A stretch of DNA of 64,000 bases from Merdibacter massiliensis (GTDB lineage: Bacteria > Bacillota_I > Bacilli_A > Erysipelotrichales > Erysipelotrichaceae), in assembly GCF_900155395.1 (NCBI RefSeq), contig NZ_LT699728.1:1-64000 (forward strand). The letters are read 5' to 3'. The position numbers and the translations under genes are program-made. Below are positions 1 to 64,000 of the stretch, piece by piece (position 1 is the stretch's first letter; each line of letters starts with the position of its first letter). The notes below the pieces were generated by a model. That model was not told the origin of the DNA and made no database searches. It saw nothing but the letters and a program-made list of their open reading frames with translations.

Positions 1-232
1 GCTTTGCGGCCTGGATGAAGTATCGTCCATCTGTCCACAGTTTTCCCTGATCTGCTGTAAAAACACAGGTTCCCGCAGATCCGCTGAATCCGCTCATGAA
101 TGCCCGTGCTTTAAAATAATCACACACGATTTCAGTTTCATGAAAATCCGCTGTCGGTACGATATACGCATCGATACACTGTTCTTTCATTTTTTGTTGC
201 AATAAATGTACACGTTCTTTGATTTTGTTCAT
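1..232 (-). CDS. Xaa-Pro aminopeptidase (aminopeptidase P family), N-terminal fragment
   Basis: Only the first 77 codons lie inside the window; the rest continues off the left edge. The visible part is the creatinase-like N-terminal domain of M24B peptidases: 'AYIVPTADFHETE' early, then 'FMSGFSGSAGT' and 'KLWTDGRYFIQA', all hallmark stretches of that domain. The metal-binding catalytic domain is not visible. The start ATG at 232 is preceded by a strong GGGGGA ribosome site. Members remove N-terminal residues followed by proline from peptides in the cytoplasm. It is separated from valS upstream by a terminator, so it probably has its own promoter. Confidence 0.85.
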   Translation of the reverse strand, partial: MNKIKERVHLLQQKMKEQCIDAYIVPTADFHETEIVCDYFKARAFMSGFSGSAGTCVFTADQGKLWTDGRYFIQAAK

Positions 233-262
233 TCTCGATTCCCCCTTTATCAAACGAGCAAA

Positions 263-300
263 AAAAGCCACATATCCGTTATAGACATCCTGTGGCTTTT
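263..300 (-). terminator. Rho-independent terminator after valS
   Basis: A 10-bp stem (AAAAGCCACA / TGTGGCTTTT) followed on the minus strand by a run of T. It lies 9 bp after the valS stop codon and would separate valS from the aminopeptidase gene. Confidence 0.85.
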
Positions 301-308
301 CTTCATCA

Positions 309-2930
309 TTATTTTAAATTCGCACGCATTTGTTTCAGCTCTTCTTTTACGATTTCGTATTGGCGACGATAATTTTCTAACTTTTTCTTTTCGCTTTCCA
401 CTTTTGCGGCAGGTGCCTTATTTACAAAATTCGGATTATTCAACATACCTTCCCCACGCGCAATTTCAGATGCTAAACGTTTTTCTTCTTTTTCTAATTT
501 TGCAATTTCTTCTTCTACATTGATCATTGCAGCCAATGGCGTAGACAACGTACCTCCCAAGATTGGCCGGGTTACCATCTCTTCATCCTCTTTTAAGACC
601 GTCCATTTTGCATGACACATTTTCATCAAGATAGCCGCTGTAGCTTCCGCTATTGTTTTCCAGCTACCATTTTCATCCTTGATAGCAACTTCGATCTCAG
701 CACTTGGTTTTAATTGGTAATCCGTTTTGATTTCACGCACAGCCGTGATCATGGATAACAATTGACGAACAGCAAACATCTCTTCATCACTCATCATGAT
801 ATCAGCCGCCATTGGCCAGGATTCTAAATTAATGCTTTCTTTTTCATGCGGAAGACTTAAATAAATTTCTTCTGTCACAAACGGCATGAATGGATGCAGC
901 ATCTTAATGATTCCCTGCAGCACAATCAGCAAGGTCGACTGTGTCGCCTGTTTTACTTTTTCATCTTCACTCTGCAGACCTGCCTTGCTCAATTCAATAT
1001 ACCAGCTACAGAAATCATCCCAAATGAAACTGTACAGTTCATTGCCGACAAGTGCAAATTCATACTTCTCCATATTTTCGGATACATTTTTCAATACATC
1101 ATTGAAACGTTTCAAGATCCATTTATCGATGATAGACACATGCGACAGATCCATCGTAATATCTTCATCACCTAGCTGCATTTGCACAAATCGCGTTGCA
1201 TTCCAGATCTTGTTGATAAAATTCCAGCTGGCTTCGATTTTTTTAGCAGTGAATCGCAGATCTTGGCCCGGAGTCGAATTTGTCGTCAAGAAGAAACGTA
1301 AAGAATCCACACCATACGTATCGATCACATCCATTGGATCGATCCCGTTTCCTAAAGATTTTGACATCTTTCGGCCTTTTTCATCACGAACCAAACCATG
1401 GATCAAAACATCTTTAAACGGACGGCTCTTCATGCAATAACGGGATTGGAAAGCCATTCTGGCAACCCAGAAGAAAATGATATCATACCCGGTAACCAGT
1501 ACATCGTTAGGGAAATATCGTTTCAGATCATCCGTATCTTCCGGCCAGCCTAAAGTAGAGAATGGCCATAATGCACTAGAGAACCAAGTATCCAATACAT
1601 CTTCATCTTGCACCCAGTTTTCAATATCTTTTGGATCTTCTTCTCCTACATACACTTCACCGCTGTCCTTATTGTACCAAGCCGGAATACGGTGTCCCCA
1701 CCATAATTGACGAGAAATACACCAGTCTTCAATATTTTCCAGCCACTGTTGGAATGTCTTTTCAAAACGCTTTGGATAGAAATGAATTTTTTCGTCTTCA
1801 ATTTCCTGATTTTTCAACACGGCCTCTGCTAACGGTTTCATCTTCACGAACCATTGTTTTGATAAATATGGTTCTACGATCACACCTGTTCGTTCTGAGT
1901 GTCCAACCTGATGGAGATGTTTCTCGATATGATCCACGACTCCTCTTGCCTGAAAATCTTCAACTAATGCTTTTCGACATTCAAAACGATCCATTCCCGT
2001 ATATTTCCCGCACATTTCATTCATCGTTGCATCTGGATTCATGCAGATCGGCATAGCCAATCCATATTTCTTAGCTAACTGGAAATCGTTTGGATCATGT
2101 GCCGGGGTACATTTCATAACCGCTGTACCAAAAGACATATCAATATAATCATCCGCCATAATTGGCAATGATTCTCCATTGGCTGGATTGATTGCATGCA
2201 TTCCCACGATATCTTTATACCGCTCATCATCTGGATGGACAAAGATTGCCTGATCGGCAAACATTGTTTCTGGACGTGTCGTAGCAATCACTAATTCTTT
2301 TCCATTTTCTACTATTTGATATTTGAAGTAATACATAGCGCCTTCAATTTCTTTATGGATGACTTCAATATTGGATAGTGCTGTCTTGGCTTCAGGATCC
2401 CAGTTGATGATTCTTTCGCCCTGATAGATCAAACCGTCATGGTATAAATCAGAAAAGACTTTACGAACTGCTTTGGAAAGGCCTTCATCCAACGTAAAAC
2501 GCTCTCTGCTATAATCTAGCGACAAGCCCAGCTTCGCCCATTGCTTACGAATCGTTGCTGCATATTCTTCTTTCCACGCCCATGCATGTTCCAAAAATTT
2601 TTCACGTCCGATATCATAGCGGGAAATTCCTTGTTCTTTTAAACGTGCGTCTACTTTTGCCTGTGTAGCGATACCGGCATGATCCATCCCTGCAAGCCAC
2701 AACATATCATAACCCTGCAGACGTTTATAACGAGCGATGATATCCTGCAATGTCGTATCCCAAGCATGTCCTAAATGCAATTTTCCAGTTACATTTGGCG
2801 GCGGGATCACGATGCAAAATGGATCCTTGCTTTTATCTCCGGCAGTAAAATAGCCTTTTTTCAACCATTCATCATAATAATTTGCTTCTACTTGATGATG
2901 ATCATATTTGGCTGCCAGCTGTTTTTTCAT
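309..2930 (-). CDS. valS: Valyl-tRNA synthetase
   Basis: Class I aminoacyl-tRNA synthetase, 873 aa, the usual length, that charges tRNA-Val in the cytoplasm. Visible signatures are the HIGH motif as 'HLGHAWD' at residues 52-58, preceded by 'PPPNVTGKLH', the KMSKS loop as 'GRKMSKSLGN' near residue 520, and a lysine- and glutamate-rich C-terminal arm (about residues 805-873) typical of the ValRS tRNA-binding coiled coil. The CP1 editing domain lies between HIGH and KMSKS. The start has a GGAGGA ribosome site inside the end of the acetyltransferase gene upstream, which it overlaps by 29 bp. Both genes lie behind a T-box leader, so expression should respond to uncharged tRNA-Val. Confidence 0.98.
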   Translation of the reverse strand: MKKQLAAKYDHHQVEANYYDEWLKKGYFTAGDKSKDPFCIVIPPPNVTGKLHLGHAWDTTLQDIIARYKRLQGYDMLWLAGMDHAGIATQAKVDARLKEQGISRYDIGREKFLEHAWAWKEEYAATIRKQWAKLGLSLDYSRERFTLDEGLSKAVRKVFSDLYHDGLIYQGERIINWDPEAKTALSNIEVIHKEIEGAMYYFKYQIVENGKELVIATTRPETMFADQAIFVHPDDERYKDIVGMHAINPANGESLPIMADDYIDMSFGTAVMKCTPAHDPNDFQLAKKYGLAMPICMNPDATMNEMCGKYTGMDRFECRKALVEDFQARGVVDHIEKHLHQVGHSERTGVIVEPYLSKQWFVKMKPLAEAVLKNQEIEDEKIHFYPKRFEKTFQQWLENIEDWCISRQLWWGHRIPAWYNKDSGEVYVGEEDPKDIENWVQDEDVLDTWFSSALWPFSTLGWPEDTDDLKRYFPNDVLVTGYDIIFFWVARMAFQSRYCMKSRPFKDVLIHGLVRDEKGRKMSKSLGNGIDPMDVIDTYGVDSLRFFLTTNSTPGQDLRFTAKKIEASWNFINKIWNATRFVQMQLGDEDITMDLSHVSIIDKWILKRFNDVLKNVSENMEKYEFALVGNELYSFIWDDFCSWYIELSKAGLQSEDEKVKQATQSTLLIVLQGIIKMLHPFMPFVTEEIYLSLPHEKESINLESWPMAADIMMSDEEMFAVRQLLSMITAVREIKTDYQLKPSAEIEVAIKDENGSWKTIAEATAAILMKMCHAKWTVLKEDEEMVTRPILGGTLSTPLAAMINVEEEIAKLEKEEKRLASEIARGEGMLNNPNFVNKAPAAKVESEKKKLENYRRQYEIVKEELKQMRANLK

Positions 2931-3468
2931 ACTGATTCCTCCAATCCTCTCTCATCAGTGTATATAACTCCATCGTATGGTATCTGCCATCTCCCAATAA
3001 TACCCGATGCGGCAATTCTCCATCAAAAAGAAAGTTTGTACGTTTTAATAAAGCACTGCTGGCTTTATTTTCCGCTGCACACCAGGCATTGATCCGATGC
3101 AGATCCAATGTTTGAAAACCATAGTCCAATAAACTTCGCAATGCTTCTTGCATATAACCTTGATGCCAGTACACAGAATCCAGCAAATAACCAATTTCCA
3201 TTGTATGCGAGCTGCTTGGGTGATGAAGGTCAATCGTGCCGATAATTCGGTCCATTTTCTTTTCTACGATAACAAACGGCATCGGCTGACTTAGTTTTTC
3301 ACAAAGCTGTTCCCATTTGCGAATTCCTTCTAATGTTTCCTCCACATCCACATGGTAAGGAACATTGAGCCAGCGCACCACTTCTTTTTTCGAGTAGATC
3401 CGAAAGAGATCACAAGCATCCGCTTGTGTTAAAGGACGATAATACAATCGTTTGCTTTCCAGTTCCAT
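2902..3468 (-). CDS. RimJ/RimL-type GNAT N-acetyltransferase
   Basis: A 188-aa single-domain acetyl-CoA-dependent acetyltransferase of the RimJ/RimL/SpeG branch. The opening 'LESKRLYYRPLTQADACDLF' and the acetyl-CoA-binding segment around 'WHQGYMQEALRSLLDYGF' (about residues 120-137) are characteristic, as is 'LDLHRINAWCAAEN', where N-acetylated substrates and CoA meet. The substrate cannot be read from sequence; relatives acetylate ribosomal proteins, amino acids or antibiotics. It is the first gene behind the T-box leader and overlaps valS by 29 bp, so the two are translationally coupled. A GNAT between the T-box and the synthetase suggests a role linked to translation or valine status, but that is inference. 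Confidence 0.9.
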   Translation of the reverse strand: MELESKRLYYRPLTQADACDLFRIYSKKEVVRWLNVPYHVDVEETLEGIRKWEQLCEKLSQPMPFVIVEKKMDRIIGTIDLHHPSSSHTMEIGYLLDSVYWHQGYMQEALRSLLDYGFQTLDLHRINAWCAAENKASSALLKRTNFLFDGELPHRVLLGDGRYHTMELYTLMREDWRNQYEKTAGSQI

Positions 3469-3485
3469 CGCACCCCTCCAACAAC

Positions 3486-3706
3486 AAAAAAAAGCGCCTT
3501 AAAGGACGCTTTCCGTGGTACCACCTTTATTCGCATGCAAAACATGCCTTCCTTCACTAACGCTGTGTCTGCGTCTTTCCTTACATCTCTTCGGGAAAGC
3601 TGCTCCCAGACTACCTTCACAGCTCCATCCATCCTTTTTCAGCTAACAAGGACTCTCTGTTAAAATGGGCAACTGCTACTCCTTCTGTTCTTCGCATTTG
3701 GACTAT
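3486..3706 (-). ncRNA. T-box riboswitch leader (valine-type) controlling the GNAT-valS operon
   Basis: The leader carries the T-box core GGTGGTACCACGG (plus-strand 3513-3525), the sequence that forms the antiterminator bulge contacting the tRNA acceptor end. It is followed directly by a competing terminator: an AAAGCG-type stem and a run of eight T ending about 18 bp before the acetyltransferase ATG. Upstream, AGAGAG and a Stem-I-like region are visible. A GUA valine triplet followed by a purine lies in the segment GAAGGTAGTCTGGGAG, where a specifier loop would be expected. That matches control of valS by uncharged tRNA-Val. The specifier was assigned by eye; the T-box and terminator are clear. 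Confidence 0.9.
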
Positions 3707-3713
3707 TGCTTAT

Positions 3714-3742
3714 ATTTTAAACAAATTCATTTCCCATGTCAA
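3714..3742 (-). promoter_or_regulatory. SigA-type promoter for the T-box leader
   Basis: TTGACA (-35, 3737-3742), a 17-bp spacer, then TAAAAT (-10, 3714-3719) on the minus strand. The -35 box overlaps the TGA stop codon of the SPOCS/LysM gene upstream, so that gene and the valS operon are packed with no spare sequence. Confidence 0.85.
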
Positions 3743-4326
3743 TATAAGGGAAGAACGACTAACGTTTTTTCAATGATTTCTCGATCATGATTGCAGCTTT
3801 GCAGTTTTTTTTCATCCACATCATATCGTTTGGCAATACTGGCATACGTATCATTTGCTTTTGCAACCACTAAGCGGCAAGTGGTATACGATGTAGCTTC
3901 CTCCTCAAACAGATCCTCAAAACAATCATCCAATATAGACATTGCATCTTCGCTATCACTTTCTGTTTGCTCACTTTCTTTTATCGTTTCTTCTTCCTGT
4001 TCTTCTTTTAATCCTGCAATCTGTAATTCTATTTCCAATGACAACATATTCTGATCAGCCGCAGGCAGGACTTGCCCTATCGAAATCATAAAATCTTCCC
4101 CGCTTAACTTCTCTTTGGGCGCAAATACATCCATATCGATCAGCTCTTTGATCGATTGATCATTGCCTTGCTCATCTTCATAACTTCCCAGCACATACAA
4201 TGGACCAATTGCACGGATACCTTCATTTTCCCTTTTATATTGCAATCCTTCTTGAATAGAGACTTCCTGAAGTTCTTTGATGTTATGTGGCAATGTTAAT
4301 TGTTTCTCTATTTTTACTATCTTCAT
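3739..4326 (-). CDS. SPOCS/LysM-domain protein (spore coat or morphogenesis type)
   Basis: A 195-aa protein with three parts. The N-terminal region (about 1-105) resembles the SPOCS (DUF3794) module of spore-coat proteins such as SpoVID. A very acidic Glu/Ser/Asp-rich linker follows (about 106-145). The C-terminal LysM domain (about 147-195) has 'VAKANDTYASIAKRYDVDEKKLQ' features and ends 'TLVVLPLY', the usual LysM terminal strand. LysM domains bind N-acetylglucosamine polymers, so a place on the spore cortex or coat is likely. It has no signal peptide, which fits assembly from the mother-cell cytoplasm. A GGAGG ribosome site precedes the ATG. It is shorter than SpoVID of Bacillus. Confidence 0.65.
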   Translation of the reverse strand: MKIVKIEKQLTLPHNIKELQEVSIQEGLQYKRENEGIRAIGPLYVLGSYEDEQGNDQSIKELIDMDVFAPKEKLSGEDFMISIGQVLPAADQNMLSLEIELQIAGLKEEQEEETIKESEQTESDSEDAMSILDDCFEDLFEEEATSYTTCRLVVAKANDTYASIAKRYDVDEKKLQSCNHDREIIEKTLVVLPLY

Positions 4327-4385
4327 ATTTTTCCTCCCATTTTCATGTATATGCCGACAGATTCAAAAAAAGACATTTGTTTCAC

Positions 4386-4413
4386 TTGATTTTCTGACAC
4401 CTTTCTATACAAT
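4386..4413 (+). promoter_or_regulatory. SigA-type promoter for the ThyX-like gene
   Basis: TTGATT (4386-4391), a 16-bp spacer and TACAAT (4408-4413), followed by an AAGGAGA ribosome site at 4434-4440 and the ATG at 4447. Confidence 0.65.
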
Positions 4414-4446
4414 AGTTATGAAAAGATTATTTTAAGGAGAGTTACC

Positions 4447-5070
4447 ATGATAAAAATTAGCAAAACTTGTGTAATGAATATGGAAAATGCCATGCGAGGT
4501 GCACGTAATCCATTAAACAGCTGGAACCGCATGGACAGTTATTATGATGAAGATGGAAATTTTAAATTAGGTGAAAATGACCTGAATCTAGCAAAACGTT
4601 TAGCGAGAGCCGGAAGCGATCACCGCAAATTTGTCCGTCAGATCTTTGTCTCTGTTGATTTTGATGCACCTTTGTATTGGTGGAAAGAATATGATACATA
4701 TAAAGTTGCTACCGTGGCAAATTCTACTTCTACCATGCACAAAATCGCCGCAAAACCATTTACGATGGACGATTTTTCACACGAACATATGAATGCGATC
4801 GCATTGGCATCTCTACAGGCTACCATTGAAACTTTGGAAAAACTGCGTTTATCTTATTTAGAAACGAAAGACAAAGAAACATGGTACAGCATGATTCAGT
4901 TACTGCCGACAAGTTACCATCAATTAAGGACCTGTACTTTTAATTATGAGACATTGATCAATATTTATCATGCACGTAAAAATCATAAATTGGAAGAATG
5001 GCATACAGTATGCGCATGGATCAAAACACTTCCTTATGCGAATGAACTGATCGTCATGGAGGATGAATAA
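4447..5070 (+). CDS. Uncharacterised protein with distant resemblance to ThyX (flavin-dependent thymidylate synthase fold)
   Basis: A soluble 207-aa protein with no signal peptide or membrane segment. The order of features recalls ThyX: an early 'RGARNPLNSW' with acidic residues, a central block (residues 55-105) with conserved Trp, Lys and Ser/Thr, and a late segment 'LLPTSYHQLRT' followed by 'NYETLINIYHARKNHKLEEWH'. That late segment resembles the ThyX stretch where an LP motif precedes the helix 'N-x-R-x-L..H...R....AQWE'. The RHR FAD/dUMP signature is absent; 'WWKEYDTYKVATVANS' stands in its place, so thymidylate synthase activity should not be assumed. It may be a divergent or non-catalytic ThyX-fold protein. 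It has a strong SD and its own promoter and lies 33 bp before yitT-like. Confidence 0.5.
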   Translation: MIKISKTCVMNMENAMRGARNPLNSWNRMDSYYDEDGNFKLGENDLNLAKRLARAGSDHRKFVRQIFVSVDFDAPLYWWKEYDTYKVATVANSTSTMHKIAAKPFTMDDFSHEHMNAIALASLQATIETLEKLRLSYLETKDKETWYSMIQLLPTSYHQLRTCTFNYETLINIYHARKNHKLEEWHTVCAWIKTLPYANELIVMEDE

Positions 5071-5103
5071 TCGTATTTAGGAATATAGAAAGAGGGACAT
5101 TTC

Positions 5104-5997
5104 ATGATTTCCATACACTGGTATGAACAAGTAAAAAAGAATAAAAAAGTGCGTATCGTGCTTTCTCTTATCATGATTGCTTGTTCATCTTTATTGCAAA
5201 CTTATGTCATACAATCATTTATCAATCCTGCCAACTTACTATCTGCCGGTTTTACAGGAGTAGCCATCTTATTAGACCGTATAGCAAATCTTTGCGGCTG
5301 GTATTTTCCTACTTCGATCGGTATTCTGATCTTGAATGTACCTGTTGCATTGGCCTGCTATCGTTCGGTAGGAAAACGATTTACATTATATAGTTCTATC
5401 CAATTTTGCCTTACCTCATTTTTGTTAGGTTTTGTCCATTTTGAACCGATTTTGAACGATGTGATATTGAATGTTGCTTTTGGCGGATTTTTAAATGGAA
5501 TGGCAATTACTCTTGCCTTAAAAGCAAACGGTTCCACTGGCGGGACTGATTTCATTTCTCTCTATGTATCAAATAAGATCCACAAATCCATCTGGAATGA
5601 GATCTTTATGTTCAATGTCTGTATCTTAGCGATATTTGGAGCAATCTTCGGATGGGAATATGCCGGCTACTCTATCGTATTCCAGTTCATTTCCACACGA
5701 ACCATTTCGACATTTCATCATCGCTATGAACAGATTACCATCGAAGCAACCACTCAGCACCCAGAACATCTCAGCGAAGAATATCTGACTCATTTCCATC
5801 ATGGAATGACCGTATTGGAAGGTTATGGTGCCTACCTGCACAAACGTGTGTATGTATGTAAAACTGTCGTTTCTTCTTATGAGGCCCATGATGTGGTCAT
5901 GTGTTTACGCAATGCAGATCCAAACGTGATCATCAATACGTATCGTACAAACAACTTTTATGGCCGTTTCTATCAAAAACCAATCGATGATATGTAA
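5104..5997 (+). CDS. YitT-family membrane protein (DUF161/DUF2179)
   Basis: A 297-aa protein with an N-terminal membrane part (about residues 18-205, five or so hydrophobic helices including 'GFLNGMAITLALKANGSTGGTDF') and a soluble C-terminal DUF2179 domain (about 215-297). The motif 'NGSTGGTD' is the family signature. Members are widespread Firmicute integral membrane proteins of unknown transport function. A ribosome site (AGAGGGAC) precedes the ATG. It follows the ThyX-like gene on the same strand and ends at a strong bidirectional terminator. Confidence 0.9.
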   Translation: MISIHWYEQVKKNKKVRIVLSLIMIACSSLLQTYVIQSFINPANLLSAGFTGVAILLDRIANLCGWYFPTSIGILILNVPVALACYRSVGKRFTLYSSIQFCLTSFLLGFVHFEPILNDVILNVAFGGFLNGMAITLALKANGSTGGTDFISLYVSNKIHKSIWNEIFMFNVCILAIFGAIFGWEYAGYSIVFQFISTRTISTFHHRYEQITIEATTQHPEHLSEEYLTHFHHGMTVLEGYGAYLHKRVYVCKTVVSSYEAHDVVMCLRNADPNVIINTYRTNNFYGRFYQKPIDDM

Positions 5998-6000
5998 AAA

Positions 6001-6038
6001 AACTGTAACTAATGGATAATTCGCTATTAGTTACAGTT
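6001..6038. terminator. Bidirectional terminator between convergent yitT-like and HAD genes
   Basis: A 13-bp perfect stem (AACTGTAACTAAT / ATTAGTTACAGTT) with a 12-nt loop, followed by T on the plus side and preceded by a run of A. It serves both converging genes. Confidence 0.85.
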
Positions 6039-6042
6039 TTTC

Positions 6043-6894
6043 TTATTCTACAAAATGTTTTAAAAAGTAAGAAACACCGTTTTGATCATTCCCTCTTGTG
6101 ATAAAAGCAGCTTTATCTTTCACTTCTCGATCTGCATTTTCCATTGCTACCGAATATCCGGCTTCTTGAAACATAGAAAGATCATTGTAATTATCGCCAA
6201 ATACCAGAACATGTTCTTTCTGTATATTCAATAATGACATCAGATCCAATAACGTCTTTCCTTTTGAAGCTTGTCGATTCACGATATTGAATGCATTTCC
6301 TTCAGAACGAATACAGATCGACCCAGTACAAAGCGTATTGACTTGTCGTGCAAAATCTTCCATTGTCGTTAGATTTTGATGCATGCATACAAGTTTATGG
6401 ATCGAATCCATACAAATCTGTTCCAGTGCAGCAGATTCTATGATCGTTAACTTACCGACAAAACGATCTCGTAATGGCTTGATGACATTCGCTTCTCCGA
6501 TCGTGTAAATCATCTGATCTGAACAAGCATAGCATTCTATCTTCATTTCATGCACCAATTGTACAATGACAGATAGTTCTTTACTTGTAATCGTATAGCT
6601 TTGAATACATTTTTGATCCTTATCAAATAACTCTGCACCATTATTTGTTATATAGGGCAACTGCAACTGCAATTGCTCAATATATGATTTAACCAAAATC
6701 GCACTACGGCCTGATGCAATTGTAAATCTATATTTTTTGTGTTTATTTACCTCAATGATTTGATCATCCAGATACTTATCTGTAGTCAATAAAGTACCAT
6801 CCAGATCACATACAACTAACTGGATATCTGGTAAAGGCGTTGAAGGTACTCGTAGATCATTCTTCCTTATCTCGCTCAATTTATTTCCTTTCAT
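6043..6894 (-). CDS. Cof-type HAD hydrolase (sugar-phosphate phosphatase-like)
   Basis: A 283-aa member of the Cof/YidA HAD-IIB subfamily. Motif I is 'VVCDLDGTLLTTD' at residues 27-39, motif II is in 'FTIASGRS' (about 57-64), and motif IV is 'VFGDNYNDLSMFQEAG' near residue 232, with the C2 cap between. These enzymes dephosphorylate sugar phosphates, FMN or related metabolites in the cytoplasm. The N-terminal 22 residues before the domain are unusual. A TTG codon at the 'LSEIR' position has a better spaced AAAGGA site, so the true start may be 12 bp downstream. A group II intron ends only 45 bp upstream and may have altered this gene's promoter. Confidence 0.9.
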   Translation of the reverse strand: MKGNKLSEIRKNDLRVPSTPLPDIQLVVCDLDGTLLTTDKYLDDQIIEVNKHKKYRFTIASGRSAILVKSYIEQLQLQLPYITNNGAELFDKDQKCIQSYTITSKELSVIVQLVHEMKIECYACSDQMIYTIGEANVIKPLRDRFVGKLTIIESAALEQICMDSIHKLVCMHQNLTTMEDFARQVNTLCTGSICIRSEGNAFNIVNRQASKGKTLLDLMSLLNIQKEHVLVFGDNYNDLSMFQEAGYSVAMENADREVKDKAAFITRGNDQNGVSYFLKHFVE

Positions 6895-6939
6895 TTGGAA
6901 CCTGCAATATATCTATTCCAAGGTTCTTTTCTATTTGCA

Positions 6940-8864
6940 ATAGAGTAGAGGGAAGAAATTAATCTTCGCCCCTCTCATTGCACCGTACGTACGGGTCTCG
7001 TATACGGCGCTACATTTATATGTTAATACAACCTATCTTAGATAGTATGCTAGAGGATTGACCAATCCAGGTCTTTCCTCTTTTCTTATGGCTAGAATAT
7101 CCGCATTAAGTAAGAAATTAATTACATTCCCATTTGCTTGTTTATATAGGCCAAGCCTTGTATTCGCTACCGAGTAGAGTTGTTCATCACTGAAGTGATA
7201 TGGCAATTTCTCATTCAACTTTTGTAGATTTTTATATATCCTCGGTGGTACTTTCCACTGTTTTAAGATGATGACCCTTATTTTGTGCCTTAACCATTGT
7301 CCAAATTCATCGATGAAGTTCTTCATCCTTCCGATTCGAAAGTAGTTTATCCATCCTTTGACGATTTGGTTTATCCTGGTGAATGTTTTAGCGTTGGTCT
7401 GTGCTACACATTTCTTTCGAATGAGTTCCTTTCGACATTTATCATACAGGCTTTTCTTACTCTTCTTTGTAGGAATACATTCCCATTTTGATGAGTTCTT
7501 CCAGTATGTAAAACCTAGAAAATTACTATTCGTTGGTCGTACTACCTTTGTTTTGGTTGCACTGACTTTTAGGAATAATTTTCTCTCCAGCCATGATGTG
7601 ACGGACTTCATCACTCGATTTGCTGCCATCTCGCTTTTAACGAAGATATTACTGTCATCTGCATATCTCACAAAGCATAGTCCCCTTTCTTCCAGTTCCT
7701 TATCAAATTTATCTAAGTAAATATTTGATAGAATTGGACTTAGAGGTCCTCCTTGTGGCATTCCTATGGCATTTGCTTTGACAAAACCATTTTCCATGAT
7801 TCCTGCCTGCAGGAATTTACGAATCAAATGCAATGTTGTCGAATCATTCACATGCTCTCTAAGTATTGAAATTAATTTATCGTGATTTACTGTATCGAAG
7901 TATGCTTCTATATCTAAATCGATGACCCATTCGTATCCTTCATTTAAGTAGTCCAGTGTTCGCAGGATGGCATCATGTGCACTCCTGTTTGGTCGAAATC
8001 CAAAACTATTCTCACTGAATTTACTATCATAAATATCTGATAACACTTGAGCTATCGCCTGTTGGATGACCCTGTCTACTACTGTTGGAATTCCCAGGGG
8101 TCTTTTCTTTCCATTTGATTTAGGAATATAGACTCTTCTTACAGGTTGAGGTTTGTATTTCTTCGCCAGTATCTGTTTCTTTATCTGTTCCCTATAGGCC
8201 TTGAAATACTCGTCAATTTCATCCACTGTCATCTTATCAATGCCAGGTACACCTTTATTACTTTTGACTCTTTTGATTGCCTCTTCGAGATTTTCATCTC
8301 TTAAGATCACTTCGATCAATTTCATGTTGTTGCTTCTCCTTCCTTTTGTAAATATATTTGGAACCATTCCCTCTACCTTCATTCCCATGGGATTACGATT
8401 CCCACTTATGGAACTATCCTCGATTTCGAACTATCCAAACATTGCGCATGGTGAGCTGCACCATATAAACATTAGGTCCTTGGGTATAGATGTCTCTACC
8501 TACTACGACCTCAGCTGACTTCTTGTGGTAAACCTTTTTCGACCGATGTTACCATCACTGATTTTAAAGATATTGGATTTCATCGTCCACAAGACCTCCC
8601 GGGGTAATTCACGAATCCTGTTTCTTTCACAACGTCCTGATTTACTGTCTTGGTTTTACGTTTACCTTTTGGACTTCGGTTTGATATGCAACCTTATCCA
8701 CCATTTAGCCTTATATCCGGTTTCTGTTCGTACGCTCGAAAGAATCGCTACACCACTTCCTCCATCCTCAACATCACTGTTAACGACTTGTGGTTCGCTA
8801 CACTTGGCGGTAACTACCTGTGGTTGGCTTATCTCCAACTGAATTCGTGCCATGCCCGGCACAC
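6940..8864 (-). mobile_element. Group II intron (complete, minus strand)
   Basis: The 5' end starts GTGTGCCGGGCATGGCAC at 8864, a typical group II 5' boundary, followed by about 540 nt of ribozyme domains before the maturase gene. After the gene comes a recognisable domain V (GCGCCGTATACGAGA / CGTACGTACGGTGC, about 6980-7011). A domain VI stem follows and ends CTACTCTAT at 6940, with the expected bulged A seven nucleotides from the end. The 5' exon is the terminator hairpin of the aldolase gene, so the intron sits directly behind a terminator, the preferred site of class C introns. Boundaries were assigned by eye and could be off by a few bases. Confidence 0.85.
7033..8325 (-). CDS. ltrA: Group II intron reverse transcriptase/maturase
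   Basis: The intron-encoded protein, 430 aa from the ATG at 8325, which is preceded by AAGGAG; an upstream in-frame ATG at 8388 has no ribosome site. The reverse transcriptase domain carries 'GVPGIDKMTVDE', 'YIPKSNGKKRPLGIPTVVD', 'FGFRPNRSAHDA', 'MPQGGPLSPILSNI' and the catalytic 'FVRYADDSNIF' (YADD). The maturase X/GIIM region follows ('QIVKGWINYFRIG', 'WLRHKIRVIILKQWK'). No HNH endonuclease domain is visible after it, as in intron classes that retrohome without second-strand cleavage. It promotes splicing and retromobility of its own RNA. The reading frame looks intact. Confidence 0.95.
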   Translation of the reverse strand: MKLIEVILRDENLEEAIKRVKSNKGVPGIDKMTVDEIDEYFKAYREQIKKQILAKKYKPQPVRRVYIPKSNGKKRPLGIPTVVDRVIQQAIAQVLSDIYDSKFSENSFGFRPNRSAHDAILRTLDYLNEGYEWVIDLDIEAYFDTVNHDKLISILREHVNDSTTLHLIRKFLQAGIMENGFVKANAIGMPQGGPLSPILSNIYLDKFDKELEERGLCFVRYADDSNIFVKSEMAANRVMKSVTSWLERKLFLKVSATKTKVVRPTNSNFLGFTYWKNSSKWECIPTKKSKKSLYDKCRKELIRKKCVAQTNAKTFTRINQIVKGWINYFRIGRMKNFIDEFGQWLRHKIRVIILKQWKVPPRIYKNLQKLNEKLPYHFSDEQLYSVANTRLGLYKQANGNVINFLLNADILAIRKEERPGLVNPLAYYLR

Positions 8865-8870
8865 ATAATG

Positions 8871-8900
8871 AAATGGCGATTTCAAATGAAATCACCATTT
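8871..8900 (-). terminator. Terminator hairpin after the DHDPS-family gene (intron target)
   Basis: A 13-bp stem (AAATGGTGATTTC / GAAATCGCCATTT, one wobble pair, 4-nt loop). It starts about 5 bp after the aldolase stop codon. The T-tract is short (CATTAT) and is cut by the group II intron 6 nt past the stem. Confidence 0.75.
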
Positions 8901-8904
8901 TTCT

Positions 8905-9792
8905 TTAACGTAATCCGTAATATTTCAACATCTCTATGATCTTTTGATCATCTTCTTCGCTCAATTCCTGTACTGGCATACGTGCCGGTCCTACTTCAGC
9001 AATGCCTGCTAGCTCCACGGAACGTTTCATGGCGCTTGGTACCGTACCCAGTTTCAGAACGCCACGCAATACATCGATATCTTTCTGTAATTGACTTGCT
9101 TTCTCACTCTCTCCAGCACGTAATGCACGATCTAGACCGACCAATGTATCAACGATTACATTGCTTGTTCCTGCAACTGCAGCAGTAGCTCCTAATCCAT
9201 ACGCATAGCTGATCTTTGAATCACTGCCGATCAAAAGTTCAAAATCTTTTCTCTTTGCAATATCCGCATAAGCTTGAATTCGCTCCAGCTCACCACTGCT
9301 GTCTTTGATAGCTTTGATATTTTCAATATCCGCCAAGCGGTCTACCAGTTTTGGATCCAAAGGACATCCTGTTGCTTTTGGAATATTATAGAGAATAATC
9401 GGAATATGCACACTTTGAGCAATTGCTTTGTAATGTGCATATAAATTTTCATCTGTCGGTTTCAAGAAATAAGGTGTAATGACGCTTAATGCATCAGCTC
9501 CTAATTCCTCCATTTTTTTTGATAAGCGAATTGTTTCTCGTGTTGAACAGCAACCTGTTCCCACAAAAACAGGAACTCGTTTATTTACAATTTCGATCAC
9601 TTTTTTGGCAAATTCTACTTTCTCATCTTCATCAATTACATGGAACTCACCATTGCTTCCTAAAATAAATATACCTTTTACACCGTGCTCGATCAAATGA
9701 TTGACAAGCTTCTCCGTTGCTTCGTAATTGATCGTTTCATTTTCATCTCTATTAAATGGTGTCACAATTGGTGTGATAATACCTTCAAACAT
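8905..9792 (-). CDS. DHDPS/N-acetylneuraminate lyase-family aldolase
   Basis: A 295-aa (beta/alpha)8 class I aldolase. Family hallmarks are the start 'FEGIITPIVTPF', the substrate loop 'ILGSNGEFHV' (GxxGE), 'PYFLKPTDENLYAHY', the general-acid tyrosine in 'ILYNIPKATG' and the Schiff-base lysine in 'IKAIKDSSGE'. The family includes DapA, NanA and 2-keto-3-deoxy-sugar-acid aldolases. Because it closes a PTS operon and no lysine-pathway genes are near, a catabolic keto-deoxy-acid role is more likely than DapA. The start at 9792 has AAAGGAG eight bases upstream; an earlier in-frame start overlaps the IIB gene without a ribosome site. It is the last gene of the operon. Confidence 0.85.
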   Translation of the reverse strand: MFEGIITPIVTPFNRDENETINYEATEKLVNHLIEHGVKGIFILGSNGEFHVIDEDEKVEFAKKVIEIVNKRVPVFVGTGCCSTRETIRLSKKMEELGADALSVITPYFLKPTDENLYAHYKAIAQSVHIPIILYNIPKATGCPLDPKLVDRLADIENIKAIKDSSGELERIQAYADIAKRKDFELLIGSDSKISYAYGLGATAAVAGTSNVIVDTLVGLDRALRAGESEKASQLQKDIDVLRGVLKLGTVPSAMKRSVELAGIAEVGPARMPVQELSEEDDQKIIEMLKYYGLR

Positions 9793-9805
9793 ACTGCATA
9801 CTCCT

Positions 9806-10276
9806 TTATTTTTTAAATATCGAATAGTCTTTATTATCAAAAGGTGTTGTTTGAAAAAACAATTGAATGCCTTGACTTTGAATATAACGTATCCTGTCTA
9901 TATCTTCAGGCGAGAAATACTCTGACAATTTTTTTAACAAGACCCTGCTTGCCGGATATGGAAGTTGAATCTCACTTACCCTAAATCCGGCTTTGACAGC
10001 CTGTTCCACGATCTGCAAGTTTGGAAATATGATCATGACCTTCATATCTTCATTTTTCTGAAGCTGCAAAATAAACTGCTCAACCGAATAAAAATTTACT
10101 TTCATTGTTTTTGGTAAACAAAGCTGCATGACATTTGCAATAAAAGGGTCTTTAACATAATGTGGATCTACCACCCAAACTTGATCAGCATTTATAAATT
10201 GGTTCCAATTTAACTGTACGGTTGCATGCAACAATCTAGAATCTACACGAACCAGCTTAATATTAGTACCTTTCAT
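9806..10276 (-). CDS. PTS mannose-family IIB component (second copy)
   Basis: A 157-aa phosphocarrier of the mannose-type PTS. The phosphorylated histidine is in 'VDSRLLHATV' (usual form D-x-R-L-I-H-G-Q-V), followed by 'NQFINADQVWVVD' and 'DPFIANVMQLCLPK'. It carries phosphate from IIA to the incoming sugar at the IIC/IID channel. It diverges from the first IIB of the operon (15127-15609): LLHATV replaces LIHGQV. It may serve a different partner or have a regulatory job beside the adjacent CdaR-type regulator. The ATG at 10276 is preceded by GGTG at suitable spacing and lies 1 bp after the regulator's stop codon. Confidence 0.9.
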   Translation of the reverse strand: MKGTNIKLVRVDSRLLHATVQLNWNQFINADQVWVVDPHYVKDPFIANVMQLCLPKTMKVNFYSVEQFILQLQKNEDMKVMIIFPNLQIVEQAVKAGFRVSEIQLPYPASRVLLKKLSEYFSPEDIDRIRYIQSQGIQLFFQTTPFDNKDYSIFKK

Positions 10277-10277
10277 G

Positions 10278-11360
10278 TCAATCACCCACCTGCGCCAAAT
10301 TGCTACGTTCTTTCAATGCACGTGAAATCAATAACAAAAGAATTTTACCTTGAAAGCTGCCTCGAATATCCATCTGAAAGATTTCTTCATATTTTTTTAT
10401 TTTATAAATCAATGTGTTTTTATGAAGGAATAGATCCTCAGCGGTCTGCGTTAAATTAAAATCATTGTTCATGAGTGCCTCAGAAATTTCAATTAATTCT
10501 TTGCAATCGATCTCTTTTCCTGTTTCTATATAATAATTGTACACGCTTTCAACGTCTTTGGCATCGATTTTCATTAAAAAATATTCTGTTAAGTAGTCAT
10601 TAAAAAATAGCGGTGAATTAATTGTTGCCTTCATATGCTCTCTCAACCATAAACAACTCTGATAGGAGTGTATATATTGACGCATTTTATGCTGAATTGT
10701 TCCTATATAAAAGTAGCAATTTGTAAAATCTAACTCCTTTAATTGTTTGATATAACGAAGAATGAACTTTCTGATTTCATCAGTTTCCTTGTATTCCTCT
10801 GGAATATCGCGGAAAATCAATAATGTGCGCTCATTTAAGAGTGAATAAAATATTTCTCTACTGTCTGGTCCCATCTTTAAGCACATGACATCCTGCGTTC
10901 TGATATCCTCTTCATTTGAAATCAAATAAATAGCAACCCGCGGTTTCTTTGCATCCAGCCCCAGATCATTTAACAAGCTTAAAACTTTTGCCATGTCAAA
11001 ATTTTCTTCATCAAGTAAACAACGAACTAATTCATCATCTTTCGTAATCTTTCTTTTGAGGTTTTTTTGATTTATTTCAAACATCAGACGAATTGTTAAT
11101 GACTCATATAACAGATTACCGATCATTTGCAGACTATCTTCTTTACCATTTACCCACAGATATCCAAATTCTTGTCCTTGTACTACAATTTCAAAAAATA
11201 CATTATTTTTATTAGGATGATTATAGTCCAGTGATCTCCCGATTAATGATTTATCACTACAAAGCGTAATTTCCTTTTCATCACTGATCATTCCAATCGT
11301 GTACTTTTGATTCTCATGAATAACATGGATGAATTCATCAAATATTTCTCCAATCAGCAT
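10278..11360 (-). CDS. CdaR/PucR-type transcriptional regulator
   Basis: A 360-aa regulator whose C-terminal 60 residues form the PucR/CdaR helix-turn-helix ('MNNDFNLTQTAEDLFLHKNTLIYKIKKYEE'). The middle holds a GGDEF-like fold typical of CdaR ('YFYIGTIQHKMRQYIHSYQSC'). The N-terminal region (about 1-120) is an expected sensor domain. Relatives activate sugar-diacid, glycerate or purine catabolic genes when an organic-acid effector binds. Lying inside the PTS operon between IIA and the second IIB, it is the obvious candidate to control this operon and perhaps the divergent aldolase gene. A GAGGTG ribosome site precedes the ATG. The effector is unknown. Confidence 0.85.
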   Translation of the reverse strand: MLIGEIFDEFIHVIHENQKYTIGMISDEKEITLCSDKSLIGRSLDYNHPNKNNVFFEIVVQGQEFGYLWVNGKEDSLQMIGNLLYESLTIRLMFEINQKNLKRKITKDDELVRCLLDEENFDMAKVLSLLNDLGLDAKKPRVAIYLISNEEDIRTQDVMCLKMGPDSREIFYSLLNERTLLIFRDIPEEYKETDEIRKFILRYIKQLKELDFTNCYFYIGTIQHKMRQYIHSYQSCLWLREHMKATINSPLFFNDYLTEYFLMKIDAKDVESVYNYYIETGKEIDCKELIEISEALMNNDFNLTQTAEDLFLHKNTLIYKIKKYEEIFQMDIRGSFQGKILLLLISRALKERSNLAQVGD

Positions 11361-11439
11361 TTAGTTCACCTCAAAATCTTTTTACACTTGTGATTAAAGA
11401 CTATCATCTTTTTTTCTAAATACCAACTATTTTAAATAA

Positions 11440-11853
11440 TTATTTTTCATATAACTGCTGATTCGTATGAACACAAGCTTGTGCATACGTTTCCATCGTT
11501 TCTTGCACGATCTTTTTCTTATCGATATCAGATGCATTTGACAGCTTCAGATATAGATCAATTAAAACCGGTAAATTTAACCCAGTCAAAACATCATAAT
11601 GATACTTTTGAGATAAGACTGTAAATGTATTGCATGGTGTTCCTCCATACAGATCTACCAAAACGATCGTGAAACCATCATCCAAACTATCCAATGTTTC
11701 TGTAGCGACTTTCATATATTCTTCAAAAGAATACTCTGGAAGAAGTGAACATGTCTTTACATGACTCATATCTCCAGCAATCATGGAAGCTGATTTTACT
11801 AGTTCCTCTCCAAAACGTCCATGTGTGCCAATGACAATATTAAATTTTTCCAT
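11440..11853 (-). CDS. PTS mannose-family IIA component
   Basis: A 137-aa single-domain IIA. The phosphoacceptor histidine is residue 10 in 'IVIGTHGRFGEELVKSA', the standard position. 'VLVDLYGGTPCNTF' is the second signature segment. It takes phosphate from HPr and passes it to IIB. Mannose-family systems often fuse IIA to IIB; here they are separate genes. It lies 9 bp after the SIS-domain gene and 79 bp before the CdaR-type regulator. Confidence 0.93.
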   Translation of the reverse strand: MEKFNIVIGTHGRFGEELVKSASMIAGDMSHVKTCSLLPEYSFEEYMKVATETLDSLDDGFTIVLVDLYGGTPCNTFTVLSQKYHYDVLTGLNLPVLIDLYLKLSNASDIDKKKIVQETMETYAQACVHTNQQLYEK

Positions 11854-11862
11854 ACATTCTCC

Positions 11863-12465
11863 TTATTTCTGCATTTCACGAATGCTCTTGCCCAAGCTTC
11901 CGCCCGGATGCCATTTTACGTATTGATTCAAATCTAATTTCTTATATTCCTGTAATACATCACTGAGTGTCTGTAAAATCAAGATTTCTGCAATAATAGA
12001 TGCACGCGGCGGTTTATTTAAAGAATCTCCTTCTTTATCCACATGCGCTTTTAAACATACTTCACTTTCTTTGGCCAATGTTGATTGATCATTGCCAGTA
12101 CAGCTGATAATATGTGCTCCATTTGCAAGTAAAGTTCTTACTGTCGCTTGCAGTTCCATCGTCTCTCCGCTGTTGCTGATTGCAATGACAACATCGCCCG
12201 GCATCACTTGTCCGCTGGAGCCATGAACAGCTTCTGTACCATGTAATTCGTAAGTCGGTACACCTGTTGAAGACAATAAGCTCGCTATATAGCCTGCTAC
12301 ATGTCCAGGTTTTCCTATGCCGGTTACATGCACACGATTCCCTTTTGCTTCTGCATTTAATATGATTTTGGCAGCTTCTTCGATTTTATCTAGATCGATC
12401 GTATCGATATATTTATCGATTTCCTCTTTGATATTTGCCAGAAAATTTTTAGCAGTTTCATTCAT
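11863..12465 (-). CDS. SIS-domain sugar-phosphate isomerase (KdsD/GutQ-like, no CBS domains)
   Basis: A 200-aa protein consisting of one SIS (sugar isomerase) domain. 'VHVTGIGKPGHVAGYIASLLSSTG' is the phosphosugar-binding opening, 'VVIAISNSGETMEL' is the core SIS motif, and 'KWHPGGSLGK' near the C-terminus is the mark of the KdsD/GutQ arabinose-5-phosphate isomerase branch. The CBS pair of KdsD is absent, as in many catabolic versions. In this operon it probably isomerises the phosphorylated sugar delivered by the PTS, or a derivative of it. The exact substrate is not deducible. Confidence 0.85.
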   Translation of the reverse strand: MNETAKNFLANIKEEIDKYIDTIDLDKIEEAAKIILNAEAKGNRVHVTGIGKPGHVAGYIASLLSSTGVPTYELHGTEAVHGSSGQVMPGDVVIAISNSGETMELQATVRTLLANGAHIISCTGNDQSTLAKESEVCLKAHVDKEGDSLNKPPRASIIAEILILQTLSDVLQEYKKLDLNQYVKWHPGGSLGKSIREMQK

Positions 12466-12474
12466 TGTTACTAC

Positions 12475-13407
12475 CTACTTTCCTAACAGCTGTTCCATTA
12501 CGATTTGTGTAGAAATCTGACAAGTGCGTGTCTCTGATTCTTTTGTACGAGCTGCCGTATGTGGAGTCAGATAGAAATTATCTAAAGCAAGCAGCTTGTC
12601 CCCCTCTTTTGGTGGTTCTGAGCTGTATACGTCAAAGCATGCACTACGAATCTCGCCAGTTGACAATGCTTCATATAGATCTTCTTCATTGACGATGCCG
12701 CCACGAGCTGCATTAATGACACAAGCGTTCTTTTTCATCTTTTTGAATTCTTTTGCGGAAATCATATCTTTTGTAGAATCCAGCAGCGGAACATGCAGCG
12801 AAATATAATCACATTCCGTGATGATTTCATCTAATGTAGCAATTTTAGCATGATGCTGCTGTGCAGTTTCTTCTTTGATTGGGAATGCATCGTAGGCATA
12901 TACTTCCATGCCGATTCCATATGCATAATCAGCTAAATATTTTCCGATCATTCCAAATCCAATGATACCCAGTTTTTTACCATAGATCTCCAATCCGGTA
13001 GGTTTTGCCCATTTATGATCTTTTACCTCGTCTATCGAATAATACAAGTTTTTTGCTTCTGCAAACATCAGCGCAATGACATGTTCCGCTACGGAACGAG
13101 AGTTGCCGCCTACGCAGCGTCCTACATAGATAGAATGCTCTTTTGCATAATCCAGATCGATATTATCTGTACCGACACCAAATTTGCATACGACCTTTAA
13201 GTTAGGACAACCCTCCATCATTTCTGCGTCCATTTTATCTACACCGACAATGATCGCATCTGCATCTTTTGCCAGTTCTTTAAACTGTTCATGCGTATAA
13301 GCCAATCCTGTATCATTATAATGTACTTCTAATCCAGCGTTGCGCATTTTTGCTACTTCATCAAGACCGTAAGTAGCAAATCCTCTAGGTGTAATTAATA
13401 CTTTCAT
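12475..13407 (-). CDS. D-isomer 2-hydroxyacid dehydrogenase (SerA/GhrB-like)
   Basis: A 310-aa NAD(P)-dependent dehydrogenase. The Rossmann motif is 'KLGIIGFGMIGKYLADYAYG' (about 143-162). Catalytic residues sit in 'INAARGGIVNEEDL' (Arg), the acidic 'SACFDVYSSEPP' (Glu) and 'LTPHTAARTKES' (His). The family oxidises D-2-hydroxyacids or reduces 2-ketoacids such as 3-phosphoglycerate, glyoxylate or 2-ketogluconate. The ATG at 13407 has AAAGGA nine bases upstream; an in-frame ATG three codons earlier abuts that site. It follows the IID gene after a hairpin. Within a PTS/aldolase operon, conversion of a keto sugar acid to the corresponding hydroxy acid, or the reverse, is the likely role. Confidence 0.88.
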   Translation of the reverse strand: MKVLITPRGFATYGLDEVAKMRNAGLEVHYNDTGLAYTHEQFKELAKDADAIIVGVDKMDAEMMEGCPNLKVVCKFGVGTDNIDLDYAKEHSIYVGRCVGGNSRSVAEHVIALMFAEAKNLYYSIDEVKDHKWAKPTGLEIYGKKLGIIGFGMIGKYLADYAYGIGMEVYAYDAFPIKEETAQQHHAKIATLDEIITECDYISLHVPLLDSTKDMISAKEFKKMKKNACVINAARGGIVNEEDLYEALSTGEIRSACFDVYSSEPPKEGDKLLALDNFYLTPHTAARTKESETRTCQISTQIVMEQLLGK

Positions 13408-13435
13408 ATAATTCATTCCTTTCTGACTAAATAAT

Positions 13436-13468
13436 AGGGCAAATCTTATCTCCCACCAGATTTGCCCT
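13436..13468 (-). terminator. Intercistronic hairpin between IID and dehydrogenase genes
   Basis: An 11-bp perfect stem (AGGGCAAATCT / AGATTTGCCCT) with an 11-nt loop, followed on the minus strand by ATTATTTAG and not by a full T-run. It is better read as a weak attenuator or an mRNA-stabilising hairpin that lowers expression of the downstream enzyme genes relative to the PTS channel genes. Confidence 0.6.
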
Positions 13469-13485
13469 AATTGTGTAAACGGATA

Positions 13486-14355
13486 TTAAATAATGTGGAA
13501 GAAAGTTAATGCAATCGCAATGACCATTGTATAAACCATCAGACGAATAAATTTAGGTCCTCGTTTCGTGATATACAGATACATACCCATTACTACACAG
13601 AATGGCAGCAAATTAGGAAGGATACCATCCAAGATCGATTGTACAGTTGTTGTAGCACCATCTGCAGCACCACTGGCAAACTCTAAAATCGTTGTAACTT
13701 TTACATAAGAAGCAGACAAACAGCCAATCATAAACAGACCGACAATACTGGCGATATCGATTACCTTTTTGATCGCACCAGAATGCAAGATCTCCAATAC
13801 AGAGTTTTTACCTAGCGTATAACCCTTCTTGAATAATGTCCAAGACCAGATATAAGACCAAGCAACGTAAATGATTGCTGGAATGAAAGCAGCGATTACG
13901 GAACCAGCTTGAGCCATTGGTACAAAGATAGCCAGCGGGATCGTTGCAACGATTCCTTGATCCACGCTGTCACCAATACCTGCAAGCGGACCCATCAAAC
14001 CAAGTTTTAATGACTGGATCATCTCAGGAGTGATTTCATCTTCATGACCTAATGCACGCTGCTCTTCCAAAGAGATCGTAATACCATGAATGATGCTTCC
14101 CCAGTCACAGTTCGTATTGAACATAGAAGTATGACGCTTCATTGCTTCTTTTAATTCTTCCGGTTTGTTTTTATAGATCTTTCTCATGACCGGGTTCATT
14201 GAATAACCAAATGCTAATGCTTGCATACGGTCAAAACTAACAGGCACTTCTACCGCTGTTGTCCAGCGCAGCCATGATTTCATCAGATCTTTTTTTGTGA
14301 CGATCGTTTTCTTTTCTTCAACTGCTGTGTTTGTATTATTCATTTGTTCACTCAT
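13486..14355 (-). CDS. PTS mannose-family IID component
   Basis: A 289-aa membrane protein forming the sugar channel with IIC. 'TKKDLMKSWLRW' near the start, 'MQALAFGYSMNPVMRKIY' and 'NTNCDWGSIIHGITISLEEQRAL' are conserved IID stretches. 'LKLGLMGPLAGIGDSVDQGIVATIPLA' is the family's best-known motif. Several hydrophobic segments fill the C-terminal half. It overlaps the IIC stop codon (TAATG) and is translated from a GGAGG site inside the IIC gene end. Confidence 0.95.
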   Translation of the reverse strand: MSEQMNNTNTAVEEKKTIVTKKDLMKSWLRWTTAVEVPVSFDRMQALAFGYSMNPVMRKIYKNKPEELKEAMKRHTSMFNTNCDWGSIIHGITISLEEQRALGHEDEITPEMIQSLKLGLMGPLAGIGDSVDQGIVATIPLAIFVPMAQAGSVIAAFIPAIIYVAWSYIWSWTLFKKGYTLGKNSVLEILHSGAIKKVIDIASIVGLFMIGCLSASYVKVTTILEFASGAADGATTTVQSILDGILPNLLPFCVVMGMYLYITKRGPKFIRLMVYTMVIAIALTFFHII

Positions 14356-15098
14356 TACGCTACCTCCTCATCTGTTTGTTTAAACAGAGATGTGATCAAT
14401 GCAAGGCACAATGCGATGACAGCACCAGTTAACATTGAGAATCCTAAGATGGAATACAAGAAGAATCCTAATACAAAGAACGGTAAGTATTTTTGTTTTC
14501 CCATAACCACTAATGTTAATGCAAAACCTAAAGCTGGAAGCATATTACCGGCATTATTTAATCCATTCATCAACCATTCAGGAACGACATTGATAAATGC
14601 CTGCACAACATCTGCACCAAATAATGTAGCGATAAACACTGGTGTAAAGTACAATGCACCATTTGTCAACCAAGGCAACAGGAATGAGAAGATATTTAAT
14701 GCATCATATTTTTCCTCTTCAACGAATTGATCTGCTTTTGCATTGTAGAATGAGTTGATCGTACGACGAACGTTATTGATCAATACACCTAATACGCCAA
14801 ATGGAACAGCAAGTGCAACGGCAGCTGCCGGATCCAAATTTGTTACAATTGCTGCAGGAATGGCAATACAAGAAGCGAGGCCTTGATCACTTGGAATATT
14901 TCCACCTGCTTCGATACCACCCATATACATCAACTGAATAGTCGCACCATACATCAAACCACTAGGAATATCATTGTAAATCAATCCGATGATCACCCCT
15001 AGAACCAATGGTTTACGAATAGCAAATGAGATATAGTAACATGCACGTCCCATTGACAACCAATAAACCAAACCAACCAGAATAGCTTGAATAACCAT
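14355..15098 (-). CDS. PTS mannose-family IIC component
   Basis: A 247-aa membrane permease with about six hydrophobic helices. The opening 'VIQAILVGLVYWLSMG' and 'IGLIYNDIPSGLMYGATIQLMYMGG' followed by 'GGNIPSDQGLASCIAIPAAIV' are the conserved substrate-domain signatures of the ManY family. It forms the transport channel with IID. A GAGAGGAG ribosome site precedes the ATG, 28 bp after the first IIB gene. Confidence 0.95.
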   Translation of the reverse strand: MVIQAILVGLVYWLSMGRACYYISFAIRKPLVLGVIIGLIYNDIPSGLMYGATIQLMYMGGIEAGGNIPSDQGLASCIAIPAAIVTNLDPAAAVALAVPFGVLGVLINNVRRTINSFYNAKADQFVEEEKYDALNIFSFLLPWLTNGALYFTPVFIATLFGADVVQAFINVVPEWLMNGLNNAGNMLPALGFALTLVVMGKQKYLPFFVLGFFLYSILGFSMLTGAVIALCLALITSLFKQTDEEVA

Positions 15099-15126
15099 AC
15101 TTTTTTCTCCTCTCTTTCAACAAAAC

Positions 15127-15609
15127 TTATAGTTTAGCAACTGCTTTTTGTAATGTCTCAGATGGATAATCCGGAGTCGTCTGGAAGTAAATTTCAATAC
15201 CTTGTTTTTCTAAACCGAGCAGAATATCAGCATCTGTACGATCTAAGGTAATTGCATTGTTGACTGCTTTTCTACCAGGACCTCCTCCAAGTCCTCCAAT
15301 CTGGACCTTATCTAATTTTAATCCGGCTTGTACAGCTGAATTTAATTGACTAACACCTTTAAATAAGATCATGACGCGTTTTTTATCAAAATCACCTGCT
15401 TGTTGTTTGGCAACTGCAGTCGTCTCATCAACGATCGTGATCTTGACCCCCTTTGGTGCTGCCATTTTGAACACTTCCTGCATAAAAGGATCTTTGTTCA
15501 AATCATTATCAATTGTTACAATTTCATTGATCTGGCATTGTGTCAACCAGCGTGTAATCACCTGTCCATGAATCAATCTAAAATCTACTCTTGTTAATTC
15601 GATACTCAT
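15127..15609 (-). CDS. PTS mannose-family IIB component (first copy)
   Basis: A 160-aa IIB phosphocarrier. The active-site histidine is in 'TRVDFRLIHGQVITRWL' near residue 15, the canonical motif. 'IVTIDNDLNKDPFMQEVFKMAAPKG' and the C-terminal 'GIEIYFQTTPDYPSE' complete the fold. The ATG at 15609 is preceded by an excellent GAGGAGG site; longer in-frame reading upstream lacks one and runs into the regulatory region. It is the first gene of the operon. Confidence 0.95.
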   Translation of the reverse strand: MSIELTRVDFRLIHGQVITRWLTQCQINEIVTIDNDLNKDPFMQEVFKMAAPKGVKITIVDETTAVAKQQAGDFDKKRVMILFKGVSQLNSAVQAGLKLDKVQIGGLGGGPGRKAVNNAITLDRTDADILLGLEKQGIEIYFQTTPDYPSETLQKAVAKL

Positions 15610-15642
15610 AAGTTCGACCTCCTCTTTACACAAATATCTTAC

Positions 15643-15656
15643 TGTAATCGCTTTCA
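15643..15656 (-). promoter_or_regulatory. cre site upstream of the PTS operon
   Basis: On the minus strand TGAAAGCGATTACA, an exact match to the Bacillus CcpA-binding consensus TGWAANCGNTNWCA. It lies 34 bp before the first PTS gene, in a position to act as a repressor roadblock. It points to carbon catabolite repression of the operon. Confidence 0.75.
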
Positions 15657-15696
15657 ATTTCATATAGTCGTATGATACAAACCTTTTTCCATTTTT

Positions 15697-15714
15697 TTGT
15701 TCATTTGAACGAAT
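15697..15714. promoter_or_regulatory. Candidate operator, GTTCA inverted repeat (site B)
   Basis: Read on the minus strand TTCGTTCAAATGAACAA, an inverted repeat GTTCA-N2-TGAAC. A near-identical copy lies about 100 bp away at 15804-15819. Candidate binding site for the CdaR-type regulator of the operon; the link is inferred. Confidence 0.45.
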
Positions 15715-15803
15715 TCCTTTTTTCTTTTTTCTTATAAATATATGTAATGATTTCAAAACATAAAGGATATCCTACAAATTGTTTTTCTAAAAGCTCATCT
15801 CAC

Positions 15804-15819
15804 TTCGTTCAATGAACAG
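15804..15819. promoter_or_regulatory. Candidate operator, GTTCA inverted repeat (site A)
   Basis: TTCGTTCAATGAACAG on the plus strand, an inverted repeat GTTCA-N1-TGAAC that shares flanking bases (TTC before, CA after) with site B. It lies about 35 bp upstream of the KDPG-type aldolase gene's -35 box. Confidence 0.45.
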
Positions 15820-15830
15820 TTTTTCGGTAT

Positions 15831-15859
15831 ATTCTTTGTGTATTCGACACATTGAGAAT
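15831..15859. promoter_or_regulatory. Imperfect palindrome overlapping the -35 of the aldolase promoter
   Basis: A 29-bp hyphenated palindrome (outer arms ATTCT / AGAAT, inner TGTG / CACA). It overlaps the TTGAGA -35 box of the divergent aldolase gene, so a bound protein would block RNA polymerase. Nine of fourteen positions pair. Confidence 0.35.
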
Positions 15860-15880
15860 GCCAATTGTTCATCATAAAAT
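15852..15880 (+). promoter_or_regulatory. SigA-type promoter of the KDPG-type aldolase gene
   Basis: TTGAGA (15852-15857), a 17-bp spacer and TAAAAT (15875-15880), 32 bp before the start codon. Confidence 0.75.
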
Positions 15881-15893
15881 GAAAACGTAAAGA
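15879..15893 (+). promoter_or_regulatory. cre-like site at the aldolase transcription start
   Basis: ATGAAAACGTAAAGA matches the CcpA consensus WTGNAANCGNWNNCW except for one position in the right half (G for C). It begins at the end of the -10 box and covers the likely start of transcription, a typical repressing position. Confidence 0.55.
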
Positions 15894-15912
15894 AAAGTGA
15901 GGTAGTGATAAT

Positions 15913-16545
15913 ATGAAGATGAGAAAAATGAATACGACCAAAAAAATGTACGAAACCGGCGCTTTAGCAATTGTACGTGCAGACTTGGACAGAGCATGCG
16001 AAATTGCTGAAGGATTGATCAAGGGAAATGTTCCTGTAATGGAAATGAGTTACACATTCAATACAGCTGGCGATGTCATCAAAGGATTAAAAGAAAAATA
16101 TGGAGACCAATTGATCGTTGGTGCTGGTACAGTGCTAGATGCTGAGACAGCCCGCCACGCAATCTTAAATGGAGCAGAATTTATCATTGCGCCAAACTTT
16201 TCAAAAGGTGTTGCAGAGGTCTGCAATCGTTATCAAATTCCTTATGCACCTGGATGTACATCATTGACGGAAGCAATCGAAGGTTTGTCTGTTGGAGCTG
16301 CATTTATCAAAGCATTCCCTATTTCCGATTTCTATGGACCAAAACTGTGCAAAGTATTTAAGACACCAATTCCGGATATGCCTATTCTCGCAAGTGGTGG
16401 AATCAATTTGGACAACCTTCCATCTTGGTTGGAAAACGGTGCTGACGTTTGCGGATTCGGCAGTCTCTTGACAAAAGGCACAAGTGACGATATCGCAGCC
16501 AATGCCAGCAAGATCCGTACGATCATCGATAATTTCCGTAAATAG
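15913..16545 (+). CDS. KDPG/KHG aldolase (2-dehydro-3-deoxy-phosphogluconate aldolase family)
   Basis: A 210-aa class I aldolase of the Eda family. 'PVMEMSYTFNTAGDVIKGL' holds the conserved catalytic Glu region, 'LIVGAGTVLDAE' and 'FIIAPNFSKGV' are core strands, 'YAPGCTSLTEA' binds phosphate, and the Schiff-base lysine is in 'AAFIKAFPISDF' (about residue 136). 'PILASGGINLDNLPSWLENGA' closes the barrel. It cleaves 2-keto-3-deoxy-6-phosphogluconate to pyruvate and glyceraldehyde-3-phosphate, or a related acid. It is transcribed divergently from the PTS operon, shares its regulatory region with it and carries a cre-like site, so it most likely completes the same catabolic route. Confidence 0.92.
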   Translation: MKMRKMNTTKKMYETGALAIVRADLDRACEIAEGLIKGNVPVMEMSYTFNTAGDVIKGLKEKYGDQLIVGAGTVLDAETARHAILNGAEFIIAPNFSKGVAEVCNRYQIPYAPGCTSLTEAIEGLSVGAAFIKAFPISDFYGPKLCKVFKTPIPDMPILASGGINLDNLPSWLENGADVCGFGSLLTKGTSDDIAANASKIRTIIDNFRK

Positions 16546-16576
16546 TTCCTCATAGCTGTTAGATAGTCCTCATAAC

Positions 16577-16606
16577 AAAAAAGATCACCAACCAGTGATC
16601 TTTTTT
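16577..16606. terminator. Terminator after the aldolase gene
   Basis: A 12-bp stem (AAAAAAGATCAC / GTGATCTTTTTT) with a 6-nt loop and T-run on the plus strand; the A-run gives it a possible function on the minus strand too. Confidence 0.85.
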
Positions 16607-16617
16607 GCATATAAAAA

Positions 16618-16638
16618 GGAAAGCATTATCTGCTTTCC
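16618..16638 (-). terminator. Terminator after engB
   Basis: On the minus strand GGAAAGC-AGATAAT-GCTTTCC followed by TTTTTAT, 10 bp past the engB stop codon. Confidence 0.8.
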
Positions 16639-16648
16639 AAATCAATCT

Positions 16649-17239
16649 TTATTTCATTTCCATGATCTCTATCATTGCTTTCCAAATCTCATCGCTGCCC
16701 TCTTTTGTCGCAGAAGAGAAAGCGAATAGACGCTCTCCTTCTTGTAATTGCAGATCTTTGCGAATGACTGCAAGCTGATGGGCACGTTTTGTCTTGGGCA
16801 CCTTATCGATCTTTGTTGCAACGATGATGATCGGCAGTGAAAAATATCGGATATACTCCAACATAGTATGATCATCTTCTGTTGGCAGATGACGAGCATC
16901 GACCAGGATAACAGCTCCCTTTTTTTGTTTTCGTTCATTGAAATAGTCTTCCATCATTTCACCAAAACGAAGTAGCTGCTGTTTTGAAAGATTGGCATAG
17001 CCATAACCAGGTACATCGACCAGCATATACCGATCATCCAGATTGAAAAAATTCAATAATCTCGTCTTTCCTGGCGTACTGCCTACATAAGCCAGTTTTT
17101 TACGCTCGGTCATAGCATTGATAAAACTGCTTTTCCCCACATTGGAACGGCCTGCCAATACGATCTCCGGCAAATTTGAATCCGGCCAGGAATGACGATC
17201 CGGTGCAGATATGACCAATTCTGCTTTATGGAACTGCAT
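16649..17239 (-). CDS. engB: Ribosome biogenesis GTPase YihA/YsxC (EngB)
   Basis: A 196-aa TRAFAC GTPase of normal length. G1 is 'LAGRSNVGKSSF' (about 30-41), G3 is 'LVDVPGYGYANL', G4 is 'VATKIDKVPK' and G5 lies near 'FAFSSATKEG'. It is needed for 50S subunit assembly. It starts 1 bp after the lon stop codon (TGATATG), so it is coupled to lon; lon-engB is a common pair in Firmicutes. Confidence 0.96.
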   Translation of the reverse strand: MQFHKAELVISAPDRHSWPDSNLPEIVLAGRSNVGKSSFINAMTERKKLAYVGSTPGKTRLLNFFNLDDRYMLVDVPGYGYANLSKQQLLRFGEMMEDYFNERKQKKGAVILVDARHLPTEDDHTMLEYIRYFSLPIIIVATKIDKVPKTKRAHQLAVIRKDLQLQEGERLFAFSSATKEGSDEIWKAMIEIMEMK

Positions 17240-17240
17240 A

Positions 17241-19562
17241 TCAGTGCACCAAAGCTATATCTAAGACTTGTGTCACTCGTTCTACCGGCACAAACTCCAT
17301 AGCTTCCTTTACTGACTGCGGAATATCATCCAGATCCTTGACATTTGCCTTTGGTATGATCACAGTAGAAATACCGCTGCGATGAGCCGCCAACGATTTT
17401 TCTTTTAAACCGCCAATTGGTAAAACATTTCCGCGAAGCGTTACTTCACCTGTCATGGCCACATCGCTTCGTACCGGAGTATTGCTTAAACAAGAAACCA
17501 AAGCTGTTGTCATCGTCACGCCGGCACTAGGTCCATCTTTGGGAACCGCTCCTTCCGGTACATGAATATGAATATCTGTTTTTTCAAAAACATCATTGCT
17601 GATCTTAAATTTTTTTGCATTGGCACGAATGTAATCTAAAGCGATCGTTGCACTTTCTTTCATCACATCGCCTAATTGGCCAGTCAACACCAGCTTGCCT
17701 TTTCCTTCAAACTTGTTGACTTCAATCTGCAATACATCTCCGCCAAAAGACGTGTAAGCGAGTCCTGTGACTGTGCCAACCTGATCTTTACGTTCCCGTT
17801 TTCCATATTCAAATTTTTCATTGCCCAGCCATTCTTTGATCAGTTTTTTGCTGAGACGAATGCTCTTCTTGTGATCCTTCAAAATAGCAAGAACGCTCTT
17901 GCGACAGATCGTAGCAATCGTACGTTCTAATTGACGGACTCCGCTTTCCCTTGTATAGTAACGAATCATGTATAAGATCATCTCATCATCGATCTTTAAC
18001 TGACTGCTCTTCAAACCATTTTCAGCAATCTGCTTTGGTAATAAATGATCCTTGGCAATCTGTACTTTCTCCAATTCAGTATAAGACGACAGTTCAATGA
18101 TTTCCAAACGATCACGCAGTGCAGTTGGTATATTTTCCAAATAGTTTGCAGTTGCGATAAACAAAACCTTGCTTAGATCGTATGGTTCCTCAATATAGTG
18201 ATCTGAGAAAACTGCATTTTGTTCAGGATCGAGCACCTCTAACATAGCACTTGCCGGATCTCCCTTGTAATCACTTGCCATCTTATCAATTTCATCGATC
18301 AAGAAAACCGGATTGATCGTCTGCGCTTTTTTCATTGCCTGGATGAAACGGCCCGGCATGCTGCCTAAATACGTACGACGATGTCCGCGAATCTCACTTT
18401 CATCTTTCACGCCGCCTAAAGAAATTTTGACAAATTTGCGATCCAGTGCACGTGCAACGGACTTGGCCAGAGAGGTTTTACCGACACCCGGCGGCCCTAC
18501 CAAGCACAAGATCGGGGCTTTTAAAGAATTTGTCATCTGTTTGACAGCTAGATACTCTAAGATGCGTTCTTTTACTTTTTCTAATCCATAATGATCTTCA
18601 TTCAAGATATCTGCAGCTTTTTGCAGATCTTCATTATCTTTGCTTTCCTGCCACCAAGGAAGAGCAACCAGCCAGTCGATATATGTTTTGATCACACCTG
18701 TTTCTCCACTTGCTGCCGGCAACATTTCATAACGGGAAAGCTCTTCATTGACCTTATCTTTGATATTCTGCGGATATGGATTTTCTGCCAATTTACGGCG
18801 AATCGCTTCTACATCCTTCTCTGTATCAACAACATCACCTAATTCTTCTTTAATGGCACGCATCTTTTCACGCAGATAGTACTCCTTCTGCCCTTCTTCG
18901 ATACGTTCTTTTACTTTTTCATTGATCTTGTTTTCGATCTGGCTCAACTGTTTTTCATTGCGAATTTCCTGCAATACCAGCATCAAACGGTCATTGATCC
19001 CTAATGTTTCCAAAAACTCCTGACGCTTTTCTAACGAAAAAGGAAACATCTGCGCAATCTGATCCGATAACTGCTGTGCAGATACACCTTTTGCCAATTC
19101 TGTTATCACTTCTTTAGGCAGATGGGCAGATACAGCTTCCATTTCTTCAAACTGGTTTGCAATCATGCGTACCAGCGTAACTTCTTCCATTTCATCCTGT
19201 CGAATGTCATCTAATAATGTAACATGCGCCATCTGACATCCATTTTCTTCTGCAATAGCAGTTAATTCACAACGCTGTAAACCATGGAACTTCACACGCA
19301 GATAACCTTCTAAACGTCGAATATGACGAATTTCACATAAGGTACCTACCTGATAAAGATCTTCCATCTTTGGATCTTCTATTGTCAGGTCACGCTGGGA
19401 TACCAGCACAACTTTTCCATCAAAGAGCTGACGTGCATCCTCTACGGCACGAATTGATTTTTCTCTTCCTACATCGATGATGATTTCCTGATTGGGAAAC
19501 ACGATGACTCCACGTGTACAGACAATAGGGGCATTTACATAGTTCTCCATTGGATTTTCCAT
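17241..19562 (-). CDS. lon: ATP-dependent protease Lon
   Basis: A 773-aa LonA protease. The N-terminal substrate domain starts '[14 protein letters not shown]'. The AAA+ module has Walker A '[20 protein letters not shown]' (near residue 345) and Walker B '[10 protein letters not shown]'. The protease domain has the catalytic serine in '[11 protein letters not shown]' and the lysine in '[12 protein letters not shown]'. It degrades misfolded and regulatory proteins in the cytoplasm. The start at 19562 is chosen because AAAGGAG lies eight bases upstream; the longer in-frame start eight codons earlier overlaps that site. It lies between tig upstream and engB downstream. Confidence 0.97.
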
Positions 19563-19584
19563 ATCGACTACTCCTTTCATTGCC

Positions 19585-19610
19585 AAAAAAGACGCGTGAG
19601 CGTCTTTTTT
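19585..19610 (-). terminator. Terminator between tig and lon
   Basis: An 11-bp stem (AAAAAAGACGC / GCGTCTTTTTT) around a 4-nt loop, with flanking T-run on the minus strand a few bases after the tig stop. It would cut transcription before lon, whose ribosome site begins just beyond it. Confidence 0.85.
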
Positions 19611-19613
19611 TTA

Positions 19614-20891
19614 TTACTTACCTGCTGTTTCCTTGATAAGTTCTAACGCTTTACGCTGACGTAAGTCATAAGAAACTGCGTCATTGGAAATCAGTTGTTT
19701 TACCTGTTCCAAAGGCATTCCATATTGATCAGCGATTGCTTGTAATTCTTTATCGATATCTTCCTCGCTGATTTCAATCTTTTCTGCTTCTGCGATTGCA
19801 TCCAATACCAAGCGAACATTCACTTTCTTCTCTGCGTCTTTACGCATTTCGTTGCGGATACTGTCTTCACCTTGACCAGTAACTGAAGCAAACTGTTCTA
19901 ATGTGAATCCCTGTGCGCTCAAACGCTGTTTGAATTCATTTACCATCTGATCCGTTTCACTATCGATCATTGCATCCGGAATTTCCACTTCAGCATTTTC
20001 CACGATCTTAGTCAACAATTCATTTGTAAAGGCCTCTTCATTTTCCTGTTCTTTCCGCTCAGAAATTGTTTTCTTCATGTGTGCACGATAATCTTCCAGT
20101 GTCTCAACATCTTTGATCTTAGCTTCTTTTACCAGTTCATCATTTGCTTCTGGAAGCACTTTAGTCTTGATTTCTTTGACAGTTACCTTAAAGACTGCAG
20201 GCTGTCCTGCAAGATCGCTTGCACCATAATTCTCAGGGAATGTTACGTTGATATCTTTTGTTTCTCCCTTGTTCATGCCGACAAGCTGTTCTTCAAATCC
20301 TGGAATAAAGGAACCTGAACCGATTTCCAAAGGATAATCTTCTCCTTTGCCGCCTTCAAATGCAACATCATCTTTGAAGCCTTCAAAATCGATCACTGCT
20401 GTATCACCATTTTCTACTGCGCCTTCTTCTTTGATGACTAAATCTGCATAACGCTCCTGCAAACGTTCCACTTCAGCATCGATTTCTTTTTGTGTGACTC
20501 TTGTCGTTTTCTTTTTAATTGGCAAATTCTTATATTCACCTAATTTTACTTCTGGTTTTACTGCACAGATAAACTTCAAAATAACTTTTTCTTCATTGAT
20601 CTCATCAATGCTCAATGTTGGACGAGCCACCAACCACAAATCATGTTCTTTTACGCTGTCGCTCAATACATCATTTGCGATTTCTTCAACTGCATCCATT
20701 AAGATATTCTGTACAGGTACATGCTTTTTAATCAAAGCCGCTGGTGCCTGTCCTTTACGGAAACCTGGAATGTTGATATTTCTCTTTAATTTGTTGAAGG
20801 CCTTTTTCTGTGCGTTCTTCCAAGTATCACCTTCGATGACCGCAGTCAGCTCTCCAGTTGATTTTTCTTTTAATTCCCATTTTGAACTCAT
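19614..20891 (-). CDS. tig: Trigger factor
   Basis: A 425-aa ribosome-associated chaperone and peptidyl-prolyl isomerase. The N-terminal ribosome-binding domain includes 'NINIPGFRKGQAPAALIKK', where the conserved G-F-R-K-G-x-x-P contacts L23. The FKBP-type domain (about 160-240) has 'GDTAVIDFEGFKDDVAFEGG' and 'GSGSFIPGFEEQLVGM'. The helical C-terminal arms complete it. It binds nascent chains at the exit tunnel. The ATG at 20891 follows AGGAGG; a longer in-frame start lacks a site. It lies 23 bp downstream of the DUF3196-like gene, so the two are probably co-transcribed. Confidence 0.97.
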   Translation of the reverse strand: MSSKWELKEKSTGELTAVIEGDTWKNAQKKAFNKLKRNINIPGFRKGQAPAALIKKHVPVQNILMDAVEEIANDVLSDSVKEHDLWLVARPTLSIDEINEEKVILKFICAVKPEVKLGEYKNLPIKKKTTRVTQKEIDAEVERLQERYADLVIKEEGAVENGDTAVIDFEGFKDDVAFEGGKGEDYPLEIGSGSFIPGFEEQLVGMNKGETKDINVTFPENYGASDLAGQPAVFKVTVKEIKTKVLPEANDELVKEAKIKDVETLEDYRAHMKKTISERKEQENEEAFTNELLTKIVENAEVEIPDAMIDSETDQMVNEFKQRLSAQGFTLEQFASVTGQGEDSIRNEMRKDAEKKVNVRLVLDAIAEAEKIEISEEDIDKELQAIADQYGMPLEQVKQLISNDAVSYDLRQRKALELIKETAGK

Positions 20892-20914
20892 GTTCCTACC
20901 TCCTGCATCAAAAG

Positions 20915-21652
20915 TTATCCAAATGAGCAATCATGCTTTTCTAATAATAATTCATAACCATTGTCAAACGCAAGATCTTTTTCTTCCAAAAAAGCGGCAA
21001 ATGCTTGTGGCATTTGATAAGCCCCAAACACATATTTTACTACTGCTAACGCCAAGGCATCACACTCTGTTTCATCTATATCCATTGGCAAGCGCAGATA
21101 TGCCTCCTGCATTAATGTTTCGACACATAATGACAGGAAAGAAGGATTTTCGTTCTCAAACCATTCGCGTAGCTTTTTCACACATTGATGAAGTGCTTCA
21201 TCATCCCTTGGCAATGTCAAAGCACAAGGAACAAACGTATATTGCAATCCATCTTTCTCTAATGTGAACGCATCACTCACATTCTGTTCACAAAGCGCTT
21301 CGATCAAGAATGCCTTTACCCATTCATTCTTATTCGTTGCAAAAGCTTCTTGTACTACACCTAAATGATTACGAATATTACTTGACCGTAGTTGTTCAAC
21401 CGCTTGGAACTGCTCTTCGATGGATCCTTTTAATAAATCATCGATCGCATATTCCTTATTAGATTGTGTCGGCTGCTTTAAACGAAGCGTTGAGCGACAA
21501 TCATTATATAACGCAATGATCTTCTCTTCCGCATCTTTTGGTATATAAGGCATGGAAAGTTCTTCTTCCAAGAGTTCTTTTGCTTTTCCATATTCCTCTT
21601 CCTGCATCAGCGCCTTACACTTTTTGATCAACGTGTCATAATAACTATCCAT
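20915..21652 (-). CDS. DUF3196/TPR-like protein upstream of tig
   Basis: A 245-aa soluble, mostly helical protein. The start 'MDSYYDTLIKKCKALMQEEEYGKAKELLEEELSMPYIP' resembles a tetratricopeptide hairpin, and the rest is helical repeat-like with an acidic C-terminal region. It resembles the DUF3196 proteins found in Mollicutes and Erysipelotrichia, whose function is unknown. A GGAGG site precedes the ATG and a good promoter lies upstream. Its place directly before tig hints at a part in protein folding or translation, which is inference from position only. Confidence 0.7.
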   Translation of the reverse strand: MDSYYDTLIKKCKALMQEEEYGKAKELLEEELSMPYIPKDAEEKIIALYNDCRSTLRLKQPTQSNKEYAIDDLLKGSIEEQFQAVEQLRSSNIRNHLGVVQEAFATNKNEWVKAFLIEALCEQNVSDAFTLEKDGLQYTFVPCALTLPRDDEALHQCVKKLREWFENENPSFLSLCVETLMQEAYLRLPMDIDETECDALALAVVKYVFGAYQMPQAFAAFLEEKDLAFDNGYELLLEKHDCSFG

Positions 21653-21680
21653 TGGTCCTCCTAGCGACTAAACATATAAT

Positions 21681-21709
21681 AATATATCATACAACCTTTT
21701 TTTACGCAA
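21681..21709 (-). promoter_or_regulatory. SigA-type promoter for the DUF3196-tig operon
   Basis: TTGCGT (21704-21709), a 17-bp spacer and TATATT (21681-21686) on the minus strand, 28 bp upstream of the start codon. Confidence 0.7.
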
Positions 21710-22033
21710 TCCTTATTCTCCCTTTAAATAAAGGGAAACTGTTGGTTTATCATCCATGTATTTCAAAAATATAAACAAAAAGCAAGCCGTTCACTATACT
21801 TAGGTTCCCTTGACGCAAAAAGAAACCGCTTCTGTATGTGATTTCACTCAAACGATATGTTGTCATCTGTTTACAAAAAGACCTATATACAGATAAGCCT
21901 TCTCCTATCGTTAAACTTAGCAAAAAGGTCATCGCATAGTCATTATCTTTCAACATGTATGCGGTCCCTGTTTTTTTCATCTATTAATAAAGGTTGCCGT
22001 TTATCCAGATACTTTGATTTTTCCCTGATACCA
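21710..22033. other. Intergenic stretch without a convincing gene
   Basis: About 320 bp between the DUF3196 promoter and the terminator of the ABC permease gene. It holds a small palindrome (CCCTTTA-AA-TAAAGGG at 21721-21736) and short open frames on both strands. The longest (76 codons, minus strand, 21750-21980) has no ribosome site and no family resemblance. No RNA gene or repeat was recognised. Confidence 0.5.
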
Positions 22034-22062
22034 AAAAGTTCCTTCCTTAAAAATCAGGAAGG
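22034..22062 (-). terminator. Terminator after the ABC-2 permease gene
   Basis: On the minus strand a stem CCTTCCT / AGGAAGG with an 8-nt loop followed by AACTTTTT, about 10 bp past the permease stop codon. Confidence 0.7.
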
Positions 22063-22072
22063 AGACAATTGT

Positions 22073-23245
22073 CTATTTTGAAAAAATGATTCGTTCACTA
22101 TGAAACATGCGCGTCAACAAGAATACGAATGCAGCCGTATAAAGCAAATTTGAACCAATCGTCAGCAAGATATGTGTCAGGTTACATTGGAAGGAAAAGA
22201 TAGCTGTCATGCACTGTACATTATTATACAGCGGTATGAGATACCAAAAAAGATCTTGTTTTACACTTCCAAACATACCGCTCACACCAATGATCATGAC
22301 TAAGATCATTAACGGCATGACAAAAGTCTGTGCCTCTTTGATACTGGTAGCAAAAGCACTGATGATCGATATCATCGTTATCAACAGCAATACACATGAT
22401 AAAACCACAAAGCCCAGCATCAAATAATCGTTCCAGCTATATACATTAACAGAAACTTCAGCACTTCCCATTAATTTAGGTAAAGACAGCAGCACCCCGG
22501 CCGTAGAAGACAAGCCACTCAGCAGCGAGATGATGGATAAAGACAATATTTTTCCCAATGCCAATTCACTTCGATGTATAGGCGTCACCAAAATAGTCGC
22601 GATCGTACCTCTTTCCTTTTCTCCTGCAATCGATTCTGGAGCAACAGCCATACAGCCGGAAAACAAAAAGATCATGATCAGCATCGGCATCATTGAAGCA
22701 AAGGTCATTGAACTCAGATCTTTTGCATCTGCCAGATCCGCCTTATCATTATTGCGATTGACATCAAATCGATTTGCCAGCTGGTCTTCATATCCATCTA
22801 GAAAGCCGATCATTTGCTGATAAGCTTCATTAGAAGATGTAGAAGATGAATTATAATACAGGATAATATTAGGAGCCGCTTTGCCTGACGCAGGATCATA
22901 GGAAGATACTTGTTCATCAAATGCCTGCGGAAATTCGATATATAGATCTAATTCCTGATTTTGGATTGCATTTAATGCATCTGCTTTCATAGAAGCATCG
23001 ATTTCTTGAAAAGAAAAGGGCAGTTCTTCACTCAAAGAACGCATACTATCTGACAAATATAAAGCATCCACTTGAAAAGCAGGATTTTCATCAACAGCAA
23101 ATTGAGAGCGTAAAGCATCTCCCATAAAACTATAGATCACATAGATCATCAAGCCTGGCAATAATAACGTTGTTAAACATAATCGCCGGTCTTTAAAAAA
23201 GCGCGCCAATTCTTTTTTCATGACCGTCCATATTCCTCTACCCAT
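22073..23245 (-). CDS. ABC-2 type transporter permease (NatB-like)
   Basis: A 390-aa membrane protein with the ABC-2 layout: one N-terminal helix ('LTTLLLPGLMIYVIYSFMG'), a long extracellular domain (about 45-190), then five helices, including 'MLIMIFLFSGCMAVAPESIAGEKERGTIATILVTPIHR' before the transmembrane bundle. The 'EKERGT' segment is typical of NatB/YhaP-type exporters. With the ATPase upstream it forms an exporter, perhaps for sodium ions, drugs or peptides. The ATG at 23245 overlaps the ATPase stop by 8 bp; a second ATG at 23221 is also possible. Confidence 0.88.
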   Translation of the reverse strand: MGRGIWTVMKKELARFFKDRRLCLTTLLLPGLMIYVIYSFMGDALRSQFAVDENPAFQVDALYLSDSMRSLSEELPFSFQEIDASMKADALNAIQNQELDLYIEFPQAFDEQVSSYDPASGKAAPNIILYYNSSSTSSNEAYQQMIGFLDGYEDQLANRFDVNRNNDKADLADAKDLSSMTFASMMPMLIMIFLFSGCMAVAPESIAGEKERGTIATILVTPIHRSELALGKILSLSIISLLSGLSSTAGVLLSLPKLMGSAEVSVNVYSWNDYLMLGFVVLSCVLLLITMISIISAFATSIKEAQTFVMPLMILVMIIGVSGMFGSVKQDLFWYLIPLYNNVQCMTAIFSFQCNLTHILLTIGSNLLYTAAFVFLLTRMFHSERIIFSK

Positions 23246-24023
23246 TTTTTTCACCCGCCATTTCTTGATAGATCTCAAAGAAGACATCTTCTAATCCTTT
23301 CTCTTTGGTTAATTCCGTCAGCGAAGCACATGCAGCCAAACGGCCATCAATAATGATTCCTACACGATCACAAAGCTTTTCCACCAGGGAAAAGATATGC
23401 GTAGATAAAATGATCGTACGTCCAAGTGCCCGCATTTCCAATAAGAAATCCGTTACTGTTTTTGCTGTCAATACATCCAATCCGTTCGTAGGCTCGTCAA
23501 AAATAAGAATAGCCGGGTCATGGAGAATAGAAATTACGATGGAAACTTTTTGTTTCATGCCTGTTGATAGATCCGCAACCTTTACTTCTGCAAATTTTTC
23601 AATACCAAAGCGTTCAAACAAAAAGATTCTTCGTCTCTCAATCTCTTCCGCTGTCATTTGATGCAACTCTCCAAAAAAACGGAATAATTGATTTGGGGTA
23701 AAGAAATCCTCTAGCTTCAATTCACTTGTCAGAAAACCAATCTTATTTCGAATAATATCTGGCTGTTTCATCACACTGATACCGTCGATCCATGCTTCTC
23801 CGCTGTCCGGCAACAATAGTGTGGATAAGATACGCAATGTAGTTGTCTTGCCTGCCCCATTCGGGCCAAGCAAGCCAAAGATTTCTCCTTCTCTGGCGGT
23901 AAATGATAGATGATCTAATGCGATTCGTTTCTTTTCTTTTGTTTTTTCAATTTTTTGTTGTCGTTTTGATAATGTAAATGTTTTACATAAGTCCTCAACA
24001 ACCAAAATATCCCTTTCTTTCAT
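23238..24023 (-). CDS. ABC transporter ATP-binding protein (NatA-like)
   Basis: A 261-aa ATPase. Walker A is 'LLGPNGAGKTTTLRIL', the signature appears as 'VADLSTGMKQKVSIVISIL' (a GMKQK variant frequent in this subfamily), Walker B is 'ILIFDEPTNGLDVL' and the switch histidine is in 'ILSTHIFSLVEKL'. It powers the ABC-2 permease encoded 8 bp into its own 3' end. A GGGGAGG ribosome site precedes the ATG. No regulator or immunity gene lies beside the pair, so the exported substrate is open. Confidence 0.93.
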   Translation of the reverse strand: MKERDILVVEDLCKTFTLSKRQQKIEKTKEKKRIALDHLSFTAREGEIFGLLGPNGAGKTTTLRILSTLLLPDSGEAWIDGISVMKQPDIIRNKIGFLTSELKLEDFFTPNQLFRFFGELHQMTAEEIERRRIFLFERFGIEKFAEVKVADLSTGMKQKVSIVISILHDPAILIFDEPTNGLDVLTAKTVTDFLLEMRALGRTIILSTHIFSLVEKLCDRVGIIIDGRLAACASLTELTKEKGLEDVFFEIYQEMAGEKNG

Positions 24024-24455
24024 ATTGGACCTCCCCTGTCTGTATCTATACTACCATGTATTCTTTCCATAACCTACCCCGTCTTCCTCTTTTTTTGTTT
24101 CACTCTCTTACAAAAATGAATTTCTGCTTCTATGTTCCAAAACGTGCATCTGACTGTGACCTCCGATCAATAAGTACCTATGCTGTATCTCCATATTCGC
24201 TGTTTTGCTGTTTTCTTTATGTTTCTCCAATCACCGGTTTGCATCCATGCAACTGATATCATCCTATTCTTATTTCTAGAAATCTCTATCTGTCAAAAAG
24301 GATGAACTCCTGTACAATACAGAAATCAATCCTCATCAATCGTTTAAAATGAAAATCACCTCCATTTTTTGAGGATCTCGATACACTTTTAGCGTACTTC
24401 GTTCAATCACAGGAAGAACGGCATGAACAGTTGCTTAATCGATATGTTTAAATAA

Positions 24456-25020
24456 AGACGTAGCAAACCAGGCTACACCCAAGCACAAGTTGCAGAAATT
24501 CCTGAAATAAAAAGAAACACTCTAAATGATTGCGAAACCGGATCAAGCGAGTCAGGTATTGTTACTTATCTTCAACTTTATAAAATAAATGACCTGAATC
24601 ACGTAAACATTTTAGAGAGTGCATATGATCTGAAACGACTGCCCATCAATGAGCAAGTTCGTATAAAAAATATCGTTCGCTTGATTCACTGGATAAAAAA
24701 GTGATAGATGGATTATTGAACACACTGTTTCTGAAGGAACTTGCCAATTTGTATTTGATGATATTCCTTCTGAATTGATTGAAGTTAAACATGGCCATAT
24801 CAACATGCAGACTAATTTTACTATAGAGGAAACTATGATAATATGGAACCAGCATATTCCAAAAGTGATGTGCTTTTGATTGAGAAGCAGTCTTTAGTCA
24901 ATATTGAAAAAATTGGGATCTTTATGATCGATGGTGATATTTTGAAATCTCACAATGCGATATATGATGCTATTTTGGTTGCGAATCAGACTGTTTGTTT
25001 GGGAAAAGCATTAGGCCATC
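24456..25020 (+). pseudogene. Broken phage CI-like repressor (XRE HTH plus S24 peptidase remnant)
   Basis: The frame from 24456 reads a truncated XRE helix-turn-helix ('YTQAQVAEIPEIKRNTLND', then a GxSxxGIVTYLQLYKI-like end) and stops at 24702. A frame change then leads into 'DDIPSELIEV' and, from 24843, a LexA/S24-type C-terminal piece: 'MEPAYSKSDVLLIEKQSLVN' followed by 'IGIFMIDGDILK'. The segment between the two, including most of the catalytic region, is missing. This is a decayed prophage or integrative-element repressor with at least one frameshift and a deletion. No start codon with a ribosome site is evident. It marks one end of the degraded element that runs to the tRNA-Arg gene. Confidence 0.75.
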
Positions 25021-25049
25021 CAATGAAAAAGAGGGGGGGGAAAACAGAC

Positions 25050-25739
25050 ATGGAAAAGTTAGAATTTATTATCAACAAATCTCAAACGGAAGTGAATCAA
25101 GTGATTGAAAAATTAATTAACCAAAAAGATTTAGAAAATAATCATATTTTCTATAATGGAAGAAATGAAGGCGAATATTCATTCTCTTTCATCATTAAAA
25201 ATGAAAATAATACTATTAAATTTAAAATATTGATTTTAAAAATTGAAGAGAATTATACAAAAATTGTATATCCTGTCAACAATAATGAAACAGATATTTC
25301 TTATATTGAAATCATAAATAGCGCAATTTCTGAAAAAATAAAATCTGAAATAAATAGATATGATATTGAAGCTAAAAAAGAAATCAAAAGCAGTTTTAAA
25401 GATACCATGACGAATGCTACACCGAAAGAAAAAAGTATCCCTAATAATGCAAGAAAACAGCGCCGGTCAAAATTACCAATATTTTTAAAAGCAATAGCGA
25501 TCATAACTTTCATTCTTGGAATCATTACTGCTTTTATACTCTCTTACACAAAAACAATAACTACTGATTACTCGTATTTTGGCGGACTAACATATGATAC
25601 ATCCTATAAATTTGATTTTTCGATATTCTTATCTTACATTATTTCTTATGTTGTATACTCAGCTATCGTTTATAGCATTGGTGAAATACTTGAAGTTGTC
25701 ATAGAAAACAATCAATTATTAAAACAAAATAAAGATTAG
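25050..25739 (+). CDS. AT-rich orphan protein with two C-terminal membrane segments
   Basis: A 229-aa protein with no recognised family. An N-terminal soluble part of about 110 residues (rich in Lys, Asn, Ile) is followed by a basic linker ('ARKQRRSKLP') and two hydrophobic helices ('AIIT..GIITAFILSY' and 'SYIISYVVYSAIVYSIG'). It is far more AT-rich than its neighbours, which suggests recent acquisition with the surrounding phage remnant. The ATG at 25050 is preceded by a run of eight G that could act as ribosome site. The reading frame also joins upstream in frame to the S24 remnant, so the start is uncertain. It may be a cargo or superinfection-type gene, which is speculation. Confidence 0.55.
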   Translation: MEKLEFIINKSQTEVNQVIEKLINQKDLENNHIFYNGRNEGEYSFSFIIKNENNTIKFKILILKIEENYTKIVYPVNNNETDISYIEIINSAISEKIKSEINRYDIEAKKEIKSSFKDTMTNATPKEKSIPNNARKQRRSKLPIFLKAIAIITFILGIITAFILSYTKTITTDYSYFGGLTYDTSYKFDFSIFLSYIISYVVYSAIVYSIGEILEVVIENNQLLKQNKD

Positions 25740-25769
25740 CAAACAAAGATCTTGGTTCTGCCAGCACCA

Positions 25770-26270
25770 AGGTCTTTTCAACAGCACTGCCGATACTGCT
25801 GAAACAGAAAAAATCATCTGGGCAGATACTACTTTTTTTTACACAGTTCCTGCATGGAAAGGAGTTTGAAACAATATTAATTTAGACTTACACACGATTG
25901 TACAAGGTAAAAAGCCAGCACCAGAAATGACAAAAGTACGATCTTTTTCTTACATAAAACTTAAATAGACAATGCTGTGACAGAGACATTGTGACGTCTC
26001 GTAAATGGCTAGAAGCATTACAACGCTGCTACGATAATGCACATTACCCTGGTGAAAATAAAGAGCAGAACATCTTATTTGGATTAATAAAACTGATGGA
26101 CACAATACATCTATCGTCATAAAGAAAACTATTGCAAGATGACAGATATAAAAAACATCAGAAATCATGACTTCAGACACAGTCATGGATCTTTGCTGAT
26201 AACTGAAGACCTTTCATCTTCTGGTATTGCAAAGCATATGCGACATATCGTTGAAAATATATACCAATGA
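25770..26270 (+). pseudogene. Decayed tyrosine recombinase (phage integrase) remnant
   Basis: Frames in this stretch carry pieces of a phage-type integrase broken by stops and frameshifts. The clearest is the catalytic region reading 'MTDIKNIRNHDFRHSHGSLLI' then 'SSGIAKHMRHIVENIYQ', equivalent to the H-x-L/F-R-H box II of tyrosine recombinases; the terminal active-site tyrosine is not recognisable. Upstream fragments ('RKWLEALQRCYDNA', 'EKIIWADTTFFYTVPAW') fit the core-domain region. It ends 50 bp from the 3' end of tRNA-Arg, the usual place for the integrase of an element inserted in a tRNA gene. Confidence 0.75.
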
Positions 26271-26287
26271 TTATTAATATATGAAAA

Positions 26288-26309
26288 AAAGCCTTTATTT
26301 AAAGGCTTT
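26288..26309 (-). terminator. Terminator after tRNA-Arg
   Basis: A 9-bp perfect stem (AAAGCCTTT / AAAGGCTTT) with a 4-nt loop followed by seven T on the minus strand, 11 bp after the encoded CCA end. Confidence 0.85.
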
Positions 26310-26319
26310 CCTTATAGAA

Positions 26320-26396
26320 TGGCGTCCACGAAGGGACTCGAACCCCTGACCGTGCGCTTAGAAGGCGCATGCTCTATCCAACTGAGCTACGTAGAC
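26320..26396 (-). tRNA. tRNA-Arg (anticodon UCU)
   Basis: A 77-nt tRNA including an encoded CCA. The acceptor stem GTCTACG pairs with CGTGGAC, the D arm is GCTC..GAGC, the anticodon loop CTTCTAA sits between TGCGC and GCGCA, and the T arm contains GGTTCGAGTCC. The TCT anticodon reads AGA/AGG arginine codons. It has its own promoter and terminator, and its 3' side abuts the decayed integrase, marking it as the probable attachment site of that element. Confidence 0.97.
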
Positions 26397-26413
26397 ATCT
26401 CAACTGCCTAATT

Positions 26414-26442
26414 ATAATAGCAGAAAGATGCCATGATTTCAA
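26414..26442 (-). promoter_or_regulatory. SigA-type promoter of tRNA-Arg
   Basis: TTGAAA (26437-26442), a 17-bp spacer and TATTAT (26414-26419) on the minus strand, ending 17 bp before the mature 5' end. Confidence 0.7.
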
Positions 26443-26470
26443 CTATTTTTCATGTATTTCTCTTTCTTCA

Positions 26471-26962
26471 TCAAAAGAAAAAACGATGTTTGCTTTTTGG
26501 TGGTTCCAGAAAAACAAATTCTGCATCGACTTTTTTCTCCTCTAAAGTCAATATCGCATAGGAAGGATTTCTTCCATCGCGGCTATATTTCAATGATCCC
26601 GGGTTTAACAACGCTACTCCTTGTACCGTTGTAAAATTTGCCACATGCGTATGTCCGTAACAAACGATATCACAACCATATTTTTTTGCGCAGGTCACCA
26701 TCTGTTCCTCTCTCTTTCGATAAGAAAATTGATGCGAGTGGATCAATAAGATACGATGCTGGCCAAAAGGAAGGATACGCTGTGCAGGGATATCATAATA
26801 GTAATCATTGTTTCCCTGAACGACCAAATAGCCGGGAAAACTTTCCATGTCATTTTCTAAATCCCCGCAATGCAAAAAAGCATCTGCCTGTGGATATTGT
26901 AATTGTAAATCATAGAGCAGATCATCTCTTCCATGTGAATCACTTACTACGATTATCTTCAT
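26471..26962 (-). CDS. YfcE/MJ0936-family metallophosphodiesterase
   Basis: A 163-aa calcineurin-like phosphoesterase. All metal-binding blocks are visible: 'VSDSHGRDD' (D-x-H), 'LHCGDLEND' (GD), 'VQGNNDYY' (GNxD), 'LIHSHQF' and 'CYGHTHVANF' (GHTH). Members hydrolyse phosphodiesters with Mn or Ni; physiological substrates are poorly known. It lies downstream of the GerMN gene on the same strand, the arrangement seen for gerM and ysnB in Bacillus, where rph and the nucleotide pyrophosphatase gene come between; here those two are missing. Confidence 0.92.
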   Translation of the reverse strand: MKIIVVSDSHGRDDLLYDLQLQYPQADAFLHCGDLENDMESFPGYLVVQGNNDYYYDIPAQRILPFGQHRILLIHSHQFSYRKREEQMVTCAKKYGCDIVCYGHTHVANFTTVQGVALLNPGSLKYSRDGRNPSYAILTLEEKKVDAEFVFLEPPKSKHRFFF

Positions 26963-27033
26963 ATTCTATCACCATCTTTGTACACGCATATCATAACAGA
27001 AATGATGAAAAGAGAAAAGAACAATCCTTTCAG

Positions 27034-28005
27034 TCAATTTAAAATATTATATTGCAATTCCTCACTTGTATATATTTTTTGTTCTTCACAACCTTGTACC
27101 AGATGTGTACACTGCAACTGAATGCCATTGACGTCATTTAAAGCACATAAAGAAAGAATAAGAGCATTGACATCATCTTTCTTTATGCTCTGGTCACTGC
27201 TGTACATGCTTTGATCCAATGTCAGTTCAACGATGCCCTCTTCCAACAAACGTATTTCCAACGCATGTCTCTGCATCGTTGAGGACAAACTGCTGCTGAT
27301 TGATAGATCTTCAATCACAGCAGCTACTTGTGATTCCAAAGAAGCCATTTCTTGAAGATCCACCCGCCGACTCTTTGGTACTAAATAATGGATCCCGTCA
27401 ATATTCTTGATTCCATATACCAGAATAGAAGCTGTATCATGCAAAGAAGCATTTGATGATTCAAATTGATTGATCCCGATCGCACGTGTCAGAGGCTGAA
27501 GCAACGGGGTCTGTGCTAACGGCAATGTGGTCAATTTTTTCCCTTCCAGTGTTAATACTACTTCTTTCACGTCTGGAAACTGCGTACAGCCCCATACAAT
27601 AGATTCCAGCATTTGTAATTCCAGCTCTGGTTCATAACTTAAAAAATTCTCATTAAGATCCAATATTGCACACGCATCCCTTACTTCAATCGTATCATAA
27701 ATATCTTCTTTTGAAAAAAAGCTGGAGAATCCATCCATTTTTTGTTCACCGCTCAGATACCCTAACATGACCTCAATCTGACTCTTGCTATCCTGAACTT
27801 CCTCTTGCGCAATAGCCAAAGGTATTAACATCTGCTCTTCATCCATCAGATATACTTGCAGATATTCCATATTCTCATTTGTTTGCATCCTTATCTCGCT
27901 TTCTTTGTCTTCATTAGTGACCAGCAGCAGAAAAACACAAGTCAAGCTCCCTGCGATCAAAAAAGAAACAAATTTTCTAATCGGTCTATTTGTGAACCAT
28001 TGCAA
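27034..28005 (-). CDS. GerMN-domain membrane-anchored protein (GerM-like)
   Basis: About 323 aa. One N-terminal membrane helix ('FVSFLIAGSLTCVFLLLV') anchors two repeated GerMN domains (about residues 45-170 and 200-320), each with a 'L..L..P..ELQ.LES..' or 'L.L....N' pattern. In Bacillus, GerM is a mother-cell protein needed for cortex synthesis and for the SpoIIIA-SpoIIQ channel. The most credible start is TTG at 28005, six bases after an AGAGGTG site; a GTG three codons earlier coincides with the site itself. A lipobox cysteine is not obvious. It follows the VanY-like gene after a terminator. Confidence 0.8.
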   Translation of the reverse strand: MQWFTNRPIRKFVSFLIAGSLTCVFLLLVTNEDKESEIRMQTNENMEYLQVYLMDEEQMLIPLAIAQEEVQDSKSQIEVMLGYLSGEQKMDGFSSFFSKEDIYDTIEVRDACAILDLNENFLSYEPELELQMLESIVWGCTQFPDVKEVVLTLEGKKLTTLPLAQTPLLQPLTRAIGINQFESSNASLHDTASILVYGIKNIDGIHYLVPKSRRVDLQEMASLESQVAAVIEDLSISSSLSSTMQRHALEIRLLEEGIVELTLDQSMYSSDQSIKKDDVNALILSLCALNDVNGIQLQCTHLVQGCEEQKIYTSEELQYNILN

Positions 28006-28045
28006 ATCGATCACCTCTGCTACAACTTATGATAAAAACAAAAGA

Positions 28046-28068
28046 AAAAGACATCCGTAATGTCTTTT
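28046..28068 (-). terminator. Terminator after the VanY-like gene
   Basis: A 9-bp perfect stem (AAAAGACAT / ATGTCTTTT) with a 5-nt loop and a T-rich tail, 11 bp past the stop codon. Confidence 0.8.
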
Positions 28069-28079
28069 CCTCATCTATA

Positions 28080-29135
28080 TCAAGAAAAATTCATTTCTTC
28101 CATACATTTGTTTTGATCATGCATCGTACGTGCGTTCTCTTCTCCAACATAACGAAGCACAAATGGCTGCCAGGCTCTCTTTGTGACCGATTCTTTTCCT
28201 TCTTCATATCGGATCACAAATCCATAACGATACGCATTTTCTTTCAACCAAGCAATCTGTTGCCGCTGCAGATCAGTAAGAGACTCTTCACAAGCAGAAT
28301 AGTCCAGTTCCCCATCTTTCTTGATTTTCACCAGAGAATTCCAATCCGCATTTAATTGAAAAGAAACAGTATATCCTAATTGAAATTCACTTTCTCCCGG
28401 CATATCTTCAAACCAGGAAACATTCTCTTTGTATTCTTCCTCTGCATTTTCATATAAAGACACCTGAGATTCAAAAGAAGTATAGGCACGATCGATCGTT
28501 AATCCTCCGCCTTTCTCTCCATTGATTTCGCTTGCATCCTCTATTAAGCGCGAGAGCGCTTCAGCAGCATCCGTTTGCAGATAAAAACCTTTTGAGTCTC
28601 CACTGGTTTCTATGACTGGTAAATGTTCTAATAAAACAAGATCTTTCGGTTCATAGCTGAACACAGTAGAGTGCCCTTGCAATATAAGCGTAAAATCATT
28701 AGGGCGTGACACCAATTGGGAATCTGCATCATATTCTTCATTTGTTTCAAAGTAGCGGATCAAATCACTGTAAGAATAATTGCTTAAAATATCTTCTAAC
28801 GAATTATAGGTCATTTGATTTCGATATTCATTGATAAAATTAACGATGTAATCCGCATCATCTTTTTGTGTTTGCATTGCAGTTGCATACCAGCGGGTAT
28901 TTGTGATATCAAAGCCCTCGACTTTGATAAATGGCATGATTTCATCTGGTGTAATCTGCTGCGTGATCAGATAATTAATATCATCCTGATCCAAATATGT
29001 AAGCAGTGTTTCCCGGTCTACCTCATCTGCATAGGGATAGCGAGCCAATGGGTCATAAGATTGATTCATCCAATAAAAACAAATTCCAAACACTGCCATG
29101 ATCACCGCTATAAATCCCATTCGTTTCCATATCAT
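28080..29135 (-). CDS. VanY-like M15 peptidase homologue with lost metal ligands
   Basis: A 351-aa protein anchored by one N-terminal helix ('MGFIAVIMAVFGICFYW'). The C-terminal half follows the D-Ala-D-Ala carboxypeptidase (M15B, VanY/DacC) plan. The zinc motif S-x-H-x-x-G-x-A-x-D appears as 'SEFQLGYTVSF' (about residues 249-259), so the His is Phe and the Asp is Ser. The E-P-W-H-x-R-Y-V-G region appears as 'RAWQPFVLRYVG', which lacks the expected His. It therefore cannot bind zinc in the usual way. Function may be regulatory or muropeptide-binding. The ATG at 29135 has AGAGGTG upstream; an in-frame GTG three codons earlier overlaps that site. Confidence 0.75.
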   Translation of the reverse strand: MIWKRMGFIAVIMAVFGICFYWMNQSYDPLARYPYADEVDRETLLTYLDQDDINYLITQQITPDEIMPFIKVEGFDITNTRWYATAMQTQKDDADYIVNFINEYRNQMTYNSLEDILSNYSYSDLIRYFETNEEYDADSQLVSRPNDFTLILQGHSTVFSYEPKDLVLLEHLPVIETSGDSKGFYLQTDAAEALSRLIEDASEINGEKGGGLTIDRAYTSFESQVSLYENAEEEYKENVSWFEDMPGESEFQLGYTVSFQLNADWNSLVKIKKDGELDYSACEESLTDLQRQQIAWLKENAYRYGFVIRYEEGKESVTKRAWQPFVLRYVGEENARTMHDQNKCMEEMNFS

Positions 29136-29209
29136 CACTATCACCTCTTGCTAGCAGCTCTGTTGTATAATTATAGCATACTCTGTTCAATATTCGACAA
29201 AATTTCCAT

Positions 29210-30253
29210 TTAATCCAAAGGGATCCTTTGCCCGCTGGAGGGATCAAAAAAATGACAATCTTTCAGCGCAAAAGTAAGTTTTCCTGTTAGGGACATGTTT
29301 TCCCGGGGAGCACATTGCACTTGCAAGGTATATCCTTCCCAATGAACTTTTACCTGCATATGATCCCCAAAATACATGGTGCTTTCACAAACAGCAGTAC
29401 TGTAACCTTCCTCGTCAAAGAAAATATCATACGGCCGAAGTCCAACGATCAACTGTTGGTAATTCTTTGATTGCAGATTTTTAGGTAGCGGCAAGACAAC
29501 GGATCCAAAAATAAGCGCTTCTTGTTTCACAGGAACTTTTAACAGATTCATTGCTGGCTGATTCATAAATCGAGCGACAAAAGTCGTCTGCGGCCGTTCA
29601 TAAATCGATTGCGGAGTTCCCTGCTGCTGGATGGAACCATCTTTCATCACAATCAGATGATCTGCTAAACGAAGGGCTTCCTGTTGGTCATGCGTTACAT
29701 ATAGGATGGTCAGTCCCAGCTGCTGCTGTAATGATCGCAATTTATTTCCCAGGCTTAACTTCAAGGGAGCATCTAAGGAGCTGAAAGGTTCATCCATCAA
29801 GATTAGATTGGCCCCTTTCATCAAAGCACGCCCGATTGCTGTCCTTTGTTTCTCTCCTCCAGACAACGTATCACTTTGTTGCGCAAGCAGCCCGCTTAAA
29901 TTCAACAATTCTGCAATTTGCTTTGCTTTCTCCAATGTACCTTTTGCGTCGATCGGAGCTCCAAACAGAATGTTTTCCAGCACGCTCATGTGCGGAAATA
30001 AAGCTGGATCTTGAAAAACGATGGCAATTTCTTTACTGCAATTCACATGTGGTTCGCCGTTGATGGAAATCATTCCTGCGTCTGCTTCCTGCAAATGACT
30101 GACGATTTCTAATAAAGTAGTCTTCCCACACCCGCTTGGACCAACGATCACGGTAAAACTTCCCTTTTTCAAAGAAAAACTACAGTCATTTAGTACCCAT
30201 TTTTTTTCAAAGCGTTTCCTGATTCCTTGACAAACAAGTACTTCTTCTTGCAT
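29210..30253 (-). CDS. Orphan ABC transporter ATPase (UgpC/PotA/MsmX type)
   Basis: A 347-aa ATPase of the importer class with a C-terminal OB/TOBE regulatory domain (about 240-347). Walker A is 'VGPSGCGKTTLLEIV', the signature is 'DTLSGGEKQRTAIGRALM', Walker B is 'LILMDEPFSSLDAPL' and the H-loop is 'YVTHDQQEALRLAD'. No permease or binding-protein gene adjoins it, so it may be a shared ATPase like MsmX that drives several sugar importers. It could also belong to an iron, polyamine or phosphonate system encoded elsewhere. The ATG at 30253 follows AGAGGA at eight bases; an in-frame upstream start lacks a site. Confidence 0.88.
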   Translation of the reverse strand: MQEEVLVCQGIRKRFEKKWVLNDCSFSLKKGSFTVIVGPSGCGKTTLLEIVSHLQEADAGMISINGEPHVNCSKEIAIVFQDPALFPHMSVLENILFGAPIDAKGTLEKAKQIAELLNLSGLLAQQSDTLSGGEKQRTAIGRALMKGANLILMDEPFSSLDAPLKLSLGNKLRSLQQQLGLTILYVTHDQQEALRLADHLIVMKDGSIQQQGTPQSIYERPQTTFVARFMNQPAMNLLKVPVKQEALIFGSVVLPLPKNLQSKNYQQLIVGLRPYDIFFDEEGYSTAVCESTMYFGDHMQVKVHWEGYTLQVQCAPRENMSLTGKLTFALKDCHFFDPSSGQRIPLD

Positions 30254-30314
30254 CGGTATCTTCCTCTCTTCTAGCAAAGCTCTGTTTTAATTATACACAG
30301 ATTCTGTTATTACA

Positions 30315-30343
30315 CAAAGAAAAACAGGACTTACTCGTCCTGT
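30315..30343 (-). terminator. Terminator overlapping the end of gerE
   Basis: On the minus strand ACAGGAC-GAGTAA-GTCCTGT followed by TTTTTC. The stop codon of gerE lies in the loop. Confidence 0.85.
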
Positions 30344-30546
30344 TCTAGATCCAGCTCCTCCAATCGCAACAGTTCAACCACTGCCTGTGCCCGTCCTTTG
30401 ACACCTAATTTCAACATCACATTGGAAATATGATTGCGTACCGTTTTATCGGAAATGCCTAGACGTTTGGCAATCTCTTTGGTGGAGTGGTTATGGATCA
30501 AAAGTTCATAGACCTCGCGTTCGCGTTTGGTCAAGATACTATACAT
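30331..30546 (-). CDS. gerE: Sporulation transcription factor GerE
   Basis: A 71-aa LuxR/FixJ-type DNA-binding protein with no receiver domain. The helix-turn-helix runs 'LTKREREVYELLIHNHSTKE' onward through 'IAKRLGISDKTVRNHISNV', and the ending 'KLGVKGRAQAVVELLRL' is nearly the same as Bacillus GerE (74 aa). In sporulation it works in the mother cell after SigK, switching on late coat genes and damping sigK. A GGAGGG site precedes the ATG. It follows uvrC by 37 bp and ends in a terminator. Confidence 0.9.
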   Translation of the reverse strand: MYSILTKREREVYELLIHNHSTKEIAKRLGISDKTVRNHISNVMLKLGVKGRAQAVVELLRLEELDLEQDE

Positions 30547-30583
30547 GTTATCCCTCCAACAGCCACACTATATACTATGCACT

Positions 30584-32353
30584 TTACTTGATCTGGTCCA
30601 AATTATGTAACAAATGATAGATGTTTTCCGCTACTTTTTCAGGTACGACTGCACTGATTTCAGAAATACTTGCTGCTTTTAATTTTTTTAAGGAGCCAAA
30701 CTGTTTCCAGATTGCTTTCTTTCTTGCATCGCCTAATCCTTCGACTTCATCCAAAATAGATCGCGTCATCGCTTTTTTACGCAATCGTCGATGATAACTG
30801 ATGGCAAAACGATGGACCTCATCTTGCATCTGTGCCAGCAGAAAGAACAATGCCCCTTCTTTCTCAATAGGAATGATCTCTCCTTGATCGTTCATCAGAT
30901 TGCTCGTATTATGGTGCTCATCTTTGACAAGACCGCAAATGGTCAGATCGAGATCCAGCATTGTCTTGATTTCTTTTGCGGCTTCCACTTGTTGATAGCC
31001 CCCATCCACGACCAATAGATCCGGTAGATTGCTGCCTTCTTTTAACAGTCGAAAATATCGGCGATACAATACTTCCCGCATGCTGTCCATATCAGACTTA
31101 TACTCTCCCAGCCGATACAAACGATATCCTTGTTTATGAGGTTCACCATCTAAGAAGACCACCATCCCGCTGACGTTGAACGTTCCTGCAAGATGTGAAT
31201 TATCAAATATTTCGATGCGATGGATCTCTTTATCAAAAATTTGAGAAAGCTGTGCCATGGCGATGCGCTTCTGCTGATCTTTTCGTTCAACCAATGTGAA
31301 TTTTTGTTCATGCGCATTTTTTGCATTACGCAATGCCATTTCGACCAGTTTTACTTTATTTCCGCGCTGTGGTTGAACGATCTTGTCTCCATACAGTTCT
31401 TTTAAGATCACTGCATCATATTCTTTTGGAATGAGAATTTCGTTTGGCAAGGGATTATGTTCATAATATTGAGCGATAAAGGCAACGAACGCTTCCATTT
31501 CTTCTTCATATAAAGGTGTCACAGAGAGAGAACGCTCTAACAATTTTCCGCCACGCATGAAGAATCCCTGAATGGATAAATAACCTTTATCTACATAATA
31601 AGCAAAGATGTCTCGATCCATATGATCCGCAAAATCGATCTGCTGTTTAGCTACCACATGGCGGATTGCCTCCATCATCTCATGAATTTCCTGTGCTTTT
31701 TCAAACTGTAACTGCTCGCTTGCTGCTAACATCTTCTCATGGAGCGACTGCAGAGTATCATCTACATCCCCTTTTAAAAAACGACGAATTTCATTGCGCA
31801 TCTTTGCATAGGTCTCTTCTTCGATCGGATGGATGCAAGGACCCAAACATTGACCAATATGATAATATAAGCATTCTTTTTTCGGCAAATGCCTGCATTT
31901 TCGAATAGGAAACATACGGTTGATCAATTTAGCCATATCATAAGCTGCGCCAGAATCTGGAAACGGTCCAAAATACTCTGCTTTTTTATCTTTGGTATTG
32001 CGCACCACTTCCAGGCGCGGAGCTTTTTCTTTGCTTAACTTCAGATACGGATATGTCTTGTCATCCATGAACATGATATTGTATGGCGGCGTATGCTTTT
32101 TGATCAGATTGATTTCTAATAACAATGCTTCCTTTTCACTGCCTGTGACGATGTATTCAAAATCATCGATATTGGCAACTAAACGTGTCGTCTTGAAATC
32201 ATGTGCGCCGACAAAATATTGCCGCACACGATTTTTCAAAATTTTTGCTTTACCGACATAGATGATATCGCCGCTTTTATTTTTCATCAGATAACAGCCA
32301 GGAAGTGCTGGCAAAATTGCCAGCTTATCGGCAATTTTATCCATATTTGCCAT
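30584..32353 (-). CDS. uvrC: Excinuclease ABC subunit C
   Basis: A 589-aa nucleotide-excision repair nuclease. The GIY-YIG domain is at the N-terminus ('ALPGCYLMKNKSGDIIYVGK', 'ILKNRVRQYF'), the UVR motif near residue 205 ('LHEKMLAASEQLQFEKAQE'), the RNase H-like UvrC endonuclease domain around 'IEIFDNSHLAGTFNVSGM' and 'PDLLVVDGGYQQVEAA', and a helix-hairpin-helix pair closes it ('LDEVEGLGDARKKAIWKQFG'). It incises both sides of a lesion with UvrA and UvrB. It begins one base after the mutS2 stop codon, and an AAAGGAAG site precedes it. Confidence 0.97.
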   Translation of the reverse strand: MANMDKIADKLAILPALPGCYLMKNKSGDIIYVGKAKILKNRVRQYFVGAHDFKTTRLVANIDDFEYIVTGSEKEALLLEINLIKKHTPPYNIMFMDDKTYPYLKLSKEKAPRLEVVRNTKDKKAEYFGPFPDSGAAYDMAKLINRMFPIRKCRHLPKKECLYYHIGQCLGPCIHPIEEETYAKMRNEIRRFLKGDVDDTLQSLHEKMLAASEQLQFEKAQEIHEMMEAIRHVVAKQQIDFADHMDRDIFAYYVDKGYLSIQGFFMRGGKLLERSLSVTPLYEEEMEAFVAFIAQYYEHNPLPNEILIPKEYDAVILKELYGDKIVQPQRGNKVKLVEMALRNAKNAHEQKFTLVERKDQQKRIAMAQLSQIFDKEIHRIEIFDNSHLAGTFNVSGMVVFLDGEPHKQGYRLYRLGEYKSDMDSMREVLYRRYFRLLKEGSNLPDLLVVDGGYQQVEAAKEIKTMLDLDLTICGLVKDEHHNTSNLMNDQGEIIPIEKEGALFFLLAQMQDEVHRFAISYHRRLRKKAMTRSILDEVEGLGDARKKAIWKQFGSLKKLKAASISEISAVVPEKVAENIYHLLHNLDQIK

Positions 32354-32354
32354 A

Positions 32355-34679
32355 TCAGCGTCTTCCTTTCTGTTTCAGTTCAACGACCGTTGCCCCCAGG
32401 CCGCCTTCACCTTGTCCTCCCATACGGAAGCTTTCCACTTTTGAATGTTTCTTTAAATAAGAATGAACGGCTTTTCGCAAAGCACCTGTTCCCATTCCGT
32501 GTATGATACGGACGGAACTTGCACGATGGAGGATGGCATTGTCTAGATATTTATCGACAACCGCTAAAGCTTCATCTACATGCATGCCGATCACATTGCA
32601 TTCTAACGGAAAGGAAGAACGAATCGTTTTCTTATACCCTTTTTCACTTTTCTCTTGTTTCGGCTTCGCCATCTTCTCCAAGTCAGAAAGTGATACATTC
32701 AATTTCATGCCATTTGCAAAAACATTCGCTTTATTTTTATTAACCGAAAGGACTTCTCCATGATAATTCAATGAACGAATCAAGACATAGTCCCCTTTTT
32801 GAATCGGTTCTTGGCTCGTTTCTATTGTCTCTTCGCTCTGTGTCGGCTGCAATTGGCGGATCGCATGTAATTTTTGCGCTACTTCATGCGGTTTATGATC
32901 TTCACTCATTGCCCGCAATTCGGCAATGATCTCCTGTGCTTCCTCCAATTGATGCTCATAACGCATTCTTGCTTCTTCCATTGCCTTTTCCAGCAATTTT
33001 CCCTGCTGCTTCTGCAACGTATCCTTCTCTTTCTGCAATTGTCTGCGCAGCTCCTGCACTTCATCTAAACGTGCATGCAGCGTCATCTTTTCCTGTTGCA
33101 AAGCAGCTGCTTCTTCTTCCAAACGCTCAAGCAAGCGCTGTGAATCACTTTGCCCCTGCTCTTTCAAAAAACGTGCGCGCTCTACGATCGCATCCCGCAA
33201 ATGATAACGTTTGGCGATCGCAAAGGCATTGGATTGTCCGCTTACGCCTTCTACATAATGATATGTCGGCATCATCGTCTCCATATCGAAGGTCACGCTG
33301 GAAAGCAAAATATCCTCTCGTGTCGTTGCGAAAGACTTGACTTTGGCAAAATGCGTAGAAGCAATGATCGTCGCCTGTTGTTGCAACAATGCTTCTAAAA
33401 TGGCAATTGCTAAACATTCTCCCTCATTAGGATCGGTCCCGCTGCCTAATTCATCCAAAACGACAAATGAATGTGCATCAGCTCGTTCACAAATCAAAGA
33501 CAATCGTGCTAGATGACCTGAAAAAGTCGATAAAGATTCCTGGATGGACTGTTGATCTCCAATATCCAGATAAATCTGTTCAAAAAATGGTATGGTGGCC
33601 TGTTCACACAAAATAGGAAATCCCGCATGCGTCATCGTTACAAACAATGCAAGCGTCTTTAACGTAACAGTCTTGCCGCCGGTATTTGAACCGCTGATCA
33701 GCAAGCAGCGGGTCCCTTCTCTCATCTCATATGTATTTGCCACTACCGCATCAGGATCGATCAAAGGATGGCGAGCCTCTTTCATCCAAAGATGATGCTT
33801 TTTCTTTTCCAATCTTGCAACACAGCCATCATTCGCTATGCACCATTTTGCTTTTGCAAACAAAGCATCCAAGAGCACCATCGTATCCAGATCAGCAAAC
33901 AGCGAGGCACTTTCCTCTAATACCTGATCGCTTAATTTGCGCAAGATTCGCTCCACTTCCTGTTCTTCTTCACCTTTGATGCTTTGCAGGCGGTTGTTGA
34001 GAGTGACCAGAGAAGCTGGTTCTACATATACCGCCTGCCCGCTTGCACTTTCTCCATGGATGATTCCACGAACACTATTTTTTTCACTTACTTTTACCAA
34101 CACACAGGTCCGCTCATTGCGGATCGCAGTGATCGTGTCCATCAGTATAGAAGCATGCGCAGAAATAAAACGTCTAGCTTCTTGCGCTATATTCCCAGCC
34201 ATTTCAACACCGGCCCTACGTAAACCAGCCAATTTTTCACTTGCATGATCGTATACTTCTCCTTCGCTGGAAATACATCCATCAATACTTTTTCGTAAAC
34301 GTCCATGTTCCTGCAATGCCTTTTGCAGATCATGCAGTTGCGCATACTTTCCATCTGCAGCTGCCAGATATTTTTTTACGCGATCACAAGTTAAGATAAA
34401 AACAGAGATGGCATGCAGCTCATTTGCCCGCAGCGTGATCTTTTTTTGACAGCGGGTCAACCAAGGTGAGATGTCGACGATATCATCATTAGGAAAATGC
34501 AGCTGTGTTCGATATATTTCGATTGCTTCCTGACAGCGCTGCAATTCTCTTTCGATCCATAATGGATGAAAGTTGGGATAAGCCTCCAAAATGGATCGTG
34601 CACCTAAATCAAATGCACATTTTTTTGCAATCTGTTCTTTAACAGCAGCAAAATCAATGGATTGAAATTTTTCTTGCAT
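32355..34679 (-). CDS. mutS2: Endonuclease MutS2 (ribosome rescue / DNA repair ATPase)
   Basis: A 774-aa MutS-family ATPase. Core and lever domains come first. Walker A is 'LLISGSNTGGKTVTLKTLALF' (near residue 327, G-S-N-T-G-G-K-T) and Walker B is 'SFVVLDELGSGTDPNEG'. A long coiled coil follows (about 520-610), and the Smr endonuclease domain closes the protein ('LDNAILHRASSVRIIHGMGT'). It suppresses homologous recombination and, in recent work on Bacillus, resolves collided ribosomes. The ATG at 34679 follows the cvpA stop codon by a base (TGATATG); the longer in-frame start lies within cvpA. Confidence 0.95.
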   Translation of the reverse strand: MQEKFQSIDFAAVKEQIAKKCAFDLGARSILEAYPNFHPLWIERELQRCQEAIEIYRTQLHFPNDDIVDISPWLTRCQKKITLRANELHAISVFILTCDRVKKYLAAADGKYAQLHDLQKALQEHGRLRKSIDGCISSEGEVYDHASEKLAGLRRAGVEMAGNIAQEARRFISAHASILMDTITAIRNERTCVLVKVSEKNSVRGIIHGESASGQAVYVEPASLVTLNNRLQSIKGEEEQEVERILRKLSDQVLEESASLFADLDTMVLLDALFAKAKWCIANDGCVARLEKKKHHLWMKEARHPLIDPDAVVANTYEMREGTRCLLISGSNTGGKTVTLKTLALFVTMTHAGFPILCEQATIPFFEQIYLDIGDQQSIQESLSTFSGHLARLSLICERADAHSFVVLDELGSGTDPNEGECLAIAILEALLQQQATIIASTHFAKVKSFATTREDILLSSVTFDMETMMPTYHYVEGVSGQSNAFAIAKRYHLRDAIVERARFLKEQGQSDSQRLLERLEEEAAALQQEKMTLHARLDEVQELRRQLQKEKDTLQKQQGKLLEKAMEEARMRYEHQLEEAQEIIAELRAMSEDHKPHEVAQKLHAIRQLQPTQSEETIETSQEPIQKGDYVLIRSLNYHGEVLSVNKNKANVFANGMKLNVSLSDLEKMAKPKQEKSEKGYKKTIRSSFPLECNVIGMHVDEALAVVDKYLDNAILHRASSVRIIHGMGTGALRKAVHSYLKKHSKVESFRMGGQGEGGLGATVVELKQKGRR

Positions 34680-34680
34680 A

Positions 34681-35337
34681 TCAATGCAGTGATTCCAGCC
34701 AATGGAATACTGCTTCCTCCTCTCCGCCTTTTCCATATAACCAAGCTTTTAATTGCTGCAGACTGTCGTCGTCCATCTTTTCATTGTTTTCCACTTTTTC
34801 GATCAGCTGCAGACGTTCCAGCATGCTGCCTCCGCTATTCAAGGCAATCTCCCCAATAGGAGCAGCAGCGCCCAAGATCGATTGCTGAGCTAGTTGACCG
34901 CTTCCCTCAAATAAAGGCAAATGGAAAAAAACCAGCAGAAAATACCCAATGATACAGGCTTTTCCCATTCCCAATACAATACCGGCAAAATGATTCAGCC
35001 ATCCAAGCAAAGGGAGATGATCGATTGCTTTTGCAAAAGGATGAATAATGATCACGACTAAGCGCAATCCAAACAAAACAATCAAAAACCATGCAATCGT
35101 ACTCGCTTGCGTACTGATAAAATGGTCAATAAATTCAATCTTGCTCGGTGTCAGATGAATCAGTTCAATTTCTTGTGCCAACCAGCCGCTCAACATCCAG
35201 GCGATCAAAGCCGCAAATAACCAGGACAGCAAATCCAAGATCTGTATAACAAAACCTCGCTGCCAGCAGCGAAGCAAATAGATAAACAAAATGAGCAAAA
35301 GTATTCCATTTACGATCGGGATCCATTGTTCTACCAT
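34681..35337 (-). CDS. CvpA-family membrane protein
   Basis: A 218-aa protein with four membrane segments in the first 165 residues, including 'VNGILLLILFIYLLRCWQRGF' and 'LLSWLFAALIAWMLSGWLA'. 'LGWLNHFAGIVLGMGKACIIGYFLLVFFH' matches the CvpA core. The C-terminal 50 residues are soluble and acidic. CvpA proteins are linked to colicin V production and membrane stress. It is the first gene of the cvpA-mutS2-uvrC-gerE run and begins about 100 bp from the divergent rnhC. Confidence 0.9.
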   Translation of the reverse strand: MVEQWIPIVNGILLLILFIYLLRCWQRGFVIQILDLLSWLFAALIAWMLSGWLAQEIELIHLTPSKIEFIDHFISTQASTIAWFLIVLFGLRLVVIIIHPFAKAIDHLPLLGWLNHFAGIVLGMGKACIIGYFLLVFFHLPLFEGSGQLAQQSILGAAAPIGEIALNSGGSMLERLQLIEKVENNEKMDDDSLQQLKAWLYGKGGEEEAVFHWLESLH

Positions 35338-35436
35338 ACACTTACCTCACAGTCTCATTTATTTTAACATAAGTAACCTGTATTTTCATACTCGAATACA
35401 AAGACAAACTATGATAGAATACAAACAGGTGATAGT

Positions 35437-36300
35437 ATGTCCGTATATACAAAAACGATGACAGCACAACAGATAAAAGAACTGGAAAAGAAGCTTGTCC
35501 GCTTTGAAAAAAGAAAAACGCCGCCTTATGCCTATTATCAGTACAAAAGCAGTGAATGTGTCATCACTGCTTATACAAGCGGAAAAGTCGTCTTCCAAGG
35601 AGAAGGCGCACGATCCTATGCCGACATCACATCCGCCTGCGATGACAAGATTGCTGAATATTTTCCGCAAGCAGGCAGTGATGAGGTAGGAACAGGAGAT
35701 TATTTCGGACCTGTTGTCGTTTGTGCCTGTCTGGTCAACCCCGCAGATGCTTCTTTTTTGCAAGAACTGCATGTGACTGACAGCAAAGCGATGAAAGATG
35801 AAGTTATTCGCCAAATAGGTCCCAGCTTGTGCAAACGATTGACACACAGTATCCTCATTTTAAACAATGCAGATTACAACCGCGTACATGAAAGTGATAA
35901 TATGGTTTCCATCAAGTGTAAATTGCATAACCAAGCTTATGTACATTTGAAAAGAAAAGCAAACGGGCTTCCCGCTTCCATCATCATTGATCAGTTTGTC
36001 CAAGAAAAAAGTTATTACCGCTATCTCAGCGGCCAGCCAGAGATCATTCACGGCATCCATTTTGAAACAAAAGCTGAAGGAAAATATTTAGCTGTGGCAG
36101 CAGCCAGCGTCATTGCCCGTTACGCATTCTTGCACGCTTGTGATAAAATGCAGCAAGACTATGATTTTATTTTCCCAAAGGGAGCCGGAAAACAAGTTGA
36201 TGCAGCAATTATCCGTTTTGTCGAACAATTTGGAAAAGAAGAACTTCCCAAAGTAGCAAAATTACATTTTGCCAATACAAAAAAAGCACTCTCATTATAA
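35437..36300 (+). CDS. rnhC: Ribonuclease HIII
   Basis: A 287-aa RNase H2-fold enzyme of the HIII type. The N-terminal TBP-like extension (about 1-80) includes 'YTKTMTAQQIKELEKKL'. The catalytic domain opens with 'AGSDEVGTGDYFGPVVVCA' (D and E of the active site) and continues with 'VTDSKAMKDEVI' and 'ETKAEGKYLAVAAASVIARY' near residue 209. It removes RNA from RNA-DNA hybrids. It is transcribed divergently from cvpA, a common pairing in Firmicutes (cvpA/zapA near rnhC). Confidence 0.95.
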   Translation: MSVYTKTMTAQQIKELEKKLVRFEKRKTPPYAYYQYKSSECVITAYTSGKVVFQGEGARSYADITSACDDKIAEYFPQAGSDEVGTGDYFGPVVVCACLVNPADASFLQELHVTDSKAMKDEVIRQIGPSLCKRLTHSILILNNADYNRVHESDNMVSIKCKLHNQAYVHLKRKANGLPASIIIDQFVQEKSYYRYLSGQPEIIHGIHFETKAEGKYLAVAAASVIARYAFLHACDKMQQDYDFIFPKGAGKQVDAAIIRFVEQFGKEELPKVAKLHFANTKKALSL

Positions 36301-36328
36301 AAAAATCCTTGGAAAACAAGGATTTTTT
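36300..36328. terminator. Terminator between convergent rnhC and dCMP deaminase genes
   Basis: An 11-bp stem (AAAAAATCCTT / AAGGATTTTTT) with a 7-nt loop. It starts on the rnhC stop codon and touches the stop of the deaminase gene, so it serves both strands. Confidence 0.85.
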
Positions 36329-36813
36329 TATAACTGTTCTTTCTTTTCAATGCTGAGCTCCATTCGATACGGCAGCTGCATCAGTTCCACACCTGCAGAT
36401 TCTAACATCTTCTTGCTGGCAATCGTTCCTTCGGTATGCGCATATTTGTCGCTTTCATATACAATGCGTTTGATACCGCTTTGAATGATGGCTTTGGCAC
36501 ATTCATTACATGGGAATAATGAAACATAGATCGTGCATCCGTTCAATTTCTGTGTACTGTTCAAAATAGCATTGAGTTCAGCATGTACGACAAATGGATA
36601 CTTCGTATTGAGGAAATCCCCATCTCTCTCCCATGGAAAATCATCATCATCGCATCCGATCGGGAAACCGTTATATCCGATACCAACCACTTTTCTTTCA
36701 GGGGATACGATACATGCCCCGACTTGTGTCGATGGATCTTTGGATCGCAAGGCACTCAAATGTGCCAATCCCATAAAATAATCATCCCAGCTTAATACAT
36801 TTCCTCGTTTCAT
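36328..36813 (-). CDS. dCMP/deoxycytidylate deaminase (ComEB-like)
   Basis: A 161-aa zinc deaminase. The catalytic 'HAELNAILNS' (H-A-E) and 'PCNECAKAIIQSG' (PCxxC) motifs are intact, and the N-terminal 'DPSTQVGACIVSPERKVVGIGYNGFPIG' is typical of dCMP deaminases, with an acidic insert 'GCDDDDFPWERDGDF'. It makes dUMP from dCMP for thymidylate synthesis. AGGAG precedes the ATG. Confidence 0.93.
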   Translation of the reverse strand: MKRGNVLSWDDYFMGLAHLSALRSKDPSTQVGACIVSPERKVVGIGYNGFPIGCDDDDFPWERDGDFLNTKYPFVVHAELNAILNSTQKLNGCTIYVSLFPCNECAKAIIQSGIKRIVYESDKYAHTEGTIASKKMLESAGVELMQLPYRMELSIEKKEQL

Positions 36814-36844
36814 GATCCTGCTCCTTTCTCACTTTTTTATTATA

Positions 36845-37972
36845 TCAGTTTTTTTCATACTGTATAAGGGGTTCATTTGATGCTGGCGCATGTGCCTGAC
36901 GCCATGTATCCTGCCATTCATTCCCTGTATAAATCATCCAAATACTGATAATCGTTAACAAAGCAACAATAGCAGTCCAGGCATGACGGCGCAGATTTCT
37001 TTGAAAGCTGCCAGCACCAAAACAGAAAGCACCCAGCAAACCGCCCAATAAACCGCCAAACAACGGGATCCAGTCGTTTCCTGGCACCAGCAAAGCAATG
37101 ACCACCCAAAAAAGTTGACGCAACAATTGATGCTGGATCAATGGATGCCGATAGGCATGCACCAATCCGACATCAAAGATACCGGCACACCATAAACCGA
37201 CGATCAACGCCCCTAAACCGCTGCCGGAAGCTCCCGTAACTAATTGAAATAAGGTCGCAATCGCAACACTGCACAAGGCAATATATATTGTTCCTCTATG
37301 ATAAAGCCCATCACAAAGCGTTGCAACTGCCAACAGGGCCGGTATTTGCAAGATCATCGCTAAAGAGGTCAATGATGTCTGTCCAAGAAAAGCTTGCAAT
37401 AGAATGGTCGAAGCATTCTCGGATAACTGCCACCAAGATGACAAAACGGCAATACCAGTACAGATGAAAACAAATAACAATAACAAGAAAGCATAGCGCG
37501 GCAGCATGGCCAGCCGTTCTCGCCACAAACTTCCTTTATGTCTCGTCTCTTCCATCTGTTTTGCTAATCGTGCTTTTTCTTTTTGTTCATCATCTACTTT
37601 TCGCAGCTTTTCTTGCACTTTCGGAAACACATGTTCAAAAGCTGCATCTATGTGATCTTGAAAAGCAATCTGCTGGATCAAACCATCTTCATAAGAATGC
37701 GCATTCCCATTCACATTCAGCACGATGATCTTGCTTTCCCGATGAACCAGATCGCACAATGCACGATTCACCTGCCGCAGCATAGCTAATTCTTCTTTCA
37801 TCTGCTCATCATCTTGATCACAAAGATGCAAGATCGGATACTGTTTATTGCGCGGCTGGACCAACCACAGATCATTGGGACGCTGTTGAATTGCAATCAA
37901 TGTATATCCCTTTTCACTGATAAAATAAGCAAGCAACTGCATCAACGGCAAACTGATTCCATATCTTGGCAT
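36845..37972 (-). CDS. Degenerate rhomboid-like membrane protein
   Basis: A 375-aa protein with a soluble N-terminal domain (about 1-155) and about six membrane segments from residue 160 on. 'VTGASGSGLGALIVGLWCAG' (residues 246-264) matches the rhomboid G-x-S-G active-site loop with the serine present. The expected H-x-x-x-N loop is absent, and the catalytic His in the final helix (normally A-H-x-x-G) appears as 'DWIPLFGGLLGGLLGAF', with no His. So the Ser-His dyad is broken and proteolysis is unlikely. It may act as a pseudoprotease that binds membrane proteins. It begins on the rluD stop (TAATG), so is coupled to it. Confidence 0.75.
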   Translation of the reverse strand: MPRYGISLPLMQLLAYFISEKGYTLIAIQQRPNDLWLVQPRNKQYPILHLCDQDDEQMKEELAMLRQVNRALCDLVHRESKIIVLNVNGNAHSYEDGLIQQIAFQDHIDAAFEHVFPKVQEKLRKVDDEQKEKARLAKQMEETRHKGSLWRERLAMLPRYAFLLLLFVFICTGIAVLSSWWQLSENASTILLQAFLGQTSLTSLAMILQIPALLAVATLCDGLYHRGTIYIALCSVAIATLFQLVTGASGSGLGALIVGLWCAGIFDVGLVHAYRHPLIQHQLLRQLFWVVIALLVPGNDWIPLFGGLLGGLLGAFCFGAGSFQRNLRRHAWTAIVALLTIISIWMIYTGNEWQDTWRQAHAPASNEPLIQYEKN

Positions 37973-38883
37973 TAAGATGCATCCCTTTCCTTACGCAGTT
38001 GTTCTAACACCATCGTAAAATCATCCGGCAACGGTGCTTCTACGACGATCTTTTCTTTAGTCCGCGGATGAATGAACTCCAGCTGATGTGCATGCAGCAA
38101 TTGTCCGCCTACTTTCATCGTTTTCCGATAGCCATATTTTTCATCGCCAACCAGCGGATGTTCAATATAGCGCATATGCACGCGTATCTGATGGGTGCGT
38201 CCGGTTTCTAGACGGCATTCCACCAAAGTATAATTGGCAAAACGTTCAATTACACGAAAATGCGTACGTGCAGGCTTGCTGTTTTTCTCAGTCACCGCCA
38301 TTTTTTGCCGATCGGTTTCATCTCGTCCGATCGGTGCATCGATCACCCCATAATCATGCGAAAAAGTACCATGTACCAAAGCATAATATAAACGGTTGAC
38401 GGTCTTATCCTGCAGCTGTTTTGAAAGAGAGAGATGGGCCTGATCGTTTTTTGCGACAATGAGCAGCCCTGTTGTGTCCTTGTCGATCCGATGCACGATG
38501 CCCGGCCGCAAAACGCCGTTGATACCGGATAGATCCTTGCAATGATATAACAATGCATTGACGAGCGTTCCGCTTTGATTCCCGTTTGCCGGATGGACGA
38601 CCATTCCCCTTGGTTTATTGATCACGATGACATCCTGATCTTCATAACGTATATCTAATGGAATATCCTGTGCTTCTACTTCCAATTCACTAAGATCCTC
38701 ATAGTCCACGCTGATCTCCTCGTTTCCGCACAATTTGTAATTGCTTTTGGTTGCCTCTCCATTTACCAGAACTTTTCCCTGTTCGATCAACTGCTGAATA
38801 CGAGAACGTGTCAATTCGCTGTGTTCGCTAAGATATTTATCGATTCGAACTCCTTTTTCTTCCGCCTGCAATGACAATTTCAT
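37972..38883 (-). CDS. RluD-family 23S rRNA pseudouridine synthase (first)
   Basis: A 303-aa enzyme. An N-terminal S4 RNA-binding domain ('GVRIDKYLSEHSELTRSRIQ') precedes the RsuA/RluD catalytic domain with 'GIVHRIDKDTTGLLIVAKND', which carries the catalytic Asp in the H-R-I-D-K-D-T motif, and 'ECRLETGRTHQIRVHMRYI'. It converts uridines in 23S rRNA helix 69 to pseudouridine or a related site. The ATG at 38883 overlaps the lspA stop (ATGA); a longer in-frame start lies inside lspA. lspA-rluD is a common Firmicute pair. Confidence 0.94.
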   Translation of the reverse strand: MKLSLQAEEKGVRIDKYLSEHSELTRSRIQQLIEQGKVLVNGEATKSNYKLCGNEEISVDYEDLSELEVEAQDIPLDIRYEDQDVIVINKPRGMVVHPANGNQSGTLVNALLYHCKDLSGINGVLRPGIVHRIDKDTTGLLIVAKNDQAHLSLSKQLQDKTVNRLYYALVHGTFSHDYGVIDAPIGRDETDRQKMAVTEKNSKPARTHFRVIERFANYTLVECRLETGRTHQIRVHMRYIEHPLVGDEKYGYRKTMKVGGQLLHAHQLEFIHPRTKEKIVVEAPLPDDFTMVLEQLRKERDAS

Positions 38884-39356
38884 TTTTTGATCACCCCAAA
38901 CTCTTCCAAAAAGATCTTTGCTACGATCATAAAGACACCGATGCACAATGCGCAGTCGGCAATATTGAATACAGGAAAGTCATATCCTAATAGATTGAAT
39001 GATAAAAAATCACGCACATATTGAAAGATTGCCCGATCGATCAAGTTCCCAACAGCGCCTGCCATCATCAAAACCAATCCGATGCGATTCCAGCGATCTT
39101 CTGGTTCGCATGCACGATAAAAGAATGCCAGTGCAACCAGAGCAATAATGGTAATGATATAGAAAAAGGTCATGGAACTGCCAGCAAACATGCTCCATGC
39201 AGCACCGGTATTACGTACATAAGTCAATTGAAAGAAACCTGGAATGATGGAAATCGTATCACCTAATGATAAGATGTGTTCGATCATATATTTACTACCT
39301 TGATCCAATAGGATGGCAATCACGCCGATCAACAGGTAAGGAAGATGTTTTTTCAT
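38880..39356 (-). CDS. lspA: Lipoprotein signal peptidase
   Basis: A 158-aa aspartic membrane peptidase with four helices. The catalytic Asp residues lie in 'LVLMMAGAVGNLIDRAIFQY' (N-L-I-D) and 'DYFPVFNIADCALCIG' (N-I-A-D); the first helix 'LPYLLIGVIAILLDQGSKYM' has the conserved D-Q-x-x-K. It cleaves prolipoproteins after diacylglyceryl transfer. A GGAGGG site precedes the ATG. An IS element ends 50 bp upstream, so its original promoter may have been displaced. Confidence 0.97.
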   Translation of the reverse strand: MKKHLPYLLIGVIAILLDQGSKYMIEHILSLGDTISIIPGFFQLTYVRNTGAAWSMFAGSSMTFFYIITIIALVALAFFYRACEPEDRWNRIGLVLMMAGAVGNLIDRAIFQYVRDFLSFNLLGYDFPVFNIADCALCIGVFMIVAKIFLEEFGVIKK

Positions 39357-39441
39357 GTAAATCCCTCCAACATTGATAAAATGTTACCACAGAGTATCCG
39401 AAAAGAAAAGAGGCTGTAACGAATAAGGAATAGCCAAAAAT

Positions 39442-39483
39442 AAAAAATGCATCTGATCTCAAAAGAGAAAGGATGCATTTTTT
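39442..39483 (+). terminator. Hairpin insulating the transposase promoter
   Basis: A 12-bp stem (AAAAAATGCATC / GATGCATTTTTT) with an 18-nt loop and a T-run on the plus strand, just before the transposase -10 box. It would stop transcription entering from outside the IS. Confidence 0.75.
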
Positions 39484-39486
39484 TGG

Positions 39487-39498
39487 TATAATTTAGCT
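39487..39498 (+). promoter_or_regulatory. Extended -10 promoter giving a leaderless transposase mRNA
   Basis: TGGTATAAT (TATAAT at 39487-39492) is an extended -10 element with only a weak -35. The ATG begins six bases after the -10, at the expected transcription start, and there is no Shine-Dalgarno sequence. Confidence 0.7.
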
Positions 39499-41082
39499 AT
39501 GAAAAACATCGAAGTGTTAGAGCTAAATCATTCCTATCTGAGCAATAGGAATTATACCGCATTTCAGATGATTTTACCACTGGATTGTGAAAAAAAGATC
39601 GATTCTTCTGATCCGGTGTACAGTTTTCTTGAAGTGATGGAAGGAGTCAACTGGAACAAATATCTTAATCACCCTGCTCACAGAGGGCGTGAAGAATATA
39701 ATCCCTTCAAGATGATCAAAGTCATCCTGTTTGCGTTCATGAATCATATTTATAGTCTAAGAGATATTGAAAAAAGCTGTAGAACAGACATCCGTTTCAT
39801 GTTCTTGATGCAGGAGGAAACGCCAAGTCACATGGCATTTCATCGTTTCATCCAAAAGTATTTAAAATATGACATCCAATTCATTTTTAGAGATATATTT
39901 GAATCAATTGAGATATTAGATCCGTCAATTGATCATGATACGGTTTATATTGATGGAACCAAGCTTGAGGCCAATGCCAACAAGTTTACTTTCATCTGGA
40001 AAAAGACCGCAATCAAAACAAGAGATAAAATATTCACTCGATTAAACGAATGGGTCAAGAAACTGGGTGATCGTATTGAAGCATCTCAAAAAGAGGAGTG
40101 GACAATAAAAGACATAGAGAATATGGCTAACCAAATTTTTCATATCGTTGAACAAGAGGGAATCACTTTCATTTATGGAAAAGGTAAGCGAAAAAGCCAG
40201 ATTCAGCGTTATTATGATGAATTGATGAAATACAAAGAAACACTGCAAAACTGTTTGGAAAGAATTGAACTATGCGGACCTGACAGAAACAGCTGTTCGA
40301 AAACAGACCACGATGCAACGATGATGCACATGAAAGAGGACCATTACATGAAGACAGGAATCTTCAAGGCAGGATACAATGCACAGATAGCAGTAAGCAG
40401 CGAATATATCCAATTGGCTTGTATCTATCAGGATAGAACCGATCAAAAGACATTTATCAAATTTCTTGAAACATTCAGAGCACTTTATAACAGGATGCCT
40501 AAAACAGTAGCAGCGGATGCAGGATATGGATCCTATGATAATTATTTCTTCTGTTTAGAAAATGATATGGAAGCCTATATCAAATATATGATGTATTCAA
40601 AAGAAAAAGAAACGAGCTACAAGAAAAAAACATTCATCAAATCAAACTGGAACAGAAATGGAAATGGAAGATATATCTGCCCGGCAGGACATGAATTTGG
40701 CTGTATCAATGAAACGGTTGATAAGAGAAGCAAATATTATCGAATCAATCAAACGCACAGTTGTGGCAAATGCACGGATTGCCCACTCAAATCTCAATGT
40801 ACGAAAGCCAAGGGAGATCGAACGATAAGCGTGAATCCGATACTTGAGGAGTTTGAAAGAACAGCGAGAAAAAAACTAAATAGCGAAGAAGGAATCCATC
40901 ATCGAGTGCAAAGATCCATACAAAGCGAAGGAGCATTTGGAGTGATAAAAGAAGATTATGCTTATGACAGATTACATAGGAGAAGCATCAAAAATGTAGA
41001 AATGGAGTTCCTGTTGGTGTGCGTAGGCTTTAATCTGATGAAATATCATAACAAAAAAATAAGAAAAAAAGCACAAGCATAA
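39499..41082 (+). CDS. IS1182-family transposase
   Basis: A 527-aa DDE transposase. The N-terminal helix-rich domain ('EYNPFKMIKVILFAFMNHIY', 'SLRDIEKSCRTDIRFMFLM') is the DUF772-type DNA-binding part. Catalytic residues are expected in 'VYIDGTKLEANANKF' (D), 'TVAADAGYGSYDNYFF' (D) and near 'RVQRSIQSEGAFGVIKEDY' (E). A zinc-ribbon-like Cys cluster lies between ('CGKCTDCPLKSQCTKAKGD'). The frame is intact, so the element may be active. The ATG is read from a probably leaderless mRNA. Confidence 0.95.
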   Translation: MKNIEVLELNHSYLSNRNYTAFQMILPLDCEKKIDSSDPVYSFLEVMEGVNWNKYLNHPAHRGREEYNPFKMIKVILFAFMNHIYSLRDIEKSCRTDIRFMFLMQEETPSHMAFHRFIQKYLKYDIQFIFRDIFESIEILDPSIDHDTVYIDGTKLEANANKFTFIWKKTAIKTRDKIFTRLNEWVKKLGDRIEASQKEEWTIKDIENMANQIFHIVEQEGITFIYGKGKRKSQIQRYYDELMKYKETLQNCLERIELCGPDRNSCSKTDHDATMMHMKEDHYMKTGIFKAGYNAQIAVSSEYIQLACIYQDRTDQKTFIKFLETFRALYNRMPKTVAADAGYGSYDNYFFCLENDMEAYIKYMMYSKEKETSYKKKTFIKSNWNRNGNGRYICPAGHEFGCINETVDKRSKYYRINQTHSCGKCTDCPLKSQCTKAKGDRTISVNPILEEFERTARKKLNSEEGIHHRVQRSIQSEGAFGVIKEDYAYDRLHRRSIKNVEMEFLLVCVGFNLMKYHNKKIRKKAQA

Positions 41083-41176
41083 ATAATGTTGATAGGTTTT
41101 CCACAATAGGTGTTTTCATAATGCCAAAAAATAGGGATAATTGGGAGAATTGAAACAATTTCAAAGTAAAGAAAAG

Positions 41177-41248
41177 AAAAAAGAGGTCGTAACCTCAATA
41201 GACAGATTCGTTTAATTATAATCTTCTATTTCGTTACGGCCTCTTTTT
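41177..41248. repeat. Inverted-repeat pair at the IS right end (possible terminator)
   Basis: Arms AAAAAGAGGTCGTAAC (41178-41193) and GTTACGGCCTCTTTTT (41233-41248) pair with one mismatch around a 39-nt loop. The right arm is the terminal inverted repeat. The structure ends in a T-run on the plus side and an A-to-T reading on the minus side, and it lies 3 bp from the stop codon of the converging peptidoglycan-binding gene. Confidence 0.55.
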
Positions 41249-41250
41249 CC

Positions 41251-41766
41251 TTATTTGCTCAGCAAAACATTTCTTTCATTTACGATGGCATCCCAGGTCA
41301 AAGTACCGATTGTACCATCAATTGCCAGATCATATAGATACTGGAATTGCTGTACCGCATGAATCGTACGGGTTCCATAATTTCCATCAATGGGAATCGG
41401 ACGCAAACACATGTTGAACTGTGCTATTTCGCTGAGATATTTCTGCATCATATAGACACCTAAGCTCACTTCACCATTTTTCAACACATACCCTTTAACC
41501 GCAACCGGAATATTGGTTACGATCTCCATCTTGCGGATTTCTTCCATGATGCCATCCCAAGTATCCTCACCGATGATTCCATCAGCAGTTAAGCCAAGAT
41601 AACGTTGTGCTTCTTTTACCGCTTTGCTCATATTGGCACCGTACACGCCATCTTCCACCAAAGCTGTTTGGATCATCCCTTTTTGCCGCATCAAATTCAG
41701 ATAACCTTGCATCTTATTAACGCTGATACCGATCCTTCCTGGCTGCAATACCAAATTAGTGCTCAT
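41251..41766 (-). CDS. Peptidoglycan-binding protein (two PG_binding_1 domains)
   Basis: A 171-aa protein made of two PG_binding_1 modules. The first (about 15-75) has 'VEDGVYGANMSKAVKEAQRYLGLTADGIIGEDTW', the second (about 95-165) has 'IPIDGNYGTRTIHAVQQFQYLYDLAIDGTIGTLTWDAI', with the usual D-G-x-x-G-x-x-T pattern. No signal peptide or catalytic domain is visible, so it may be a cytoplasmic or spore-associated binding protein. GGGAGG precedes the ATG. It converges on the IS element. Confidence 0.85.
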   Translation of the reverse strand: MSTNLVLQPGRIGISVNKMQGYLNLMRQKGMIQTALVEDGVYGANMSKAVKEAQRYLGLTADGIIGEDTWDGIMEEIRKMEIVTNIPVAVKGYVLKNGEVSLGVYMMQKYLSEIAQFNMCLRPIPIDGNYGTRTIHAVQQFQYLYDLAIDGTIGTLTWDAIVNERNVLLSK

Positions 41767-41831
41767 GCTTTCCCTCCCTTCGTTTTATTCTACGAAAGAA
41801 AAAAAAGACGAACTCTGTGTTCGCCTATATG

Positions 41832-42440
41832 TCATTGATTGGATACGATTGGAAAATCAAATTCCAATAATACATTTTCCACATTCTTGCTTGCTGCTTC
41901 CAATTGACTGCGCATATACAGTTTTGGCATACGAATATAGGAGTAGAAAAAGCTGAGCATGGCCACTAATAAAGACTCGATAAATGCCACGCTGTTGGTC
42001 TGATTCATCAACAAACAAAGAATGACAAATAACACAATAAACAGTACAACGGTCAATAATAATAAACGCTGCATCAATACGCGAAATGTCTCTCTGTAAA
42101 AACGCGACTTGTCATAAATATAAGATTCATATTCTTCTGGAACGTGCTGCCCATGAATCAATTCGTATTTGCGATGCTTGCTGCTGCGGCTTTTCAGATA
42201 ACGCTGTAACTGCAGCATACGGATGGCACAGTAATGCTGTCCTTCTCGATTATGCTCTTTTTCATATTTGCGAAAAAACAACTGCATCACTTTTAGATAC
42301 TCTTCCACCGTAATCGGATTACCTTTCATTGATGATACCAAAGCATATAGCTGCTCAACAACGGCATCAGAAAAAGATCCATTGTTTTCTTCCAAGCCTT
42401 TTTCTACTTCCGCAAGCTGCATGATATACGCATCTTTCAT
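41832..42440 (-). CDS. Uncharacterised protein with two membrane segments
   Basis: A 202-aa protein with a soluble basic N-terminal region (about 1-125) and two adjacent hydrophobic helices ('LLLLTVVLFIVLFVILCLLM' and 'FIESLLVAMLSFFYSYI'), then a short cytoplasmic tail. No family was recognised. A good promoter lies upstream. It sits between the peptidoglycan-binding gene and the Bce module, transcribed the same way, without evidence of a functional link. Confidence 0.65.
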   Translation of the reverse strand: MKDAYIMQLAEVEKGLEENNGSFSDAVVEQLYALVSSMKGNPITVEEYLKVMQLFFRKYEKEHNREGQHYCAIRMLQLQRYLKSRSSKHRKYELIHGQHVPEEYESYIYDKSRFYRETFRVLMQRLLLLTVVLFIVLFVILCLLMNQTNSVAFIESLLVAMLSFFYSYIRMPKLYMRSQLEAASKNVENVLLEFDFPIVSNQ

Positions 42441-42475
42441 CTAATCAACACCTCACCCGATTAAATACAGTATAA

Positions 42476-42504
42476 ATTTTATCGAAAACCGAAGCAAAAT
42501 GCAA
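42476..42504 (-). promoter_or_regulatory. SigA-type promoter for the two-membrane-segment protein
   Basis: TTGCAT (42499-42504), a 17-bp spacer and TAAAAT (42476-42481) on the minus strand, 35 bp before the start codon. Confidence 0.75.
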
Positions 42505-42538
42505 CCTTCACTGATTTTTTCACTTACCTTCACATAAT

Positions 42539-44662
42539 TCATTCATACACCCGGTTCCAGCCAACTTCCTCCATTTCCCGTACGACATTCCTTGAGCAAA
42601 GATAAGTGATCATAAAATATCCTCCATAAATCAAAGCAACTAAAAGAATTGTTGGAAAGATGCCGTCCATTTGTGTTTTCACTCCGCTCATAGACAACAA
42701 CAAGGAACAAAACCGCAGTCCAAATATCGAATGGATCATCGCCAACCCTAAAGGAAGACCAAAAAAGAGCAAATTCTGGATAAAAAGAGAACGGCAGATG
42801 TCCTGGCGATCGATCCCCATCATAAATAAAATCTGATAACGCCGTCTTCCGTCATAAAAGGCTGCCATTTGCTTCAGTGCCAGAATGACCGCACATGAAA
42901 GCAAGAAAACGATACCTAGATACAGCCCAACAAAGATCACCAGCAAGGATAAAGTCCATACATTCTCCTGAATAGCAAGCCTTGTTGTCAAAGCAATTTC
43001 ATTCGGCAAGGATTTACCGCTTCCATTATTGACCCACAAAATGTGACGGTCATCTAAGAATTGTTCAAAACTTTCTTCTTCCGACAACTTGGTAAAACGA
43101 TCCTCGCCTTGATAATTCGTAAAGACCCGCTGATACTGTAGTTGTGATCGTTTTAATATGCCGTCAGGAACAATGATGACTCCTTCATTGATATTGGAGG
43201 CATTCATCTCCACATGTCCAAATGTGCAAGATACAGAAGAAGGCCGTAATGTTGTTCCATTTACTGCGATGTTTGATCCTTCCTTCATCGCAATCGAACG
43301 TATCTGTATCCAGACCTCTGCATCAGCTACAATGGCATATTCCTCACTCCCCAGTGTAATCGGTTCTGATTGGAAAAGTTTTGCCAAGCGATTATACTCG
43401 CTTACTTCCATGAACATATCATGCGATTGCAAGGTAATCGAAGGATACAGTTCTCGAATCAACTGAATGCTCTTTTCATTCATCGTATCTTCGATGCGAA
43501 TGCCATCTTCTTCATTTGCTATGACATAGTAATTGATGACAAGCGGATCTTGGAAATGCTCCATGATCGGATATCCCTGTTGTTGCAGTTCATCTAAGAT
43601 ACCGATTTGAGAACGCTGCACTTGTTCTGTGCTATAAAGACCATCAGCAGGCAGCTGCATTGTTTTCGTGATCATCAGATCACAAGGCAAACTGGTTTCC
43701 ATTTGCTGCAATGTAAATGAGTGAATGCTCATCGCGCTTGAAAAGATGCAAATCGTAAAAAACAACAGGATACAGATGATCGACATTGCACCAACTGTTG
43801 AATATAGTTGGGAATGCAATTCTCGAATCGTAAAACTGTTAAGACCATGAAAATAGGTTTCTTTCCATTTCTGCATGCACTTGATGGCTCCATGGGCAAC
43901 AGCATAGAAGATCAGAAATGTCGCAAAGATGCCCAACAGGATCATCCATCCTAACAGTCCAGGGAATTGTATGGTATAGCTTTTAACCGTTACCTGATAA
44001 TAAGCATATGATAACAGAAAAATTCCGATCAATAAAACAAGCACATACCAGAGCCAAGGTTTTTCATGACTTCCATCATTCCTGCGCTTCGCCCGCATCA
44101 GTTTTGTCAATGAGCTGCGCGTAATGGTAAATGTATTAAAAAGCATGACGCAAATATACATAAAAGAAAAACTGAACAATGTCATAGAAAAAGCAAATGG
44201 TGAAAAAGTAAATAGATAATGGCGCAGATCCACCTCAAATAAAGTAATGATGATCAAAGAAAGCAATTGTGATAAGATGATGCCCAACACCAAACCGATG
44301 ATCAAAGAAGCAATCCCGATCAGCATGGTTTCATAAATCAGTAATAGAGTAATGCGCAGCTTGCCCATGCCCAGCATTTGATAAAGAGCAAATTCTTCCT
44401 TCCTTCGGCGCATCAAAAACCGATTTGCATAGATGATCAGAAAATAAAAGACGATGGCAACAAAAAAACTGACAACTGCCATGATACTGGATAATATATC
44501 CATCATATTAGTTGCTGTTTCAGATAAGGAAGAAAGGACATCCTGGGACTCTAAAGAATTAAACATGTAGAAGATAGCAACACCCAATACCAATGTCAAA
44601 AAATAGATCGTATAATCCCGAACGCTTTTTGCCATATTCCGAAAAGCCAGTTTATATAACAT
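42539..44662 (-). CDS. BceB-type ABC transporter permease
   Basis: A 707-aa FtsX-like permease with ten expected membrane helices and a large extracellular domain between helices seven and eight (about 310-560). This is the hallmark of BceB proteins that recognise peptide antibiotics such as bacitracin. The N-terminal 'LYKLAFRNMAKSVRDYTIYFLTLVLGVAIFYMF' is typical. It works with the BceA-type ATPase and signals to the BceS-type kinase. It overlaps the ATPase stop codon and lacks its own promoter, so belongs to the four-gene operon. Confidence 0.93.
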   Translation of the reverse strand: MLYKLAFRNMAKSVRDYTIYFLTLVLGVAIFYMFNSLESQDVLSSLSETATNMMDILSSIMAVVSFFVAIVFYFLIIYANRFLMRRRKEEFALYQMLGMGKLRITLLLIYETMLIGIASLIIGLVLGIILSQLLSLIIITLFEVDLRHYLFTFSPFAFSMTLFSFSFMYICVMLFNTFTITRSSLTKLMRAKRRNDGSHEKPWLWYVLVLLIGIFLLSYAYYQVTVKSYTIQFPGLLGWMILLGIFATFLIFYAVAHGAIKCMQKWKETYFHGLNSFTIRELHSQLYSTVGAMSIICILLFFTICIFSSAMSIHSFTLQQMETSLPCDLMITKTMQLPADGLYSTEQVQRSQIGILDELQQQGYPIMEHFQDPLVINYYVIANEEDGIRIEDTMNEKSIQLIRELYPSITLQSHDMFMEVSEYNRLAKLFQSEPITLGSEEYAIVADAEVWIQIRSIAMKEGSNIAVNGTTLRPSSVSCTFGHVEMNASNINEGVIIVPDGILKRSQLQYQRVFTNYQGEDRFTKLSEEESFEQFLDDRHILWVNNGSGKSLPNEIALTTRLAIQENVWTLSLLVIFVGLYLGIVFLLSCAVILALKQMAAFYDGRRRYQILFMMGIDRQDICRSLFIQNLLFFGLPLGLAMIHSIFGLRFCSLLLSMSGVKTQMDGIFPTILLVALIYGGYFMITYLCSRNVVREMEEVGWNRVYE

Positions 44663-45419
44663 CGTTCGCGTCGCCTCCCAACAAGCTCTCTACATCAATG
44701 ATCTTGCTGAAAAACTGTTTTCGATCATCGCTTCCACGGTAGAATTCATGAAATAAGCGGCCATCTTTGATGAAAACAACACGGGAAGCATAGCTTGCTG
44801 TAAATGCATCATGAGTTACCATCAAGATCGTAGAAGACAACCGTTCATGCAAAGAAGCAAAGGTGGCCAACAATTGTCTTGCACTTTTAGAATCCAATGC
44901 CCCGGTTGGTTCATCGGCGAGCACAAGCTGTGGTTCGATCACTAGTGCACGTGCACAAGCAACACGCTGTTTTTGTCCTCCGGAAAGCTGATAAGGATAT
45001 TTCTGCAGACAATCCGCAATTCCCAGATAATTTGCCATGGTCATGATCTTTTGTTCGATCTGCACAGCCTTTTCATGTTTGATCTGTAATGCCAGTGCGA
45101 TGTTTTCAAAGGCTGTCATCGTATCTAAAAGGTGAAATTCTTGAAAGATAAAACCGAGATCATTGCGGCGATACATGGTCAGCTTTCTTCCGCGTAAACT
45201 GGTGATATCTTTTCCGTTGATATAGATATGCCCGCTGCTTACACGATCGATGCTCGATATACAGTTTAAAAGAGTCGTCTTCCCGGAACCGCTTGGCCCC
45301 ATGATAGCGACAAAATCTCCTTTTTGCACCGTTAAAGAAAGGCCGTCCAATGCCTTTGTCAAGGAAAAGGCATTGCCATAATATTTTTCAACTTTCTCAG
45401 CTCTCAATACTTCCATCAT
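44652..45419 (-). CDS. BceA-type ABC transporter ATPase
   Basis: A 255-aa ATPase. Walker A is 'IMGPSGSGKTTLLNCISSID', the Q-loop is 'LGFIFQEFHLLDTM', the signature is 'YQLSGGQKQRVACARALV' and Walker B is 'LVLADEPTGALDSKSA'. It powers the BceB-type permease in antimicrobial-peptide resistance. The ATG at 45419 has AAAGGA seven bases upstream and overlaps the kinase gene. A following ATG is a possible alternative. Confidence 0.95.
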   Translation of the reverse strand: MMEVLRAEKVEKYYGNAFSLTKALDGLSLTVQKGDFVAIMGPSGSGKTTLLNCISSIDRVSSGHIYINGKDITSLRGRKLTMYRRNDLGFIFQEFHLLDTMTAFENIALALQIKHEKAVQIEQKIMTMANYLGIADCLQKYPYQLSGGQKQRVACARALVIEPQLVLADEPTGALDSKSARQLLATFASLHERLSSTILMVTHDAFTASYASRVVFIKDGRLFHEFYRGSDDRKQFFSKIIDVESLLGGDANDVI

Positions 45420-46455
45420 CCATTTTTCCTTTCTTTGTATCATCTAATACTTGAAAAAAGGAATCTTTCTGAAATGCAATCGATACGACAGTTCCTTTTC
45501 CTAGTTGTGATGTTAATGTGATCCTATGTCCCAGTTTATTACAAAGCTGCTCACAAAGATACAGTCCCATGCCTGTCGACGCTTTTTGCATGCGTCCATT
45601 GCTTCCGGTAAAAGATTTTTCAAAGACACGTGGAAGTTCTGCTTCCGCAATACCTACCCCGTTGTCTGCAATCTTCAAATTCGTTATGGTACTTTCTTCT
45701 TCCACCCAGATACGGATCTTGCCTTCTCCTTTTTGACAATACTGAATTGCATTGTTCATGATCTGATTGATGATAAATTCCATCCATTTGCTGTCAGTGT
45801 ACACACAAGTACGGCTTGTTTCAAACTGGATAGCCACACCTCCATATAACAATGCATCCTTGTTGCGGCGAATGACATTTTGTACAAGTTCATCCAAAGA
45901 ACAGCGTTTGATCAAATAATCTTTCTCGCTGTTCTCACTGCGGGCATAATACAAGACTTGTTCTACATCATCTTCTACACGTTGAAATTGTTCACGCAGC
46001 TTTTTATTGACAGTCCCCGGGTTATTATGCAAGATCAGCTGCCCTGCCGCAATCGGCAATTTCACTTCATGGACCCACAATTCGATAAAATCCTTAAATT
46101 CTTCCATTGCTTCCTGATAAGATAAGATCTTCTCATTCATCGCTTTGTCAGCTTCATAGACAACCTGATGACAGATCTTTCCATCTAAAAAGGATGGAGG
46201 CGGCACCAGTTCATGAATCAGATATTTCTGGTCCAACTGATCTAATGTCAAGAATAATTGATGGTAATAATGGTGTCTTCGAAAAAACTCATAGAACAGT
46301 ATCCCGCAGCCAAAAAACAGGCCGGTTCCAGCGATGATCCCCAGCAATAAAAAATGCACGCGAAACAGAGATAACAAGAGCAAAATACTCGCAAATGCCG
46401 TTATATATAATGCAATCGATACTAAATGATCCCCTAAAAACATTCGTAATTTCAT
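45397..46455 (-). CDS. BceS-type intramembrane-sensing histidine kinase
   Basis: A 352-aa kinase with two membrane helices near the N-terminus and almost no extracellular loop ('VSIALYITAFASILLLLSLF', 'FLLLGIIAGTGLFFGCGILFY'), so sensing depends on the BceAB transporter. The H-box is 'ELWVHEVKLPIAAGQLILHN', the N-box is 'IINQIMNNAIQYCQ' and the G-boxes are 'LKIADNGVGIAEAEL' and 'GMGLYLCEQLCNKLG'. It phosphorylates the response regulator encoded just before it and overlaps its stop (ATGA). Confidence 0.93.
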   Translation of the reverse strand: MKLRMFLGDHLVSIALYITAFASILLLLSLFRVHFLLLGIIAGTGLFFGCGILFYEFFRRHHYYHQLFLTLDQLDQKYLIHELVPPPSFLDGKICHQVVYEADKAMNEKILSYQEAMEEFKDFIELWVHEVKLPIAAGQLILHNNPGTVNKKLREQFQRVEDDVEQVLYYARSENSEKDYLIKRCSLDELVQNVIRRNKDALLYGGVAIQFETSRTCVYTDSKWMEFIINQIMNNAIQYCQKGEGKIRIWVEEESTITNLKIADNGVGIAEAELPRVFEKSFTGSNGRMQKASTGMGLYLCEQLCNKLGHRITLTSQLGKGTVVSIAFQKDSFFQVLDDTKKGKMDDGSIES

Positions 46456-47114
46456 ACTAAGATATACCCCTGTCCTCTTCTTGTTTCGATCACGTCGATC
46501 AAACCGATTTCTTCCAGCTTCTTTCGTAATCGTGTAATATTGACCGTTAATGTGTTATCATCAATGAACTTATTGGTATCCCATAAATAATCCATCAAAG
46601 CATCTCGACTCACAATGCTTCCCTTATGTTGCAGCAAAAAGTGAAAGATCGCCATTTCATTTTTTGATAACAATAATTCCTGATTGTCTTTTTCCAAGGT
46701 ACTTTTTAATACATTGACGATGACTCCCTGATACACTTCCATGCCTGTGTGCTTGTTCATTCGTTTGAAAAGTGCCTCGATATGCAATAACAGCAACGTT
46801 GGATTATACGGCTTGCTGATATAATCATCCGCACCGTAACTCATCGACAGCACTTCATCTACTTCGCTGTTTCGGGATGTGACCATGATGATCGGCACAT
46901 CACTTTTGGCACGAACTTGTTTCAACACTTGTTGTCCGTTCATCTCTGGAATCATGATGTCTAACAGCACCAGATCCACATCCATGCTTAATATAGATTG
47001 CGCTACATGCGAAAATGAATGTAAGATCCTTCCTTCATATCCGTTATTATCCAGCAAAATCTTTAGTTCTTCTTGCAAAGAGCTGTCATCTTCAACGATC
47101 AATACTTTTTTCAT
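46452..47114 (-). CDS. BceR-type OmpR-family response regulator
   Basis: A 220-aa regulator. The receiver domain has the acidic pair in 'VLIVEDDSSL', the phosphoacceptor Asp in 'VDLVLLDIMIPEMNG' and the conserved Lys in 'DDYISKPYNPTLL'. The C-terminal winged helix reads 'SRDALMDYLWDTNKFIDDNTLTVNITRLRKKLEEIG'. It should bind the inverted repeat upstream of its own gene. The ATG at 47114 has AGGTG six bases upstream; a GTG three codons earlier is less likely. It is the first gene of the operon. Confidence 0.94.
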   Translation of the reverse strand: MKKVLIVEDDSSLQEELKILLDNNGYEGRILHSFSHVAQSILSMDVDLVLLDIMIPEMNGQQVLKQVRAKSDVPIIMVTSRNSEVDEVLSMSYGADDYISKPYNPTLLLLHIEALFKRMNKHTGMEVYQGVIVNVLKSTLEKDNQELLLSKNEMAIFHFLLQHKGSIVSRDALMDYLWDTNKFIDDNTLTVNITRLRKKLEEIGLIDVIETRRGQGYILV

Positions 47115-47131
47115 TGTCTTCACCTGCTTTC

Positions 47132-47137
47132 ATTATA
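47132..47137 (-). promoter_or_regulatory. -10 box of the BceRSAB-type operon
   Basis: TATAAT on the minus strand, 17 bp before the regulator ATG. No good -35 is present; the -35 position directly abuts the BceR-type operator, as expected of an activator-dependent promoter. Confidence 0.65.
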
Positions 47138-47159
47138 ACCAATTTTAGATGATCCGTAT

Positions 47160-47175
47160 CTTACATCCATGTAAG
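47160..47175. promoter_or_regulatory. BceR-type operator
   Basis: CTTACATCCATGTAAG, a perfect inverted repeat that matches the published BceR-group consensus T-N-A-C-A-N4-T-G-T-A-A exactly (TTACA-TCCA-TGTAA). It ends 22 bp upstream of the -10. Confidence 0.8.
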
Positions 47176-47191
47176 CTATTGATTCTCCAAG

Positions 47192-47220
47192 AAAAAAAGA
47201 GGCATGTTATGCGTGCCCCT
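47192..47220 (-). terminator. Terminator overlapping the TSCPD gene end
   Basis: On the minus strand AGGGGCA / TGCCTCT (one wobble pair) around a 9-nt loop containing the stop codon, then seven T. Confidence 0.75.
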
Positions 47221-47467
47221 GCAAACGGTATTGTTTCAATGCACATGCGATTTGATCCGGGCAGCTTGTAGACTTTGCTCCACAGCGCACTCCTTCAAAT
47301 GCTTTTATGACTTCATCAATGCTTTTATTTTCTAACATGCGGGAGATTCCTAATAAATTCCCCGGACATCCTCCCACGATCGTCACTTTGCGAATGACGT
47401 CACCATCCATTTCAAAACGCATTTCTTTTGAACAAACTCCTTTTGGCTGATATACAAATTGTTCCAT
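47207..47467 (-). CDS. TSCPD-domain protein (TIGR03905 type)
   Basis: An 86-aa protein with the whole family pattern: 'YQPKGVCSKEMRFEMDGDVI', 'VTIVGGCPGNLLGISRML' and 'GVRCGAKSTSCPDQIACAL', which ends in the T-S-C-P-D motif. Four conserved cysteines suggest metal or redox chemistry. The domain also occurs at the C-terminus of B12-dependent ribonucleotide reductases; a stand-alone function is unknown. GGGAGG precedes the ATG. It lies 14 bp after the Gx-family gene as the last of a three-gene operon. Confidence 0.88.
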   Translation of the reverse strand: MEQFVYQPKGVCSKEMRFEMDGDVIRKVTIVGGCPGNLLGISRMLENKSIDEVIKAFEGVRCGAKSTSCPDQIACALKQYRLQGHA

Positions 47468-47481
47468 CTTACATTCCTCCC

Positions 47482-47973
47482 TTAATTCAGACGATTTAAT
47501 ACCTGCTGTGCAAACATCGCCATGATCAGGCCAGTCGGAATAGATAAAGCTACCAGGATCGGCAGCAATGCCTGCATGAAAAACTGCTGATAGATCCATG
47601 TGATCACAAGCACTTGTGCAATGCTGTGTGCGCAGCTGCCTAATACGCTGACTCCATATATGCTGAAGCAGGAAAAATGCTTTGCCGCGCTCATGACCAT
47701 TGCACTGAGCAATACACCGGCCAATGAGAGCCAGAACGATGTTGCAAATAACATGCCGGACAATAAAGAAGCAAATAGGACACGTATGATTCCAACCGTA
47801 AATATTGCTTGTACACCAAAGTAATAAAGAGCGATCAATGACAGGATGTTTGCTAAACCTAAACGAAATCCTGGAATTGGCAACGGGATGACCACCATTG
47901 ATTCAATAAAATGAAAAATGATCGCAAGAGCACATAAGAGTGCAAATAACGTCATCTTCTGTACCGGTTTCAT
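47482..47973 (-). CDS. Gx-transporter/HepPP-synthase-component-I family membrane protein (EetB-like)
   Basis: A 163-aa membrane protein with five to six helices. 'IPGFRLGLANILSLIALYYFG' is the conserved family block (G-x-R-L-G-L-A-N). In Listeria the homologous EetB works with EetA in flavin-based extracellular electron transfer; older annotations call the family heptaprenyl-diphosphate synthase component I. It overlaps the NusG-II gene (ATGA), the same pairing as eetA-eetB. The other electron-transfer parts (Ndh2, DmkA/B, ApbE) are not seen in this window. Confidence 0.8.
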   Translation of the reverse strand: MKPVQKMTLFALLCALAIIFHFIESMVVIPLPIPGFRLGLANILSLIALYYFGVQAIFTVGIIRVLFASLLSGMLFATSFWLSLAGVLLSAMVMSAAKHFSCFSIYGVSVLGSCAHSIAQVLVITWIYQQFFMQALLPILVALSIPTGLIMAMFAQQVLNRLN

Positions 47974-48338
47974 TGAATCTGCGTATCGACAGCACCTTTC
48001 TCACTGCCTTCAATGCGAACAACAACTTCATTTGGCAAACAGATGATCGGTGTGGACGGGTCGCTGACATAACCTTGAATCGAACAATAATGATAGGGAG
48101 AATTTTCTTTTTCGACCCTTACTTTTCCATCATTGATCTCGACCATGACCTCACCTAACTTTCCCGTAACCGAATAAGTCGCATTTTCCCATAAAGAAAC
48201 ACGCAACACTTCTTCATCCTTCACCTTGACCACAACTTCTTCTGCTTGGACCCCATCATAGGCAAACCATAAAGGTACATAGAAGAGTACACAAGCTGCC
48301 ATAATGAGCACTATACATATTTTATCTGCTCGCTTCAT
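47970..48338 (-). CDS. NusG domain II protein (EetA-like)
   Basis: A 122-aa protein with one N-terminal membrane helix ('ICIVLIMAACVLFYVPLWF') and a NusG domain II fold outside the membrane: 'VVVKVKDEEVLRVSLWENATY', then 'GKVRVEKENSPYHYCSIQGYVSDPSTPIICLPNEVVVRI', where the C..C-L-P-x-x-V ending is diagnostic. In Listeria the EetA protein of the electron-transfer locus contains this type of domain. It is the first gene of the operon with the Gx-family and TSCPD genes. Confidence 0.82.
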   Translation of the reverse strand: MKRADKICIVLIMAACVLFYVPLWFAYDGVQAEEVVVKVKDEEVLRVSLWENATYSVTGKLGEVMVEINDGKVRVEKENSPYHYCSIQGYVSDPSTPIICLPNEVVVRIEGSEKGAVDTQIQ

Positions 48339-48413
48339 ATTTGTCCTCCGACGAAATCATTATACGAAATTGTTCATTTTTTGCAAGTCATGCTGCATCA
48401 TACAAATAAGAAA

Positions 48414-48439
48414 AAGAACGCATTTCGCAATACGTTCTT
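48414..48439 (-). terminator. Terminator after the FMN_bind-like lipoprotein gene
   Basis: A 7-bp outer stem (AAGAACG / CGTTCTT) extended by an inner ATT/AAT pairing, followed by a T-rich tail on the minus strand. Confidence 0.75.
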
Positions 48440-48441
48440 AT

Positions 48442-48852
48442 TTAGGATTGAGCATCTGCCTTCGCTTTATTATAGACATCGACATACTTCTCGATAGAGA
48501 TGGTACATCCGCTCAACACATCGCTGTTCTTGGCACGTCCTTGTTCATCAAAAGTCAATGAATCACTGTCATGTTCTACCAAATAGTTTTCCAAATATTG
48601 AATCTGTTCATACCATTCTTTCCCAATGCTGCTGTACTGTTTCAAGCCATAACTGTCTTTCTTATCTTTTTTTGACTCGCCACCGCTTGTTTCATCGATC
48701 GATACAGATTCTACCTTCTCTCCATTCATTTTTACAGTTGCAGAAATCGTTTCTCCATCCACTGTTTCTTTTGCTTCACCGCTTCCATTGCCTGTTCCTC
48801 CACAGCCTGCTAACAACAGTACACATGCACTAAGACAAATCAATCTGCGCAT
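48442..48852 (-). CDS. Small lipoprotein with FMN_bind-like domain (PplA-like, tentative)
   Basis: A 136-aa protein with a signal peptide and lipobox 'LLLAGCGG' (Cys about residue 17). The mature part begins with a Gly/Ser linker and resembles FMN-binding extracellular domains: 'VKMNGEKVESVSIDETSGG', then a charged helix 'SSIGKEWYEQIQYLENYLVE', and finally 'SDVLSGCTISIEKYVDVYNKA', equivalent to D-x-x-S-G-A-T-x-S, the covalent FMN attachment site with Cys in place of Ala. The threonine is retained. Its neighbourhood beside EetA/EetB-like genes supports the assignment. A full FMN_bind domain would be longer. Confidence 0.65.
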   Translation of the reverse strand: MRRLICLSACVLLLAGCGGTGNGSGEAKETVDGETISATVKMNGEKVESVSIDETSGGESKKDKKDSYGLKQYSSIGKEWYEQIQYLENYLVEHDSDSLTFDEQGRAKNSDVLSGCTISIEKYVDVYNKAKADAQS

Positions 48853-48984
48853 TCCAATTTACCTCCATTCATACTCACAGTATTTCCATATTTAATAAAA
48901 ATAAACATAAAAAACTGTACCTGTTTAAATATAGCAATAAAGATAAAAATACTCCAGTATAAATCAAAAATATCCATATTTTAC

Positions 48985-49014
48985 AAAAAAAGTGATTTAT
49001 AAATCACTTTTTTT
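48985..49014. terminator. Terminator overlapping the end of the carbonic anhydrase gene
   Basis: A perfect 30-bp palindrome with A-run and T-run ends (AAAAAAAGTGATTTA and its complement). It includes the last codons of the coding region. Confidence 0.85.
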
Positions 49015-49509
49015 ACTATATTTATCTGCTAACCCAACATAATGTTCTGCATTCCATTTGATCATCTTTCGCTGATCATCACTTAACTCTTTTAACTTGC
49101 ACGGAATGCCCATCGCCAACGTACCGCTGGGAATCCTTTTTCCTTCCGTTACTAACGCACCCGCCGCAATCATGCTTTGTGTTTCAATATAAGCTCCATT
49201 CAATATGGTTGCCCGCATTCCGATCAATACTTCATCTTCTACAATTGCACCATGAACGATGGCGCCATGGCCGATAGTAACATTGTCGCCAATGTTCACC
49301 TCATATCCGCGATCACAATGCAGGATGCATCCGTCTTGTACATTGCTGTTTTTTCCAACGGTTATTTTACCGCTGTCTCCACGCAGTATACATCCATACC
49401 AGATGGATGCCCCTTCTTGAATCTCCACATCGCCAATCAACACAGCATCTTCGGCAATAAATGCATTTTTAGCAATCACTGGTTTATGTCCATTTAATTC
49501 TTTGATCAT
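48997..49509 (-). CDS. Gamma-carbonic anhydrase-family protein
   Basis: A 170-aa left-handed beta-helix protein built from hexapeptide repeats, for example 'IAEDAVLIGDVEIQEGASIWYGCIL'. Candidate zinc ligands are 'LHCDRGYEV' and the 'GHGAIVHGAIV' pair. Members include true gamma-carbonic anhydrases and PaaY-like thioesterases; activity cannot be decided here. The ATG at 49509 follows AGGAGAAG; an upstream in-frame start has no site. Confidence 0.9.
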   Translation of the reverse strand: MIKELNGHKPVIAKNAFIAEDAVLIGDVEIQEGASIWYGCILRGDSGKITVGKNSNVQDGCILHCDRGYEVNIGDNVTIGHGAIVHGAIVEDEVLIGMRATILNGAYIETQSMIAAGALVTEGKRIPSGTLAMGIPCKLKELSDDQRKMIKWNAEHYVGLADKYSKKSDL

Positions 49510-49610
49510 TTTTTCTTCTCCTATTACAAGCACATTATACCATTCCAAAAGATGGAATAAAATATGCTTTCGATGATTTAATGATCCAGAAAGTGTTGAA
49601 GAGAAACGTC

Positions 49611-50321
49611 TTATCGATGGATATGCTTTTTTTGTTCCTCTTTTCGAAATGCTTTATACAGTTTCAAGAAAGCACGCTTTTCTATTCTTGAAATATAAGA
49701 ACGCGATATTGATAATTCTTCTGCAATTTGTTTTTGTGTCTGTTCTTTCTCCCCATGCAGCCCAAAACGCTTTTCTAATACAAGCAGTTCTCTTTCATCC
49801 AATAGCGGCAAATATTTTTCCAGCTGCTTCAATCGTTGTTCTAATTGAATCTGTTCCACCACGCTTCTCTGCGGGGGTGCCGCAATCGCATCCAATAATG
49901 TGATCTCGCTGCCGTCTTTTTCATTCGCTATCGGTTCATTTAAAGATACTTCTTGTAAACTATTTTTATTCTTTCGCAAATACATCAAAATTTCATTTTC
50001 AATACAGCGAGAAGCATAAGTCGTCAGTTTTTTTCCGTAAGCTGGTTGAAAGGAATCGATTGCTTTGATCAGTCCGATCGTTCCGATACTGATCAGATCG
50101 TCGCTTTGTGTTTTTTTAATATCGTATTTTTTTACGATATGGGCAACCAAACGCAGATTATGTTCGATCAATTTCTCTCTGGCACCACGATCCTGCTGCT
50201 GCAAAAGTGCAATACACTTTTCTTCCTCCTCTTTTGATAACGGTTTTGCAAAACTTTGTGAACGTATATAGCCGGTAAAGTAAAACATGGATGCAAGTGC
50301 TTCCATCAAAAGCGTAAACAA
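49611..50321 (-). CDS. sigK: Mother-cell RNA polymerase sigma factor SigK
   Basis: About 236 aa, full length and uninterrupted, so there is no skin element here. The short hydrophobic N-terminal pro-region ('MEALASMFYFTGYIRSQSF', with 'KPLS' following) matches pro-SigK. Region 2 reads 'GAREKLIEHNLRLVAHIVKKYDI' and 'DDLISIGTIGLIKAIDSFQP', and region 4 ends 'TQKQIAEELSISRSYISRIEKRAFLKLYKAF'. It drives late mother-cell genes in sporulation. A TTG at 50321 has AGGTG six bases upstream; a GTG at 50330 coincides with that site and gives three more residues. A SigE-like promoter precedes it. Confidence 0.93.
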   Translation of the reverse strand: MFTLLMEALASMFYFTGYIRSQSFAKPLSKEEEEKCIALLQQQDRGAREKLIEHNLRLVAHIVKKYDIKKTQSDDLISIGTIGLIKAIDSFQPAYGKKLTTYASRCIENEILMYLRKNKNSLQEVSLNEPIANEKDGSEITLLDAIAAPPQRSVVEQIQLEQRLKQLEKYLPLLDERELLVLEKRFGLHGEKEQTQKQIAEELSISRSYISRIEKRAFLKLYKAFRKEEQKKHIHR

Positions 50322-50338
50322 ATCTATCACCTGTTCTC

Positions 50339-50367
50339 AATCTATGCGACAAAATTCTGATCTATGC
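50339..50367 (-). promoter_or_regulatory. SigE-like promoter of sigK
   Basis: -35 GCATAGA (50361-50367), a 14-bp spacer and -10 CATAGATT (50339-50346) on the minus strand, matching the Bacillus SigE pattern KMATATT-N14-CATACAMT at 11 of 15 positions. Both boxes lie in a 12-bp direct repeat, ATCTATGCGACA. The predicted mRNA start is nearly at the ribosome site, giving a very short leader. Confidence 0.55.
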
Positions 50368-50485
50368 GACATTTTAGATGAAAACTACTTTCATCTGTTA
50401 AATAAACAGCTTCTTTTTTGTACGTTATCTGAAAAAAAAGATAAAATATTTCGAAATTATTTCATTTTTTTTATGATTTTGTTAA

Positions 50486-50506
50486 GATAAAATAGGTTAT
50501 TTTATC
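50486..50506. promoter_or_regulatory. Palindrome upstream of the orphan lipoprotein gene
   Basis: GATAAAAT-AGGTT-ATTTTATC, a perfect inverted repeat with a 5-nt centre, 26 bp before the lipoprotein start. Candidate operator; no regulator is known for it. Confidence 0.4.
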
Positions 50507-50532
50507 GAATCATATAAAAAGAGGTGTTCATG

Positions 50533-51066
50533 ATGAAAGTTGCTTTGCCTACTGTTTTACTGGTCACGATGCTCCTTCTCTTTGGCTGTAGTGATCCAGA
50601 AACAGATTCCATTAATGAAACAATTGAAGAAAATAATGAAAAGATCAGCGAAAATGCAGAAGCAAACTCCGCTATTCAAACGGTACATTCTTTAGATGAT
50701 GCAAAAGCACAGCTTGCACAGGATTGGGCAGTTCAAGAACCAACGGAAATACCGGACGGTTATTCTTTGCTGGATTATTATGTGTATGACAAAGATCTCA
50801 TAGAAATTCGCTACAGCCAATCGGATAATCAAAATGAACTGTATTATCGTACAAGCAGACGCCATGGAGACATCAGTGGAAATTCACATCCATATACTAA
50901 TGTGGAAACCATTTCATCAGAAACGATCGATCAGATTCAAGTGCGTGGAAGTGATGATCTATGGATGGTCGCAACCTGGAATAAAGATGATATAGCTTAC
51001 TCTATCTTCTGTGAAAAAGGTTTATCTCAGGATGCATTGACTGCAATGATCGATTCTATTCAATAA
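50533..51066 (+). CDS. Uncharacterised lipoprotein
   Basis: A 177-aa protein with a signal peptide and lipobox 'MLLLFGCSD' (Cys about residue 19). The mature part begins with an acidic helix ('DSINETIEENNEKISENAEAN') and ends in a domain with 'EPTEIPDGYSLLDYYVYDKDLIEIRY', a pattern seen in DUF4367-type extracellular domains. No confident family was recognised. It is a plus-strand gene between sigK and the hypothetical protein gene. The ATG at 50533 has GAGGTG six bases upstream. Confidence 0.75.
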   Translation: MKVALPTVLLVTMLLLFGCSDPETDSINETIEENNEKISENAEANSAIQTVHSLDDAKAQLAQDWAVQEPTEIPDGYSLLDYYVYDKDLIEIRYSQSDNQNELYYRTSRRHGDISGNSHPYTNVETISSETIDQIQVRGSDDLWMVATWNKDDIAYSIFCEKGLSQDALTAMIDSIQ

Positions 51067-51075
51067 TCTATATAA

Positions 51076-51126
51076 AAAAAAGCAAACTTCTCTGTTCGCA
51101 TGCGCCAACAGAAAGCTTGCTTTTTT
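51076..51126. terminator. Bidirectional terminator between convergent genes
   Basis: A 10-bp outer stem (AAAAAAGCAA / TTGCTTTTTT) with a second inner stem TCTGTT / AACAGA. It stands between the orphan lipoprotein and the converging hypothetical gene. Confidence 0.85.
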
Positions 51127-51128
51127 AT

Positions 51129-52187
51129 TTATGCTTTCAAGAACGGTTGATAATGAATGGCAAAGTGTATCTTTGACTGTAAATCTTCCAACACGATAGC
51201 AAATGCATCTTTATCAAAGATTGCAAAATCAATATAAGAGTATTGTGTTCCAATGGCACCGCCGATCGTGCGTGCAATTGCCAACGGCTGCAAGAGATCA
51301 TTCAGCTTCTTCTCCATCGTTTGACGTATCAAAGCATTCTTTTCATCATCATAGGGATTTTCATAATACAGATATCCGTACTCGCCGCCTTTGTCACGAA
51401 AATCTATGCAGGAATCATAATTTTTTGCTAAAAGTTCTTCCTGCAGAAGAGAGTTCGTCGTGATGATGAGTTTCATATCTTTTCGTAATGCATCACTTGT
51501 TGGTTCTTCATTCACTTTAAATGCCATATAGATATTGGTTGGCTCATGATATTCTAACCATTCCCGATCGATCACGATATCGCACACATCTTCATAGAAA
51601 TTTGGCAGTAAACAAAAATTTTCGCTATCCTGGATTGGCTGATCGATCGGCGTGATAGTGGCAATACGTGCTTCCAATTCAAGCTCTCCCAAAAAAAGCT
51701 CCAGCATATAAGCAGACATCTCTCTTTTTCGATCTTCATCTGCAATATCTTGAAAGCCAGGACAATAAACATCGACATGCAGGCAGCGATTTGTATCATC
51801 GATCTCATAAAAAACCGTGAAGTCTGCTCCTGTATATACTTTATCTTTGATGCGCAAGACAGCATTCTTGGCTTTTGAGGAATAAGGCGGCAGCCAGCTG
51901 TTGATGATCCAATCCTCGACTAGTTCTTTAGGCGCACACTGACGCATCAATTCTGTAATATACTGCACGGTCTTATTTGGACCTGTATCAAAAGTCATCT
52001 CAAAAAAGCCATCTTCATTCAATTCGATCAATACCTTGCAACCGCAAATGGTTTCTAATCGCACATTGATCTCTTTGATCAGATCTTCTGCCAGTGCATC
52101 TTCTCCATCACGCAAAGCAGATTCTAATTCTTTTTGCAAACTTAAAAAATATTTCCAAAATTCCTGTATTCGATATTTACAGTTCAC
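51129..52187 (-). CDS. Uncharacterised cytoplasmic protein
   Basis: A 352-aa soluble, acidic protein with no signal peptide, membrane helix or motif that I recognise. The N-terminal 60 residues are helical ('FLSLQKELESALRDGEDALAEDLIKEINVRLETICG'); the remainder alternates strand and helix in two related-looking halves (about 60-190 and 190-352). GTG at 52187 follows GAGGGA at six bases; a GTG nine codons upstream has a poorer site. It lies between the orphan lipoprotein and sigF and runs the same way as sigF, after an intergenic gap. Confidence 0.75.
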   Translation of the reverse strand: MNCKYRIQEFWKYFLSLQKELESALRDGEDALAEDLIKEINVRLETICGCKVLIELNEDGFFEMTFDTGPNKTVQYITELMRQCAPKELVEDWIINSWLPPYSSKAKNAVLRIKDKVYTGADFTVFYEIDDTNRCLHVDVYCPGFQDIADEDRKREMSAYMLELFLGELELEARIATITPIDQPIQDSENFCLLPNFYEDVCDIVIDREWLEYHEPTNIYMAFKVNEEPTSDALRKDMKLIITTNSLLQEELLAKNYDSCIDFRDKGGEYGYLYYENPYDDEKNALIRQTMEKKLNDLLQPLAIARTIGGAIGTQYSYIDFAIFDKDAFAIVLEDLQSKIHFAIHYQPFLKA

Positions 52188-52232
52188 AAAACATCCCTCA
52201 TTTCTGTATCGCACCTCATTATAACATGATGC

Positions 52233-52961
52233 TCATGTATTCACCAACTCGTTTTTCAACTTCTCGAGCACTTTTCTTTCCAAACGGGAAACCTGTACCT
52301 GCGATACATGCAAACGTTGAGCAATTTCTTCCTGTTTCATTCCCAGATCATAACGGTAATGCAGCAACAACTGTTCCCGCTGTGATAAACGTGCGATCTC
52401 TTGGCGCAAAGATACCTGTAAGGTTACGTCCTTTTGTTTTTCATCTGCCACTTTATCTTCTAACAAGATAGGCGAACCATCATTTTCATAAATGACTTCA
52501 TCAAAGGATAGCGTAAACTGATTGGCTTCAAAAGCCAAGATGACATCTTCTACTTCTAGATGACACGCCTGTGCAATCTCTTCATAACTTACTTCCCGTC
52601 CATAATTTTGCTGCAGCTGTTCTCTCACTTTGAGCATCTGCAGATAATTTTCCTTCATCGATCTGGAGATGCGTATGCTGCCGTCATCTCGAAAAAAGCG
52701 TTTGATCTCTCCTAAAATGATCGGTACAGCATAGGTGGAAAACTTCACTTGATAACGCAGATCAAAATGATTCAAGGCCTTCATCAGACCCACGCAGCCA
52801 ATCTGTACCAGTTCTTCAAATGGTATGCGTGAGGAAACAAAACGTTTAGCGAGTGCATATACCAAAGGCTGATTACGTGTGACAAATACATCCTTTGCTT
52901 CTTGAGAGCCTTCTTGAATTGCCTGGATCAGCTCCTCATTGCTCATTTCTTCTAATTTCAC
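52233..52961 (-). CDS. sigF: Forespore RNA polymerase sigma factor SigF
   Basis: A 242-aa sporulation sigma factor. Region 2 reads 'PFEELVQIGCVGLMKALNHFDLRYQVKFSTYAVPIILGEIKRF' and region 4 reads 'MKQEEIAQRLHVSQVQVSRLERKVLEKLKN'. Held inactive by SpoIIAB until SpoIIAA is dephosphorylated, it directs early forespore genes. The GTG start overlaps the spoIIAB stop (GTGA), so translation is coupled. It is the last gene of spoIIA. Confidence 0.96.
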   Translation of the reverse strand: MKLEEMSNEELIQAIQEGSQEAKDVFVTRNQPLVYALAKRFVSSRIPFEELVQIGCVGLMKALNHFDLRYQVKFSTYAVPIILGEIKRFFRDDGSIRISRSMKENYLQMLKVREQLQQNYGREVSYEEIAQACHLEVEDVILAFEANQFTLSFDEVIYENDGSPILLEDKVADEKQKDVTLQVSLRQEIARLSQREQLLLHYRYDLGMKQEEIAQRLHVSQVQVSRLERKVLEKLKNELVNT

Positions 52962-53374
52962 AAAAGCTTCTTTTCTATATGCAGGTTCGTGCCTACACCT
53001 GGTTTTGAATCTACATGAAAAACGTCCGCAAAGGTTTGCATGATCGTAAATCCCATTCCGCTTCTTTCAAGATCCTGACGGCTTGTATATAATGGCTGCA
53101 TGGCCTGCTCGATGTTCGCAATGCCGCAGCCTTGATCAAATAGATCGATAATGATGATCTCTTCGTCATAACAGACTTCTAAAGCAATATCTCCATCCTC
53201 TTTTCCTTCATATCCATGGATCATGGCATTGACCACCCCTTCAGCGATGATCGTTTTGATCTCCATCAATGTTTCCATTGATAAGTGTAATGGCGCAAGA
53301 AATGCAACGACACAGGTCCTTGCGAATGCTTCATTCTCTAATCTGCTTTTGAATATCAGTTTCATTTCATTCAT
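52958..53374 (-). CDS. spoIIAB: Anti-sigma F factor SpoIIAB
   Basis: A 138-aa GHKL serine kinase and anti-sigma factor. The N-box is 'EGVVNAMIHGYEG', then 'IIDLFDQGCGIANIEQAM' and 'GMGFTIMQTFADVFH' bind ATP. It sequesters SigF and phosphorylates SpoIIAA. It overlaps both neighbours (ATGA at the start, GTGA at the end). Confidence 0.96.
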   Translation of the reverse strand: MNEMKLIFKSRLENEAFARTCVVAFLAPLHLSMETLMEIKTIIAEGVVNAMIHGYEGKEDGDIALEVCYDEEIIIIDLFDQGCGIANIEQAMQPLYTSRQDLERSGMGFTIMQTFADVFHVDSKPGVGTNLHIEKKLL

Positions 53375-53688
53375 TTTCTTCCCTCACTTTTCTCATAGCG
53401 GATGATCTGGAAGATCCCGCTCATGTCAAAGATCGTTTTATTTAACCGTGACAGATTGCAGATGATCACTTCTCCACCCTGCTGTTTCATCTGCTTATAT
53501 CTCGCCAACACAAAACCGATCCCGCTGCTGTCCACGAAGGTAACATTCGCAAAATCAAGTTTTAAAATTCTTGGATGAAAGCGTTCGATCAGTTGAATGC
53601 TTTCCTCTTTCATTTCCAATACATGAAGATGATCAAAATCACCGTCAAAAAAAAGACGGAGCTCATCTTTTTGATATGTATGCTTCAT
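53371..53688 (-). CDS. spoIIAA: Anti-anti-sigma factor SpoIIAA
   Basis: A 105-aa STAS-domain protein. The phosphorylated serine is in 'LDFANVTFVDSSGIGFVLARYK' (D-S-S-G-I-G). In dephosphorylated form it frees SigF from SpoIIAB. The ATG at 53688 follows GGAGGG at six bases; the short in-frame GTG extension lacks a better site. Two Spo0A boxes lie upstream. Confidence 0.95.
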   Translation of the reverse strand: MKHTYQKDELRLFFDGDFDHLHVLEMKEESIQLIERFHPRILKLDFANVTFVDSSGIGFVLARYKQMKQQGGEVIICNLSRLNKTIFDMSGIFQIIRYEKSEGRK

Positions 53689-53739
53689 TTTCAACCCTCC
53701 GCTCACACTCTATCACAGATAAAATGACATGTGGACTTC

Positions 53740-53748
53740 TTCGACAAA
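53740..53748 (-). promoter_or_regulatory. Spo0A box 1 upstream of spoIIAA
   Basis: TTTGTCGAA on the minus strand, containing the perfect core TGTCGAA, 52 bp before the spoIIAA start. Confidence 0.75.
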
Positions 53749-53774
53749 GGTTGTCAGAACACGTCAAAAAAGCG

Positions 53775-53783
53775 TTCGACAAA
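53775..53783 (-). promoter_or_regulatory. Spo0A box 2 upstream of spoIIAA
   Basis: A second TTTGTCGAA with the same orientation, centred 35 bp upstream of box 1. A degenerate TTGTCAGAA lies between them on the other strand. Confidence 0.75.
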
Positions 53784-53793
53784 TATTGTTCAC

Positions 53794-53830
53794 AAAAAAA
53801 GACAGATGCCGCATCATGCAAACATCTGTC
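53794..53830 (-). terminator. Terminator separating dacF from spoIIAA
   Basis: On the minus strand GACAGATG / CATCTGTC with a 14-nt loop, then seven T. It contains the dacF stop codon, so spoIIA transcription must begin after it. Confidence 0.8.
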
Positions 53831-54983
53831 GAAAAGAACGGATCCATAGATCCACAAAATTTGCGCTGCTGATTTCTTTCTTCACAGACAAATCGATCGA
53901 AAACCGATACCCGTCGCTCATGGTCACCATTAATCGCGCGCATGTCTTGCCAGGCACATACGGCGGATCCGGTTGCAACCATTGTATCTTTTTTTCTTTG
54001 ACCGCTGACTGCTTTCCTTTTTCTACTACATAATTTGCATCCTCTTGCGTGACCAAATCAATCGTAGATGGATTTCCTTTTTCATTCACGATGCTGGTGA
54101 TCTTCTCGCCTTTTTTATACAGCTGTCTTTGTTCAAAACGCGAGAAGCCATATTCGATCAAAGCAGAGGCTTCTTGATTGCGTGTCTTTCCATCCGGTTC
54201 ACCCATCACTACCGCAATCAAACGCAAATCATTTCGCTTTGTCGTTACGCTGATACAGCTGCCTGCCTGTGATGTGTAGCCTGTCTTTAATCCGTCCGTC
54301 CCATCTAATTGTTTGATGAGCTTATTGGTATTGACCAGCCAGAAACGTTCACTGTCTTCACGGATATACGCATCGTAGGTACTCGTAATCTCTAAAAGAT
54401 CGTCTCCGCCTTCTTGGATCAATGCCTGTGCGATCAAAGCCATATCTTTCGCACAGCTGTAATGATCATCTGCATGCAGACCCGTCGCATTGACAAAATG
54501 GGTGTTGACTAAATGCAGTTCTTTTGCTTTTGCATTCATCATTTCTACAAAGCTTTCCTGCGTCCCGCCAACCTTTTCCGCCATTGCTACCATGGCATCA
54601 TTTGCCGAAGCGATACAAATGCTTTTGAGCAGATCTTCCACGCTCATCGTTTCTCCAACTTTCAGGTAGACTTGCGAACCGCCCATGCTTGCTGCTGTCT
54701 CACTGGTGGTCACACGATCACTCAGCTTTAACTTGCCGGCATGGATCTGTTCATAGATCAACAGCAGTCCCATCATTTTTGTCATGGATGCCGGATACAT
54801 CTTTTCACTCTCCTGCTTTGCAAAGATCATTTTTCCGCTGCTCATTTCCATCAAATAGGCACTTTTTGCTTGTGCAGCCAATGATGTATCACTGATGACC
54901 TGTGTCGTTTCACTGCCATGGATAGGAACCAGCAACAGCATCCACACCAGCCAAACCAATAAAAACTTATATTTCTTCCCCAT
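53814..54983 (-). CDS. dacF: D-alanyl-D-alanine carboxypeptidase DacF (low-molecular-weight PBP)
   Basis: A 389-aa S11 serine peptidase with a signal peptide ('FLLVWLVWMLLLVPIHG'). Catalytic motifs are 'PASMTKMMGLL' (S-x-x-K), 'CIASANDAMVAM' (S-x-N) and 'GLKTGYTSQAGSC' (K-T-G); a C-terminal PBP5-like domain follows. It trims pentapeptide stems of peptidoglycan; in Bacillus DacF regulates cortex cross-linking in the forespore. Its place just before spoIIA is the same as in Bacillus. The ATG at 54983 has GAGG nine bases upstream. Confidence 0.93.
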   Translation of the reverse strand: MGKKYKFLLVWLVWMLLLVPIHGSETTQVISDTSLAAQAKSAYLMEMSSGKMIFAKQESEKMYPASMTKMMGLLLIYEQIHAGKLKLSDRVTTSETAASMGGSQVYLKVGETMSVEDLLKSICIASANDAMVAMAEKVGGTQESFVEMMNAKAKELHLVNTHFVNATGLHADDHYSCAKDMALIAQALIQEGGDDLLEITSTYDAYIREDSERFWLVNTNKLIKQLDGTDGLKTGYTSQAGSCISVTTKRNDLRLIAVVMGEPDGKTRNQEASALIEYGFSRFEQRQLYKKGEKITSIVNEKGNPSTIDLVTQEDANYVVEKGKQSAVKEKKIQWLQPDPPYVPGKTCARLMVTMSDGYRFSIDLSVKKEISSANFVDLWIRSFRQMFA

Positions 54984-55024
54984 GTGCATCGACCTCAATA
55001 AACTGTATGCACTGACCAATGAAA

Positions 55025-55636
55025 TCATGTCTGATTTGCTTGATAGGAAACTTTGGCAGCCGGCAGATACATCCGCTGTAATTGCAGGATCTTTCCATTC
55101 ATGCCTTTTACATATGTAAAATAACTTTGCATCTGAATGATATTTCCTTCATTGCTTCGATAGCCTCTTCCATTGGGATCTACATCGATCATAAATGATA
55201 GAGAAACGTTTTCTTTCCCCTCTTCCTGCATTTGTTTTGCTACATCCCAACAAAACGTATGCTCATCCATCTGCTGCACATAAGGCAGTGATTCATGATG
55301 AAAAGAGACAGCGGCACATAAACAATATTGCAATGTACCTACCCGCTGCACAGCTTCTTTCCTTGTCAAGATTGGCGGATCTGGATCGATCACATAAGGA
55401 GAAAGCAGCTGTGCACTTTCAAAATCCAGTTTCTCTATCTGGATAGATCGCTGTGCCAGTTCAACCTCCAGCTCTACCAGAAATTGATTTTCTTTGACCC
55501 ACGACACATGCTGGGTGATCACGACCCCGTCTTGTTGAGACTGCATGATTGGCGTCAGGCTTTTCCATTGCAGAGCAGAGGATGGAAACAGATGAATCGA
55601 ACAGACGATGAACAGCATGATTTGTATTAGTTTCAT
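55025..55636 (-). CDS. Uncharacterised secreted protein upstream of dacF
   Basis: A 203-aa protein with a signal peptide ('IQIMLFIVCSIHLFPSSALQW'), no lipobox and no other membrane segment. The mature domain is mixed alpha/beta; 'LDFESAQLLSPYVIDPDPPIL' and 'DVDPNGRGYRSNEGNIIQMQS' are its most distinctive stretches. No family was recognised. The ATG at 55636 follows GGAGGG. With dacF 41 bp on, both may be co-transcribed, which hints at a cell-wall or spore role, but this is inference. Confidence 0.7.
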   Translation of the reverse strand: MKLIQIMLFIVCSIHLFPSSALQWKSLTPIMQSQQDGVVITQHVSWVKENQFLVELEVELAQRSIQIEKLDFESAQLLSPYVIDPDPPILTRKEAVQRVGTLQYCLCAAVSFHHESLPYVQQMDEHTFCWDVAKQMQEEGKENVSLSFMIDVDPNGRGYRSNEGNIIQMQSYFTYVKGMNGKILQLQRMYLPAAKVSYQANQT

Positions 55637-55693
55637 CAAATCCCTCCTACGCCCTATCCTAATCCAGAAAATAGAAAAAAATTGTCGATACAT

Positions 55694-55723
55694 AAAAAAA
55701 CACACTGGATCCAATGTGTTTTT
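55694..55723 (-). terminator. Terminator after the second pseudouridine synthase gene
   Basis: A 9-bp stem (AAAAACACA / TGTGTTTTT) with a TGGATCCA palindrome in the loop and a T-run on the minus strand. Confidence 0.8.
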
Positions 55724-56663
55724 ACAATATTCCCTGCTGTTTCCAATCTTTTTCAATTTTTTCCCATGGAATTGCTATTGTTTGATTGTTGAGATAGGCC
55801 ATCGTGCTCTCTTGCGGAAAAGCAAACTGTAAACGGACAGCGGCAAGCGCCTGATATGTATTTCTTTGTTTTGCTCCATATTTAACATCGCCTAACAATG
55901 GATGATGCATGAATGCAAACATGGCGCGAATCTGGTGAAATTTCCCGCTGATCAGCTCTACTTCCAACAGTGAAGCATCGTGGTAGAAAGCAAGTTGACG
56001 ATAACGTAAAGCACAAGGATGCGCACCTGGATGAGGATGAGCATACAGCTGCGCTTTGGTTCCTATTTTCTGATGATACAATTGGATTTCCTCTTGTTCA
56101 CGATCCATCTTTCCTTCTATGCAGGCCAGATAATATTTTTTTACCTGATGGGAACGAATGCCGGCATTGATTTCACGTAATGCATTCGCTGTCTTTGCCG
56201 CGATGATCAATCCTCTCGTATTACGGTCCAAACGATTGCAGATTGCCGGCGTAAAGCTTTGTTCCCTGTGCGGTTCATAGCTTCCCTGCTCATACAAATA
56301 GCGCAAGACGCGCATGACGACACAATCCTGAGGTCCGGCTGCATCGCTTTGTGAACGCAGCCCAACCGGTTTATCCACAATCAGGATCTGTTCATCTTCA
56401 TAGCAGATATCCAATTCTTTCGGCACTTGCAAAAAAGCGTCTGCCTGCTTTTTTTCCTCTAATACTTCCGGAGGCAAAAACAGATGAACCACATCCTGAA
56501 ACTGCAGCCGCTGATCGATCGTACACCGTTTTCGATTCACTTTGATCTTTTTATTGCGAATGGCTTTATACATCATCCCTTTGGGCAAGGATGGAAACAG
56601 TTTCATTAAGAAGCGGTCAACTCGCTGACCTGCATCATTTTCCTGAACATGTATTTCTTTCAT
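55722..56663 (-). CDS. RluA/RluD-family pseudouridine synthase (second)
   Basis: A 313-aa enzyme with S4 domain ('GQRVDRFLMKLFPSLPKGMMYKAIRNKKIKVNRKR') and catalytic domain ('CNRLDRNTRGLIIAAKTANAL', the R-L-D-R-N-T motif; 'EVELISGKFHQIRAMFAFM'). It differs from the first synthase in having R-L-D-R-N-T rather than R-I-D-K-D-T, a feature of the YhcT/RluC-like branch, so a different rRNA or tRNA target is likely. The ATG at 56663 follows AAGGTG at five bases; the longer in-frame start lies in the intergenic region. Confidence 0.9.
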   Translation of the reverse strand: MKEIHVQENDAGQRVDRFLMKLFPSLPKGMMYKAIRNKKIKVNRKRCTIDQRLQFQDVVHLFLPPEVLEEKKQADAFLQVPKELDICYEDEQILIVDKPVGLRSQSDAAGPQDCVVMRVLRYLYEQGSYEPHREQSFTPAICNRLDRNTRGLIIAAKTANALREINAGIRSHQVKKYYLACIEGKMDREQEEIQLYHQKIGTKAQLYAHPHPGAHPCALRYRQLAFYHDASLLEVELISGKFHQIRAMFAFMHHPLLGDVKYGAKQRNTYQALAAVRLQFAFPQESTMAYLNNQTIAIPWEKIEKDWKQQGIL

Positions 56664-56746
56664 ACGATCACCTTGTTTTAGTATACCATAGCGAAAACAA
56701 ATTGTGATACACTTAAAGATGGATATTATATAGAAAGGAAACTGGT

Positions 56747-59080
56747 ATGTATACTTGTCGCATCTCGGTCCATGAATTAGTCGAAGCAAGCTATCTGCAA
56801 GGTGATCTCTCTTCACAGGGCAAGAGCGTAACACGCGCACAGCAAGGATCCCGTATCCACCGCTTGCTGCAGTCCCAGCGTCCGCAAGGATATCAAAGTG
56901 AGGTCTTTTTTCGTCATGCCACTACCTTAGAAGATATTTCTATCATCGTCGAAGGCAGAGCGGACGGCATTTACGGCGAACAGGATCCCGTTATCTTGGA
57001 AGAGATCAAATCGACCCTGCTTCCTTATGAACAGATCGATGATACGAATTTTGTACATTTTGCGCAGTGTTTTGTCTATGGATATTTCTATTTATTAGAA
57101 AGAAAAGAACTGGATGCCATCATCTGCCGTGTTACCTATTGCCAAGTACAAAGCGAAAAGATCAAATACTTTGACATAACAAAAACAAGAGAAGAACTTC
57201 AGCAATTTTATGAAGAACTGATCGACCATTATCGAAAATGGGCCCTTTTACAGAGAGATCTGCACATAGAAGCCAAAACAAGTGCCAAAAGCGTTCAATT
57301 TCCATTTGCAAGCTTTCGCCCGCACCAGCGGGAGTTTGCCGCATGGGTCTATCAAAGCATCGTACATCACGAAAACCTGTTGGTACAGGCACCGACCGGC
57401 ATCGGGAAAACAATTTCTACATTGTTTCCGGCATTAAAAGCCATCGGAGAGGGAAAATGTGAAAAGATCTTTTATCTCAGTGCCAAGAATGTGACTGCCA
57501 ATGTGGCAAAAGATACCATGCAGTTATTCTATCAGCAAGGTCTCTCTTTGAAAACAGTCTCGATCACTGCCAAAGATAAGATGTGCTTATTGGATGAAAG
57601 AGATTGCGATGAATGCCCTTATGCAAAAAACTATTACGGCCGTGTACGTCCTGTCCTCTATGCATTATTACAGGGAAAAGATGCTTTGGACAGCGATCTG
57701 TTTCGCCAGACAGGAGAAAAAGAAATGCTGTGTCCATTTGAGCTCTCACTCGATGCGGCAAATTATGCATCTTTGATCATTTGCGACTATAACTATGTCT
57801 TTGATCCGGGGGTTTACCTCAAACGTTTCTTTGAAGAGAAAGGCAGTTATGTCTTTTTGATCGATGAAGCGCATAACTTGCCACAGCGGGCACAAGAAAT
57901 GTACAGCAGCGATTTGTGGGAACAAGATCTGCTTCAACTAAAAGAACTGCTAATAGAGGCACCAGCTCCTGCACGATCTGCATGCAAACATCTGCTGCAG
58001 CTCTGCACCCGGCTGAAAAAGCAATGCCAGGACACGATCTGTTCACAAAAAGAAGGAATGGAAGATCTGTATCAGCTTCTCAATCAGCTGATCAACGCCT
58101 GTGACTCTTACCTGCAGGAAGAAAAAGAGCTGCCTGCACAAAAGGAAATCTTGACGATTTATTTTCAATTGATTGATTTTCGAAGGATCTATGAATATTA
58201 TGACGATAATTTCATTACCTGGTATGAACAAGTCGATCAGCTCTGTCATATTCGGATCTACTGTATGAATCCGGCGCATCAGATCCAAGAGCGAATCGCA
58301 CATGGGATCAGCACGATCTATTTCAGCGCAACCTTATCTCCCTCTTTGTATTATGCGACCCTGCTGGGGGAACAAGAACAAACCAAGCGAATTGCACTCC
58401 CTTCCATCTTTGGTAAAGAACAGTTTCGCTTGCTGATCCACAGCGGAATTTCCACACGCTACCAGCACCGCAGTGCTTCTCTGGCTCCTTTGGTAAATAC
58501 CATTTATCATAGTATTCACCCAAAACCCGGAAATTACATCATTTTCTTTCCCAGCTATCGCTATATGGAAGAGTGTGCCGCACTTTTTGAAAAAGTATAC
58601 CCACAGTTCCCTGTCCATTTACAAAAAAGCAATATGAATGAAGAAGAACGTTCTGCTTTCTTGCAACGTTTCGAGCAACAAGCGGGATGGCAGCTGTATT
58701 TTTGTGTATTGGGCGGCATGTTTGCCGAAGGCATTGATTTTCGCGGAGAGCGGTTGATCGGCGCCATCATCATCGGTGTAGGTCTGCCGCAAATCAATAT
58801 TGAATCGGATTTTATACGCGACCACTTCAATGCACAAGGGATCGATGGTTACCAGTATGCCTACATCTTTCCTGGAATGAACAAGGTCTTGCAAGCGATG
58901 GGAAGGGTCATTCGTACAAAAAAAGACAAGGGTATCCTTGTCTTGATCGATGACCGTTATCAGACAAACTTATATCGCTCCTTGTTGCCGGCCCATTACC
59001 AGCATGCCTATTATGTACAAAATGCACTGACAATGGAGGATCTGCTCCTGCAATTTTGGAACGATTCAGATAAGCGCTGA
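56747..59080 (+). CDS. PD-(D/E)XK nuclease-XPD/Rad3 helicase fusion (DinG/YoaA-like)
   Basis: A 777-aa protein with two parts. The N-terminal 175 residues look like a Cas4/RecB-type nuclease: His 38 ('GSRIHRLLQ'), Asp 73 ('EGRADGIYG'), 'VILEEIKST' with E and K at about 86 and 88, and Gln 107 ('AQCFVYGYFY'). The rest is an SF2 XPD-type helicase: Walker A 'VQAPTGIGKTISTLFPALK' (213-231), four Cys of an iron-sulphur cluster ('MCLLDERDCDECPY', 'LCPFE'), DEAH as 'FLIDEAHNLPQRAQE', and motif VI 'VLQAMGRVIRTKKDKG'. It could degrade and unwind DNA during repair. AGAAAGGA precedes the ATG. It is a divergent partner of the rluD-type gene. Confidence 0.88.
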   Translation: MYTCRISVHELVEASYLQGDLSSQGKSVTRAQQGSRIHRLLQSQRPQGYQSEVFFRHATTLEDISIIVEGRADGIYGEQDPVILEEIKSTLLPYEQIDDTNFVHFAQCFVYGYFYLLERKELDAIICRVTYCQVQSEKIKYFDITKTREELQQFYEELIDHYRKWALLQRDLHIEAKTSAKSVQFPFASFRPHQREFAAWVYQSIVHHENLLVQAPTGIGKTISTLFPALKAIGEGKCEKIFYLSAKNVTANVAKDTMQLFYQQGLSLKTVSITAKDKMCLLDERDCDECPYAKNYYGRVRPVLYALLQGKDALDSDLFRQTGEKEMLCPFELSLDAANYASLIICDYNYVFDPGVYLKRFFEEKGSYVFLIDEAHNLPQRAQEMYSSDLWEQDLLQLKELLIEAPAPARSACKHLLQLCTRLKKQCQDTICSQKEGMEDLYQLLNQLINACDSYLQEEKELPAQKEILTIYFQLIDFRRIYEYYDDNFITWYEQVDQLCHIRIYCMNPAHQIQERIAHGISTIYFSATLSPSLYYATLLGEQEQTKRIALPSIFGKEQFRLLIHSGISTRYQHRSASLAPLVNTIYHSIHPKPGNYIIFFPSYRYMEECAALFEKVYPQFPVHLQKSNMNEEERSAFLQRFEQQAGWQLYFCVLGGMFAEGIDFRGERLIGAIIIGVGLPQINIESDFIRDHFNAQGIDGYQYAYIFPGMNKVLQAMGRVIRTKKDKGILVLIDDRYQTNLYRSLLPAHYQHAYYVQNALTMEDLLLQFWNDSDKR

Positions 59081-59704
59081 CACTTCTTCGATCCGATCCA
59101 CTGTTTCGCAGTCACAGCGAAGCAGTTTTTCTTTATGCTCATGTCCGTTTGCCACCAAGATACAGGCACATCCCGCCTGTTTGGCAACTTCATAATCATG
59201 GACGCTGTCTCCGACAAACACGATACGTTTGCCATCTGTTCCACTTTCTTTTACAAACTGTTTTGCCAGTTCTGCTTTGGATCGGGCATAATAATCACGA
59301 ATGCCCAATACTTGTTCAAAACGACCAGTTAATGGATAATGCTGTAATTGTTCCTTTAACAGATCCAGCCGGGAGGCACTCAATAAGACTTGATGTTTCC
59401 CCTCTTTTTGAAAGCGGTCCAGCACTTCTAACACATGCTTGTGCAATGGACATTGCATGCTGCGCGGCTGATAATAATCCATATATTCTTTTGCCAGAAC
59501 TTCAAACGGCTCTTTTGCAAAGTCAAAGCCTGCTTTTCGATAATAATCGATGACGGGAAACTGAAATACCTGCTGATAGCGTTCATGATCTAACAAAGGA
59601 AGACCACGTTTTGCCAACATGCGGTTGATCGTATGCTGACACAAAGCCACATCATCCAACAATGTTCCATTCCAATCCCAAACGATGGTATCGATCTGTT
59701 TCAT
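59066..59704 (-). CDS. HAD-family phosphatase (phosphoglycolate phosphatase-like)
   Basis: A 212-aa HAD-IA hydrolase. Motif I is 'IVWDWNGTLLDD' at the N-terminus with an unusual Trp between the aspartates (usual D-x-D), motif II is in 'VLLSASRLDLL', motif III has Lys near 'RSKAELAKQF' and motif IV is 'VFVGDSVHDYEVAKQAG'. The first D is followed by W-N rather than by the second D, as in some Gph-like members. Substrate unknown. It converges on the helicase gene, overlapping by 15 bp. AGGTGAG precedes the ATG. Confidence 0.85.
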   Translation of the reverse strand: MKQIDTIVWDWNGTLLDDVALCQHTINRMLAKRGLPLLDHERYQQVFQFPVIDYYRKAGFDFAKEPFEVLAKEYMDYYQPRSMQCPLHKHVLEVLDRFQKEGKHQVLLSASRLDLLKEQLQHYPLTGRFEQVLGIRDYYARSKAELAKQFVKESGTDGKRIVFVGDSVHDYEVAKQAGCACILVANGHEHKEKLLRCDCETVDRIEEVSALI

Positions 59705-59759
59705 CTCTCTCACCTGCCTATTTGTACCTAATTGTATTGAATTATGATGTGCTTTGCAA

Positions 59760-59781
59760 TAAAAAACTGTCTAAAGAGACA
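59760..59781 (-). terminator. Terminator after the sirtuin gene
   Basis: CTGTCT / AGACAG stem with a 4-nt loop and T-run on the minus strand, 6 bp past the stop codon. Confidence 0.75.
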
Positions 59782-59786
59782 GCTTT

Positions 59787-60518
59787 TTACTTTGCAGCCC
59801 ATGGAGAGAGCACTTGTGCGATCGGTTCATGAATCACCAGATTTGCCTGTGCATCCATATCGGTATGATCTTTGTTGATCAACACAAGGTTATTTCCATG
59901 AAAATAACGTATTAATCCTGCAGCAGGATAAACGACAAGCGAAGTGCCGCCAACGATCAAAACATCACATTGAGAAATATAGCTTACTGCTTTTTGCACG
60001 ACATCCATGTCCAGACCTTCTCCATATAAAACAACTTCCGGTTTCATCAAACCGCCGCATTTGGGACAGCGCGGTATGCCTTGTGCATCTCGATGTGCCA
60101 GCATTTCCTCTAAATCTAAAAAATGGTGACAGGACAAGCAGCGGTTGCGATGGACGCTGCCATGCAGTTCCAACACTTCTTTACTGCCAGCTTTTTGATG
60201 CAGTCCATCAATATTCTGGGTAATGACTGCACAAAGCTTTCCTTTTTGTTCCAAGGAAGCTAAAGCACGATGTGCCGCATTGGGCAATGCATGAGGATAG
60301 ATCATTTCATGAAAATAAAACTCATAAAACTCTTTCGTGTGATCATAAAAGAAATCACTGGATAACATGACCTCTGCCGGATAAGGATAACGCTTTTGCT
60401 GATAAAGTCCGTCACTGCTTCGAAAGTCTGGAATATTGCTTTCGGTCGATACACCGGCACCTCCGAAAAATACGATCTTTTGTGCCTCATCCATTATTTT
60501 CTTCAGTTGATTGTTCAT
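59787..60518 (-). CDS. NAD-dependent protein deacylase (SIR2/CobB)
   Basis: A 243-aa sirtuin. 'VFFGGAGVSTESNIPDFRSSDGLY' binds NAD, 'ITQNIDGLHQKAG' and the catalytic His in 'LELHGSVHR' follow, and the zinc ribbon is 'CLSCHHFL' with 'CPKCGGLMKPEVVLYGE'. It removes acetyl or longer acyl groups from lysines. The ATG at 60518 has AGGAGG six bases upstream; another ATG three bases earlier is closer. The gene overlaps the next by 32 bp. Confidence 0.95.
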   Translation of the reverse strand: MNNQLKKIMDEAQKIVFFGGAGVSTESNIPDFRSSDGLYQQKRYPYPAEVMLSSDFFYDHTKEFYEFYFHEMIYPHALPNAAHRALASLEQKGKLCAVITQNIDGLHQKAGSKEVLELHGSVHRNRCLSCHHFLDLEEMLAHRDAQGIPRCPKCGGLMKPEVVLYGEGLDMDVVQKAVSYISQCDVLIVGGTSLVVYPAAGLIRYFHGNNLVLINKDHTDMDAQANLVIHEPIAQVLSPWAAK

Positions 60519-61335
60519 CATTTGCCTCCTGTGTCGTATCATTGGATTGTGTTTGCTGCTCTTGAGCATCTTTCTTTTCATAATCGACGCTGTATTCATA
60601 GCTTTGATTCAGTTGTAAAAAACGGAAGGTCAAAGTAAAACGATAAGAACCAGGCTGTACTCCATTATCCTGCAACAAATAGGAAACCGTTGTCTGTACT
60701 TGCCCATTTTCTTCACTTCTCTGTGTATCTAAATAATGCACAGAAAACTGTTCTGCACCATTTCCATAAAAAGACAAGATCGGCACATCAATTAGGGAAC
60801 CGGATGTACTTGTATAAGAAAGATAGAGACGAATGCCTTCATTCACAATCTCTCTTGAAAATTTGACATGATCGATCTGAATGATATTGACCGTGGTCTG
60901 TGCTTCGATCGTGTCATCATTCTCTAGTGTGCAAATGATTTTAAATGTATTCTCTCCACCTGCAAATTGATAAGCATCTTGAGAAAGCTGATAGCTGGAG
61001 TGATTCGTTACGTCTGCCAGCCAGATATCTCCTTTTTTTTCATCGACATAATAAAGAGCACTGGATATGATCGTCTGTTGGCCATTATCGATCTGCCAAT
61101 TCAATATAACAACATCATCATTGCTCAATCGTCCGGTAAAGCCAACGATAGCAGTATCGCTTTCCGTCGCCTGTGTCGTCTGGGACGTACTCTCCTGAGA
61201 TGATTCACTGGACTGTGCAGCAGGTACAGAAAGCAACAGTTCATAGATGATCAATCCAAGCGTCACAAGAATGATCGCTGCCAAGATCACAACAAACATC
61301 GCATTGCGTTTCATATAATCTATCAGCCCATGCAT
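60487..61335 (-). CDS. Uncharacterised membrane-anchored protein
   Basis: A 282-aa protein anchored by one helix ('FVVILAAIILVTLGLIIYELLL'), then a Ser/Thr/Gln-rich linker (about 35-60), an extracellular beta-rich region (about 60-250) with two possible immunoglobulin-like modules ('VVILNWQIDNGQQTIISSAL' and 'VNIIQIDHVKFSREIVNEGI'), and a Gln/Glu-rich tail. No family was recognised. AAAGGAG precedes the ATG at eight bases (61335). It is upstream of and overlaps the sirtuin gene, so they are probably one transcript, although a functional link is not apparent. Confidence 0.7.
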   Translation of the reverse strand: MHGLIDYMKRNAMFVVILAAIILVTLGLIIYELLLSVPAAQSSESSQESTSQTTQATESDTAIVGFTGRLSNDDVVILNWQIDNGQQTIISSALYYVDEKKGDIWLADVTNHSSYQLSQDAYQFAGGENTFKIICTLENDDTIEAQTTVNIIQIDHVKFSREIVNEGIRLYLSYTSTSGSLIDVPILSFYGNGAEQFSVHYLDTQRSEENGQVQTTVSYLLQDNGVQPGSYRFTLTFRFLQLNQSYEYSVDYEKKDAQEQQTQSNDTTQEANDEQSTEENNG

Positions 61336-61409
61336 GCACATCTCTCCTTTTATCTTCAACGTTTATTTTACCATATTTGTCAAACAATGGTATGCCATTG
61401 CAAAAGAAA

Positions 61410-61430
61410 AGGCAGAAACTTGTTCTGCCT
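61410..61430 (-). terminator. Terminator after metQ
   Basis: On the minus strand AGGCAGAA / TTCTGCCT with a 5-nt loop followed by TTTCTTTT, a few bases after the metQ stop. Confidence 0.85.
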
Positions 61431-61436
61431 GGTTTA

Positions 61437-62261
61437 CTATTCTACTGTAAAGAACGGAACAACGATACCATCATAATTCTCATTGATGAAATCAATTGTC
61501 TTCTGTGATTTTAATACGCTCATCAGATCTTTGATCTTTTGTGAATCCTCGTCACCTTTGCGTACAGCGACACAGTTTGCAAATTGCTGTGCAACACCGC
61601 TTGCATCTTCGGTAACCAGCAGCTTATCCAAAACATCCGCATTTAAGGCATTGTTTCCGTTTACGACGCCCAGATCCATATCAGACAAACTGACAGGTAC
61701 GGTTTCGGCATTCATCTCTACGATCTCAATATCATATTTGCTCTCACCAATATCATTTGGTGTCGCTTTGATTCCTAAAGATTCATCCAACGTGAACAAT
61801 CCTTTCGATGCCAGCAGCTGCAAAGCACGCCCGCCGTTAGTTGCATCATTGGGGATACCGATCGTTACATGCTGACCTTCTTTTAGTTCATCCAATGACT
61901 TATATTTATCGGAATAAATGCCCATTGGTTCAAAATGCACATCGCCAGCAGATACTAGATCTGTACCGCGCTCTTCATTCCATTGTGCCAAATATTGATT
62001 ATGCTGGAAATAGTTAGCATCCAATGTACCATCTACAACTGCTTCATTCGGGGTATTATAGTCACTGAATTCAGTAATTTCTACTGTATAGCCCATTTCT
62101 TCCAGATCTGGTTTGATATTATTCAAGATCTCTGCATGCGGTGTAATGCTGGCACCGATCTTTAATGTCTTATCTTCTCCATCTCCTGCATTGCTGCTGC
62201 CGCATCCGGCTAAACTTGCACATAAAGCCAAAGCCAATGCGCTGCTTAATAATTTTTTCAT
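61437..62261 (-). CDS. metQ: Methionine ABC transporter substrate-binding lipoprotein
   Basis: A 274-aa NlpA/MetQ-family lipoprotein with a lipobox 'ASLAGCGSS' (Cys about residue 20). 'LKIGASITPHAEILNNIKP', 'DYNTPNEAVVDGTLDANYFQHN' and 'VTIGIPNDATNGGRALQLL' are family signatures. It delivers methionine to MetI/MetN. AGAGGA precedes the ATG. Confidence 0.95.
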   Translation of the reverse strand: MKKLLSSALALALCASLAGCGSSNAGDGEDKTLKIGASITPHAEILNNIKPDLEEMGYTVEITEFSDYNTPNEAVVDGTLDANYFQHNQYLAQWNEERGTDLVSAGDVHFEPMGIYSDKYKSLDELKEGQHVTIGIPNDATNGGRALQLLASKGLFTLDESLGIKATPNDIGESKYDIEIVEMNAETVPVSLSDMDLGVVNGNNALNADVLDKLLVTEDASGVAQQFANCVAVRKGDEDSQKIKDLMSVLKSQKTIDFINENYDGIVVPFFTVE

Positions 62262-62317
62262 ATCTTCTTCCTCTCTTTCTTATAGTTTTATTTCACATCT
62301 AAGATGTTGAAACCATA

Positions 62318-62998
62318 TTAATGGGTCGTCTTGCGTGCAAGATAATTTCCGATACTTTGAATGATGATCGTCATCAAGACCAAAGAAATGACACAAGCCC
62401 ACATGACATCAAACTGATTTTTTGTAAATCCATAGTTATAACAGAAGGCACCGACACCTCCGCCGCCAATCGTTCCTACGACTGCAGTTAAACCGATCAA
62501 AGCAATCAAAGTAATGGATGTACCGCGGATGATGCTAGGAATGCTCTCTCTTAAATACACACGGATGATGATCTGGAATGGCGTCAGTCCCATCGCTTCG
62601 CTGGCCTCTACCAAACCTTGATCCACTTCTGCAATAGCTTGTTCGATCTGCCGTGCAAAGAATGGCACGGTCCCTACGATCAGCGGGAACAAGGATCCCT
62701 GAAAACCAATATAGGTTCCGGAAACAAATTTTGTCACATCCCGCAAGATCATGATCAAGATGACACCCGGTACTGCACGAAACAGATCGATGATCTTTCC
62801 TAAAACGATATAGATGATCTTGTTTTCCAAGATATCTCCCGGACGGGTCACGACCAGGATGACTCCGAACAGAATACCAAATACCAATGAAACAAATCCG
62901 CAGAACACGATCATGATCAATGTCTGAATATTTGATTCAATAAATTGCGGCATCAATTGGATCAGATTAGGGATCCATTGATTCAATATATCCATCAT
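62318..62998 (-). CDS. metI: Methionine ABC transporter permease
   Basis: A 226-aa permease with five membrane helices. 'EASEAMGLTPFQIIIRVYLRESIPSIIRG' is the EAA loop that docks onto MetN. It overlaps the MetN stop codon by 4 bp (ATGA), so is coupled. The order N-I-Q is standard for Firmicutes. Confidence 0.95.
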   Translation of the reverse strand: MMDILNQWIPNLIQLMPQFIESNIQTLIMIVFCGFVSLVFGILFGVILVVTRPGDILENKIIYIVLGKIIDLFRAVPGVILIMILRDVTKFVSGTYIGFQGSLFPLIVGTVPFFARQIEQAIAEVDQGLVEASEAMGLTPFQIIIRVYLRESIPSIIRGTSITLIALIGLTAVVGTIGGGGVGAFCYNYGFTKNQFDVMWACVISLVLMTIIIQSIGNYLARKTTH

Positions 62999-64000
62999 CT
63001 TTTGATCACCTCCGTTTCAACACCATGGGATTTGATGCATTCAAAAGCAGCCTTACGCTTTTGGCTCTCCCCCTTCAAGATGACGATCAAGGTGCCGATC
63101 GGCGTATCTTTGACGACTTCGATATTGCCAAAGATGATATTGCAATCGACATCATAGGTACGGGAAATTTCAGAAATCAAGGATTGAGATGCATTCTTTG
63201 CATCGTATTTCAGCGATACGATCACTTCATCCTCGCCCAGTTCTGTCAAAGCATGCCCTTCTTCGATCAGATCGTAGATGCGGTCCGTTGTAGAAGTACT
63301 GGCAATAAAGTTCTTCGTTACTTTTGCCTGCGGATGTGTAAATACATCAACGATGCTGCCTTCCTCTACGACACGGCCTTCTTCCATGACAGCGACGCGA
63401 TCACAGATTTCTTTGACCACGCCCATCTCATGTGTGATCAACACAACAGTCAGATTTAATTTCTGATTGATATCCTTGATCAGTTTTAAGATGCTGTGGG
63501 TCGTCTGCGGATCCAAGGCACTTGTTGCTTCATCGCAAAGCAATACTTTTGGATCATTGGCCAAGGCACGGGCAATCGCCACACGCTGTTTCTGACCGCC
63601 GCTCAGCTGGCTTGGATACACATTGGCTTTTTCGCTCAGATCAACTAATTCCAACAATTCTCTGACTTTATGATCGATTGCATCTTTGCTCAACCCGCTC
63701 TTTTTTAACGGGAAAGCCACATTTTGTGCAACTGTACGAGAGCGCATCAAATTGAAATGCTGAAAGATCATCCCGATTTTTTTACGTGTCTCGCGTAACT
63801 GGGAAGGGGTTAATTTTAACAGTTCCTTTCCATCTACGATCACATTTCCTTCTTCCGGACGCTCCAGTAAATTGATACAGCGGACCAAGGTCGATTTGCC
63901 GGCACCGCTGAAACCAATGATACCGTAGATTTCTCCATCCTGGATCTGCAAGGACACATCTTTTACTGCGTGTACATACCCACTTTTTGTTGTAAATGTC
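62995..64000 (-). CDS. metN: Methionine ABC transporter ATP-binding protein (start cut by window edge)
   Basis: The gene runs off the right edge; its 5' end is not visible. Walker A is 'GFSGAGKSTLVRCINLLERP', the signature is 'SQLSGGQKQRVAIARAL', Walker B is 'VLLCDEATSALDPQTT' and the H-loop is 'LITHEMGVVKEICDRV'. The C-terminal NIL domain (from about 'TDRIYDLIEEG') binds methionine and inhibits transport. The sequence before the Walker A ('SGYVHAVKDVSLQIQDGEIYG') is in frame, so the internal GTG at 63957 is not the start. Confidence 0.95.
   Translation of the reverse strand, partial: TFTTKSGYVHAVKDVSLQIQDGEIYGIIGFSGAGKSTLVRCINLLERPEEGNVIVDGKELLKLTPSQLRETRKKIGMIFQHFNLMRSRTVAQNVAFPLKKSGLSKDAIDHKVRELLELVDLSEKANVYPSQLSGGQKQRVAIARALANDPKVLLCDEATSALDPQTTHSILKLIKDINQKLNLTVVLITHEMGVVKEICDRVAVMEEGRVVEEGSIVDVFTHPQAKVTKNFIASTSTTDRIYDLIEEGHALTELGEDEVIVSLKYDAKNASQSLISEISRTYDVDCNIIFGNIEVVKDTPIGTLIVILKGESQKRKAAFECIKSHGVETEVIKR

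Follow-up and report, generated by a model that had tools for sequence, protein, structure and literature searches.

The four-gene locus described here lies in a window of 64,000 nucleotides from the start of contig NZ_LT699728.1 of Merdibacter massiliensis (Erysipelotrichaceae), and is probably a flavin-trafficking module together with one client, in which FAD is exported for the flavinylation of RnfG, RnfD and a small lipoprotein, with Rnf as the likeliest electron source. The most interesting element of the module is the conserved Cys-type flavinylation motif of the lipoprotein.

Gene content and arrangement

The open reading frames, together with matches to NusG_II, PF07456 and TSCPD/TIGR03905, bore out the four genes at the place and on the strand assigned to them in an earlier note on this DNA (Table 1). 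All four reading frames are intact in the window, and a genome-wide search returned one copy each of EetA and EetB. The overlap of 4 bp previously seen between these two genes is the ATGA at 47970-47973, shared by the eetA stop and the eetB start.

Table 1. Features of the lipoprotein-eetA-eetB-TSCPD locus (window coordinates)
Feature	Position	Strand	Basis
Lipoprotein gene, 136 aa, one FMN_bind domain	48442..48852	-	ORF, profile/family matches, predicted structure
Signal peptide and lipobox, residues 1-17, predicted lipidated Cys17	48802..48852	-	Sequence LLLAGC
Flavinylation-type motif D111-V-L-S-G-C-T117, predicted FMN acceptor T117	48502..48522	-	Sequence, alignment with 8p2b
Intrinsic-terminator-like hairpin between lipoprotein gene and eetA	48414..48439	-	Folding z -3.1
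eetA, NusG domain II membrane protein, 122 aa	47970..48338	-	PF07009 E 1.9e-23
eetB, ECF-S-type (Gx, PF07456) membrane protein, 163 aa	47482..47973	-	PF07456 E 1.4e-37
Stand-alone TSCPD protein, four conserved Cys	47207..47470	-	TSCPD 3.9e-25, TIGR03905 3.3e-30

The locus had been regarded as one operon closed by the TSCPD gene. The TSCPD gene does follow eetB, but eetA is preceded by an 11-bp terminator-like hairpin, placed after the lipoprotein gene, and even transcription of all four genes as a single operon cannot therefore be taken for granted. Differing hairpins are found at the equivalent spot in five related loci (L067, L073, L079, L080 and L086). The hairpin suggests that the lipoprotein is made in greater amount than the transporter. 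Promoter-like sites were no more frequent than in shuffles, and no Rfam elements were found in 45000-51500.

A hexapeptide-repeat protein gene (48997-49548) and then a hairpin lie 5' of the lipoprotein gene, and a two-component regulator gene lies downstream of the locus. At 42539-47123, genes for a response regulator, a histidine kinase, an ABC ATPase and a permease together resemble a Bce-type antibiotic-sensing/resistance module. Those at 52233-55028, judged by sequence, resemble dacF-spoIIAA-spoIIAB-sigF, a sporulation sigma factor operon. The outside domain of EetA holds two cysteines, C85 and C100 (HLC...ICLPN), which are kept in Erysipelotrichaceae homologs, and EetA of Clostridia has an additional one (DCPGQDC); a disulfide or redox role is possible for these residues. 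A literature search on TSCPD gave nothing.

Fold and family of the lipoprotein

As judged from its predicted structure, the lipoprotein has the FMN_bind fold. PF04205 (FMN_bind) scored 21.6 bits against the window protein, where the cut-off is 22, and 22.1 bits against the frame in the genome; FMN_bind was matched by 13 of 24 homologs (E 0.01), and the family profile matched the solved protein 2kzx at 3e-11. The model (mean pLDDT 88) agreed best with 3o6u (Z 10.3 over 102 residues, rmsd 2.5), and also matched 2kzx (Z 9.0; Foldseek E 1.2e-4) and 8p2a (Z 7.3). The refuting outcome named in the earlier note, a structure prediction lacking the FMN_bind fold, was thus not obtained. IscU and CO-dehydrogenase also appeared in the structure comparisons with weaker scores (Z about 5-6), and were dismissed as common arrangements. 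The cysteine of the lipobox (LAGC17) is invariant in sets of 24 and of 41 homologs.

The PplA profile matched the window protein weakly (E 0.0082; 0.0004 for a relative), with a score far below the PplA cut-off. A PplA equivalog search across the class returned 0 matches, the controls being likewise blank. The protein has one domain, as against the two FMN-bearing Thr of PplA (PMC8906456).

Many relatives carry two lipoprotein gene copies in tandem (L069, L070, L072, L074, L076, L077, L079-L081 and L085), where the window has one. Two of the second copies found in related loci (L084:8592-9065 and L089:8458-8925) have lost both the Cys and the Thr of the motif (DLKDHVDLD and DLVDYVGID), and are therefore not flavinylatable there.

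A Cys-type flavinylation motif

The flavinylation-type motif noticed earlier in the lipobox-bearing protein of 136 residues is present as DVLSGCTIS, which fits the published ApbE motif D-x-x-[S/T]-G-A-[S/T] (PMC12052999) everywhere except for Cys in the place of Ala. In the alignment with 8p2b, T117 pairs with residue 67, the Thr that bears FMN in the crystal (PMC10339131). The Cys had been called unusual, and it does depart from the published Ala, but it is no local oddity: 48 of 57 collected single-domain relatives have Cys at this position (Val in 7, Ala in 2), counts that pool related sequences and do not represent independent events. The motif Asp is retained in 56 and the Thr in 54 of these 57. 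Among 97 domains of multi-domain relatives, the Ala position is Val in 62, Cys in 20 and Ala in 6, and the acceptor is Thr in 92, the other 5 having Ser. Some relatives keep the Cys in motifs that have no Gly (DLRTQCTIT, DLKMECTIE, DLKMMCSIK), and this, with its retention in the 48 single-domain proteins, indicates that the Cys is under selection. On these alignments, Cys for Ala is a lineage trait common to the family and not a peculiarity of one genome.

It can be argued that the lipoprotein now carries no covalent FMN, that the Cys motif has been recruited otherwise (for non-covalent flavin, thiol chemistry or structure), and that EetAB serves RnfG and RnfD only. We consider this unlikely. 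The persistence of the Cys, also in Gly-less motifs, and the Ala of the published ApbE motifs are in line with such a loss; the near-constant Asp and Thr argue against it, as does the occurrence of ApbE in every one of the 34 genomes that are at least 90% complete and encode a single-domain lipoprotein. In another ApbE substrate, exchange of Ala for Val leaves about half of the flavinylation (PMC12052999). A protein of a different type, 460 residues long with four DAVSGCTITS motifs, is encoded directly upstream of eetB in Hungatella hathewayi WAL-18680 (L103:3309-4688); apbE and a two-domain relative whose motifs are AGCT lie close by, which likewise speaks for flavinylation. We infer that the SGCT-type motif of the window protein may be flavinylated at T117. 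The large family of small flavin-type lipoproteins with Cys or Val for the published Ala could be missed by surveys that demand [ST]GA[ST], and it raises the question whether ApbE can flavinylate a GCT motif.

EetB and flavin transport

EetB has the ECF-S fold according to its predicted structure (mean pLDDT 87.6). The fold was assigned by structure, the sequence having no match in the PDB: the model matches ECF-S subunits, RibU best (5kbw, Z 15.3 over 159 residues, rmsd 3.0), with Z 14.6 for 3p5n. RibU is a riboflavin importer subunit. EcfA, EcfA' and EcfT are encoded elsewhere in the genome (G000:C2), and the ECF ATPases and T subunit are thus available; no dedicated FmnA was identified in the genome, and the locus has no FmnA gene.

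In Listeria, EetB is a FAD-binding ECF-S subunit that exports FAD for ApbE and is required for FAD export and for flavinylation of PplA (Rivera-Lugo 2023, PMC9973259). Deletion of eetA there gave no EET phenotype, and eetB colocalises most commonly with Rnf and EET systems (PMC9973259). In the known system EetA and EetB are therefore not electron carriers, which tells against the reading of the locus as a cluster for extracellular electron transfer (EET). By analogy with Listeria, EetB of Merdibacter would export FAD. Its nearest fold, RibU, could be taken to mean that it imports a flavin instead, and this we regard as very unlikely, since Listeria EetB failed to replace RibU in uptake and is needed for export (PMC9973259) and since eetA tracks apbE throughout the order. 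In 244 genomes of the order both genes are present in 182, neither in 40, and 22 are discordant, which gives a concordance of 222/244 and an odds ratio of 61 with kinship ignored.

Conserved neighbourhood

The order lipoprotein(s)-eetA-eetB-TSCPD is found in many Erysipelotrichaceae genera, often with two tandem lipoproteins. The lipoprotein gene is less than 500 bp from the eetA match in 16 genomes compared by coordinates, and of the 34 named loci that have a single-domain lipoprotein, 13 carry a TSCPD gene 3' of eetB. Of 46 loci with two-domain relatives in named Clostridia, 30 have apbE next to the relative. RnfC or RnfD is also encoded in 12 loci, of which L135 and L137, with the arrangement eetA-eetB-lipoprotein-apbE-rnfCDG, are examples; for the single-domain lipoproteins, RnfC/D occurs in just 1 of the 34 named loci.

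In one locus the TSCPD gene follows apbE (L122:4396-4683). Another genome (G105, L153:10527-10964) encodes one more lipoprotein of this family about 2.7 kb downstream of rnfB, the sole direct rnf neighbourhood of the family among the Erysipelotrichaceae stretches compared.

ApbE, Rnf and the missing quinone arm

The earlier note found no Ndh2, demethylmenaquinone enzymes or ApbE in the neighbourhood, which is correct, and proposed a search for them in the genome (2.47 Mb, 99.85% complete). The search divided them. A single ApbE is encoded (G000:C19:150731-151534, E 1.4e-69), so that the lack of ApbE which, together with a lack of flavin on the protein, had been named as evidence against flavinylation is not found. 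Its gene divergently adjoins an rnfCDGEAB operon (L004) on a contig, C19, other than that of the lipoprotein locus, and what connects the locus to Rnf here is therefore co-occurrence and not adjacency. Only two FMN_bind proteins are encoded in the genome, namely RnfG (SGATRSS) and the window lipoprotein.

The quinone arm is missing. The UbiA family (DmkA) is needed for (demethyl)menaquinone. No UbiA prenyltransferase (PF01040) was matched in the 99.85% complete genome, whereas 14 of 14 control genomes were matched, and no type-II NADH dehydrogenase (NDH-2) was recognisable genome-wide; the sole NDH-2-like match, to an E. coli Ndh query, is a protein of the CoA-disulfide-reductase type that also has a rhodanese domain. 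Without UbiA and a recognisable NDH-2, the canonical quinone-based EET chain is absent, and the designation of the locus as a partial EET cluster finds no support; the evidence favours the fallback offered with it, in which the module has another function, for instance an Rnf-like one. A Listeria-type chain of Ndh2, demethylmenaquinone and PplA with its other genes scattered in the genome would fit the overlapping eetA-eetB pair and the weak PplA match of an FMN_bind lipoprotein, and is made highly improbable by the same absences and by the single domain of the lipoprotein. That the locus is a decaying, now functionless remnant of an EET operon, as the missing ndh2 and dmk genes might suggest, is hardly credible given four intact frames and a gene order kept in many genera along with conserved residues.

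RnfB (L004:10349-10657) is of 102 residues only, with a membrane helix and the first 4Fe-4S motif (one Fd domain). A comparably short RnfB is encoded by 13 further genomes from the order (L153-L164 and L167), always last in rnfCDGEAB and with apbE divergent. The short form was dropped as a novelty, as RnfB of Thermotoga maritima has been described as FdI only (PMC9588780).

Proposed role of the module

EetB and EetA, probably with the general EcfA/EcfA'/EcfT engine, would carry FAD across the membrane to the outside. There the single ApbE would attach FMN from the exported FAD to RnfG, to RnfD and to the lipoprotein (T117 of DVLSGCT), which would be a small one-flavin carrier of electrons, tethered to the membrane. 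The likeliest electron source of this carrier would be the Rnf complex rather than quinol, because the genome has neither UbiA nor a recognisable NDH-2; Rnf may accordingly be its electron donor. It is tempting to speculate further that in Erysipelotrichaceae that are free of a quinone pathway, electron flow from RnfG to the Cys-type flavolipoproteins forms a quinone-free, Rnf-driven outward outlet, with the conserved Cys next to the FMN-bearing Thr participating in the transfer or tuning it, a proposal that we hold to be rather doubtful. The proposed role would change the meaning of eetAB in such genomes from a partial iron-reduction chain to a FAD supply for flavinylation, which bears on estimates of EET capacity that are drawn from the gene content of gut bacteria, and it raises the question whether Rnf has an outward electron partner.

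Comparison with known systems

The module can be compared to the EetA/EetB FAD-export module of Listeria monocytogenes (PMC9973259), with which it shares both gene families and their order, the ECF-S fold of EetB, and a genome that also encodes ApbE and Ecf ATPases. It differs in that the Merdibacter locus has no FmnA gene, ndh2 or dmk genes, that apbE adjoins rnf on another contig, and that a TSCPD gene follows eetB. The lipoprotein is similar to PplA in being an FMN_bind lipoprotein near eetAB (PMC8906456, PMC9973259), but is single-domain where PplA has two FMN sites, and has Cys in its motif. The solved proteins 3o6u (CPE2226) and 2kzx (A3DHT5), each with a single FMN_bind domain, share the predicted fold of the lipoprotein over its whole mature length at a sequence identity of about 22-25%, and 2kzx (DAISGATI) has Ala where the window protein has Cys. 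Finally, the Rnf of Thermotoga maritima with its short RnfB (PMC9588780, PMC7414866) resembles that of the Merdibacter genome, which has rnfCDGEAB, an RnfB of one Fd domain and an RnfG that carries SGAT. In Merdibacter, unlike in Thermotoga, apbE is divergently adjacent, and Rnf is proposed to be the main client, and perhaps the electron donor, of the flavin-trafficking module.
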